Shown piece by piece: positions 1 to 40,344 of a DNA stretch of 40,344 nucleotides. The stretch comes from an uncultured Bacteroidales bacterium (GTDB lineage: Bacteria > Bacteroidota > Bacteroidia > Bacteroidales > Muribaculaceae), in assembly GCA_902772965.1 (NCBI GenBank), contig CACYCT010000049.1, forward strand, positions 1-40,344, written 5' to 3'. The position numbers were made by a program, and so were the translations under genes. Positions within the stretch are counted from its first letter, which is position 1; each line of letters opens with the position of its first letter. The notes under the pieces were generated by a model. It was not told the origin of the DNA. It saw nothing but the letters and a program-made list of their open reading frames with translations, and did not search any database.

Positions 1-1
1 T

Positions 2-1474
2 GCCCAGGCCCGCTACACGGCCCATATTGTCCCCAAGGCGGACGACACCGTGGCCATTGACAAGGCTGTGGAACGATTCGACGGCACCCCGCTGGAGGCC
101 CGCGCGCTTGTCTTTTCCGGCACCACGCGCGAATCGCTCGGCGACACCCTTGCGGCGATGGGACTGTACAAGCGGGCCGAGATGGCGGCGCGCGAGGGAA
201 GGGACACATTCTACTCCGCCTATGCTCAGATGCGTATGGCCTGGCTCTACCAGTGTGACTTCGCTTTCGACCGCGCGATAGAGAAATACCGCCAGGCCGC
301 TGAGGGCTTTGAGGCTGCAGGCGACAGTGTTCGACTGCTTATGTGCATTTCCAAGCGGGGGCAGATGCTGTTCTCGAAACTTTCTGACGACGCTTTGCCA
401 GTGATGGAGCGCTCGATTGAATTGGCCCGCGCGCTGGGGCAGGCCGAGGTGTGGAAGGAGGACATGGCGAATCTGGCCGAATACCGTTTTTACCATCTGG
501 ATTATGAGGGGGCGTATCGGATCGTAAACGAGTTGCTTGGCCGAGATGACCTGAATCCGGGCCAGAGGCATAAGGTGCTCCATATTGCCGTGAAGGCGTA
601 TGCGCATTTGGGCAAGTTGGACTCGGCCATGATGTTTTTGACCCGTATACCGGTTTACGACGACCCTGCGAGCCGGATGATGATGGTGCGCTGTAAGGCG
701 GAGTTGGCCTACGGTCGTGGAGATATGAGGGCGTATGGCATGCTGAGCGACAGCGCCAACACGATGTCGGCCGCGATGTTGTTGGATAGCCGGAAGTCGC
801 GGTTGGAGGAGGCCGAGCACGGTCAAGAGCGCCGAGTCTTGGCCGACCGGTTGACTCGCCGCCGGTGGGACATCGCCGGTTTGGCGGTTTTGCTGTTGTC
901 GCTTTCGGGCGTGCTGTTCTGGCTGATTCGGCGATTCCGGCGCAATCGTGATGAACTATCCACCGAGCGGTCACTCCGCAGGCAGGAGCAGCTTAACTCG
1001 CGTCAACTTGATCGGAAACTTCGCCGGGAACTTGATCTTCTTTCAAGCCAGCGCATGGATAATGAGCAGATTGATGAGCGCACGTTTATGACGCTGGTCG
1101 GGTCTCTGAACCGGCTCAAATTGCTGGACAAGAGTGGCGACCGGCATGTTGCCCGCCGGCAGATTGCCGCCTTGCTCAATCAGGATATGCTGAACCTTGT
1201 GGAGGACTTCGTGCTGCAGCGTTTTCCCGACCTGCCCAAAAAGGCGCGTGAACTTTTGCCGTCGGAGCGCGATGTGGAAATGGTGTATCTTTCGCTTTGC
1301 GGATTCTCGAACTTCTCGATAGCGTGTTTTTTGAACTACCGCACAGAGCATTCCGTGAGCACTCAGAAGCGGATTTTGTCGCGGCGCGCGGGAGAGGATT
1401 CGTTTGAGGGTCTGTTAGGGCGTTTGACCGGAGTGCCGATAGAATTATTCGACGAAGAGACCTACGCTCCATAG
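2..1474 (+). CDS. TPR - membrane helix - coiled coil - HTH regulator, 5' end missing
   Basis: The frame is open to the left edge of the window, so the start and any signal peptide are missing; a GTG at 50 is probably internal. Counting from that GTG, residues 1-240 are alpha-helical and resemble degenerate tetratricopeptide repeats. Residues 273-293 are a clear membrane helix followed by Arg-rich sequence. Residues 297-335 look like a coiled coil rich in Arg, Glu, Gln and Leu. The C-terminal 100 residues contain a helix-turn-helix-like segment (LLPSERDVEMVYLSLCGFSN, then FLNYRTEHSVSTQKRILSRR). Membrane-anchored TPR regulators with a C-terminal HTH are common in Bacteroidales. The inferred role is a one-component regulator with periplasmic TPRs and a cytoplasmic DNA-binding tail. 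The target is unknown. It converges on truA with 92 bases between the stops. Confidence 0.7.
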   Translation, partial: AQARYTAHIVPKADDTVAIDKAVERFDGTPLEARALVFSGTTRESLGDTLAAMGLYKRAEMAAREGRDTFYSAYAQMRMAWLYQCDFAFDRAIEKYRQAAEGFEAAGDSVRLLMCISKRGQMLFSKLSDDALPVMERSIELARALGQAEVWKEDMANLAEYRFYHLDYEGAYRIVNELLGRDDLNPGQRHKVLHIAVKAYAHLGKLDSAMMFLTRIPVYDDPASRMMMVRCKAELAYGRGDMRAYGMLSDSANTMSAAMLLDSRKSRLEEAEHGQERRVLADRLTRRRWDIAGLAVLLLSLSGVLFWLIRRFRRNRDELSTERSLRRQEQLNSRQLDRKLRRELDLLSSQRMDNEQIDERTFMTLVGSLNRLKLLDKSGDRHVARRQIAALLNQDMLNLVEDFVLQRFPDLPKKARELLPSERDVEMVYLSLCGFSNFSIACFLNYRTEHSVSTQKRILSRRAGEDSFEGLLGRLTGVPIELFDEETYAP

Positions 1475-1566
1475 CCCGTCGCGTGCGCGCAAAGCCACAC
1501 GGCACGAAGAAGGATTACGACAGAATCCAGCCTCTACGCTTACATTTCTCAGTTAATGATGCGATG

Positions 1567-2313
1567 TTATTCCACCGCATAGGGGTAGGTGATTTCCCAA
1601 AGGAAGAGTGCGTGGCCGGGCATGGATTGTCCGGCGAGGGAGCGGTTGCGGTCGGCAATGATCTGGCGGAATTGCTCGAGGGTGATTTTATGGGTGCCGA
1701 CGTCAACGAGTGTGCCGACAATGGCGCGGACCATATTGCGCAGGAATCTGTCGGCCGTGATGGTGAACACCCATCGGTGCGGGTCTGTCTGTGTCCAGCG
1801 GGCGTGGGAGATGGTGCAGATGTTGGTCTTTACGTCGGTGTGGAGTTTTGAGAAGGAGGTGAAGTCGGCTTTGCCGAGGAGCAGTTGCGCGGCCTGGTTC
1901 ATCAGGTCGAAGTCGAGTTGCCGGGGGCAGAACCAGCTGTGGGCGTGGAGGAAGGGAGATTTCCGGGTGTGTATGTAGTATTTATAAGTTCGGCTTGTGG
2001 CGTCGAATCGGGCGTGGGCGTTCGGGTGGACGGGGAAGATGCTGTAGATGGCGATGTCGCGGGGTAGTATTCCGTTCAGACTTCGGATAAGGAGGTTGAT
2101 GTCGTTTAGGGGTGTATCGGCATCGAAATGCGCGATCATCATGGCGGCGTTGACAGCGGTGTCGGTTCGTCCGGCTCCGGTGACGGCGACAGGGTGTCGG
2201 AGCACGGTTGTCAACGCTGCTTCGAGTGTCTGCTGCACGGACGGGTCGTTGGGCTGTATTTGCCATCCGTTGTAGTTCGCGCCGCTGTAGGCGAGGTTGA
2301 TGAAATAGCGCAT
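1567..2313 (-). CDS. truA: tRNA pseudouridine synthase A
   Basis: TruA isomerises uridines 38-40 in the anticodon arm of tRNAs to pseudouridine in the cytoplasm. The 248-residue product has the expected family length. The N-terminus (MRYFINLAYSGANYNGWQIQ) is the typical opening. The catalytic loop GAGRTDTAVNA carries the nucleophilic Asp51. The arginine-rich motif FLRNMVRAIVGTLVDVG lies in the C-terminal half, as in the family. The ATG at 2313 fits the family start. It sits about 245 bases downstream of the DIP1984 gene on the same strand and may have its own promoter, although no Bacteroidota -7 box is evident. Nothing looks damaged. Confidence 0.96.
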   Translation of the reverse strand: MRYFINLAYSGANYNGWQIQPNDPSVQQTLEAALTTVLRHPVAVTGAGRTDTAVNAAMMIAHFDADTPLNDINLLIRSLNGILPRDIAIYSIFPVHPNAHARFDATSRTYKYYIHTRKSPFLHAHSWFCPRQLDFDLMNQAAQLLLGKADFTSFSKLHTDVKTNICTISHARWTQTDPHRWVFTITADRFLRNMVRAIVGTLVDVGTHKITLEQFRQIIADRNRSLAGQSMPGHALFLWEITYPYAVE

Positions 2314-2558
2314 GGGTTTGTTGATTTTTAAAAAGGGAACGTCACCGTTGCGCGGTTTGGTGGTCAGTCAGGTGGTAGTGCGATGTGAGGTGTGCGATGT
2401 GCGTTGTGCGCGCGTGCGGAGCGTGCTCTGTGCGCCTCCGTGTTGGAGGGTTGGCCGCGGCTCCTCGCGTGCCGGGAGTCTATTGAAGATGCAATTCAAA
2501 GAGTGTTTCTGGCTCGCCCCACGCCGCCGGCAACGGTGATTGTTCCCGGTGTGGTTTG
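2314..2558. other. 245-base intergenic region between truA and the DIP1984 gene
   Basis: No convincing gene is seen. The plus strand is open here only as a shadow frame of the neighbouring genes. It contains GT/GC-rich near-repeats (GTGCGATGTG occurs at about 2380 and, in similar form, about 2394) and a small hairpin with CCTCC at 2435-2439 and GGAGG at 2445-2449. No clear promoter for truA is visible. Confidence 0.4.
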
Positions 2559-3017
2559 TCAATCTGCGAGTTCGGTGGCGAAGTTGAGTGCTTGGATTCG
2601 CATGTCGAGTTCGCGATATTGTTTGGCGAGCGCGTCGATTTGTTTGGCGAGCGCGTTCACATCGATTACGGTCACGAATTTTATTTCGGAGTTGGAGTAT
2701 CGGTTGCGGTTTTCCGAAGCGTTGTTGTATATGGCGCGGAGGGCGTTGATTCGCATACTGAGCACGTCGCGCGCGGCGAGCAGTTGCGTCATGGTTTGTC
2801 CATCGGCGTCGCGGGTGGTGATGTTGGTGGCGTTAATGCGCGCGATGAGTGTTTCGAGTTGGTCGAGTGTGGCGTGCAGTTCCTTCGTAAGCGTGTCGGG
2901 ATTCTCGAGCGGCGAGTCGCCTTCCTGCACCTTGACGTTGTTGCTGATACGGTTGCGGAGTTGTTCCACTCTTGCGAGCAGGTCTTTCCGCAGGCTGAGG
3001 GCTTCGGCAAGTTTCAT
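2559..3017 (-). CDS. DIP1984 family protein
   Basis: The 152-residue protein is almost wholly alpha-helical and matches the DIP1984 (septicolysin-like) family in length and pattern. It opens MKLAEALSLRKDLLARVEQL, has the middle segment VQEGDSPLENP, and ends with an Asp/Ala/Leu-rich helix (DVNALAKQIDALAKQYRELD). The biochemical function of the family is not established. No signal peptide or membrane helix is seen, so it should be cytoplasmic. The ATG at 3017 lies one base after the TAA of the 48-codon ORF upstream, which itself follows recR by 6 bases. The three are therefore almost certainly co-transcribed. Confidence 0.85.
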   Translation of the reverse strand: MKLAEALSLRKDLLARVEQLRNRISNNVKVQEGDSPLENPDTLTKELHATLDQLETLIARINATNITTRDADGQTMTQLLAARDVLSMRINALRAIYNNASENRNRYSNSEIKFVTVIDVNALAKQIDALAKQYRELDMRIQALNFATELAD

Positions 3018-3018
3018 G

Positions 3019-3165
3019 TTATGATGGTTGTTGATTGTTATCGTTTTTGAGTTGTTTGATGTATCGCATCCGGAAGCGTTTCAGTCGCAGTCGGTGTTCG
3101 GCTTCGCGTTTGGCTTGCCGCGCCCGGAAGGCTTCGAATTGTCGGTCAATGTAGTTGTCGGCCAT
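3019..3165 (-). CDS. Small basic 48-residue protein between recR and the DIP1984 gene
   Basis: The frame runs from ATG at 3165 to TAA at 3019. The product opens MADNYIDRQFEAFRARQAKR, continues with an Arg/Lys-rich helix (EAEHRLRLKRFRMRYIKQLK) and ends NDNNQQPS. It starts 6 bases after the recR stop and ends one base before the next ATG. That packing, plus the lack of any competing frame, supports a real gene. It is predicted helical, highly basic and cytoplasmic, perhaps binding nucleic acid or the RecR complex, but the function is unknown. I recall similar short ORFs behind recR in other Bacteroidales but cannot verify that here. Confidence 0.65.
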   Translation of the reverse strand: MADNYIDRQFEAFRARQAKREAEHRLRLKRFRMRYIKQLKNDNNQQPS

Positions 3166-3171
3166 GGCGTG

Positions 3172-3807
3172 TTACGGGGTGTTCTGGAAGGTGTCGGTGA
3201 ATGGCGTTCGGTTGATGATGGAGCGTCCGAGGGTGAGTTCGTCGGTGTACTCGATTTCGTTTCCCACGCTCACGCCTCGCGCCAAAACGGAGATGCGTGT
3301 GCTGCCGGAATGTTCGGCCAGTCGCCGGAAGATGTAGAAGTTGGTTGTGTCGCCTTCCATGGTTGCGGCCAGGGCGAGAATCACTTCTTTGATTCCTCCG
3401 GCTTTGACACGGTTGACGAGTGAGTCAAGTTCGATGTCCTGCGGCCCGATTCCGTCCATGGGTGAGATGAGTCCTCCGAGCACGTGGTAGAGGCCGTGGA
3501 ACTGGTGCGTGTTTTCGATGCTCATCACGTCGCGCACGTTTTCAACCACGCAGATGGTTGCCGCGTCGCGCGCGGGATTGGCGCAGATGGGGCAGAGTTC
3601 GGTTTCGCTGATGTTGTGGCACATTCGGCAGTACGTGATCTCGTTGCGCAGTTTAGTGATCGCGTTGGCGAACGCTTCGACTTCGGCCGGCTCGCGCTTG
3701 AGGGAGTAGAGCACGAGTCGCAGGGCGGTTTTGCGTCCGATTCCGGGCAGTTTGGCAAACTCTGCCACGGCGTTTTCGAGTAAGGGGGTGGCAAATTCTT
3801 GTTCCAC
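3172..3807 (-). CDS. recR: Recombination protein RecR
   Basis: RecR acts with RecO and RecF in loading RecA at single-strand gaps during recombinational repair. The 211-residue product has the expected order of parts. First comes an N-terminal helix-hairpin-helix ([12 protein letters not shown], around residues 20-31). Next is a four-cysteine zinc finger (CRMC and CPIC, around 60-75). Then comes a Toprim domain ([14 protein letters not shown], then a central Asp/Glu segment) and the C-terminal [20 protein letters not shown] motif. A -7 box lies about 32 bases upstream of the ATG. It leads an operon with the 48-residue ORF and the DIP1984 gene. Length and motifs look intact. Confidence 0.97.
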
Positions 3808-3838
3808 AGTTGAGCAGTGAGGTGTTTTTTTCAGCCTG

Positions 3839-3846
3839 CAAAGATA
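3839..3846 (-). promoter_or_regulatory. Candidate -7 box for recR
   Basis: On the minus strand the bases read TATCTTTG, a full match to the Bacteroidota -7 consensus TAnnTTTG. Transcription would start about 25 bases before the recR ATG. No good -33 TTG is seen at the expected distance, so the call rests on the -7 box and position. Confidence 0.5.
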
Positions 3847-3965
3847 CGATTTCTTTTGCGATACTACTCGCTTTTGCCGAAAAAGTTGTTATTGTGACGA
3901 TGTTCAGGTGGGTTCTGATATTCCAACATAAATAAGGCGGTTTCGGTCGGGTTGGGTCTTTTTGG

Positions 3966-4033
3966 GCATATACGCTATGTCGGCCAGCCCACGGGCAGGC
4001 CCTACAGGGTTGCCGGAAAGCCGCGGCCTTGAA
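3966..4033. repeat. GC-rich intergenic hairpin sequence between recR and vsr
   Basis: The region contains GGCCAGCCCACGGGCAGGCC, in which GCC and GGC tracts fold into a short GC-rich hairpin, next to CTACAGGG and a second GC-rich stretch around CCGCGGCC. The style resembles interspersed non-coding hairpin repeats of many bacteria. No second copy is seen in this window, so repeat status is an inference. Confidence 0.3.
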
Positions 4034-4071
4034 TCGGAATTTGCCTGAAAAATACTTGCCGTAATCGGTTG

Positions 4072-4584
4072 TCAGTCAGTTTGGGGGTTGTAGCCAACCG
4101 GTTCTTCGGCGGCCATCGGTTGGTCGATTTCCTCCATGTCATACAACGTCGCGTTGTTCTCTTTCAAAACGATTTGGCTGAGTGTGAACGAAAGCGCCTC
4201 GAGTGTCTTTTCCCGCCTCGCCTTGCTCAACTCACATTCCCAAATCGTTATGACCCTAAAACCTAAAAGCCTTAATTTGCAGTTATTGAGTCGGTCGCGG
4301 TTTCTGTTCGTGTCAATCTTGTTTCGCCAAAACTGCGTGTTACTCTTTGGAAGTCTGAACTTGTCACATTCATGTCCGTGCCAAAAGCAGCCGTTGACAA
4401 ATATCACCGTTTTCCATTTCCGCATAATGATGTCGGGCTTTCCCGGCAATCTTTTGTCGTAAAGCCTATATCTGAATCCGTGGCGCCACAGATACCTCCG
4501 AACCAACAGTTCCGGTTTGGTGTCACGGCCCTTGATGTGGCTCATGCACCTGTGCCGCTGCTCTTTATTCATCCGGTCTGCCAT
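4072..4584 (-). CDS. vsr: Very short patch repair endonuclease (Vsr), orphan
   Basis: Vsr nicks DNA next to T:G mismatches that arise when 5-methylcytosine deaminates. The 170-residue protein aligns with E. coli Vsr almost without gaps. Asp51 (in GKPDIIM) and His69 (in FWHGHEC) are at the E. coli catalytic positions, and His71, Cys73 and Cys117 match zinc-ligand positions. Position 64 is Asn (FVNGCFWHGH) where E. coli has His64; I believe this is a common variant in Bacteroidota. About 20 extra residues follow the usual C-terminus (ending EEPVGYNPQTD). No cytosine-5 methyltransferase gene is next to it, unlike the classical dcm-vsr pair. A -7 box sits just upstream at 4612-4619. Confidence 0.93.
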   Translation of the reverse strand: MADRMNKEQRHRCMSHIKGRDTKPELLVRRYLWRHGFRYRLYDKRLPGKPDIIMRKWKTVIFVNGCFWHGHECDKFRLPKSNTQFWRNKIDTNRNRDRLNNCKLRLLGFRVITIWECELSKARREKTLEALSFTLSQIVLKENNATLYDMEEIDQPMAAEEPVGYNPQTD

Positions 4585-4611
4585 GTTGCGATACGATTAA
4601 ATGGAGAACTG

Positions 4612-4619
4612 CAAAGTTA
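4612..4619 (-). promoter_or_regulatory. Candidate -7 box for vsr
   Basis: The minus strand reads TAACTTTG, a perfect TAnnTTTG match, about 28 bases upstream of the vsr ATG. It lies between the vsr start and the stop of the SGNH-like gene, so vsr is probably transcribed on its own. No clear -33 element is visible. Confidence 0.5.
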
Positions 4620-4634
4620 CTCAAATTTGGCGAC

Positions 4635-5594
4635 TTAACGCGCACCTGTGTAAAACTTTTTATCCAGATGTGGGACGAGCGTATTCGTGATTCTGAGGGT
4701 GTTGATTCGTGTTCCGGTTTGGTTCAGGTGGTATCCGGTGTCGAAGGCGCAGGAGTCCGGCACAGTCATCTGTTCTGGCGGCTTCGCGTAAGCGTGTCCG
4801 ATGGATTCCAGTGCCTCTCCGATGTGGTTGTTGTAGTTGAGGCGGAAGTTTGCCTGGGAGGAGGCCGGCGGGAGGATAATCACGCGCGCGCCGCGTTTTT
4901 CGTACAGGCTGATGGTATGCTTGAGATAGTGGATAAATTCCTTGTCAACGGTTTGATGTGTTGTTGCCGTTCCGGGATTTGCGGGTTGGTTGCTGAATCG
5001 CAGGTGGCTCACCTCGTCGCCGTAGGCATTGAATCCGCTCCGGGTGTAGACAAATTTGTCGGTTCGGGGTTGTGTGTCGAGTGTGTGTGTTATCGGCCAC
5101 TTGGCGAGGCGTTTGAGATTGGTCCACGCCACCTGGGGGATGCCGGCTGTGACGTTTCGGAGTTGGGCGGCGTTCATGCGTCGGGCGTTTTCCCATCCGA
5201 TGGTGTTGAGTAGTAGCGGCAGGGTTTCGGGCTCTCCGTTTCCGCCCGAGAAAAAGTTGCCATACTCGATTTGCAGCACCACGATGTCGCCGGGTTTGAT
5301 GTAAGGCAGCGATTCGTCGAGCGAAAACCGGATTCCGATTCCGGCATGCAGTCCCATATTGACCACCTCCATCGAGGTCGCCTGTGCGATAAGGCGCGAG
5401 TCGATGCCGAAGGCGGTGTTGCTTCCGCCGATAATCACGATGCGCGGGGGTGACGTGGCTTGCAGTCGTTTCATCTTGTCGGCGTAGGCGAGCAGGTAGT
5501 GGTTCTTGTCGGTCGGGACAAGGAGAATCAGCGCGGCGTTGAAGCCGATAAACGTGCAAGCGAACAGGAGTAATCGTAAACAGAAGCGCTTCAT
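4635..5594 (-). CDS. SGNH-like hydrolase or acyltransferase partner, membrane anchored
   Basis: The 319-residue protein starts with a basic N-terminus and one hydrophobic helix (residues 5-26), an uncleaved anchor or signal peptide. The rest is therefore probably periplasmic. IVIIGGSNTAFGID contains an SGNH block-I-like Ser58, and DTGYHLNQTG near the end supplies Asp285 and His289, the expected acid and base spaced three apart. Its gene begins 3 bases after the stop of an MBOAT gene. By analogy with AlgI/AlgX/AlgJ and DltB/DltD pairs, the MBOAT protein would move an acyl group across the membrane and this protein would transfer it to, or remove it from, a glycan or other envelope target. The acceptor is unknown. 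Confidence 0.75.
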   Translation of the reverse strand: MKRFCLRLLLFACTFIGFNAALILLVPTDKNHYLLAYADKMKRLQATSPPRIVIIGGSNTAFGIDSRLIAQATSMEVVNMGLHAGIGIRFSLDESLPYIKPGDIVVLQIEYGNFFSGGNGEPETLPLLLNTIGWENARRMNAAQLRNVTAGIPQVAWTNLKRLAKWPITHTLDTQPRTDKFVYTRSGFNAYGDEVSHLRFSNQPANPGTATTHQTVDKEFIHYLKHTISLYEKRGARVIILPPASSQANFRLNYNNHIGEALESIGHAYAKPPEQMTVPDSCAFDTGYHLNQTGTRINTLRITNTLVPHLDKKFYTGAR

Positions 5595-5597
5595 CGT

Positions 5598-6995
5598 TTA
5601 AAATCGGAAGTAGATAAATTGCGATTGGGTTCCGGCATAAACGCAGATTAGCATTGCCAAAACGACGTAACAGGCCATTCGGAGGCTGCCGTGTCGCGAC
5701 AAAATCGAGTTGGGACTAAATTGTAACGCGTGGTCGCGTGTCCGCGCCATCCATTCGGCGGCGAGCATGAGTATGCCTGCAGCGATCGGCAGAGCGAGCG
5801 TTTGCGCGGGCAAAGTGACATGGAGGCTGTCCCACCGCGTGAGTGTGCAGAAGAACGTCATCGCTTGCGTCAGGCTTTCGGCCCGGAACAGAATCCAGCC
5901 TAAGCAAACCAATAAAAAGGTGAAGCACATTGCCGCCAATCCGCCTCGGTTGTTTCGTCCCGCTAAGCGCCAAATCACGATAAGCGTTCCGTGCCACAGT
6001 CCCCAAGCGACAAAAGTCCATGACGCGCCGTGCCAAAGTCCGCTCAGCGCCCACACGAACAATATGTTGCGGAAAGTTTTCGCCTGTCCTTGTCTGTTGC
6101 CGCCAAGGGGTATGTAAACGTAGTCTCGCAGCCACGACGTGAGCGAGATGTGCCACCGTCGCCAGAAGTCGGCGATATTGACCGCGAAATAGGGGTATCG
6201 GAAATTGATGGAGAGATTGAATCCGAACAGTTTGGCGCAGCCGAGTGCGATGTCGCTGTATCCGGAGAAGTCGGCATAGATTTGCATGGCGAACAACACC
6301 GCGGCGATGGCTGCCTCGGGCGCTGTCGCCGAATCCAATCGCGCCCAGATGGCGTTGACGGCCACGGCGCAGTTGTCGGCCACGACCATTTTTTTGAACA
6401 GTCCCCATAACATTTGCCGCAGTCCGTCGGTGGCGACAGAACCGTCAAACTTTCTCTCTCGCCCGAATTGAGGCAGCAAGTTGCTTGCGCGCTCGATCGG
6501 GCCGGCCACCAGTTGCGGGAAGAAACTGATGTAGGCGAAAAAGTGTACGGCGTTATGCGTGGGGCGTATGTCACCGCGCGCGATGTCTATGGTGTAACTG
6601 ATGGCTTGGAATGTGTAGAAACTGATGCCTACGGGCAGAATCAGGTGCAGTGTGGGGCAGTTGGGGTTGAAGCCGATCAGTCGCAACAGTTCGGCTGCCG
6701 ATTCGGCGAAAAAGTCGAAATACTTGAATGTGAGCAGCACGGCCAAATTTACCGCGACATTTGCCACGAGCGCCCATTTCCGTTTTTGTGGCCATTGCTC
6801 AATGATTAGTCCTGTGGCGAATGCCGATGCCGAAATCAAGGCAAGTAAGCCGCAAAACCGCCAGTCCCACCATCCATAGAACACATATCCAGCCACGAGC
6901 AGGAACACGTTCTGCCGCCTGTGGTCGCGAATCGCTCGGTATAACGTGAATGTTATACACAGGAAACATAGAAATTCCATTGAGTTAAAGAGCAT
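5598..6995 (-). CDS. MBOAT family O-acyltransferase (AlgI/DltB-like)
   Basis: The 465-residue, strongly hydrophobic protein has about ten membrane segments and the hallmarks of the AlgI/DltB branch. These are the opening LFNSMEFLCFL, the motif LPVGISFYTFQAISYTIDI, the histidine in FWRRWHISLTSWLRDYVYIPLGGN (His282) and the conserved catalytic-type His322 in LSGLWHGASWTFVAWG. The family moves acetyl or other acyl groups from the cytoplasm to extracytoplasmic polysaccharides or proteins. The next gene encodes an SGNH-like partner. The gene starts 10 bases after the stop of the sigma-barrel fusion gene, so the three genes form an apparent operon. The acyl acceptor cannot be read from the sequence. 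Confidence 0.92.
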   Translation of the reverse strand: MLFNSMEFLCFLCITFTLYRAIRDHRRQNVFLLVAGYVFYGWWDWRFCGLLALISASAFATGLIIEQWPQKRKWALVANVAVNLAVLLTFKYFDFFAESAAELLRLIGFNPNCPTLHLILPVGISFYTFQAISYTIDIARGDIRPTHNAVHFFAYISFFPQLVAGPIERASNLLPQFGRERKFDGSVATDGLRQMLWGLFKKMVVADNCAVAVNAIWARLDSATAPEAAIAAVLFAMQIYADFSGYSDIALGCAKLFGFNLSINFRYPYFAVNIADFWRRWHISLTSWLRDYVYIPLGGNRQGQAKTFRNILFVWALSGLWHGASWTFVAWGLWHGTLIVIWRLAGRNNRGGLAAMCFTFLLVCLGWILFRAESLTQAMTFFCTLTRWDSLHVTLPAQTLALPIAAGILMLAAEWMARTRDHALQFSPNSILSRHGSLRMACYVVLAMLICVYAGTQSQFIYFRF

Positions 6996-7004
6996 GGCGG
7001 CAAG

Positions 7005-8732
7005 TTAAGGCACGATTCTCAGGCCGATAGGAAGTGTGAAATCAAAGGGGTGGGTTGTGTGGTAGTTCTCAATGCCATTGTGTGTTGGGAAGTAGTAACG
7101 CAAAGACGGCTCGATGTACAGATTCATGTGCGGTAGCAGTTTGAATTGCGCGCCAACCCCTGCTCCCACCGACCATTGCATAGGCGGATGAATACGATTT
7201 CGTACGGTAGGGAATACGAGCGAGTCGGGTTGTGCGGGTTCAAAAGGCCCTGTGTAGAGGTAGCGAGTGGTGGATTTTCCTTTGAGCGGAATATCGAGTT
7301 GAACCGAGGCGGTGGCATAGACCGAGAGTCGCCGGTGTTGCCAGATATTGTATGTGGCGCCGAGCGGGACGCTGAGGTAGTACAGTTTTTGTGTACGTTG
7401 CTCAATATAATTTCCGTTGTCCTCACTTTCAAATGTTGACTTCATTGTCTTTACGCCTATTCCGGAAGTAATACTCCATCGGTTGGAAAGCGGGAAAGCC
7501 ATGGAAAGCATATATGTTCGCGGCCGTTCATGCCGCTTTGTCTCACTCAGCGGTGTCGCGTCGTATGAGATAGAGTCGGGTTGACAGGAGTCTGATTTAT
7601 CAATTGTGTCGGTGTGTTGCTCAAGCCTGCTTCTCATAATCTTCAACGTGGCTGTGTCTATGTGTGCCTCGTTGGCTTTAATATAGTTGGCGTAGTCTTT
7701 CCAAGTGAACAGTTGTGCCGACTGGGTTTGCCCGGGCGCGGCGAAGTTGATTACAGTGAGGAAGTTGTCAATCACAGTCGTTCCTGAGCCCGGCACACCG
7801 CCATATTGTATGTTCCACTTCGGTCTGAAAGGCGTGCGCGTGGCGGTAGATATCCGCGGCGGCAAAGTTGGAGTGCCTGTGATGTGTGGCAACAAGGGTA
7901 GGTTCAGTGTCGGCACACAAGGCACAAACCCGCGATTGGAAATGGTGGCGGTTGAGGTGTCAGTGATGCCGATTTCCGGTGTCACAACGTCTGATTTGCC
8001 GAAGTGTCGCGCGATTGGCGGTTGAGATGTTCCGTACTGTGAGGTATCAGATTCACGCGGAACGGTTAGTGAGGGAGTTGTTTTCGCGGTTGTCGGTTCG
8101 GGAATAGGTTTTCCGGGTTGTGTGTCAGAAGTGTTCTTCGTGGTCAAGAGGACTGTTACCGAAATGATTGCGGCGACAACAGGAAGCATCCAATACTGTT
8201 GAATCAGGTTGCGCATAATCGCTTTTGCACGGTGGAGTTGCGAGCGGGAAGTGTTCTCGGAAATTCCCAGACGATCGGCGATTTGCCGATGGCTTAGGCC
8301 TTCAAACATTTTAAGCCGGAATACTTGTTTGTAGCCATCGGGCAGTTGAGCCACCAGAACCGAAATTTGTTCGAATGAGATTTCCTGACAAGTTTCTTCC
8401 AACTCTTCGGGTTCCGGTGCAAAGTTAAGCGACTCTGTTGAGTGTGTTTTGTTGTATTTCAGGTAATTAAGTGCTGTATTCTTCACGATGGCGCGCATCC
8501 AGGCGCTTATTCGGTTGGGTTCGCTAAGCGCGTTTAGCGAAGAGAGAATCATCACCCATGCGTCGTGCTCCACATCTTGCGCCGCTTGCTTGTCGGGCAC
8601 GATTTGCATAGCCATTTTCAAGAGTTGGTCGTGGTGCTGTGAATACAACTCGGCCAAAGCCTGCCTGTCGCCCTTCCGGCATTGCTCAACGAGCGATGCT
8701 TGGCGGCTTGCTATGTTGTCGGATAAAGGCAT
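7005..8732 (-). CDS. ECF sigma factor fused to a membrane helix and outer-membrane beta-barrel-like domain
   Basis: One uninterrupted 575-codon frame; I chose the ATG at 8732 rather than a TTG nine codons upstream. Residues 20-90 are sigma-70 region 2 (AQDVEHDAWVMILSSL, ISAWMRAIVKNTALNYLK). Residues 125-178 are region 4, with an HTH (LSHRQIADRLGISENTSRSQ). Residues 181-198 are a membrane helix, and 200-305 a Pro/Thr/Ser-rich linker. Residues 305-575 match what I recall of the barrel protein often encoded beside ECF sigma genes in Bacteroidales, with repeated amphipathic strands (YMLSMAFPLSNRWSITSGIG, YYLSVPLGATYNIWQHRRLS, WSVGAGVGAQFKLLPHMNLY) and the end FDFTLPIGLRIVP. In relatives the sigma factor and the helix-barrel protein are separate. 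Here the sigma domain would sit in the cytoplasm, tethered to its envelope domain. It leads an operon with the MBOAT and SGNH-like genes. Confidence 0.88.
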   Translation of the reverse strand: MPLSDNIASRQASLVEQCRKGDRQALAELYSQHHDQLLKMAMQIVPDKQAAQDVEHDAWVMILSSLNALSEPNRISAWMRAIVKNTALNYLKYNKTHSTESLNFAPEPEELEETCQEISFEQISVLVAQLPDGYKQVFRLKMFEGLSHRQIADRLGISENTSRSQLHRAKAIMRNLIQQYWMLPVVAAIISVTVLLTTKNTSDTQPGKPIPEPTTAKTTPSLTVPRESDTSQYGTSQPPIARHFGKSDVVTPEIGITDTSTATISNRGFVPCVPTLNLPLLPHITGTPTLPPRISTATRTPFRPKWNIQYGGVPGSGTTVIDNFLTVINFAAPGQTQSAQLFTWKDYANYIKANEAHIDTATLKIMRSRLEQHTDTIDKSDSCQPDSISYDATPLSETKRHERPRTYMLSMAFPLSNRWSITSGIGVKTMKSTFESEDNGNYIEQRTQKLYYLSVPLGATYNIWQHRRLSVYATASVQLDIPLKGKSTTRYLYTGPFEPAQPDSLVFPTVRNRIHPPMQWSVGAGVGAQFKLLPHMNLYIEPSLRYYFPTHNGIENYHTTHPFDFTLPIGLRIVP

Positions 8733-8756
8733 TACTATTCTACTCACTATATAGGA

Positions 8757-8778
8757 CAACGTTATGCCGCAAACGTTG
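8757..8778. promoter_or_regulatory. Inverted repeat upstream of the sigma-barrel fusion gene
   Basis: CAACGTT at 8757-8763 and AACGTTG at 8772-8778 form a perfect 7-bp inverted repeat with an 8-base spacer, 25-46 bases upstream of the ATG. It lies between this gene and the terminator of the upstream operon, where the promoter must be. On the minus strand it includes AACGTTTG, a near match to the -7 box. It could be an operator or part of an ECF-type promoter; this is an inference. Confidence 0.35.
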
Positions 8779-8791
8779 CGCGGCGAGGGTC

Positions 8792-8840
8792 AAAAAAAGC
8801 GAATAGCGATGAACGGTACTGCGCGTCATTCATCGCTATT
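8792..8840 (-). terminator. Rho-independent terminator of the epimerase/GT9/DUF4254 operon
   Basis: A perfect 12-bp stem (AATAGCGATGAA at 8802-8813, TTCATCGCTATT at 8829-8840) with a 15-base loop is followed on the minus strand by CGC and a run of seven T (8792-8798). It lies 20 bases after the epimerase stop and separates that operon from the sigma-barrel operon. Confidence 0.88.
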
Positions 8841-8859
8841 ATACTGAAGTCGTTTTATT

Positions 8860-9879
8860 TCAGAGCCATCCCGCTGCCCGGTACCACTCAATGGTTTCGG
8901 TAAGGCCGCGCTCGAGGTCGTATTTTGGGTTAAAACCGAAATCCCGTTGGGCGTCTGATGTGTCGCAAAGCCAGTTGCGTTGCTTGAGGATGTGGTATTT
9001 GTCGGGGTTGAGTGTTGACGGGCGTGAGGTGATGTTGGCAATCCACTGCGCGGCGTGGCAAACGGCATTGACAACCCAAAGTGGACACTTGACAGGGATT
9101 ACAAAGCGCTTGTTCAGCATTCGGCAGGCGAGTTTCCGGAACTCTGCTTGTGTGTATCCCCGCGGCTCGCTGATGAAATAGGCTTTGCGCAGCGGCCCGC
9201 GTTCAATCGCGTTGAACACTGCCTCGGCCAGATCGCGCACATAGATAAAGGTGAGCATTTGGCGCTTGAAACCGACTGTGAAGTCAAATCCGGTTTTGAT
9301 GGACTTGAGCATGAGATAGTAGTCACGCTCGTGCGGCCCGTACACGCCGGTGCAGCGGAAGATGGTCCAGCCCAAGTCGGGTTGCGATTGAAGGAATGTT
9401 TCGGCCTTGAGTTTGCTGGTTCCGTAGCGCGTGTTGGGCAGGGGCACGTCGGTGGGTTTGAAAGGAGTATAGTTCACTTCGTCGCCCGGTCCCATTACAC
9501 TCAGGCTACTCATCAGCAGAAAGTTTTCCGGCAGTGCGTTGAGTTCGCGCAATGTTTCTACAAGGCTGCGCAGGTAGCCGAAGTTGACCTGTTCAAACTC
9601 AAGGTAGTTGGTTGCTTTTGTAAGCCCGAGGTTGTGTACCACGGCGTGCCATGTGCCATGTTGTTCGATGTGTCGGTTAAGCGTGTCGCGCAAAGTGTCG
9701 GGGTTGGTGAAGTCGAGTTCAATAAATCGGATGCGCTCGTCTGTGAGGAAACGCCGGTTGGTTGTTGCGCGCACGGCGGCCCAAGTCTCGTATCCCCTGC
9801 TGAGGGCTTCCGCCACAAGGAATCCGCCAATGAATCCGCCGGCTCCGGTGATGAGTACGCGTTTGGTTTGGCCGGTCAT
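8860..9879 (-). CDS. NAD-dependent epimerase/dehydratase (extended SDR)
   Basis: The 339-residue protein is an extended short-chain dehydrogenase. The N-terminal nucleotide-binding motif is GAGGFIGG (within VLITGAGGFIGGFLVAEAL). Other family signs are an acidic residue after the second strand (FIELDF), a catalytic serine segment (LLMSSLSVMG) and the YxxxK pair in TRYGTSKLKAE. It should oxidise, epimerise or reduce a nucleotide sugar or similar substrate in the cytoplasm; the substrate cannot be told. Its ATG overlaps the stop of the GT9 gene (ATGA), so the two are translationally coupled. The context (GT9, DUF4254) points to surface-glycan or lipopolysaccharide assembly. Confidence 0.88.
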   Translation of the reverse strand: MTGQTKRVLITGAGGFIGGFLVAEALSRGYETWAAVRATTNRRFLTDERIRFIELDFTNPDTLRDTLNRHIEQHGTWHAVVHNLGLTKATNYLEFEQVNFGYLRSLVETLRELNALPENFLLMSSLSVMGPGDEVNYTPFKPTDVPLPNTRYGTSKLKAETFLQSQPDLGWTIFRCTGVYGPHERDYYLMLKSIKTGFDFTVGFKRQMLTFIYVRDLAEAVFNAIERGPLRKAYFISEPRGYTQAEFRKLACRMLNKRFVIPVKCPLWVVNAVCHAAQWIANITSRPSTLNPDKYHILKQRNWLCDTSDAQRDFGFNPKYDLERGLTETIEWYRAAGWL

Positions 9880-10934
9880 GGGTTGTGTTTTAACACGGTG
9901 GCGATTTTGTCAACAATCATTTGTGGGTCAATGCCATGAAGGCAACGGTAGTCGCCGTAGCGGCATTTCTTCTCGCCGTAGATGGAGCACGGCCGGCAGT
10001 CAAGGTCGGTGCGCTCGACAACGAGGTTCTCGCGGCAGTTGAATCCCATAAATCCGGCATAGCGGTGCGTTCCGCCCCAGATACTCACCACCGGCAGGTT
10101 GACCAACGCGGCGAGGTGCATATTTGCGGAGTCCATGCTCACCATTACGTCGCAGTTGTTGAGCAGGACGAGTTCATCGGTGAAGTTGTGTTCCAGCGCG
10201 GCCACAGAGGTGATGTTGTCGTACAGTGCTGAGATGGGGGCGAGGGCGGTGCGTTCGGCTTTACCGCCACCCATCAGGAAAACGTGCGTGTCTGGCCACG
10301 CCACCACCTGCTCGATTACTTTGATGAGCAGTTCAAGTGGATATGTTTTTCCCACGTGAGAAGAGAAAGGCGAGATGGCGATCCAGCGTTGTCCTTCGGG
10401 CTTTTGGGGCACGATGTGGCTTTGTGGGGGTGTTGTGCCGTCGAAGATGTTGTGGAAGTGTTCTCCGCTTGAGGTCAGGCCGAGGTTGCTGAAAACGTCG
10501 CGGTAGCGTTGGATAGTCGGGGTGAGTTGTTTTCGCAGTTTGCCAGATGTGAGCAGTTTGCGCTCTTTCCGGCTTTTTTCGATGGCTTGGACACGAACAC
10601 CGTTCAGGCGCATAAACAGTTCGAGTTGCCATGTCCTGATTACGCTGTGCAGGTCGGCCATGGCGTCGATGGGGTATTGTTTTCGCAGGTGCCTGACGAG
10701 TTTCCACATTCCGAGCATACCACCGTATTGTCCACGGATGTCGGTGGGCAGTACGGTGAGGTTTTCGGGCGGATTCTGGAAGAGCGTTGCTTGCCAGGGT
10801 CGGGTGAGGAAGTAGAAGTTCACGTTTGGCCAGGTTCGGCACACGTCGTATACCACCGGGATGGCAATCGCGATGTCGCCCAAAGCCGAGAACCGGGTGA
10901 TCAGTACGTTTTTCGGGAGTTCATTTTTTGCCAT
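9876..10934 (-). CDS. Glycosyltransferase family 9 (heptosyltransferase-like)
   Basis: The 352-residue protein has the GT9 pattern: N-terminus VLITRFSALGDIAIAIPVV, the mid-protein WIAISPFSSHVGKTYPLELL, and the donor-binding motif MVSMDSANMHLAALVNLPVVSIWGGTH. GT9 enzymes transfer heptose or related sugars to the lipopolysaccharide core from the cytoplasmic face. A cysteine-rich segment near the end (CRPCSIYGEKKCRYGDYRCL, around residues 316-335) is typical of the Bacteroidota branch. It overlaps the DUF4254 gene by 14 bases at its start and the epimerase gene by 4 bases at its end. The acceptor and exact sugar are not known. Confidence 0.93.
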   Translation of the reverse strand: MAKNELPKNVLITRFSALGDIAIAIPVVYDVCRTWPNVNFYFLTRPWQATLFQNPPENLTVLPTDIRGQYGGMLGMWKLVRHLRKQYPIDAMADLHSVIRTWQLELFMRLNGVRVQAIEKSRKERKLLTSGKLRKQLTPTIQRYRDVFSNLGLTSSGEHFHNIFDGTTPPQSHIVPQKPEGQRWIAISPFSSHVGKTYPLELLIKVIEQVVAWPDTHVFLMGGGKAERTALAPISALYDNITSVAALEHNFTDELVLLNNCDVMVSMDSANMHLAALVNLPVVSIWGGTHRYAGFMGFNCRENLVVERTDLDCRPCSIYGEKKCRYGDYRCLHGIDPQMIVDKIATVLKHNP

Positions 10935-11526
10935 AGAGTATGGGGTTGGTGGCGGGGTCGTTATACAGTTTCATTTGTCGGTACACCTTCATATGCTTCC
11001 GTCCCGCGGCAATGTCGTCGAGCAGTTGGTCGATTGCTGTAGAGAGATCTGTCCGCTGCTCGAGCAGGATATCCAGTTTGGCTTGGCACCGTGCGCGATG
11101 GTCGTGGGTCGCGTCGTCGCGCGTGGCTTGCTCGTGCATGTGGTAGATTTTCAGCGCGAGTATTGAGAGACGGTCAATCGCCCAAGCGGGACTTTCGGTG
11201 TTGAGCGTGGAGTTGGGTAGGGGAGTGATGTCGGCGAAGTGTTCGCGGAAGTATGTGTCGATTTCTTCAACGAGGTCGGTTCGGTCTTGATTGCTGCGGT
11301 CGATACGCCGTTTGAGCGCGAGGGCTTCAATGGGGTTGATATCGGGGTCGCGGATGATATCCTCAAGATGCCACTGCACGGCATCGATGTGGCATTTGTC
11401 AGCCAGACGCGCTTGGATGGACTGGGCGGGGTAGGGGTTTGTCCACGGGGCGTCAACGTTATCAGTTTCGTGATAGAGGGTTACAACACGGTCGAATATC
11501 TCGTTACATTGTTGGGCAAAGGTCAT
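10921..11526 (-). CDS. DUF4254 family protein
   Basis: The 201-residue protein is alpha-helical and matches the DUF4254 family, with the motifs HWHLEDIIRD-like (QWHLEDIIRDPDINP), ALKRRIDRSNQDRTDLVE and the C-terminal MKVYRQMKLYNDP. The function is not established. The family is regularly found beside GT9 genes in Bacteroidota, which implies a role in the same surface-glycan pathway. No signal peptide or membrane helix is seen. Its 3' end overlaps the GT9 start by 14 bases. It lies 32 bases after the Rpn-like gene on the same strand. Confidence 0.88.
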   Translation of the reverse strand: MTFAQQCNEIFDRVVTLYHETDNVDAPWTNPYPAQSIQARLADKCHIDAVQWHLEDIIRDPDINPIEALALKRRIDRSNQDRTDLVEEIDTYFREHFADITPLPNSTLNTESPAWAIDRLSILALKIYHMHEQATRDDATHDHRARCQAKLDILLEQRTDLSTAIDQLLDDIAAGRKHMKVYRQMKLYNDPATNPILYGKK

Positions 11527-11558
11527 AGTATTCGGGTTGGATAGATGAAATGTGGTCT

Positions 11559-12611
11559 TTATGAATGTTGGGCAAGGCGCTTGATGGTTTCAATATCTTG
11601 ACCCAACGCGGTTGCGATTTGTTGGTAAGACTGTCCGGCTTGGAGCATGTATCTGATGCTTATTCCAAGCATTTTGTCTTTCTCGTCAAGTTGTTCCTGT
11701 TTCTCGTCGAGTTGCTCCTGTTTCTCGTCGAGTTGCGCCTGTTTCTCGTCAAGTTGTGCCTGTTTCTCGTTGAGTTGTGCCTGTTTCTCGTCGAGTTGCT
11801 CCTGTTTCTCGTCGAGTTGCGCCTGTTTCTCGTTGAGTTGCACTTGTTTCTCAGCCAATTTACGGTCCTTAATCAACAGTTCGGTGTCGCGTTTTTCGAT
11901 AACTGAGAAGAACTCGTCCTCAACACTCATATGATGCCGGATTTTGGCATCGGCTGCGGCTTGGGTCAGTCGCGTGAGAATCAGGTTCATCTCTGTGTCG
12001 TTTTGGTAGGTTTCATTATCGATGCTGATGATTCGTCCGTCGTTGGGGTCTTTATTGGTCTGGTCGAATACACTCAGGATTTTAAATAGCCGTCCGTTGA
12101 TTTGTCCGCGCAAAAGAGGTATCTGCACGATGATGCTGTCGTGGTTGAGACTTTTGACGAATGAACTGGACATACCTTCGTTGACAGAGATTCCGGTATA
12201 ATCGGCGCAATGATGGTCGACGTAAAGCACGGGTTCGTCAATGTCCTCCACCCGATGTCCGAGAATGTAGATGGCCACCATTGGCATTGCGATGCCGTTG
12301 ACCACGTTCGAGGGGTTGGAGTAGTGCACCCCGAGGTACTGCCTGAAGCGCAGCGTTTCGGTTTCGAGCCAGGTTTTCTGCACTTCAATGAGAATCATAC
12401 TTTCCTTGCCGTCATTGTCGCGAATGGTGGCGGCGAAGTCGATTCGGAAAATCGAGAGGGAGTCGCGTGTGGAGTCGGAGTACTCGTGTGGGCGTAATTC
12501 CACTTCCACCACATTCTTTTTCAGCAAAGCGGAAAGTATGGTTCGTGCCACACGCTTGTCTTCCATCAGGTACTTGAAGACGACGTCGTATATGGGGTTG
12601 GCGATTTTCAT
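11559..12611 (-). CDS. Rpn/PD-(D/E)XK family nuclease with C-terminal heptad repeats
   Basis: The N-terminal 235 residues belong to the Rpn/'PD-(D/E)XK nuclease family transposase' group. It opens with NPIYDVVFKYLMEDKRVART, and the nuclease core is IDFAATIRDNDG followed by MILIEVQKTW (Asp, then Glu-x-Gln-Lys). E. coli Rpn proteins are nucleases that promote RecA-independent recombination. Residues 252-314 are nine heptads of the form L(D/N)EKQxQ, an ideal coiled coil that should drive oligomerisation. The last 36 residues (QSYQQIATALGQDIETIKRL) resemble a small HTH. No terminal inverted repeats or other transposon features flank it, so it is not called a mobile element. Members are often multicopy in a genome, which could be checked. 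Confidence 0.88.
   Translation of the reverse strand: MKIANPIYDVVFKYLMEDKRVARTILSALLKKNVVEVELRPHEYSDSTRDSLSIFRIDFAATIRDNDGKESMILIEVQKTWLETETLRFRQYLGVHYSNPSNVVNGIAMPMVAIYILGHRVEDIDEPVLYVDHHCADYTGISVNEGMSSSFVKSLNHDSIIVQIPLLRGQINGRLFKILSVFDQTNKDPNDGRIISIDNETYQNDTEMNLILTRLTQAAADAKIRHHMSVEDEFFSVIEKRDTELLIKDRKLAEKQVQLNEKQAQLDEKQEQLDEKQAQLNEKQAQLDEKQAQLDEKQEQLDEKQEQLDEKDKMLGISIRYMLQAGQSYQQIATALGQDIETIKRLAQHS
11670..11858 (-). repeat. 21-bp tandem repeat encoding nine heptads
   Basis: Nine consecutive 21-base units inside the Rpn-like gene each encode L(D/N/A)EKQxQ or a close variant (the last is LDEKDKM). Units differ at only a few bases, mostly those switching Asp/Asn and Ala/Glu. Because 21 is a multiple of three, gain or loss of units keeps the frame, so the tract is a plausible length-variable minisatellite. 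Confidence 0.9.
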
Positions 12612-12989
12612 GTGATGCTGGGTTTTATATCAGAGGGCAAAGATAAGCATTTTTTTCTGAATCGATGTTTAAATAAGGTGAAAAGTTAGCGATGTTTCGA
12701 TATTCGGCATTGAATTGTTGGCGGCTGCCTGCTCGTTGTGCAGGTGTTTCCGGAGCGGGGTTATGTCTGAGGCGATCTGTAATTAACCGGAAATACAGAC
12801 AAAATGACAGTAATATTATCATTAGTATGACAAAATGACATATAAAACTGACAATCTGGCTTGTTTTTTGGTCGGTTTCCATTTTGGCATGGGCGTTGCT
12901 TTATCTATGGGTGAAGCGCAAGTCCAACCACAGCGACGGACGGCGATTCGACAACCAACATTAATAACAATCTAAAACCACACACAACT
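12612..12989. other. 378-base divergent intergenic region upstream of hsp20
   Basis: This separates the Rpn-like gene (minus) from hsp20 (plus) and must hold their promoters, but no TAnnTTTG box is evident for either. It has a 12-bp direct repeat GACAAAATGACA at 12798-12809 and 12829-12840. On the plus strand, an ATG at 12827 opens a short frame that stops at TGA after three codons and then continues open to 12963, encoding a hydrophobic segment followed by KRKSNHSDGRRFDNQH. Confidence 0.4.
12625..12882 (-). CDS. Possible small membrane protein, doubtful
   Basis: An 85-codon frame starting at an ATG has one strong hydrophobic helix (ICHFVILMIILLSFCLYF, residues 14-31) followed by basic residues and a polar tail. 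It ends 13 bases before the start of the Rpn-like gene. Against it: the stretch is AT-rich intergenic sequence between divergent genes, no promoter or family match is recognised, and the opposite strand also encodes a hydrophobic segment here. It may be chance. Confidence 0.25.
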   Translation of the reverse strand: METDQKTSQIVSFICHFVILMIILLSFCLYFRLITDRLRHNPAPETPAQRAGSRQQFNAEYRNIANFSPYLNIDSEKNAYLCPLI

Positions 12990-13442
12990 ATGTATCTGAC
13001 TAGAAGAAATCAAAACTGGCTCCCCGAGGTTTTCAACACCCTGTTTGACACCGACATGTTCCCCGCCAAAGTCAACACCACCTCGCCCGCCATCAACGTA
13101 ATCGAGCGTGAAAACGAGTACAGTGTAGAAATCGCCGCTCCGGGTATGACCCGCGAAGACTTCAAGGTGACCCTCGACCAAGAGCAAAACCTTGTGGTTG
13201 ACCTCGAAAAAAAGGTGGAAAATCCCGCCGAAACCGAGGAGGTTAAAGACACCAAAACCTCAGGCCGTTACCTGCGCCGCGAGTTTAGTTATACCAAATT
13301 CCACCAGACTCTGCTGCTGCCCGAGGACGTTGACCGCGAAGGCATCTCGGCAAGTTGCGAGCACGGGGTCCTCACGGTAACCCTGCCCAAACTCACGCCC
13401 GAGCAGAAAACCCAAGAGGCTCGCGTAATCGAGGTGAAATGA
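12990..13442 (+). CDS. Small heat shock protein, Hsp20/alpha-crystallin family
   Basis: The 150-residue protein binds unfolding polypeptides without ATP and holds them for refolding by DnaK/ClpB. The alpha-crystallin domain spans about residues 32-140. It includes PAINVIERENEYSVEIAAPGM, GRYLRREFSYTKFHQTLLLP and the conserved GVLTVTLPK. The C-terminal extension ends EARVIEVK, containing the I/V-x-I/V motif that docks in neighbouring subunits. The N-terminal TRRNQNWLPEVFNTLFD is typical of the Bacteroidota branch. It appears monocistronic and converges on the Lrp-type gene. Heat-shock control is likely, but no recognisable regulatory element (such as CIRCE) is seen upstream. Confidence 0.95.
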   Translation: MYLTRRNQNWLPEVFNTLFDTDMFPAKVNTTSPAINVIERENEYSVEIAAPGMTREDFKVTLDQEQNLVVDLEKKVENPAETEEVKDTKTSGRYLRREFSYTKFHQTLLLPEDVDREGISASCEHGVLTVTLPKLTPEQKTQEARVIEVK

Positions 13443-13496
13443 TTCTTCCGGCGCAAGCCGCCGAGACTCACAGAATTTTATAGTCCTGAACACTCT

Positions 13497-13535
13497 GCCC
13501 GCTCCTTCGGAGGCTTCGGCCACCGAGGGGCGGGC
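13497..13535. terminator. Hairpin between convergent hsp20 and lrp-type genes
   Basis: GCCCGCTCC at 13497-13505 can pair with GGGGCGGGC at 13527-13535 (nine pairs, one G-U), with further pairing possible in the loop. It sits midway between two convergent stops and probably ends transcription in both directions. There is no T-run, so the mechanism is uncertain. Confidence 0.5.
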
Positions 13536-13553
13536 TGCTGTGTTCGGCCCGCG

Positions 13554-14033
13554 CTAACGTTCAGCCTCGCTTTTGGCGGGGTATATGGGCAGGTCGCGGC
13601 AAATCGACTGCTCCAGGCTGATGAGCGTTTCGGTTGAAACCACGCCCGGAATGTGCTGGATGTGGTCGTTGAGCAGTTGCATCAGGTGATGGTTGTCGCG
13701 GGCATAGAGTTTGATCATCATGGTGTACCGGCCGGTGGTGAAATGGCATTCCACCACTTCGGGGATTTTCTCGAGTTCGGGCACCACATTGCGGTACATC
13801 GACCCGCGCTCGAGTTGCAGCCCGATGTAGGTGCAGGTGTTGAACCCGAGCGTGAAGGGATTCACGTTGTAACCCGAGCCGGTGATCACTTCGGCCTCAA
13901 TCAGGCGTTGTATGCGTTGGTGCACCGCGGCGCGCGACACGCCACACTGAACGGCCACATCTTTCGAGGGTATGCGGGCGTTCTTCATAATGATTCTGAG
14001 AATTTTCCGGTCTAAAGCATCTACTCGTTCCAT
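13554..14033 (-). CDS. Lrp/AsnC family transcriptional regulator
   Basis: The 159-residue product has the family length. I chose the ATG at 14033 (MERVDALDRKILRIIMKNAR); a start 30 codons upstream would put the -7 box inside the gene. Residues 1-50 are the winged HTH (ARIPSKDVAVQCGVSRAAVHQRIQRL) and residues 65-150 the RAM ligand-binding domain (VVECHFTTGRYTMMIKLYARD). Lrp-type proteins form octamers that respond to amino acids and often repress their own genes. The divergent gene encodes a secreted dockerin protein. The shared upstream region holds two A/T-ended palindromes, one covering its -7 box, which suggests autoregulation. Confidence 0.93.
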   Translation of the reverse strand: MERVDALDRKILRIIMKNARIPSKDVAVQCGVSRAAVHQRIQRLIEAEVITGSGYNVNPFTLGFNTCTYIGLQLERGSMYRNVVPELEKIPEVVECHFTTGRYTMMIKLYARDNHHLMQLLNDHIQHIPGVVSTETLISLEQSICRDLPIYPAKSEAER

Positions 14034-14057
14034 AAGCAAAATGAATTGATTTTGTGG

Positions 14058-14073
14058 CAAAATTAGTAATTTT
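14058..14073 (-). promoter_or_regulatory. Candidate -7 box and overlapping palindrome for the lrp-type gene
   Basis: On the minus strand 14065-14058 read TAATTTTG, matching TAnnTTTG, about 25 bases before the ATG. Overlapping it is a perfect palindrome with arms AAAATTA (14059-14065) and TAATTTT (14067-14073) around one G. A bound regulator would block the promoter, so this is a candidate autoregulatory site. Confidence 0.45.
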
Positions 14074-14224
14074 TTTGATATGTGCCACTTTTCTTGGTTA
14101 TTTTTTTGAAAAATATTGTTCATTTTTTCGCATCACACCCGAAAATCACGAACAGATGTAGCAAAAAGTCCAACTACATAGGATACATCTATCAATTCAG
14201 ATAGTCAGCCTGATAGTTTCGGTA

Positions 14225-14251
14225 AAAATCACTACCATAAGTAGTAATTTT
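14225..14251. promoter_or_regulatory. Second inverted repeat in the lrp/dockerin divergent region
   Basis: AAAATCACTAC (14225-14235) and GTAGTAATTTT (14241-14251) form 11-base arms with a single mismatch and a 5-base spacer. Like the palindrome over the lrp -7 box, its ends are AAAAT/ATTTT. It is a candidate binding site for the adjacent Lrp-type regulator. Confidence 0.4.
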
Positions 14252-14318
14252 ATTCGGAAATTGAGTTAAGAATTATTAAATCGGGTTCAATTTAGAAGAA
14301 TGAGTTGGAAAAAATATT

Positions 14319-14326
14319 TACATTTG
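14319..14326 (+). promoter_or_regulatory. Candidate -7 box for the dockerin protein gene
   Basis: TACATTTG matches TAnnTTTG. It would start a transcript near 14332 with a leader of about 95 bases before the ATG at 14428. It also argues against starting the protein at the in-frame TTG at 14305. The -33 element is weak. Confidence 0.4.
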
Positions 14327-14427
14327 TGGGTATCCAAAACAAACTTCATCGCGGGTATAAATCAGAGGTTCTGTGCCCCGATGCGGTTCGAAACCCAATT
14401 TACGGAACCCTACCAATAGAAAAGCTT

Positions 14428-15972
14428 ATGAAATTACAAAGACTCTTACTCTTATTCGTTTCACTGTTTGTGGCATGGCAAGTGAACGCCGCCGAGTTCA
14501 CATCAGCGAAACTGACCATCGTTTCGCCCGATGGCGAGATGGCTTTCGAATTGCCGTCAACCGGTTTTCCGGTGCAAGACTTCACCTCTTTCGGACAGGC
14601 GCCGACGCTGGTGGTGCAATCGTTTGAAGTGAACGTAACCGGCGCGCTCACCGAGGCTACCCTTATGGTGGCTATGTATGAAACAGGCTCCAAGCCCGAA
14701 GAATGGATTCAAATTCCGCTGAGCGACACCGGAAAAGGCACTTGGGCAGCCACAATCGACAAAGACCTCGTTGAGATCTACCAGAAAGAAGGCGAGTATA
14801 CCCTCGAAATGTATGTAAAAGCCACCGACAGTGATGCCAAAGACGTGTATTTTAACAACGGCGGTCAGAACTACAAAGTGATGTTCGCGCTCGCAGCCGG
14901 CAGCGACGAAGGCGGCGTGAAATGGCTCAAAAACGGAACCGCAGAACTCATTCTCTACACCGGTGAGTATCTCCAGTACCGTTACGACGGCGACGGCACA
15001 CGCGACAACACCACCATGCCCGGCGATGTGGACCAACTCGGCGTGAACTACTTCTGCCTCCGCTACGACCTCGAAGAGAATGTGAATATCGTTAACGCCT
15101 CGTTGCAGTATATGATCTATCCCGCCAACGAGCAAAGCGGTCAATGGAACACGATTGAGTGCAACGAATTGAACACCCTTGTGAGTTCCCGCACAAACAC
15201 CCACCGCAGTTCCTGCAACCAACCCATCTTAATCTCCCACAACCTCGAACCGGGCAATTACGTTCTCCGACTGATGTACCAATTGGTTGACGACAACGGG
15301 AAATATTACTTCTTCGGACGCGACAACGACAATTTCGTTTTCTACTTCTCCATCAAAGAACCCGCCAACCCCGAAATTCTCGGAATCAGTATGATTGTTA
15401 CCCCCACCCCCGGCGAACAACAATACCCGTGGTTTGAGGAAGGCGAAACCTATGAGGTGATTGACCTTACCGGCGAAGGCGGCATCGAATCCCTTACCGT
15501 TGACGAAACCTATATTTTTGCTCAAGGCAATTTCGACGGGATTTCCTTGGCATATAAACTCATCAACGACGGCAATGAAATATATGGAGATGGAATACCG
15601 ATGAACCTTGATGGGTTCGGCAATTGGAGCAACGATAATCCGTCAGAGGTGCTCCGCGGCGACTTGCTGGAGTCCGGCTTAACCTACACCCTCCAGTTCT
15701 GGGCAGAAGGCGTTGCCAACGGCGAAATGTATTACCTCAACAACGGCGGACAGAACTACGCCGTGAAGTTCATCTATGGCACCGGCGGCACACCGACTGT
15801 CAGAGGTGACCTTACCGGCGACAATAACGTTGACGTGGCTGACCTGAACAAGATGATTGATATGCTCATAGGTAAACTGCCTTCCGACATACCCCATGGC
15901 GACCTTGACGGCAGCGGCACAATCGATGTGGGCGACGTGAGCGCACTGATAAACATTATCTTAGGCAAGTAA
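14428..15972 (+). CDS. Secreted protein with C-terminal type I dockerin
   Basis: The chosen ATG at 14428 gives a 514-residue protein with a signal peptide (MKLQRLLLLFVSLFVAWQVNA, cleaved near residue 21). The body looks like three beta-rich modules of about 130-150 residues. Modules 1 and 3 end alike, in VYFNNGGQNYKVMF and MYYLNNGGQNYAVKF, indicating internal duplication. The last 60 residues form a type I dockerin: two calcium-loop repeats, GDLTGDNNVDVADLNKMIDM and GDLDGSGTIDVGDVSALINI. Type I dockerins bind cohesins in clostridial cellulosomes. In gut Bacteroidales such C-terminal dockerins occur on many secreted proteins without known scaffoldins. No catalytic domain or T9SS sorting tail is recognised. 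It is divergent from an Lrp-type regulator. Confidence 0.85.
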   Translation: MKLQRLLLLFVSLFVAWQVNAAEFTSAKLTIVSPDGEMAFELPSTGFPVQDFTSFGQAPTLVVQSFEVNVTGALTEATLMVAMYETGSKPEEWIQIPLSDTGKGTWAATIDKDLVEIYQKEGEYTLEMYVKATDSDAKDVYFNNGGQNYKVMFALAAGSDEGGVKWLKNGTAELILYTGEYLQYRYDGDGTRDNTTMPGDVDQLGVNYFCLRYDLEENVNIVNASLQYMIYPANEQSGQWNTIECNELNTLVSSRTNTHRSSCNQPILISHNLEPGNYVLRLMYQLVDDNGKYYFFGRDNDNFVFYFSIKEPANPEILGISMIVTPTPGEQQYPWFEEGETYEVIDLTGEGGIESLTVDETYIFAQGNFDGISLAYKLINDGNEIYGDGIPMNLDGFGNWSNDNPSEVLRGDLLESGLTYTLQFWAEGVANGEMYYLNNGGQNYAVKFIYGTGGTPTVRGDLTGDNNVDVADLNKMIDMLIGKLPSDIPHGDLDGSGTIDVGDVSALINIILGK

Positions 15973-16003
15973 CAAGTATCTCATAGTTCCCCATCCATTA
16001 CTC

Positions 16004-16043
16004 AATCGGATTATGGCCGCAAACCGGACGTAATCCGATTTTA
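16004..16043 (+). terminator. Probable terminator of the dockerin protein gene
   Basis: A perfect 10-bp inverted repeat, AATCGGATTA (16004-16013) and TAATCCGATT (16031-16040), with a 17-base loop lies 31 bases after the stop and is followed by a short T-rich stretch. Confidence 0.6.
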
Positions 16044-16078
16044 CACACTCCTCTGTCACAGGATTTTACACACTCCTC
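16037..16078. repeat. 17-bp direct repeat
   Basis: GATTTTACACACTCCTC occurs at 16037-16053 and again at 16062-16078, separated by 8 bases. The first copy overlaps the right arm of the terminator hairpin. Function unknown; possibly a footprint of an insertion or duplication. Confidence 0.6.
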
Positions 16079-16536
16079 CGGCGCAATGTTGGGTCGAGTG
16101 GCAATGCCTTCGGCACCGCGCGCCACCGCTGACGCGGTGACATGCGCTTTGCCATCTCCCCGAGCGCTTCGCGGTTCGCGCCCTATCGGGCAAGCCTTTT
16201 TTATTTGGCTCGCTCCGCTCGCTTGGCCCTAACTTAGGGAGGAACTGCTAACGCGGTGAATGATAGTATTTTAGATTTCATTCTGACTACAAAACAAACT
16301 CTAAACCAGTGAAGTTCAGCGACTTAGTTTCCCATCTAAGATAGAGAGGGTGCCCCAACGGGGCGGGGGCGTGTGTCAATTCAGCGAATCAAACGCCAAC
16401 GCGTGCATCTAATCTGAAAATTCTGAAACCGAGTTTACCTGTATGCTACTACCCGTGATTTGTTTCAACGCTTTATCCAAGCACACAATAAACAACCCTA
16501 TCAAAGCGTTAAATAAAAGCATTACTACGACATCTT

Positions 16537-19500
16537 ATGGACCACACCAAACATATTTGCCTCTGGCTGTGCCTACTCTGTTGCACCATAGCCGCGCACG
16601 CTTTTCCCACAGGACATTACGCCGCCTCGAGCCGCCTCGCTCAAGGACGGTGGGTGAAAATCAAAGTCACTCAAAGCGGAATCCACGAAATCACCGCCGA
16701 TGACGCGCGGGCATGGGGATTCGCCGACCTGAGCAACCTGCATGTGTTCGGAACGGGAGGTCCCATCTCCGAAGCCCTTACAGCCGACATACCCGACGAC
16801 CTGCCGCAACTGCCAACCGTCCGCACATCATCGCGACTGCTTTTCTACGCTCAAGGCTCCACGCGATGGACCGCAGGAACACTCGATGTCCCATTCCTGC
16901 AAGTGCAGCACCCCTACAGTTCCGAGATGTACTACCTCGTCACCGACGACCGGCGATTCTCCGACACCGAACCAGAACGGGCAACCAATTCACCCGATGG
17001 AACCCAAGTGACAACCTTCACCGAACATATCTGCCACGAAACCGACATCGTCAATCCGGGCGAGACAGGACGAATCTACCTCGGTGAGGACTTCCTCTCG
17101 CGACCCACACAAACCTTCGCCTTCAACCTCACCGACCGCGTCAGTGGAACCGAGGTAATCGTTCACTCCTCCTTCGGGACGAAAATCATCACCGGATCCA
17201 CCAAACTCACTTTCCAGCAGAACAACAACAACCTGCCGACGGTCAACAACGATGGCGCCGCATTCACCACCGCAACCCAAGATGACCCCTACCAGCTGAT
17301 TAGATCCACCAAAAGGTTCACGCCCTCCGACGGCAACCAACTCAACTACACCATCAAAGCCGCTTACTCCGGCAATGTCTCGCTGGCCCGAATCGACTTC
17401 GTCACCGTCAACTACACCCGACGCCTCGCACTCAGCGCCGGACGCCTCGCCTTCGACATCAACCACAGTGCGGCAAACGTCCAAGTCAACATCGCCGGAG
17501 CGACAGCCGTAACGCAAGTCTGGGACGTTACACAACCGTGGAAACCCATCGTCATGGCAACCGTCGCGTCCACCGACGGAGTCAGGTTCTCGCCAGTTGA
17601 GAGCAATCTCCGGAACTACATCGCCTTCAACACCGAAGGTGTCACCTACCCGCGCCCGAGCCAAGTGGGAGTCGTGGCCAATCAGAACCTGCACGCCATG
17701 CCCACGCCCGACATGCTCATCATCTCGCCACCCGAATACATCGAGCAGGCGCAGCGAATCGCCGATATGCACCAAAGCCGGGATTCCATGCGCGTGACCG
17801 TGGTGAATCACAACCTGATTTTCAACGAGTTCTCCGGCGGAACGCCCGACGTGCTCGCCTATCGTATGCTCTGCAAAATGCTGTACGACCGAGGCGCAGA
17901 CTCCACGGGACACCGCCTCCAATACCTCCTGCTGATGGGTAAAGGCGTGTACGACAACCGTCTGCTCTCGCCAACCATCCGGGCACTCAACGCACCTATG
18001 CTTCTGCTCTGGGAAAAAGAAGGAGGAAACAGTCATTCAGGGAGTTACTGCTCCGATGACATCATCGCCACACTCGACGATGACACTCCCGCCATCTTCT
18101 ATCGGAATCCACTGAGCATCGCCGTAGGCCGAATGCCTGTCAAGTCCGTGGCGGAAGCCAAAATCGCCGTTGACAAACTCATCAACTACGTCACCAAGCC
18201 CGACTACGGCGTGTGGAAAACACAGATGCTTAACGTGGCCGACGACGAAAACGAGGGTATACACATGCAGCAGTCCGACGCCGACATCGCCGCGTTCAAA
18301 GAGAACGGCGGAAGCGACATGTTCTACAACCGTGTCTACCTCGACGCGTACCAAGCCGTAAGTTCCGGTGCCAACCGCACTTATCCCCAGGCCACCGCCA
18401 AGCAGTTCAACACACTCCGCTCGGGTGTGCTCTGGTGGAACTACACCGGACACTCCGGACCGCACGCCATGACCGACAACGGCCTGCTCCGCCACTCCGA
18501 CCTCAACACCAAGTTCTACTACAAGCACCTCCCCATCCTGTTTGGCGCGACGTGCGACTTCGCCATGTTTGACGGCTCTGACGAATCGGCCGGAGAAACG
18601 CTCTTCCTCAATCCCCGAGGCGGCGTAATCGCGCTCGTGTGCCCCCCGCGTCAAGTCACCATCTCCGGCAACGGACCGCTCAACGTCTCCGTCGCACGCA
18701 ACACATTTATCCGGGACAACCAGAAACCCCGCCGGCTCGGAGACATCATCAGGCTTGGAAAGAACAACAACATTTCCCGTGATGAAAACCGGGCGCGATT
18801 CTTCATCTTCGGCGACCCCGCCATGCCGCTGCCGTATCCCGAGCATAAGATAATTGTCGACTCACTGGTCGGCGCACGTGAAACAGACACCCACGGACGT
18901 GACATCTTCTGCGGACGCCAAACCATGACCGTCAGGGGCCACATCGCCGACATCAACGGAAACCGTATCGAGCGATTCAACGGCTCCATCACATCAACCG
19001 TGTACGATTACGAACAGTCCGTCACCTCCAACGGAAACGGAAAAGGCATTCGCTACACCTACCTAGACCGGACCAACCGACTCGCCATCAGCATCGACTC
19101 CGTGCGCAACGGACAATTCTCCGCACGAATCACTCTGCCCAGCGAACTGCTCCCGCGAGAGGTCGATTCCATTACGCTCTACGACAATTTCAGCCCGTCG
19201 CTCATCTCGATGTACGCCTACTCGGCCACCGACTCACTCGAAGCCATGGGACACTACGACAACTTCATCATTTACGGCTACGACGACCAGACCGTTACCG
19301 ACACCATCGGTCCCGAAATCAGTTACTTCGGACTCAACAGCGAGAACTTCAAAGACGGCGACCAGGTCAACGAGTCGCCGCAAGTGATCGCCGCCATCAG
19401 CGACAACACCGGCATCAACTACTCCACAGCCGGCATCGGACACTCCATGACACTGACACTCGACGGAAACACGTCTTACAACGACCTGCTCGACTACTTC

Positions 19501-19968
19501 ACCCCGCGCTCCGTCGACACCGGGCAATCCGGCACACTGGCCTACAAACTCAACGACCTCGCCGAAGGACCCCACACACTGCGACTGCGTGCTTGGGACG
19601 TGTTCAACAACGTGGGCGAGAAAACCATCTCCTTCACCGTTGTCAAAGGGCTTAAACCGGAAATCTTCGAAGTCTACGCCACAAGCAGCCCCGCATCTGT
19701 CGAAACCACATTCTACGTCAAGCACAACCGACCCGACGCCCTCCTGCAAGTGACCATCGAAGTGTTTAACCTGATGGGAAAACTCGTGTGGAGCACCTCC
19801 CAATCCGGCACATCCGACACCTACACCTCATTCCCCATCACTTGGAACCTGTCGGACGCCTCCGGCCGACGACTGCCACGCGGAATCTACATCTACCGCG
19901 CCACCATCTCCACCGACGGAATACAACAGAGCACCAAGAGCAAGAAACTCGCCATCACCGGTGAGTGA
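16537..19968 (+). CDS. PorU-type C25 (gingipain family) peptidase, copy 1
   Basis: PorU is the T9SS sortase that removes C-terminal sorting domains from secreted proteins and links them to lipopolysaccharide at the cell surface. This 1,143-residue protein has PorU length. It has a signal peptide (ending around AAHA, residue 22), the opening SRLAQGRWVKIKVTQSGIHE, and a C25 domain at about 380-760. His639 lies in NYTGHSGPH and Cys673 in GATCDFAMFDGS. A 34-residue gap separates them, close to the 33 between His657 and Cys690 that I recall for P. gingivalis PorU. The end is an Ig-like domain finishing LPRGIYIYRATIST..KSKKLAITGE, similar to PorU C-termini. It stands alone, ahead of the rex operon, and is the best candidate for the housekeeping sortase. 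Confidence 0.88.
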   Translation: MDHTKHICLWLCLLCCTIAAHAFPTGHYAASSRLAQGRWVKIKVTQSGIHEITADDARAWGFADLSNLHVFGTGGPISEALTADIPDDLPQLPTVRTSSRLLFYAQGSTRWTAGTLDVPFLQVQHPYSSEMYYLVTDDRRFSDTEPERATNSPDGTQVTTFTEHICHETDIVNPGETGRIYLGEDFLSRPTQTFAFNLTDRVSGTEVIVHSSFGTKIITGSTKLTFQQNNNNLPTVNNDGAAFTTATQDDPYQLIRSTKRFTPSDGNQLNYTIKAAYSGNVSLARIDFVTVNYTRRLALSAGRLAFDINHSAANVQVNIAGATAVTQVWDVTQPWKPIVMATVASTDGVRFSPVESNLRNYIAFNTEGVTYPRPSQVGVVANQNLHAMPTPDMLIISPPEYIEQAQRIADMHQSRDSMRVTVVNHNLIFNEFSGGTPDVLAYRMLCKMLYDRGADSTGHRLQYLLLMGKGVYDNRLLSPTIRALNAPMLLLWEKEGGNSHSGSYCSDDIIATLDDDTPAIFYRNPLSIAVGRMPVKSVAEAKIAVDKLINYVTKPDYGVWKTQMLNVADDENEGIHMQQSDADIAAFKENGGSDMFYNRVYLDAYQAVSSGANRTYPQATAKQFNTLRSGVLWWNYTGHSGPHAMTDNGLLRHSDLNTKFYYKHLPILFGATCDFAMFDGSDESAGETLFLNPRGGVIALVCPPRQVTISGNGPLNVSVARNTFIRDNQKPRRLGDIIRLGKNNNISRDENRARFFIFGDPAMPLPYPEHKIIVDSLVGARETDTHGRDIFCGRQTMTVRGHIADINGNRIERFNGSITSTVYDYEQSVTSNGNGKGIRYTYLDRTNRLAISIDSVRNGQFSARITLPSELLPREVDSITLYDNFSPSLISMYAYSATDSLEAMGHYDNFIIYGYDDQTVTDTIGPEISYFGLNSENFKDGDQVNESPQVIAAISDNTGINYSTAGIGHSMTLTLDGNTSYNDLLDYFTPRSVDTGQSGTLAYKLNDLAEGPHTLRLRAWDVFNNVGEKTISFTVVKGLKPEIFEVYATSSPASVETTFYVKHNRPDALLQVTIEVFNLMGKLVWSTSQSGTSDTYTSFPITWNLSDASGRRLPRGIYIYRATISTDGIQQSTKSKKLAITGE

Positions 19969-20092
19969 AAACTCATCACGGCGCCTGAAAACGGCTCTTG
20001 CAGGGGCAGGGCAAATGCGGGACAAGTGTACCGGCACATGCAAATTATTTTCAAGTCGACGCGGTTTTTTGAAATTATGGCCACCTCCATGA

Positions 20093-20122
20093 TTGCCAAA
20101 TAAAAAAAAAGTCGTAAATTTG
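20093..20122 (+). promoter_or_regulatory. Promoter of the rex-FAH-porU-porU operon
   Basis: TTG at 20093-20095, a 19-base spacer and TAAATTTG at 20115-20122 match the Bacteroidota promoter well. The transcript would start near 20128, giving a leader of about 30 bases. A small palindrome, TGCTAATCAGCA at 20131-20142 flanked by TTGT on the left, sits at the expected start site and might be a Rex operator, though it matches the TTGTGAA/TTCACAA consensus only partly. Confidence 0.7.
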
Positions 20123-20160
20123 CAGATTGTTGCTAATCAGCACTTATCGGAAACCTGTAC

Positions 20161-20808
20161 ATGAACCAGCATCGACATACGCAACAGCCGCTGCCAGAGC
20201 CCACGCTCAGGCGGCTGCCGTGGTATCTGGCCTATATCGAGCGTATCTCCGCCCAAGGTGTCAAGCACGTCTCGACAACCACCATGTCGCAGGCCCTCAA
20301 CGTCGTGCCCGCCCAAATCGCCAAAGACCTGTCGATGCTCAACTTGCGCGGCAGAACGCGAATCGGATACTCCGTTGAGGCAATCAAGCACGCCATGACC
20401 GACGTGCTCGGATTCCACCGTCATCACCGCGCGCTCATCTTCGGCGCCGGAAGTCTCGGGAAAGCCCTCATGCAGGACGACGGCCTCGAACGCTACGGAC
20501 TGCATATCGTTGCCGCGTTTGATTCCGACACAAAACTCGCGGGAACCTCATTCGCCGGCACGCCCATCTTCCACATCGACCAATTGCCCGAACTGCAGCG
20601 CGAACTCGCTGCCGACATAGGTATCCTGACTGTGCCCGTCCAGCACTCCAAGCAGACTGCCGAACTGGCCATCAGCCACGGAATACGCGCGATCTGGAAC
20701 TTTACCCCGGTCAAACTCAAATGCCCGTCGCATGTTGTCGTGGCCGACACATCCATTTACGCCGACCTCGCATTGATTTACAACGGTATCACAGAAAACG
20801 CCATATGA
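20161..20808 (+). CDS. rex: Redox-sensing transcriptional repressor Rex
   Basis: Rex dimers bind operators when NADH is low and release them when NADH rises, controlling fermentative and respiratory genes. The 215-residue protein has the winged-helix N-terminus (LRRLPWYLAYIERISAQGVK, then TTTMSQALNVVPAQIAKDLS). The Rossmann motif is ALIFGAGSLGKAL, followed by IVAAFDSD. The C-terminal region (ILTVPVQHSKQTAELAISHG, IWNFTPVKLKCPSHV) matches the dimer-swap domain. The HTH has Ala where many Rex proteins have Arg (QIAKDL), which I believe is usual in Bacteroidota. It has its own promoter and is the first gene of an operon. Its stop overlaps the next ATG (ATGA). Confidence 0.95.
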   Translation: MNQHRHTQQPLPEPTLRRLPWYLAYIERISAQGVKHVSTTTMSQALNVVPAQIAKDLSMLNLRGRTRIGYSVEAIKHAMTDVLGFHRHHRALIFGAGSLGKALMQDDGLERYGLHIVAAFDSDTKLAGTSFAGTPIFHIDQLPELQRELAADIGILTVPVQHSKQTAELAISHGIRAIWNFTPVKLKCPSHVVVADTSIYADLALIYNGITENAI

Positions 20809-21362
20809 AGGCAATCGTAAGACATACAGCCTCAACGGAAACCAGAGACACGCGATGGTACAACATCGCCGACTCCGCGATTCTGTTCAGTCCGCGTCCC
20901 TACTTCTTGCCTGAATGGCTCGAAAACCCCACTGTCACAGCCGCCTTAGCCGTGCGGATTTCCAGACTCGGTAAAACCATCGAGCCTCGTTTCGCCAGCC
21001 GATACTTCGATGCCGCTACCATAGCCCTGCTGCCACACAGCGGACAACGCCTCCACGCCGACAATGCCCTCACCGACAGCGCCGACGGAGCGCTCATCCT
21101 CGGCAGCATGATTCCAATCGAACAAATCGGGGACTCTCCGGAAATCTCCATCAGTGACAGCGATGGCATTTGGGCGGAAACCGCGCTCAGCCACTGGCGC
21201 AACCTTGCCGAAGAAGCCATTGCCGAGGCAAGCCTGACACTTACATGGAAAACCGGTGACTTGCTCTGCATCACCCTACCCATGAACAACCCAATCGGCA
21301 TCAATCATCGTATTCGGGCCGAACTCAATCATAAAGAAACCATTTCAGTCAATATCAAATAG
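20805..21362 (+). CDS. Degenerate fumarylacetoacetate hydrolase (FAH) family protein
   Basis: The ATG at 20805 overlaps the rex stop by 4 bases. The 185-residue product follows the FAH-family layout of Bacteroidales proteins: DSAILFSPRPYFLPEWLENP, then AVRISRLGKTIEPRFASRYFDAATIAL, then ADGALILGSMIPIEQ, and finally TWKTGDLLCITLP before a terminal beta segment. The metal-binding Glu-x-Glu usually found before VRINRLGK (E-A-E-L) is here T-A-A-L (residues 45-48), and the whole is shorter than active homologues (about 200). It has probably lost the usual hydrolase or decarboxylase chemistry and may be structural, regulatory or decaying. I recall FAH genes next to porU in Porphyromonas, so the neighbourhood may be ancestral. 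PorU copy 2 starts 20 bases downstream. Confidence 0.75.
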   Translation: MKAIVRHTASTETRDTRWYNIADSAILFSPRPYFLPEWLENPTVTAALAVRISRLGKTIEPRFASRYFDAATIALLPHSGQRLHADNALTDSADGALILGSMIPIEQIGDSPEISISDSDGIWAETALSHWRNLAEEAIAEASLTLTWKTGDLLCITLPMNNPIGINHRIRAELNHKETISVNIK

Positions 21363-21382
21363 ATAACAAATACCCTCTCAAT

Positions 21383-24300
21383 ATGACCCACAGAACCCTT
21401 CAACTCAGTATCCTATGCGCACTGATCGCCCTCATGTCGTCACTCCGGTGTTTCGCGCTTGACTCCAACCTGTTTGCCTCCAACTCGCGCCTCGCGTCAG
21501 GCAATTGGGTGAAAATCGCAGTCAAAAACGACGGAATCCATCAGATTACCCGCGAGCAACTGCGGCAAATGGGCTTCGATAATTTCGAAAACGTTCAAAT
21601 CTACGGTAGTGGCGGGCACGCCATCAGTGAAAAACTCGACGGAACCTCGGTTGACGACGTGCAACCCATTCCCATCCTGCGTACGGAAGACAAAATTATC
21701 TTCTACGCTCAAGGAACCATCGGAATGAACATCAGAACCTACGAGGGCTATTCACCCTTTTTCGCCCGCACGTTCAACGCCTATTCCACAAAGGGATATT
21801 ACTTCATCTCCACCACCGACAATCCGCTGACGGTGGAGTCGGCAGAGGTAGACCACACCGGAACCAATCCCGTCCACACCAGTTACGCGCCATACTTGCA
21901 CGAGAGGGAACTCGTTTCGGTGGGGCACTCCGGAAAACAACTGCTCGGAGAAGACCTGCTCCAGGGGGCGGTTCAGATTCCCTACACACTCCCCCGCCTC
22001 TACGGCGACACACTCACCATTTCGGTCAACGCAACGGCACGCTCCTTAAGAAACTCCTTCATCAATGCCCGTGTACAGCACAACTCCACTTCGTGGAACA
22101 CTGTGAGTTTCTATGAAGATGACATGAAAATCTGGCCCGTCGGAAGTAGCGATGTGCGTGCCTATCACCGATATGCCGAGCCGGTGGGGAATGTGGCAAT
22201 CGACCCGTCGACCGAATCCGGACAGATTGAGATTTACATCACCGGCAGCGGAACTTTCACACGCAAACGACTCGACAAATTCCTGATCACCTATCGCCAA
22301 GTCAACGACTTCGCCCGAATCACCGACGGACAACTCCGCATGGACTACGTGGCGCTGGCCGACACCGATGTTGTCGCCGTTGCGAACGCCCCGGCATCAA
22401 CCATGCTTTGGGAAGTGTCCGACCCGCGCAATCCGCAAGCGTACAGTATGCGGCCGTTCGCAATCGGAGACTCTGTAGGACAATACTTCACCCCCGGCGG
22501 GCACGCCGAAGCCTCCACCTTCGTGGCCTTCGACCCCGCAGCGGAATTGCCTACATACGACTCTTACGAAACCATCGCCAATCAGAACCTCCACGCCCTG
22601 CCCACACCCGACATGCTCATCGTCACCAATAAGACCTTTGACGAGCAGGCGCAGCGCCTCGCGCAATTCCACCGTGACTACGACGGACTTGATGTCGCTG
22701 TGATTGACCAGGAAGACATCTTCAACGAGTTCTCTTCCGGAACTCCCGACGCGATGGCCGTTCGACTGTTGTGCAAAATGCTCTACGACAGGAACAAGAA
22801 CAAGTTTAAATACCTCCTCATGATGGGGCCGGCAACCTACGACTACCGCTCCATCACAACCAATAAAGCCAACAAACTCATCACCTTCGTCACCGACAAC
22901 AGCGAAACCGAAGAGTATTCCTACTCCACCGACGACTTCTTCGGTATGCTCGACGACTATAGTGGTGTGTATCTGACCAACGACGTGCTCCGCCTCGGTG
23001 TGGGACGCCTCACCTGCACAACCCCGGAAGAAGCCCGCAAGGACGTCGACAAAATCATACGTTACGTCTCCGACCCTGATTACGGACCCTGGCGCAACAA
23101 CATCACCCTCTGGGCCGACACGCGCGACACTTACCTCCACGAGATGCAAGCCGAAGGAATCGGAAACATCATCCACGATGAACTCGGCCTGTCGATGGTA
23201 ACCGACAAAGCCTTTGTCGACCTCTTCCCGAAAGCCGTAAACGAAACCTCCATAGCCGAAGAAAAGCGCACCGCCGCCGAAGCCAAGCGGCACATCAAGC
23301 AAATGCTCACCGCCGGACAATACTTCGGCACATTTGTCGGACACGCCAACGAGTCCAACCTCACATACTCCAGTCACATGTGGACCAGCGCCGACGTGCT
23401 CAGTTACGAATACAGACACCAGCCCATCTTCACCACCGCCTGCTGCGACGTGGCGCGTTTCGACTCCGACAGCCAAGGCCTTGCCGAACTCATGCTCCAT
23501 CAGGAAAACGGAGGAGCCATCGCCCTGCTCGCGCCTGCGCGACAAGTGGAGTCCACTTCCAATGACAAACTCAACCAGGCCTTCACCAAAGCCTTGTTCA
23601 ACTACAAAACCACAGGCGCAATGACCACACTCGGACAAGCATATATGGCCGCCAAGCAATCGTCCACCGTTCGCCTCGACGCCAACAAGATGTCGTTCCT
23701 CCTGCTCGGCGACCCGGCCATCAAGGTGAACTACCCCAAGCCCCTGCTCAAAATCACGCACGTCGACGACCAAAACCTTGAGACAGGCGCCAAACAAGTG
23801 GGCCCGTTGCAGCAAATCAGCGTCACCGCGAAAGTGCTTGACGAAAACGGAAACCTCGACACCTCTTTCAGTGGAAACGCCACCGTCACCCTCTACGACG
23901 TGGAACGGTTTTTCGTGACAGCCTCGACAAAAGTCAGCGGAAGAGAAATCACCAGAGACATTTACCACCCGCGGGATATCCTCACCCGGGTTAACACCAA
24001 CGCCGAGCAAGGTGTCATCAACACCACTTTGCTCGTGCCGAGAAACATCAAAGCCAAAGTCGGAGAAAAACTCGCCCTCACCGTGTATGCCCACAAGCAG
24101 GGAACCGACCACATGGTCAGCGGAACAACCACGCAGATCACCGCCGACCAATACGATCCCGAAACCGCCGTGACCGACACCGAAGCGCCCACCATCGACC
24201 AGATGTTCCTCAACAACGAAGAGGACTTCGGAAAAGGCGCCTTGGTCAGTCCCTCGGCCACGCTCTACATCTCCGCCACCGACAACATCGCCTTCAACAC

Positions 24301-24823
24301 CCAGTCGATGCCCATCGGACAGCCGGTGAAACTCACACTTGACGGAGCGTCCAATCTCTCGGCCGTATCCAACTACCTCACCACCACCGACGGCGGACGC
24401 TCGCTCAGCATCGCCTTCCCCCTGTCGGGACTTGCCCACGGACGGCACACACTTGCATTACAGGTTCAGGATGCCGCCGGAAACTATGCGCAGCGTTCGA
24501 TTGACTTCATCGTGGGCACAGCCGTCGAAAACCTGACCCTCAACGTCGACAACTACGTCGCCTCCAGCCAAGCCGAGTTCAAACTTGAGGAAACAGGCGT
24601 TGAGCAACCGCTGACACTGCGCGTGACCGATGCCGCCGGAAATGTGGTTCACACCGCCAGCAACGTCACCCTGCCTTATTCGTGGAACCTTAACGGCAGC
24701 GACAACCAACGCGTGCCCGCAGGTCTGTATCGAGCCTACGCGAACTACATCAGCGGCTCCAAACGCGGATCAACCGGCGTCGCGCAGTTTGTCGTCATCT
24801 CTCCCGTTAACACCGTACAATAA
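21383..24823 (+). CDS. PorU-type C25 (gingipain family) peptidase, copy 2
   Basis: The 1,146-residue protein has a signal peptide (residues 1-25), the shared opening SRLASGNWVKIAVKNDGIHQ, and a C25 domain at about 395-780. His654 lies in FVGHANESN and Cys688 in TTACCDVARFDSD, the same 34-residue spacing as in copies 1 and 3. NEFSSGTPDAMAVRLLCKML is shared with copy 3. The end is an Ig/FlgD-like domain (PYSWNLNGSDNQRVPAGLYR) without the basic tail seen in copy 1. It is the third gene of the rex operon and is followed after 54 bases by copy 3, to which it is most similar. It may be a PorU paralogue with its own substrates or a secreted protease. Activity is inferred only from the kept His/Cys. 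Confidence 0.85.
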   Translation: MTHRTLQLSILCALIALMSSLRCFALDSNLFASNSRLASGNWVKIAVKNDGIHQITREQLRQMGFDNFENVQIYGSGGHAISEKLDGTSVDDVQPIPILRTEDKIIFYAQGTIGMNIRTYEGYSPFFARTFNAYSTKGYYFISTTDNPLTVESAEVDHTGTNPVHTSYAPYLHERELVSVGHSGKQLLGEDLLQGAVQIPYTLPRLYGDTLTISVNATARSLRNSFINARVQHNSTSWNTVSFYEDDMKIWPVGSSDVRAYHRYAEPVGNVAIDPSTESGQIEIYITGSGTFTRKRLDKFLITYRQVNDFARITDGQLRMDYVALADTDVVAVANAPASTMLWEVSDPRNPQAYSMRPFAIGDSVGQYFTPGGHAEASTFVAFDPAAELPTYDSYETIANQNLHALPTPDMLIVTNKTFDEQAQRLAQFHRDYDGLDVAVIDQEDIFNEFSSGTPDAMAVRLLCKMLYDRNKNKFKYLLMMGPATYDYRSITTNKANKLITFVTDNSETEEYSYSTDDFFGMLDDYSGVYLTNDVLRLGVGRLTCTTPEEARKDVDKIIRYVSDPDYGPWRNNITLWADTRDTYLHEMQAEGIGNIIHDELGLSMVTDKAFVDLFPKAVNETSIAEEKRTAAEAKRHIKQMLTAGQYFGTFVGHANESNLTYSSHMWTSADVLSYEYRHQPIFTTACCDVARFDSDSQGLAELMLHQENGGAIALLAPARQVESTSNDKLNQAFTKALFNYKTTGAMTTLGQAYMAAKQSSTVRLDANKMSFLLLGDPAIKVNYPKPLLKITHVDDQNLETGAKQVGPLQQISVTAKVLDENGNLDTSFSGNATVTLYDVERFFVTASTKVSGREITRDIYHPRDILTRVNTNAEQGVINTTLLVPRNIKAKVGEKLALTVYAHKQGTDHMVSGTTTQITADQYDPETAVTDTEAPTIDQMFLNNEEDFGKGALVSPSATLYISATDNIAFNTQSMPIGQPVKLTLDGASNLSAVSNYLTTTDGGRSLSIAFPLSGLAHGRHTLALQVQDAAGNYAQRSIDFIVGTAVENLTLNVDNYVASSQAEFKLEETGVEQPLTLRVTDAAGNVVHTASNVTLPYSWNLNGSDNQRVPAGLYRAYANYISGSKRGSTGVAQFVVISPVNTVQ

Positions 24824-24877
24824 CCCACCGCGATTTCACGTTATATCTATACGTATAACCACATCAACCACAATATA

Positions 24878-27800
24878 ATGAAAAGTGTAATCCGCACCAT
24901 ATGCCTCGCGGCGCTCTCCTGCCTCGCCCTTGCCGCCCAAGCCCTGCCTGCCTCACGTTTCGCGCAAACTTCGCGTTTGGCCGACGGAAAATGGGTGAAA
25001 ATCGACATCACGCAGTCGGGAGTTTACGAAATCACGCGACAAGAACTGCTTCAGATGGGATTCACCAACCCTGACCAGGTGAACGTTTACGGCTATGGCG
25101 GCGCAATGCAAGCCGAGTCGTTCAACAACAACGTGCCCGACGACCTGCAGCAAATTCCCATTCTGCGAACCGACGACAAGATCTGCTTCTATGGTGCGGG
25201 GGTTGTCTCCTTCGAAATCAGTCCGACAACCGACGCATTCACACGATCAATCAACGCGTACTCACGCCAGGGACACTACTTCCTTTGTCAAGACGGACAA
25301 GCCTCACGTACTCCTTCCGTTGAGGCATACAACACGCAAGCCACAAACATCCGTGCAACCTCGCTCGACTATTTCTACCACGAGCAGGAACTCGCCTCGC
25401 TGTCCTTCGGCGGCAAAGACCTGCTCGGAGAGAACATCCTCAACCAGACACCGGCCTTCGAGTACACCCTGAGCAACCTGAGCGAGCCATCGTTCCTCCT
25501 ATCCAGTTCCGTAGCCATCAGAGCAGCAAAGCGGAATGCCACCGATGACGTGAAGGCCCGATTCACCTGTACCGTCAACACCGGCGGAGATGTCATCACC
25601 GCACCCTATCGCGCGGCGCAAGTAACCGTGAGCGGATGTACACAATTCATTTACTACAACACCGCCACGGCAACAACCACCGTCACACTGCCGGAAATAC
25701 TCGAATCGGGAACCATTCAATACAAGCCCGAACTCACCACCACGCTCGGAAACCTCCGCGACGCACTGCTCGATTACTTCATCATCACCTATAACCGCCA
25801 CAACAAGCCCTCCGGCGATGGCGGACAGTTCCGAATGGCATTCCTCTCCTCGCAGTTCAACGACGCCGTCACTATGGAAGGAACATCGGAAAACACCATC
25901 GTGTGGAATATCACAACACCCTACCAACCTATACAAAAGGAACTGGCCATCGTTGAAGGCACTCCCAGATTCTCGCTGCAAACCTTCGACACCCCTACCC
26001 AATTCATCGCCTTCGACCCCAATAAGACACTGCTCAAAATCGAAGGCTATCAGCAAATCGACAACCAGAACCTCCACGGAATGGCCACCCCCGACCTGCT
26101 CATTGTCACCAACGAGTATTTTATGCCCGAAGCACTCCGATTGGCACAGCACCACAAAGAACTCGACGGAATCGACGTGGCAGTGGTCGACCAGGAGAAG
26201 ATATTCAACGAGTTCTCCTCCGGAACGCCCGACCCCATGGCCATCCGACTGTTCTGCAAAATGCTCTACGACCGCGACACCGACCACAGTAAATTCAAAA
26301 ACCTGCTCATGTTCGGACACGGCAGTTTTGACAACCGCGGCATCGTTTCCAAGAAACCCAACCGCCTCATCACCTACGAGGCAACCCGGAGCAACGACGA
26401 GGACTACTGCTACGTTACCGACGACTTCTTCGCCTGCCTCAATGACCCCCGTTCCGACATCACGGTTGAGAACGAAATGATTCAAATCGGCGTGGGACGT
26501 ATCACTCCGGCCACCATCGACGAGGCACGCGACAACGTTGACAAAATCATCGAGTACACACTGAACCCCGACTACGGACCCTGGCGCAACAACATCGCCG
26601 CCTGGGCCGACCACGGTAACAACACCATGCACGAGACACAAGCCGAAGGCATACTCAAAATCATCACCAACCAGCTCAACACCGGCATGGTGGACGACCG
26701 CGCCTATGTGGCCATGTTCCCCGGAAGTGTCTACGAATCGTTCAAGTCGGAGGAAAAACGCCAGGCCGTGGCCTCGAAAGACCAAATCAAATCCCAACTC
26801 GCCACCGGACAATACTTCGTCACCTATATCGGACACGCCAACGCCACCAAATTCAGCGTGACCACCAACCTCTGGAAATCCTCCGACGTGCAGGAATACT
26901 CCTTCCCCCACCTACCCATCATGACCACCGCCTGCTGCGACGTGGCGCGCTACGACTCCGACCACCGCGGAATCACCGAGCATATGTTCCACAAACGCGA
27001 CGGAGGAGCCATCGCACTGCTCACAACTACACGCCAAGTGTACGCCAACAGCAACGACGTGCTCAACCGGTACTGGGTCAACGCCATGTTCTCACAACCC
27101 GACAACCCCAAACTCACCCTCGGAGAGGTGTACATGAAAGCCAAGCAGGGATTCGGTAACTTCCGCAACACCAACAAACTCAACTTCTGGCTTCTCGGCG
27201 ACCCCGCCCTGAAAGTGAACATTCCGCAACAACGCTTCACCGTTACCCACATCAACGGAAGAAACCTCACCGACACAGTAAGCATCGCACCCATGCAGCG
27301 CATCACCATCAGGGCCGAAGTCAAGACTGCCGACGGACAAACCGACACCCAGTTCAACGGTGACGCATACCTCACCCTGTTCGACAACATGCAACGCATC
27401 TTCAAAGACGACTACACATCTCAGAACGTCACCTCAAAAGTGCCCATCGGACCCTATCCCCGTGAGGAACTCCTGCAGATTAAAGGCGAGGTGGTCAACG
27501 GTGTGTTCAACGCCGAGTTCGTAGTGCCGCGCTACACCCGCTCGGTGGCCAACCCCGTCGAAATATCGCTCTACGCCCACAACCCGAACGGAAACCAAAT
27601 GGTTAACGGTTGGTGTAAGCAAATCAAACTCGACTCCTACGACGGATACAACACCATCGAAGACACCGGCTCACCCACGATCACAGCCATGTTCCTCAAC
27701 GACGAGCGCACCTTCGCCGCAAACGCCACGGTCGGCACCGACCCCATGCTTTACGTCTACGCTACCGATGACGTCGCCTTCAACACCCAAAAACAAACCA

Positions 27801-28306
27801 TAGGAAAGAATATCTCTCTTACCCTTGACGGCGGTAAACAATCCTACAACCTTGTCAAAAACTACCTCAACGCCACCGACAACGGAAAACGCCTCACTCT
27901 GGCATACCCGATGAGCAACCTCAACCCCGGGCGACACTCACTTACCATCACACTCAACGACGTGGCCGGAAACTCCGTCTCCAAAACCATCAATTTCACC
28001 GTTTCCGGTAACTCCGACCTCAAGTTGACCACAACCCAACTCGGCAGCGCCGACAAGGCCGAAATCAACGTGAACACCCTCGGGCTTGACGACGACACCC
28101 GGATTACGCTCAACATCACAAACGCCACCGGCAGCCTCGTGTATCAGAAAACCGACGCCACATTCCCCTTCACGTGGAATCTGACCAACATGCGCGGATC
28201 ACGCGTCGCGGCCGGACTGTACAAAATCTTCATCCAATACGACAGCAGCACCACCTACGGCGGCTCCAACATCGCAAACTTTGTGGTGGTCAACCCCATC
28301 AAATAA
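24878..28306 (+). CDS. PorU-type C25 (gingipain family) peptidase, copy 3
   Basis: The 1,142-residue protein begins with a signal peptide (ending AAQA, about residue 22) and the opening SRLADGKWVKIDITQSGVYE. The C25 domain keeps His653 in YIGHANATK and Cys687 in TTACCDVARYDSD. The end is an Ig-like domain (FPFTWNLTNMRGSRVAAGLY, then a last strand NIANFVVVNPIK). Two long identical DNA stretches shared with copy 2 (around 23086/26574 and 23434/26926) indicate a tandem duplication younger than the split from copy 1. It is the last gene of the rex operon, closed by a strong terminator. The conserved His/Cys argues against decay; substrate and role are unknown. Confidence 0.85.
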   Translation: MKSVIRTICLAALSCLALAAQALPASRFAQTSRLADGKWVKIDITQSGVYEITRQELLQMGFTNPDQVNVYGYGGAMQAESFNNNVPDDLQQIPILRTDDKICFYGAGVVSFEISPTTDAFTRSINAYSRQGHYFLCQDGQASRTPSVEAYNTQATNIRATSLDYFYHEQELASLSFGGKDLLGENILNQTPAFEYTLSNLSEPSFLLSSSVAIRAAKRNATDDVKARFTCTVNTGGDVITAPYRAAQVTVSGCTQFIYYNTATATTTVTLPEILESGTIQYKPELTTTLGNLRDALLDYFIITYNRHNKPSGDGGQFRMAFLSSQFNDAVTMEGTSENTIVWNITTPYQPIQKELAIVEGTPRFSLQTFDTPTQFIAFDPNKTLLKIEGYQQIDNQNLHGMATPDLLIVTNEYFMPEALRLAQHHKELDGIDVAVVDQEKIFNEFSSGTPDPMAIRLFCKMLYDRDTDHSKFKNLLMFGHGSFDNRGIVSKKPNRLITYEATRSNDEDYCYVTDDFFACLNDPRSDITVENEMIQIGVGRITPATIDEARDNVDKIIEYTLNPDYGPWRNNIAAWADHGNNTMHETQAEGILKIITNQLNTGMVDDRAYVAMFPGSVYESFKSEEKRQAVASKDQIKSQLATGQYFVTYIGHANATKFSVTTNLWKSSDVQEYSFPHLPIMTTACCDVARYDSDHRGITEHMFHKRDGGAIALLTTTRQVYANSNDVLNRYWVNAMFSQPDNPKLTLGEVYMKAKQGFGNFRNTNKLNFWLLGDPALKVNIPQQRFTVTHINGRNLTDTVSIAPMQRITIRAEVKTADGQTDTQFNGDAYLTLFDNMQRIFKDDYTSQNVTSKVPIGPYPREELLQIKGEVVNGVFNAEFVVPRYTRSVANPVEISLYAHNPNGNQMVNGWCKQIKLDSYDGYNTIEDTGSPTITAMFLNDERTFAANATVGTDPMLYVYATDDVAFNTQKQTIGKNISLTLDGGKQSYNLVKNYLNATDNGKRLTLAYPMSNLNPGRHSLTITLNDVAGNSVSKTINFTVSGNSDLKLTTTQLGSADKAEINVNTLGLDDDTRITLNITNATGSLVYQKTDATFPFTWNLTNMRGSRVAAGLYKIFIQYDSSTTYGGSNIANFVVVNPIK

Positions 28307-28320
28307 GGTGAACCCACCTT
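28305..28320 (+). other. Small hairpin at the copy 3 stop codon
   Basis: AAGGTG (28305-28310) and CACCTT (28315-28320) form a 6-bp stem with a 4-base loop, overlapping the TAA stop. It lies just ahead of the main terminator and may protect the 3' end of the message. Confidence 0.4.
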
Positions 28321-28329
28321 AAAATATAT

Positions 28330-28367
28330 AAGCGTAGGCTCCAAACCCAAGCCTACGCTTCTTTTTT
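28330..28367 (+). terminator. Rho-independent terminator of the rex-porU operon
   Basis: An 11-bp perfect stem, AAGCGTAGGCT (28330-28340) and AGCCTACGCTT (28350-28360), with a 9-base loop, is followed by CTTTTTT. It lies 24 bases after the stop of porU copy 3. Confidence 0.92.
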
Positions 28368-28401
28368 GCCACGGAATGGAAAAAAGATAGGAAAAAATTG
28401 C

Positions 28402-28430
28402 TTGAAGTTTGTTAAAATGTATTAACTTTG
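28402..28430 (+). promoter_or_regulatory. Promoter of the metal-binding lipoprotein gene
   Basis: TTG at 28402-28404, an 18-base spacer and TAACTTTG at 28423-28430 fit the Bacteroidota promoter. Only four bases separate the -7 box from the GTG start codon, so the transcript would start at or next to the start codon (a leaderless message). Confidence 0.6.
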
Positions 28431-28434
28431 CAGC

Positions 28435-29283
28435 GTGAAACGTTATCTACATATCTTCCTTGCCACGCTGCTGTTGGGCATAAGCCTGTTGTCGTGCACA
28501 GGCAATGAGCCACAGCGGCCGGTGCTCGCCGTCAGCATCGAGCCGCAGCGGTTCCTGCTCGAGCAAATCTCAGGCGACAAAATCGACATCGTCTGTCTGC
28601 TGCAGGAGGGTGTCAACCCGGAGAACTACGAGCCCTCGATGAGCAACATGATGGCGCTCGAAAGAAGTAATGCCTACCTGACCATCGGCCAAATCGGCTT
28701 CGAGGCCGCACTGCTTGAAAGGATAAAAGCCTCCCGGCCCGAACTGAAAGTGATCAGTTCCTCAAAAGGAATCGCCCTGACAGCCGAGGGAGAGCAGCAC
28801 CCGCACGGCGACCCCCACGTGTGGACTTCCGTGGCCAACGCCCGCGTCATCGCCGGGAATATGCTCCAGACGCTGCTCGCCATTGACCCGGGAAATAAAG
28901 ACTACTACCGCCTCCGACACAAGCACCTGCTCAACCGCCTCGACACGCTCGACAGGGACATTCACAAACTGATCGACCCGATCAAAGGCTCGTCATTTCT
29001 GATCTGGCACCCGTCGCTCACCTATTTCGCCCATGAATACAACCTCACCCAGCTCCCCCTTGAGCCGGCAGCGAAAGAAACCACACCGCAAATCATCGCC
29101 CAACGCGTGGAGCAGGCCAGACAGGCCAAGCCGCGCCTGATTTTCTACCAGAAAGAGTTTGACGCGCGCGTGGTAACCACCATCGGCCAGGAAACAGGCC
29201 TGCCCATAGTGGAAATCAATCCTATGGCTTACCGCTGGGATAAACAAATGCTACACATCGCCCAAGCCCTGGCAAACCCATGA
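28435..29283 (+). CDS. Zinc/manganese ABC transporter substrate-binding lipoprotein (ZnuA-like)
   Basis: The GTG start is required to keep the lipoprotein signal peptide (MKRYLHIFLATLLLGISLLSC, lipid on Cys21); there is no ATG within it. The 282-residue protein has the cluster A-1 metal-binding fold: VLAVSIEPQRFLLEQISGDK, the His-rich GEQHPHGDPHVW (His122, 124, 128), FLIWHPSLTYFAHEYNL, and the C-terminal GLPIVEINPMAY. The usual first ligand His of the PHxYEP motif is Asn here (NPENYEP, residue 64), so binding may differ from classical ZnuA. It should capture Zn2+ or Mn2+ at the inner or outer membrane surface. It overlaps the ATPase gene by 4 bases. No permease gene is adjacent. Confidence 0.88.
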   Translation: MKRYLHIFLATLLLGISLLSCTGNEPQRPVLAVSIEPQRFLLEQISGDKIDIVCLLQEGVNPENYEPSMSNMMALERSNAYLTIGQIGFEAALLERIKASRPELKVISSSKGIALTAEGEQHPHGDPHVWTSVANARVIAGNMLQTLLAIDPGNKDYYRLRHKHLLNRLDTLDRDIHKLIDPIKGSSFLIWHPSLTYFAHEYNLTQLPLEPAAKETTPQIIAQRVEQARQAKPRLIFYQKEFDARVVTTIGQETGLPIVEINPMAYRWDKQMLHIAQALANP

Positions 29284-29930
29284 TTCAACTGAGTAACGTC
29301 GACTTCCGGTTTGACAACAACATAGTTCTCCAGCACGTCAACCTGAATGTGAATAAAGGCGACTTTATCGCCATTACCGGTCCCAACGGAGGCGGAAAAA
29401 CCACATTGATCCGCCTCGTGCTTGGTCTGCTTCAGCCATCTGCGGGTGTTATCCGATACCCCGAGCCGCACCCCACTATCGGCTATCTGCCGCAAAAATC
29501 CACCATCGACACCCGCTTTCCCATCAACGTGGAGCAGGTGGTGGCCTCAGGACTTATCAACCGCCCCATCGGCGACACTGACCGAAAACAGGCCATCGAG
29601 CAAACCCTCAGCGACATCGACCTCGAGAATAAGCGCGGCAACGCCATCAGCGACCTCTCGGGAGGGCAACTGCAACGCGCGTTGCTCGGCAGAGCCATCA
29701 TCGCCCGCCCGCAACTGCTTGTGCTCGACGAGCCTTTGAGTTACCTCGACCAGACCTTCTCCGGGCGCTTCTATGAGATTCTCAACCGACTCGCGCCCAC
29801 AACCACCATCCTTCTCGTGAGCCACGAGTTGGACACCATCGCGCGAATCGCCACTCGGCACCTGATTGTTCACCGAACCGTTCAGGAATGCGATGCCGCC
29901 CACCACTTCAGCCACACCCGCTGCGACTAA
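29280..29930 (+). CDS. Metal ABC transporter ATP-binding protein (ZnuC-like)
   Basis: The 216-residue ATPase has Walker A GPNGGGKTTL (around residues 36-45), the Q-loop QKSTI, the signature LSGGQLQRALLGRAI, Walker B LLVLDEPLSYLD and the H-loop LLVSHE. ATPases of this type pair with metal-binding lipoproteins such as the one encoded immediately upstream, with which it shares ATGA. The expected permease gene (ZnuB-like) is missing; the next gene, 12 bases on, is a GT4 glycosyltransferase. The permease is presumably encoded elsewhere, or was lost from this operon. Confidence 0.92.
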   Translation: MIQLSNVDFRFDNNIVLQHVNLNVNKGDFIAITGPNGGGKTTLIRLVLGLLQPSAGVIRYPEPHPTIGYLPQKSTIDTRFPINVEQVVASGLINRPIGDTDRKQAIEQTLSDIDLENKRGNAISDLSGGQLQRALLGRAIIARPQLLVLDEPLSYLDQTFSGRFYEILNRLAPTTTILLVSHELDTIARIATRHLIVHRTVQECDAAHHFSHTRCD

Positions 29931-29942
29931 TCCGGAACAGAT

Positions 29943-31118
29943 ATGCGCGTGTTGCTCGTCAGCAAATTCTACTATCCCCGCGGAGGCGATTGCCTCGCCG
30001 CGATGCGTACCGAAGCGCTCCTGCGGGAGAACGGGCATCAGGTGGGGGTGTTCACGATGCGCTTTCCCGACAATGTGACGCGCCCGAAGGATTGTTTCAC
30101 CACCTCGCAAGTGGAGTTTTCCGGATCGGTCAATTCGCGAATTAAGGCAATTCGGCGTATACTTGGTCTGGGAGACGTGCGAGCCGACTTCGCGCGAGCC
30201 CTGAGCGAGTTCCGTCCCGAGGTGGTTCATCTGCACAATGTCCACTCCTACCTCAGCCCGGTTGTGGCGCGGATGGCGCATGAGGCCGGCTGCCGCGTGG
30301 TGTGGACAATGCACGACTATAAACTCCTCTGCCCGGCCTACACCGCCCTGCGACGCAATCGCCCTTGTCTGGACTGCGCCGCCGACGGGCCGGGACACGT
30401 TTTGGCGCGCCGGTGTATGAAAGGCTCGCTCGCCGCGTCGCTCGCCGCATGGCTCGAGGCAGAGCGCTGGAGCGTGGTGCGCCTCAGCCGCTGGGTCGAC
30501 ACGTTTATCTGTCCGAGCCGGTTTATGGCCAATGCCATGCTACGGGCACGAATCCCTGAGGAGAAACTTGGCGTCTTGCCCAACTTCCTGCCACAAATGC
30601 CGCATCTGACCGACAACCGCCGGAAATACATCTGTTACATCGGTCGCATCTCGCCTGAGAAAGGTGTCGACACCCTCCTCGAAGCCGTGGCCGCTTCCGG
30701 ATTACCCTTGCGCATCGCCGGCACCGGACCGCTGGCCGACAACCTCCGCCAACGATACCCGGCCTGCGAAAACGTGACGTGGCTCGGCGCTGTCGCTCCG
30801 GCCGAGGCGATTAAAATCGTGAGCGAAGCCGAATGTGCCGTGCTGCCGGCCAAATGGTATGAGAACAATCCGCTCAGTGTGATTGAGGCCCTTTGCGCAG
30901 GGACACCCGTCGTGGCTGCACGAATGGGGGGATTGCCGGAACTTATTGATGAGCGGGAGAACGGATTGCTTGTCCGGCCCGACTGTCCCGAAGCCCTCGC
31001 CGGGGCGCTCAATGATGCCCTCAGCCGTCAATGGAACCATGCCGGCATCGCCGCCGAAGCCCAAGCCCGCTACGCGCCCCAAGCCCACTACCAAGCGCTG
31101 ATGCGTATCTATAATTGA
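29943..31118 (+). CDS. Glycosyltransferase family 4
   Basis: The 391-residue cytoplasmic or membrane-associated enzyme has the GT-B fold pattern. The N-terminal MRVLLVSKFYYPRGGDCLAA carries the glycine-rich acceptor-side loop, followed by PEVVHLHNVHSYLSP and WTMHDYKLLCP. Next comes the donor domain opening ICYIGRISPEKGVDTLLEAV. The EX7E-type motif is in WYENNPLSVIEALCAGTPVV, followed by GGLPELIDERENGLLV. It should transfer a sugar from a nucleotide donor during capsule, LPS or glycoprotein assembly. It follows the ABC ATPase by 12 bases on the same strand and probably shares its transcript, a pairing without obvious functional logic. No terminator is seen after it before the next promoter. 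Confidence 0.92.
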   Translation: MRVLLVSKFYYPRGGDCLAAMRTEALLRENGHQVGVFTMRFPDNVTRPKDCFTTSQVEFSGSVNSRIKAIRRILGLGDVRADFARALSEFRPEVVHLHNVHSYLSPVVARMAHEAGCRVVWTMHDYKLLCPAYTALRRNRPCLDCAADGPGHVLARRCMKGSLAASLAAWLEAERWSVVRLSRWVDTFICPSRFMANAMLRARIPEEKLGVLPNFLPQMPHLTDNRRKYICYIGRISPEKGVDTLLEAVAASGLPLRIAGTGPLADNLRQRYPACENVTWLGAVAPAEAIKIVSEAECAVLPAKWYENNPLSVIEALCAGTPVVAARMGGLPELIDERENGLLVRPDCPEALAGALNDALSRQWNHAGIAAEAQARYAPQAHYQALMRIYN

Positions 31119-31152
31119 TTGCGGTTTCTCAGGAAGATTCCGAAGAATCATA

Positions 31153-31160
31153 TAACTTTG
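31153..31160 (+). promoter_or_regulatory. Candidate -7 box for the M50 peptidase gene
   Basis: TAACTTTG is a perfect TAnnTTTG match 24 bases before the ATG at 31185. It also decides the start, because an earlier in-frame start at 31119 would lie upstream of transcription. The -33 region is weak. Confidence 0.5.
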
Positions 31161-31184
31161 CGCATACAATCTAATACCCCTTTT

Positions 31185-31964
31185 ATGAAAGCATACAACA
31201 ACAATTATTACCCCACACCAGTCGAAGATGAGCAGCCTGAGGGCTTTACGCTCAACTGGCCTCCGTTGGCACTTTTGGCCCTACTGATGCTCACAGGCTA
31301 TATCAAAGACTGGACATTCATCGCTTTTCTCACCATCGTGGTGATTATCCACGAGTTGGGGCATGTGGTGATGGGCACCCGCTTCGGTTGTCGCATTAAG
31401 GAGATGCAGGTGTTTTTCTTCGCTTTTCTCAGTTATAAGCCTCATGAGGGAGCCGGCGGCGGTTGGTGGCGCAAAATCAAGTGGAGCCTCGGTGTGCTGC
31501 CATGGGGCGGGTTCACGATATTCGACACCTTTCCTGTTGCCGATGAAGACGCGGAAAATGAAAATCAGACGAGGCCCATCGACCCCGCCTCTCCCTATCT
31601 GAACGATAAACCGGCCTGGCAGCGTCTGCTGATTTCGGCCGGAGGTGTGCTGTTCAACCTCGCCACGTTTTTGGTGTTTTATTTCCTCGTTCTGGTCATT
31701 CCGGCTGATACGTGGTACACCTTCTGCCGTCCGATCGCGTTCTTGTCGATGATGTTGGCCCTGCTTAACCTCCTGCCCATCTATCCGCTTGATGGCGGAG
31801 CGATTCTGTTCGCCCTCTATGAGATACTCACCGGCCACCGGCCCGCGCCCGGGTTTGTGAAGGTTTGCGGAATCATCGGCGGAGTGATTGTGGTTCTGCT
31901 CTTTTGGGTATTCCCTCAGGTTTTGAGCGGTTTTGTTCAAAACGTGTTGGGCACGATCTTCTGA
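31185..31964 (+). CDS. M50 family membrane metalloprotease (site-2 protease type)
   Basis: The 259-residue protein has several membrane helices and both M50 signatures: the zinc-binding HELGH (His56, Glu57, His60) in a membrane helix, and LLPIYPLDGG with the third ligand Asp203. Site-2 proteases cut transmembrane segments, often of anti-sigma factors. The usual PDZ domain of RseP is absent; instead residues 115-140 form a short acidic loop (VADEDAENENQTRPID). The substrate is unknown. An envelope-signalling role is a guess, since a membrane-bound sigma factor is encoded some 22 kb away in the same window. It appears to be transcribed from its own promoter. Confidence 0.88.
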   Translation: MKAYNNNYYPTPVEDEQPEGFTLNWPPLALLALLMLTGYIKDWTFIAFLTIVVIIHELGHVVMGTRFGCRIKEMQVFFFAFLSYKPHEGAGGGWWRKIKWSLGVLPWGGFTIFDTFPVADEDAENENQTRPIDPASPYLNDKPAWQRLLISAGGVLFNLATFLVFYFLVLVIPADTWYTFCRPIAFLSMMLALLNLLPIYPLDGGAILFALYEILTGHRPAPGFVKVCGIIGGVIVVLLFWVFPQVLSGFVQNVLGTIF

Positions 31965-32212
31965 CCCTCTTTTGATGTCAGGAAATAAGGGTTCTATAAT
32001 GAATCGTATGGGTAAGTCTGTGATAATTTTAGAGGATCTGCGCCTCCGGCGCGGCGCTGACGGTAGACGCATTTTGCCATTGAGGCCGTCGGAAACGGCG
32101 GGCGGGCCGAATCCGACTTTGTGCGCAAGACCATGCGAGAGCCTCGAAGAGGGTCGACGCCTGGTCAAAGGAGTCGGTAGCATCAATGTGCCTCGAAGAG
32201 GATCTTCCACAG
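31965..32212. other. Intergenic region between the M50 gene and the tRNA terminator
   Basis: No gene is recognised. It contains a GC-rich patch (about 32038-32110, with GCGCCTCCGGCGC) and two copies of GCCTCGAAGAGG (32141-32152 and 32190-32201), each of which can fold on itself. It resembles other GC-rich non-coding patches in the window (3966-4033, 16081-16250). Confidence 0.35.
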
Positions 32213-32241
32213 CAAAAAAGATGTGTCAGAATGCTGACACA
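32213..32241 (-). terminator. Terminator of the tRNA-Val pair
   Basis: TGTGTCAG (32222-32229) and CTGACACA (32234-32241) form an 8-bp perfect stem with a 4-base loop. On the minus strand it is followed, after two bases, by C and six T (32214-32219). It lies 12 bases after the tRNA-Val(TAC) gene. Confidence 0.88.
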
Positions 32242-32253
32242 CCTTCTTTCCGG

Positions 32254-32328
32254 TGGGTGATGACGGATTCGAACCGCCGACCCTCTGCTTGTAAGGCAGA
32301 TGCTCTGAACCAACTGAGCTAATCACCC
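32254..32328 (-). tRNA. tRNA-Val (anticodon TAC)
   Basis: A 75-base cloverleaf on the minus strand. The acceptor stem is GGGTGAT/ATCACCC with discriminator A. The D arm is GCTCAGTTGGTTCAGAGC, the anticodon loop CTTACAA gives TAC, and the T arm contains GGTTCGAATCC. CCA is not encoded. It is followed by a terminator and preceded, 20 bases upstream, by tRNA-Val(GAC). Confidence 0.95.
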
Positions 32329-32348
32329 TGTAAAATACTTATATCTCG

Positions 32349-32423
32349 TGGGTGCTACCTGATTCGAACAGGTGACCTCATCCCTGTCAAGGATGCGCTC
32401 TAAACCAGCTGAGCTAAGCACCC
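32349..32423 (-). tRNA. tRNA-Val (anticodon GAC)
   Basis: A 75-base cloverleaf on the minus strand with acceptor GGGTGCT/AGCACCC, discriminator A, D arm GCTCAGCTGGTTTAGAGC, anticodon loop TTGACAG (anticodon GAC) and T-arm core TGTTCGAATCA. CCA is not encoded. It precedes tRNA-Val(TAC), presumably in one transcript. Confidence 0.95.
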
Positions 32424-32594
32424 GATTGCGCTGAAAAGCGGTGCAAAATTACAACAACTTTTCCGGCCGCGCAAACTTTCAGAAGAAGTTTAATACTCAT
32501 TAATATTTTGCTGTGATTATGTGAATATGTCTTAAAATCGCCTTTTCTCAGATTTTCAGGCGTAAAAATAGGATGGAGTTCGGAGAAAATGTAG

Positions 32595-32602
32595 TAACTT
32601 TG
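32595..32602 (+). promoter_or_regulatory. Candidate -7 box for rplU-rpmA
   Basis: TAACTTTG is a perfect TAnnTTTG match, giving a leader of about 97 bases before the rplU ATG. The -33 element is weak. Confidence 0.5.
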
Positions 32603-32632
32603 CCGCGCATTTTCCAAAAGGCACGAATAAGC

Positions 32633-32668
32633 GCTTCCCGAACGGGGTTGCCCCGACAACGCGGAAGC
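32633..32668 (+). promoter_or_regulatory. Structured leader of rplU, possible r-protein autoregulatory element
   Basis: Within the 97-base leader, GCTTCC (32633-32638) pairs with GGAAGC (32663-32668), enclosing the stable hairpin CGGGG-ttg-CCCCG (32643-32655). Ribosomal protein operons are often controlled by such leaders; a B. subtilis L21 leader is known, but I know of no described Bacteroidota equivalent. Function is inferred. Confidence 0.4.
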
Positions 32669-32705
32669 CGCCGTATGGACACGAATTTAAAGTTTACATC
32701 ATCAA

Positions 32706-33026
32706 ATGTACGCTATCGTAGAAATCCAGGGACAGCAATTCCGCGCCGAAGCCGGCAAGAAACTGTTTGTCCACTACCTCGGCAACGAAGCCAAGAACGG
32801 CGAGACGGTTGAGTTTGACAAAGTTTTGCTCGTTGACGTTGACGGCCAGGTAACCGTAGGCGCTCCCAATGTGGAAGGCGCGAAAGTTGTTTGCGAGGTA
32901 AAGGAAAACCTCGTCAAGGGTGAGCACGTGATCGTGTTCAAGAAGAAACGCCGCAAAGGCTATCGCCGCTTGAACGGACATCGCCAGCAATTCACCCAGC
33001 TCGTGATTAAAGAAGTTATTGCTTAA
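32706..33026 (+). CDS. rplU: 50S ribosomal protein L21
   Basis: The 106-residue protein opens [20 protein letters not shown] and contains [21 protein letters not shown] and the basic [19 protein letters not shown], all conserved in L21. It binds 23S rRNA in the large subunit. Length is typical. rpmA follows after 20 bases, the usual rplU-rpmA pair, and the pair is closed by a terminator. The leader is long and structured. Confidence 0.98.
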
Positions 33027-33046
33027 CCCCAAAAAACTGAACGATT

Positions 33047-33313
33047 ATGGCACATAAAAAAGGTGTAGGTAGTTCTAAGAACGGCCGCGAGTCTGAAAGC
33101 AAACGACTTGGCGTGAAGATTTTTGGTGGACAGTTTGCTCAAGCCGGCAACATCATCCGTCGCCAACGCGGCACGGTGAACCGCCCCGGCAAGAACGTAG
33201 GTATGGGACGTGACCACACGCTTTACGCGCTGGTTGACGGCATCGTTGAGTTCAAGCAACGCGCCGGACACACGTACATCAACGTCATCCCGCAAACCCA
33301 AGAGGCCAACTAA
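33047..33313 (+). CDS. rpmA: 50S ribosomal protein L27
   Basis: The 88-residue protein begins [20 protein letters not shown] with no N-terminal extension, then [20 protein letters not shown] and [20 protein letters not shown], matching L27 throughout. Its N-terminus reaches the peptidyl transferase centre. It is co-transcribed with rplU. Confidence 0.98.
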
Positions 33314-33372
33314 CCTCTTCGCCCAAAGCGAACAACTCCCTCGGCCGTTATGGCCGGGCGCTACAAAACAGG

Positions 33373-33410
33373 AAGACCCATCCCATCATGCGGGAAGGGT
33401 CTTTGTTTTT
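33373..33410 (+). terminator. Rho-independent terminator of rplU-rpmA
   Basis: AAGACCC (33373-33379) pairs with GGGTCTT (33397-33403). After one A-A mismatch, TCCC (33381-33384) pairs with GGGA (33392-33395) around a 7-base loop. TGTTTTT follows. It lies 60 bases after the rpmA stop. Confidence 0.9.
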
Positions 33411-33575
33411 CCCGTTATCAGGCAAGGATTGCGCCAGAGGTGTGGCGATTGAGCCGGGTTGCCGGGGAAGTCGGCACGGCCGCCGTCGGCACGCGGAGAT
33501 TAGTCATGTATCCCACTGTTTTGCGTAGTGTTGCATAGGTTTTGCGTTTTAATTTTATGGTTTTGTCCAGAATTG

Positions 33576-33606
33576 TTGTGGGTGTGGGATATTGTGTTTA
33601 AATTTG
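33576..33606 (+). promoter_or_regulatory. Promoter of the sugar-nucleotide dehydratase gene
   Basis: TTG at 33576-33578, a 20-base spacer and TAAATTTG at 33599-33606 match the Bacteroidota promoter. Transcription would start near 33612, which supports the ATG at 33637 rather than the in-frame ATG at 33592. Confidence 0.7.
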
Positions 33607-33636
33607 CGGTTTGAACATTTATTGTTCCGCAAAATT

Positions 33637-35649
33637 ATGAACCGAGTAGTAAGCAATTTTATAGGATGGTTGCTGCGTCTTCGCGTAGTGCGCAAATTTA
33701 AGTTGCAAACCACGCCGCGGTGGGTTATCCTGCTGATAGATATGCTGATTGTGATGGTCAGTTTCGCACTTGTGGTGACGGCCGACACGTTTGTCAACCG
33801 GCAACTTTACGCCTCTCCGCTGCAGGTGCTCGCGGCTTTGGCCGTGGTTGTGGCGACGTATTTCGGAGTCACGTATGTGAGCAAGAGTTACACCTGTGTG
33901 ATCCGCCTTTCGGTCACGGAAGACCTGTTCCGCACGTTCTTGGTCGCCTTTATGGCCACAACGATACTGATAGCGATCAATACGGGTGTCCATCTCGTGA
34001 CCGGCCAGCAGATGTTCCGCTACTGGAGCGTGCTGCTGGTGGGTGCATTGGCGTTCTCTATCATGACAATCGAGCGGTTGCTGATCAAGTACCTGTACCA
34101 GCGTTTGTCGGCTGAGAGCGACGGCCGGCGCCGGGTGTTGGTGCTCGGAACGTCGCTTGAGTCGCTGATTCTGGCAAACGCGCTCAAGAACGAGATCGGC
34201 GGGCGGTATGAGCCCGTGGGCTTGCTGACGATGAGACCCGAGCGCGGCGGCCAGACGATTAACGGTTTCCACGTGTATGCCTACAACGAGCAGACAACCG
34301 CCGACGTGTTTGTCGAGCACGGCATTTTCGCGTTGATTTTCAACGTGTCGAACCGCGACCGGATTCGCGCCGTGGCCGACTATTTCCTGCACAACAACAT
34401 CACGCTTCTGCAAATCAACCGCGAGGAGGAGTTTGATATGGAATCGCTTCACAACGACTCGGTGAGTGTGTCGTCGAGTGTGCGCGAGGTACAGATTGAA
34501 GACCTGCTCGGCCGCGAACCGATTGTGTTGGATAATCCTCTTGTTAGCAATACGATACGCGGTTCTGTGGTGCTTATCACGGGCGCGTGCGGCTCGATTG
34601 GCAGTGAGATTGTCCGGCAGGTGGCGGCATATAAGGCGGGCAAGATTGTGCTCGTGGACCAGGCCGAGACGCCGATGCACGACCTGTCGGTGGAGATGCG
34701 CAAGTCGTATCCCGATGCCGAGGTGGTGCTCTTTATGGGCGATGTGCAGAACTATGCCCGTATGGAGGTGGCCTTCCGGACTTATCACCCCCGCTTTGTG
34801 TTCCATGCGGCGGCGTACAAGCATGTTCCGATGATGGAAATCAACCCCACAGAGGCCGTGATGACAAACGTGATGGGAACAAAGCACATCGCCGACCTGT
34901 CGCTCAAATACGGCGTGTACAAGTTCGTGATGATTTCCACCGATAAAGCCGTGAACCCGACCAATGTGATGGGTTGCACGAAGCGTTTGGCCGAGATTTA
35001 CTGCCAGTCGCTGTTCTTCGACGCCACGCGGCGCGGGCTGTCAACGCAGTTCATCACCACGCGTTTCGGCAACGTGCTCGGCAGCAACGGGTCGGTGATT
35101 CCGTTGTTCCGCCGTCAAATCGCCTCCGGCGGTCCGGTGACGGTGACCCACAAGGAGATTATCCGCTATTTCATGACCATCCCCGAGGCTTGCTCGCTCG
35201 TGTTGGAGGCCGGAAGCATGGGGCAGGGCGGCGAGATATACATCTTCGATATGGGTCAGCCGGTGAAAATCTACGACCTGGCTGTGCGGATGATCTCGCT
35301 TGCCGGACTGCGTCCGAACGTGGACATCCAGATTGAGGAAGTGGGTCTTCGTCCGGGAGAGAAACTTTATGAGGAGTTGCTCAACGACAAGGAGCGCACC
35401 ACGGCCACGACCAATAAGAAGATCATGATAGCGAAGGTGCGCACGTACGACTACCGCGATGTGTGCGAGCATATCGGCCGGATTATCGACTGGGCCGAGA
35501 AGGGCAATGTACACCACACGGTGTATGCGATGAAGCGGTTTGTGCCCGAGTATAAGAGCCAGCAGTCGGAGGCCTTTGAGGCCATCGACCGCGAGATCGA
35601 GCAGGAGAAACCGCTCCAGCCCCAAACCGAGCCCGAGCGTTACTATTAA
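33637..35649 (+). CDS. Membrane-bound nucleotide-sugar 4,6-dehydratase/epimerase (WbpM/CapD-like)
   Basis: The 670-residue protein (start set by the promoter) has four membrane helices in the first 150 residues (WVILLIDMLIVMVSFALVVTA is the first). A Rossmann-like domain follows at about 165-285 (VLVLGTSLESLILANALKNE). The catalytic SDR domain from about 305 has the NAD-binding motif TGACGSIGSE at residues 315-324. STDKAVNPTNVMGCTKR carries the Met445/Lys449 pair that replaces YxxxK in this family. Relatives convert UDP-GlcNAc to 4-keto-6-deoxy sugars for O-antigen, capsule or glycoprotein glycans. It is monocistronic and converges on the ThrE-type gene with 24 bases between the stops. Confidence 0.93.
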   Translation: MNRVVSNFIGWLLRLRVVRKFKLQTTPRWVILLIDMLIVMVSFALVVTADTFVNRQLYASPLQVLAALAVVVATYFGVTYVSKSYTCVIRLSVTEDLFRTFLVAFMATTILIAINTGVHLVTGQQMFRYWSVLLVGALAFSIMTIERLLIKYLYQRLSAESDGRRRVLVLGTSLESLILANALKNEIGGRYEPVGLLTMRPERGGQTINGFHVYAYNEQTTADVFVEHGIFALIFNVSNRDRIRAVADYFLHNNITLLQINREEEFDMESLHNDSVSVSSSVREVQIEDLLGREPIVLDNPLVSNTIRGSVVLITGACGSIGSEIVRQVAAYKAGKIVLVDQAETPMHDLSVEMRKSYPDAEVVLFMGDVQNYARMEVAFRTYHPRFVFHAAAYKHVPMMEINPTEAVMTNVMGTKHIADLSLKYGVYKFVMISTDKAVNPTNVMGCTKRLAEIYCQSLFFDATRRGLSTQFITTRFGNVLGSNGSVIPLFRRQIASGGPVTVTHKEIIRYFMTIPEACSLVLEAGSMGQGGEIYIFDMGQPVKIYDLAVRMISLAGLRPNVDIQIEEVGLRPGEKLYEELLNDKERTTATTNKKIMIAKVRTYDYRDVCEHIGRIIDWAEKGNVHHTVYAMKRFVPEYKSQQSEAFEAIDREIEQEKPLQPQTEPERYY

Positions 35650-35673
35650 CAGGAAAGGACTTGATTGCCGACG

Positions 35674-36972
35674 TCAGTGTGTCCGGTGGCTGTGGGAGAA
35701 CAGCCGCTGGGGCAGTTCCATGGCCAAGATGATTCCGAGAACGATGGCGATGGCTATTTTGACTGCCGTCAGTCCGCTGTGCATCGACAGATTGAATTGG
35801 GAATCGGTCAGATAATATGTGAACCAGAATATTCCCGCGCCGGGTACGAGCGGGAAAATGCCGCACAGCAGGAATCCCTGCGCCGGAATGCGGAAAGGGA
35901 TTGCCGCCATACGGGAAAGGATGCACACCAGGATTGAGGCCGCAAGTGTGGCTGCAACGGGCGTGGCGCCGCAATACCGGACCAGAATCAGATATATCAC
36001 CCATCCGATTGCGCCGATTACTCCGGCGGGAATGTAGTGCTCGCGGTCGATACCGAAGAGGAGCGAGAACGCCGCGGTGCCCACAAAGGCGGCGAGCGCC
36101 TGCCAGAGCAGTCCGGCCGTTTGCGGATTCACGGTCATACTCAGGTTCACCACACCGCCGTGGAGCGAGCCGTCGAGGATAAAGGCGAGTGAGACTCCAA
36201 CGGCAATGCAGAAGAATCCGAGCATGGCATCGGTCAGGCGCGTGAATCCGGCGAGGTAGTCGGAATTGGCAAGGTCGCGTACGCCGTTCACAAACGGCAC
36301 CCCCGGAATCAGCGGCATAATGGCTCCGATGATGATGTTGGCAAGGCTGTCGCCAAAGCCCACGCGCCAGCAGATTACACATAAAATCGTAGCTAAAAGC
36401 GCGTTGCAGATACCACCCACGATTTTCGACATATACCGGTTGCTCATCCACAGCACGAAAGCGTACAGCAAAAATCCCACCACCAATGCCGCGGCGCAGT
36501 CGAACCATCCCCCGCCGAACACGGCGCAGAATCCCGCCGCTCCCAGTCCGGAGCCGAGAATCTGCTCCCAGTCGGGTTTGGGCGCTGACTTGCTGATGCG
36601 CTCAAGCCGCTCGCGCGCTTCGGCAAGCGTGGTCCGGCCGTTAGAAATGTCGTAACTCAAGCGGTTGACCGCCACCACTTTCGACAGTTGAATGGCTTTG
36701 AGCGGGATAAACTCCACATTGGCATATGTAGATGCTTGCCCGCCCGATTTGGTGACTTTGTTGGTCCGTCCGGTGGTGAAAATTCCGTTGGAAAGGACGA
36801 AGAAGTTGCTCGAGTCGACACCGAAATGCGACGCGATGCGACTCATAATATCCTCAACGCGGGATATTTCCGCTCCGTTCTCAAGTAAGATGTGCCCAGC
36901 CTTTGCCGCTACTTCAAGCACTTCGGTCAGGTCAGGCTGAGAGGAGGGGGAGTTGTGGTTTTCTGTATCCAT
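35674..36972 (-). CDS. Threonine/serine exporter family protein (ThrE/DUF1212-DUF3815 fusion)
   Basis: The 432-residue protein joins the cytoplasmic-start ThrE domain to a second membrane domain. Residues 18-60 (KAGHILLENGAEISRVEDIM) match the DUF1212 opening, followed by LSNGIFTT. About ten hydrophobic helices follow, including LIPGVPFVNGVRDLANSDYLAG, a ThrE signature. The second half (AALVGTAAFSLLFGI-like, then IPAGVIGAIGWVIYL and PLVPGAGIFW) matches the DUF3815 part. ThrE in corynebacteria exports threonine and serine; the substrate here is inferred. It is 30 bases downstream of rnc and may be in the same transcript as acpP-fabF-rnc. Confidence 0.92.
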   Translation of the reverse strand: MDTENHNSPSSQPDLTEVLEVAAKAGHILLENGAEISRVEDIMSRIASHFGVDSSNFFVLSNGIFTTGRTNKVTKSGGQASTYANVEFIPLKAIQLSKVVAVNRLSYDISNGRTTLAEARERLERISKSAPKPDWEQILGSGLGAAGFCAVFGGGWFDCAAALVVGFLLYAFVLWMSNRYMSKIVGGICNALLATILCVICWRVGFGDSLANIIIGAIMPLIPGVPFVNGVRDLANSDYLAGFTRLTDAMLGFFCIAVGVSLAFILDGSLHGGVVNLSMTVNPQTAGLLWQALAAFVGTAAFSLLFGIDREHYIPAGVIGAIGWVIYLILVRYCGATPVAATLAASILVCILSRMAAIPFRIPAQGFLLCGIFPLVPGAGIFWFTYYLTDSQFNLSMHSGLTAVKIAIAIVLGIILAMELPQRLFSHSHRTH

Positions 36973-37002
36973 TTTAATGAGATCAAACCAAGTCGGTGAG
37001 AC

Positions 37003-37797
37003 TTAAGCGTCGGCTGAGGGGTTGTTTTCTGGTGATGTGAGCAGGACTTGCTGCCGGAAGTTCCGGTCGGTTCGCAAGCGCTCGAGCGCGGTTTTCGATG
37101 CGGCTTGGTGAGATTCCTTCTTGCTGTATCCCGAGCCTTGCGCCGCGTGGAGACCGCCGATGATGACCGCCGTGGTGAAATAGGGATTGCCCGACTCGTC
37201 GATTTGCGTGTTGACAAGTTCGAAACAGAAGGGAATGTGGTATTTCTGTGTCCACTCGATCAGGCGCGACTTGAAGTTCTGCTCGCTTTTGACGAGTTGT
37301 GTCAAGTCGAAGTATTGTTCAATGATACGTTGAATGATAAACCCTTTCGCCCGTTGATATCCGAGGTCGAGGTAAAGCGCGCCCACGAGTGCCTCCAGCG
37401 CGTTTCCGGCGATGTAGGAGTTGTGCGATTGGGAGTGCGTCGCGGCGCTGATGTGTGTGTCGAGGTGGAGTTCGTGCCCCACGCGGTTCAGGCTCTCGCG
37501 CTGCACGATTTTCGCCCTTGTCGATGTGAGGAAACCCTCTTTCTCGGTCGGATAGTTGAAGTACAGATAATCTGCCACGGCAAGGTCGAGCACCGCGTCG
37601 CCGAGGTATTCGAGGCGTTCGTTGTTGGCCCAAGTCCCGTCGGGGAGTTTTACCGGCTTTGACCGGTGGACCATGGCGAGTTTGTACAACTCGATGTTGT
37701 GCGGGTAATAGCCTGTGATGTTGTGCAGAAAAACATAAAGCTCCTTATCCTTGATGAAAAGGAGCTTTATCAGTGGTATGAGGTCGGCGAGCCGCAT
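37003..37797 (-). CDS. rnc: Ribonuclease III
   Basis: RNase III cuts double-stranded RNA during rRNA processing and in many mRNAs. I chose the ATG at 37797 over the GTG immediately before it; the product is 264 residues. The catalytic domain has the signature NERLEYLGDAVLDL and the second metal-binding segment GNALEALVGALYLDLG. The double-stranded RNA-binding domain follows (FKSRLIEWTQKYHIPFCFEL, ending SKKESHQAASKTALERL). The N-terminus is about 40 residues longer than in E. coli, as in other Bacteroidota. It lies behind fabF, the common acpP-fabF-rnc order. Codons 10-21 contain a perfect 12-bp inverted repeat, a possible self-cleavage site. Confidence 0.95.
   Translation of the reverse strand: MRLADLIPLIKLLFIKDKELYVFLHNITGYYPHNIELYKLAMVHRSKPVKLPDGTWANNERLEYLGDAVLDLAVADYLYFNYPTEKEGFLTSTRAKIVQRESLNRVGHELHLDTHISAATHSQSHNSYIAGNALEALVGALYLDLGYQRAKGFIIQRIIEQYFDLTQLVKSEQNFKSRLIEWTQKYHIPFCFELVNTQIDESGNPYFTTAVIIGGLHAAQGSGYSKKESHQAASKTALERLRTDRNFRQQVLLTSPENNPSADA
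37735..37770 (-). promoter_or_regulatory. 12-bp inverted repeat in the first codons of rnc
   Basis: ATAAAGCTCCTT (37735-37746) and AAGGAGCTTTAT (37759-37770) pair perfectly with a 12-base loop. The hairpin falls 27 bases inside the rnc coding region. E. coli RNase III controls its own mRNA by cutting a leader stem; this could be an analogous substrate. The protein motif KLLFIKDKELY may partly explain the symmetry. Confidence 0.4.
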
Positions 37798-37824
37798 CAC
37801 AGTCTTGTATTGATTTCCTGTGAG

Positions 37825-39111
37825 TTAGCTTTTGTATTTTCCGACGATGATGCTTGCGTTGTGTCCTCCGAAGCCGAAGGTGTTCGACAGTGCGATGTCG
37901 ACTTGTCGTTGTTGTGCCTTGTTGAAGGTGAAGTTCATCCGGTAGTCGAGTTGCTCGTCGTTGTCTCCGTCTTCGTGGTTGATGGTGGGCGGTACAACGT
38001 TATCGCGGCATGCGAGCAGGCAGAAGAGAGCCTCCATGGCGCCTGTGGCTCCGAGCATGTGTCCTGTCATCGACTTGGTGGAGGAAATGTTAAGTTTGTA
38101 GGCGTGTTCCTTGAAGACGTCCGCAATGGCTTTTGCCTCACCGATGTCTCCGAGGGGAGTGGAAGTGCCGTGCACGTTAATGTAGTCGACTTGTTCAGGT
38201 TGTAAACCGGCGTCTTTGAGTGCCCGTGTCATGACGAGTTTGGCGCCGAGGCCTTCGGGGTGCGGGGCGGTGATGTGGTGGGCGTCGCCGCTCATACCTC
38301 CTCCGAGCACCTCTCCGTAGATGGTGGCTCCGCGTGCGATCGCATGCTCGAGTTCCTCAAAGATGAGGCACACCGCACCTTCTCCGATTACGAATCCGTC
38401 TCGCGAGGCGCTGAACGGACGCGAGGCGGTTTCGGGGCTGTCGTTTCTGGTAGAGATGGCGTGCATGGCGTTGAAGCCGCCTACACCGGCGGGGTAGATT
38501 GGCGCTTCGGAACCTCCCGTGACGATGGCTGTGGCCATGCCGAGGCGGACGTAATTGAATGCGTCAATCATGGCGTTGGTCGAGGTGGCGCATGCCGATA
38601 CCACACCGAAGTTGGGGCCACGCAGCCCGTACTGCATTGAAATGTGCCCTGCTGCGATGTCGGCAATCATGGTGGGGATGAAGAATGGGCTGTACTTGGG
38701 TCCTTGCTCGCTGTGGCAAGCGTAGAAACCCGCCTGTTCCTCAAAGGTGTGCAGTCCGCCGATTCCGGAGGCGAAGATGACACCGATCTCATCGAGGTCG
38801 ACTTGCGCGTTTTCGAGCAGACGGCTGTCGTCAACGGCTTGTTTTGCCGCCGCGAGGGCATATTGTGTGTAAAGGTCGGTGCGTTTTACGTCTTTGAGTT
38901 CGCGCCGGTCGTTGGGGTCAAGCAGGTAGTTAGCCGGATCGAACCCTTTCACTTCGCATGCGAAGTGGGTTTTGAACAGCGTTGAGTCGAAATGCGTGAT
39001 AGGTCCGGCGCCACTCACACCCTTCAGGGCGTTGTCCCACGTGGAGGCAACGTCAAGACCGAGGGGTGTGATGGCTCCCAAACCTGTCACCACTACTCTC
39101 TTAAGTTCCAT
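37825..39111 (-). CDS. fabF: Beta-ketoacyl-ACP synthase II
   Basis: FabF condenses malonyl-ACP with acyl-ACP in fatty-acid elongation. The 428-residue protein opens MELKRVVVTGLGAITPLG; I set the start at ATG 39111 rather than a TTG two codons upstream. The catalytic triad is complete: Cys174 in VSACATSTN, His314 in NVHGTSTPLGD and His351 in TGHMLGATGA. The end, NTFGFGGHNASIIV, is typical. It lies 140 bases downstream of acpP and just upstream of rnc on the same strand. Confidence 0.97.
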   Translation of the reverse strand: MELKRVVVTGLGAITPLGLDVASTWDNALKGVSGAGPITHFDSTLFKTHFACEVKGFDPANYLLDPNDRRELKDVKRTDLYTQYALAAAKQAVDDSRLLENAQVDLDEIGVIFASGIGGLHTFEEQAGFYACHSEQGPKYSPFFIPTMIADIAAGHISMQYGLRGPNFGVVSACATSTNAMIDAFNYVRLGMATAIVTGGSEAPIYPAGVGGFNAMHAISTRNDSPETASRPFSASRDGFVIGEGAVCLIFEELEHAIARGATIYGEVLGGGMSGDAHHITAPHPEGLGAKLVMTRALKDAGLQPEQVDYINVHGTSTPLGDIGEAKAIADVFKEHAYKLNISSTKSMTGHMLGATGAMEALFCLLACRDNVVPPTINHEDGDNDEQLDYRMNFTFNKAQQRQVDIALSNTFGFGGHNASIIVGKYKS

Positions 39112-39252
39112 ATTCAAATAAAGGGAGTGTTAGTGGTTGAAGTTGTGTCTTGTTGAGATGAAGTGGCAGTGACTTGGTCAATGCTTCGCGTTGCGCCGGT
39201 TACACATGCCCACGAATCTGCGCGGAGCCGGTTGCCGGCAGCGCTAAGTTAT

Positions 39253-39501
39253 TTAACCTTTTTGTGCTGCGATGGCTTCTTCGATAAACTTGATGGCGTC
39301 GCCAACAGTTTTGATGTTCTCCGATTTTTCTTCGGGGATGTCGATTTCAAAGTGTTGTTCAAGCTTCATGATCAATTCCACGGTGTCGAGCGAATCGGCG
39401 CCTAAGTCTTGGGCGAATGTTGCTTCGGGGGTGACTTCGGTATCGCTGACAGCGAGTTGGTCGACGATGATTTGCTTCACTTGTTCGGCAATTTCTGACA
39501 T
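39253..39501 (-). CDS. acpP: Acyl carrier protein
   Basis: The 82-residue acidic protein carries growing acyl chains on phosphopantetheine attached to Ser37 in the motif [28 protein letters not shown] at the start and a four-helix length match AcpP. The ATG at 39501 is chosen because an upstream in-frame start would begin near the promoter and add a non-conserved 18 residues. It is first in the acpP-fabF-rnc set and has a -7/-33 promoter about 50 bases upstream. Confidence 0.97.
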
Positions 39502-39552
39502 GATGAGTTGGTTTTTTTGTATTGTTAAACTTGTTGTTTCAGAATCAGACTG

Positions 39553-39583
39553 CAAAGGAAAGCATATTTGCCGGAATATTAAA
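39553..39583 (-). promoter_or_regulatory. Promoter of acpP
   Basis: On the minus strand TTCCTTTG (39560-39553) matches seven of eight positions that count in the -7 consensus, including TTTG. It has a TTT 20 bases further upstream (39583-39581). The leader would be about 46 bases. Confidence 0.45.
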
Positions 39584-39712
39584 GAAATATTTCCACAATT
39601 TCAGTCCCCTTTGCGCTTTTTTAGCCTTCGGGGTGGGGTAAACCTGCAAATAATAACATAAATTTGCAATTCAGCACACCTATCAACTTCACCTGCTTAT
39701 GCAAATACCCAA

Positions 39713-40147
39713 CTATCCCTGTGTCTGATTAGATTCCCTCTGTCGCAATGTTTCTAAAAATCTCAACTCTTTTTCCGCGAAGTCTTTGCAACGCGGGTCT
39801 TCCAGTAAGGGTTGCAGTAGTCTTTTCGCTCGATTAAATTCCTCTAATTCGATAAGCACCCACACCTGTCTGCGCTTTAAAAAGGCCACATAAAACTCCC
39901 AACGCTCTATTTGCTCGGCTGATGTCGCCCGGATGTTTGTCGCTGCGTTAAGAAATCGCTCAATACTTTCTAAGGCCAAGGGCGATTTCGAGTTGGCAAG
40001 GCAATTGATGTATTCTTCAGTAGCGCCGATTTCGCCCGACATTCGCGCTACTGCCAGATAATAGAACGCGAGGTCGTAGAGTTGATTTTCGACAAAACAG
40101 AATCCGAGGTCATATGCGCAATCACGGAAAAGTTCCACATTAAGCAC
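39713..40147 (-). CDS. Hypothetical TPR-like protein, possibly a truncated remnant
   Basis: The longest frame runs from GTG at 40147 (the codon three upstream is a stop) to TAG at 39713, giving 144 residues. The product is alpha-helical, with repeat-like pairs of helices (CAYDLGFCFVENQLYDLAFY, YVAFLKRRQVWVLIELEEFN) that resemble tetratricopeptide repeats. No family is recognised and no signal or membrane segment is seen. The GTG start and lack of an N-terminal cap suggest a fragment of a longer TPR protein. It lies between tRNA-Arg and acpP on the same strand. Codon use looks ordinary for the window but somewhat more AT-rich. Confidence 0.5.
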   Translation of the reverse strand: MLNVELFRDCAYDLGFCFVENQLYDLAFYYLAVARMSGEIGATEEYINCLANSKSPLALESIERFLNAATNIRATSAEQIERWEFYVAFLKRRQVWVLIELEEFNRAKRLLQPLLEDPRCKDFAEKELRFLETLRQRESNQTQG

Positions 40148-40179
40148 AGACGACTATACCAAAAGTCGTCAAAAACCAC

Positions 40180-40224
40180 AAAGAAAAATCGCTAATCGCA
40201 TGGCAAGCAAACGATTAGCGATTT
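40180..40224 (-). terminator. Terminator after tRNA-Arg
   Basis: AAATCGCTAATCG (40186-40198) and CGATTAGCGATTT (40212-40224) form a perfect 13-bp stem with a 13-base loop. On the minus strand the stem ends in T residues that run on to a five-T tract, then CTTTG. It lies 6 bases after the tRNA. Confidence 0.85.
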
Positions 40225-40230
40225 ATAATG

Positions 40231-40302
40231 TGAACCCGTGGGGAGTCGAACCCCAATCGAAGGAACCGGAATCCTTTATTCTATCCATTGAACTACGGGT
40301 CC
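40231..40302 (-). tRNA. tRNA-Arg (anticodon CCG)
   Basis: A 72-base cloverleaf on the minus strand with acceptor GGACCCG/CGGGTTC, discriminator A, D arm GTTCAATGGATAGAAT, anticodon stem AAGGA/TCCTT with anticodon CCG, and T arm GGGGTTCGACTCCCC. CCA is not encoded. It reads CGG codons. Confidence 0.94.
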
Positions 40303-40344
40303 GTAAGACGAGTACCGCCTTTTTGTGCGGTTTCGCGCCGCAAA

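Follow-up and report, generated by a model that had tools for sequence, protein, structure and literature searches.

The Dma proteins were discovered only recently, and they touch on the question of how a signal passes from the outer membrane to a sigma factor. In Bacteroides thetaiotaomicron, Dma1/Das1 and Dma2/Das2 form pairs of a dual membrane-spanning anti-sigma factor and a sigma factor, the Dma protein being built of an anti-sigma domain, a helix, a disordered tether and a barrel (PMC13088901). IutY of Pseudomonas putida (ECF243) joins a sigma domain, a helix and a periplasmic domain in a single chain, from which the sigma factor is freed by Prc and RseP (PMC5411451, PMC8999054). C-terminal membrane extensions on sigma factors have also been described in the groups ECF48, ECF52 and ECF53 of Actinobacteria (PMC8999054). 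In the literature searched, which excludes the original Dma1 paper (PNAS 2024) and the reclassification of ECF factors from 2021, we found no earlier description of a fusion such as the one reported here.

The window, that is, the whole 40,344-nucleotide stretch of DNA analysed here (contig CACYCT010000049.1 of an uncultured Muribaculaceae bacterium), contains a gene whose sequence confirms an ECF sigma factor in one frame with a membrane helix, a tether and a predicted outer-membrane barrel (Table 1). The frame runs from an ATG at 8732 down to 7005; an alternative TTG start at 8759 would extend the product to 584 aa. An initial annotation made from the letters alone had described an uninterrupted frame with sigma regions 2 and 4, a single helix at residues 181–198, a Pro/Thr-rich linker and a C-terminal beta-barrel-like domain. 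All four elements hold: the frame is open over 575 aa, with every Pfam call above its curated cut-off; the most hydrophobic window of the whole protein is found at residues 180–198; pLDDT stays under 50 throughout the linker (residues 202–296); and the barrel-like domain is matched by OMP_b-brl_2, by a confidently modelled fold and by Foldseek hits to known barrels. Sigma-70 regions 2 and 4 with no region 3, the combination that marks an ECF factor, were found by Pfam in the window protein and in 32/32 relatives.

Table 1. Positions of the fused gene, its parts and adjoining features in the window
Feature	Position	Strand	Basis or remarks
Fused gene: ECF sigma–inner-membrane helix–periplasmic tether–outer-membrane barrel	7005..8732	(-)	575 aa, single open frame
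Sigma region 2 (residues 29–94)	8451..8648	(-)	Pfam PF04542 Sigma70_r2, E=1.7e-9
Sigma region 4 (residues 121–171)	8220..8372	(-)	Pfam PF08281 Sigma70_r4_2, E=2.7e-16
Single membrane helix (residues 180–198)	8139..8195	(-)	Hydrophobicity; begins 4 residues past the end of the sigma match
Thr/Pro-rich tether, predicted disordered (residues 202–296)	7845..8129	(-)	pLDDT < 50
C-terminal small outer-membrane barrel domain (residues 305–573)	7014..7820	(-)	Pfam OMP_b-brl_2 at 411–549; predicted fold
Promoter-like element CGCAAC-N17-GTCCTA upstream of the fused gene	8752..8780	(-)	Recurs ahead of sigma genes, fused as well as separate
MBOAT (DltB/AlgI-like membrane O-acyltransferase) gene	5598..6995	(-)	Pfam PF03062, E=6.5e-28; NCBIfam DltB below cut-off
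SGNH-hydrolase-like partner of the MBOAT gene	4635..5594	(-)	GGSN and GYHLN motifs, by eye

The AlphaFold2 model of the 575-aa fusion, computed from an alignment of 32 relatives, has a confident sigma part, a C-terminus rich in strands and one continuous helix at residues 159–203 that leads from sigma region 4 through the membrane segment. The fold of the sigma part matches those of SigW, E. coli sigma E and other ECF factors, and SigW is also its best PDB sequence match in a profile search. Folded alone with 63 sequences, the barrel part reached pLDDT 87.1 and pTM 0.81, and its Foldseek matches include OmpA (TM 0.57 by target length), the N-terminal barrel of OprF (0.62), Ail and OmpT. The barrel fold expected by the initial annotation was obtained; the number of strands, which it had proposed to count, could be narrowed by the models only to 8 to 10. 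The last residue of the window protein is Pro and not the usual aromatic residue. Pfam finds no FecR-like CSS anti-sigma domain in the protein, and there is no separate sigma gene among the neighbours of the fused gene within the window.

The one-chain design is far from unique to this contig. Six full-length relatives with 41–43% identity come from independent MAGs whose contigs carry the label Muribaculaceae, Porphyromonadaceae or Bacteroidales. A protein search of our family sample (198 Muribaculaceae genomes, 30 genera) returned many single frames of about 480–670 aa containing the sigma as well as the barrel end. With a profile, matches at E < 1e-70 were obtained in 37/198 genomes and 12/30 genera; since the match in one of them (G040) contains an internal stop, the fair count is 36–37/198. 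In the sample of the order (393 Bacteroidales genomes) fusions also occur in three further families (f5, f59 and f111), and elsewhere in it two adjoining genes encode the sigma factor and the barrel protein separately. Among the 395 genomes of the phylum sample, in each of which the three best candidates were scored, no fusion was detected outside Bacteroidales. Pfam recognises sigma regions 2 and 4 in 32/32 aligned relatives and OMP_b-brl_2 in 30/32; besides sigma and barrel families it reports only DUF2715 (in 3) and no CSS domain. The genome of the window itself has a second copy (G000:C173:16-1179, locus L008), with sigma factor, helix and tether, truncated at the contig end.

The draft state of the window genome (198 contigs) invites the suspicion that misassembly or a sequencing error deleted a stop between two genes. 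We regard such an artefact as having practically no chance of being the explanation, as the fusion is present in 40 distinct proteins, one of them from a single-contig genome, and an anti-sigma part is absent from them; fused relatives already refute it. The initial annotation had named close relatives in which the two genes are always separate as the observation that would speak against it, and the closest relatives turned out to be fused. The search for this architecture across Bacteroidales that it called for likewise shows the fusion to be conserved, with 40 distinct examples, which supports its proposal that sensor and sigma factor are a single polypeptide with the sigma domain held at the inner membrane. 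Because the same design recurs in dozens of relatives, the fusion appears to be a genuine signalling device, not an accident of sequencing.

The comparison of 40 distinct fusions (Muribaculaceae plus a small number of other Bacteroidales) with 28 separate Dma-like proteins shows what has changed in the chain. The separate proteins have 49 aa (43–58) ahead of the helix, followed by a tether of 186 aa and the barrel. In the fusions the median distance from the end of the sigma domain to the helix is 5 aa (range −1 to 8), and the median tether is 190 aa long, its lengths overlapping those of the separate proteins. A profile of the Dma-like N-terminal part, which does recover the separate-gene loci, gives no match to any fusion (best E 0.68), nor does it detect such a part in the loci of the fused genes when all frames of at least 30 aa are searched. 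As far as profile searches can show it, the fusion thus lacks a Dma-type anti-sigma domain, both inside the protein and nearby. Since the part of about 49 aa is absent and the sigma domain ends about 5 residues from the helix, sigma occupies the place of the anti-sigma domain. Simple loss of a stop codon between two genes was also considered as the origin of the fusion, and it is ruled out by the missing anti-sigma part.

Several features of these chains bear on their topology and processing. Net charge is higher before the helix than after it in 37/40 fusions, as would be expected if the N-terminus lies inside. Many outer-membrane proteins end in W or F, and this is the C-terminal residue of 30/40 fusions. 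Proline inside the helix is found in 22/40 fusions vs 3/28 separate proteins, related sequences being counted as independent in this comparison; a helix proline would suit intramembrane cleavage, which we take as a hint only. A helix of this kind could also act as a signal anchor, and the fusion might always be cut early into a free sigma factor and an ordinary barrel, the common gene serving only to equalise their amounts. Such constitutive cleavage seems very unlikely to us, given that the tether is as long as that of the separate Dma-like proteins and that, with no anti-sigma function left, the liberated sigma factor would be unregulated and self-inducing.

In the tree of the sigma parts, the fusions fall into a single group (support 92/98), together with L008, L049 and L050, next to the Das-like sigma factors that are encoded separately. 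The barrel tree unites the 28 separate proteins in one clade (100/96), and every fusion lies on the opposite side. Both trees suggest that the fusion most likely arose once. Repeated independent fusion is not supported; the apparent exceptions within the fused group are L008, which meets a contig end, L050, which contains a stop, and L049, a frame-shifted copy whose parts are spread over two overlapping frames and which shows signs of decay. In some genomes the fused genes at L018, L020, L049 and L050 are broken by stops or frameshifts, so that the fusion is sometimes lost through decay instead of being split into two working genes. Between close pairs, dN/dS is 0.07–0.24 for the sigma part and does not exceed 0.10 for the barrel, with mostly higher values for the tether; the low values for sigma and barrel show that strong purifying selection maintains both ends in one gene. 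The replacement of the anti-sigma domain, a family of probably single origin and the shared promoter-like element described below are points absent from the initial annotation.

A paired-word count over the upstream regions, made with no preset motif, gave 12/40 against a shuffled maximum of 8. At a similar position before fused and separate sigma genes alike, an element can be read from the sequences (TGCAGT-N17-ATCTAT and the relative TGCARC-N16/17-GTC), and the upstream region of the second copy in the window genome, L008, has a clear TGCAGC...GTTGTC. A loose pattern was present upstream of 28/40 fused genes (200 shuffles: mean 3.5, maximum 9) and of 19/37 separate sigma genes (shuffled mean 2.4, maximum 8), these figures being descriptive because the pattern was written after seeing the same sequences. 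Two strict promoter patterns had 3 and 3 matches in the whole window genome vs 5 and 2 in reversed controls; as they are no commoner than in the reversed control, no regulon is visible beyond the fused gene's own operon. That the sigma factor drives its own operon is the likely reading.

The fused genes are often the first in clade-specific operons, and their downstream genes are kept within clades. In the window the MBOAT gene follows the fused gene after 9 nt and is probably co-transcribed with it; the SGNH-like product has no match in Pfam or NCBIfam. The same pair stands downstream of 6 distinct fused genes, the window's included. Six fused genes are followed by genes for a radical SAM protein and a Gfo/Idh oxidoreductase, 4 by a gene for a CotH-like protein and 3 by a methyltransferase gene. 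The radical SAM (SPASM) and Gfo/Idh/MocA pair is located directly or closely downstream at L095, L096, L106, L107, L108 and L110, in three families of the order; the CotH-like kinase-family proteins are encoded at L091, L101, L103 and L110, and some of them have lipoprotein-like starts. Elsewhere in the window, 11559–12611 (-) encodes a 350-aa protein with C-terminal EKQAQLDEKQ-like repeats, probably a long coil, whose Pfam matches are all weak.

The nature of these downstream genes has to be weighed against the idea that the barrel binds no ligand at all and serves as a sentinel of its own assembly, its insertion by BAM protecting the periplasmic part and failed insertion exposing it to proteases. 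The sigma factor would then report outer-membrane assembly stress by the logic of RseA and DegS, contained in a single chain. The strong constraint on the barrel (dN/dS no higher than 0.10), its frequently aromatic end, the long tether, predicted to be disordered, and the presence of genes for RseP and Prc-type proteases would all agree with such a role. We nevertheless hold it to be unlikely, though the least so of the alternatives, since the clade-specific downstream genes resemble specific surface functions more than a general repair regulon.

The reading we prefer, to which we give slightly better than an even chance, is that of a fused Das/Dma-type signalling protein in which the inner-membrane tether holds the sigma factor off and RseP-type proteolysis frees it, as happens with Pseudomonas IutY. 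The chain would run from the cytoplasm through the inner membrane and the periplasm to the outer membrane, and tethering to the inner membrane would itself be the off state; a simultaneous span of both membranes would depend on a tether that the model predicts to be disordered. At the barrel the trigger may be a ligand, an altered outer membrane or an assembly failure. A Prc-type or other protease would then trim the periplasmic part, after which RseP would cut the membrane helix and release the sigma factor. Once free, the sigma factor would use the shared upstream element to transcribe its own operon, and in the window genome the output would be more receptor together with the surface-polymer O-acyltransferase pair. 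The genome encodes RseP, next to dxr, as well as three Prc-type proteases that score above the family cut-off; such proteases are common, and their presence is no proof that the fusion is their substrate. The window also contains, at 31119–31964 (+), a short M50 site-2-type protease (281 aa, HELGH motif), distinct from the RseP encoded on another contig.

Release by proteolysis could be dispensed with if the sigma factor bound polymerase and promoter while attached to the membrane, much as ToxR or CadC does, the barrel shifting its conformation or position with no cleavage. Between sigma region 4 and the helix the 40 fusions have a short link whose length is conserved, and the modelled continuous helix at 159–203 could pass on force or orientation. 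We consider transcription from the tethered state rather improbable, however, as a sigma factor ordinarily has to contact polymerase at numerous sites, and in IutY, the closest tested analogue, RseP cleavage is needed for the activity of every variant bearing the membrane segment (PMC5411451). A further reading is that of a single chain devoid of any anti-sigma module, with tethering across the envelope as the sole inhibitor, that evolved once by the sigma factor replacing the anti-sigma domain of its partner Dma. We believe this further reading to be about as probable as its opposite. Sigma/anti-sigma contact has been removed in the fusions, and they therefore pose a clean question, namely whether envelope attachment alone keeps a sigma factor off. 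They would represent a natural one-gene device leading from the outer membrane to a promoter, complete with an apparent promoter of its own and target genes specific to each clade, and the Muribaculaceae that carry them are a widespread family of gut bacteria.

The separate pairs to which the fusions are related were anticipated by the initial annotation, which gave a barrel protein with its own helix, encoded next to an ECF sigma gene, as the usual arrangement in Bacteroidales; this is correct and corresponds to the published Das/Dma pairs, whose Das factors are assigned to group ECF21. Fusions and pairs have in common the ECF sigma factor, the single membrane helix, the long disordered tether and the C-terminal small barrel, and the Das/Dma-like separate pairs found in our analysis carry the same kind of promoter-like element. 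The fusion differs in being one polypeptide, not the product of two genes, and in having the sigma factor in place of the N-terminal anti-sigma domain; with this domain absent and sigma in cis, it is not a Dma by strict definition. The Actinobacterial ECF48, ECF52 and ECF53 resemble it in that the C-terminus of sigma is fused to membrane helices and an extracytoplasmic part, and the ECF52 member SCO4117 also has a proline-rich region, but they belong to another phylum, have a zinc-finger anti-sigma part and lack an outer-membrane barrel. In IutY, too, a single helix and a periplasmic part follow directly on a sigma domain of much the same length, and a cytosolic anti-sigma domain is missing. 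In contrast to the fusion, in which none was found, IutY possesses a periplasmic CSS anti-sigma domain, and its TonB-dependent receptor is separate, whereas the fusion carries the outer-membrane barrel in the same chain. By analogy we infer that the fusion works most like IutY, and the window protein is best called a Das-Dma fusion.
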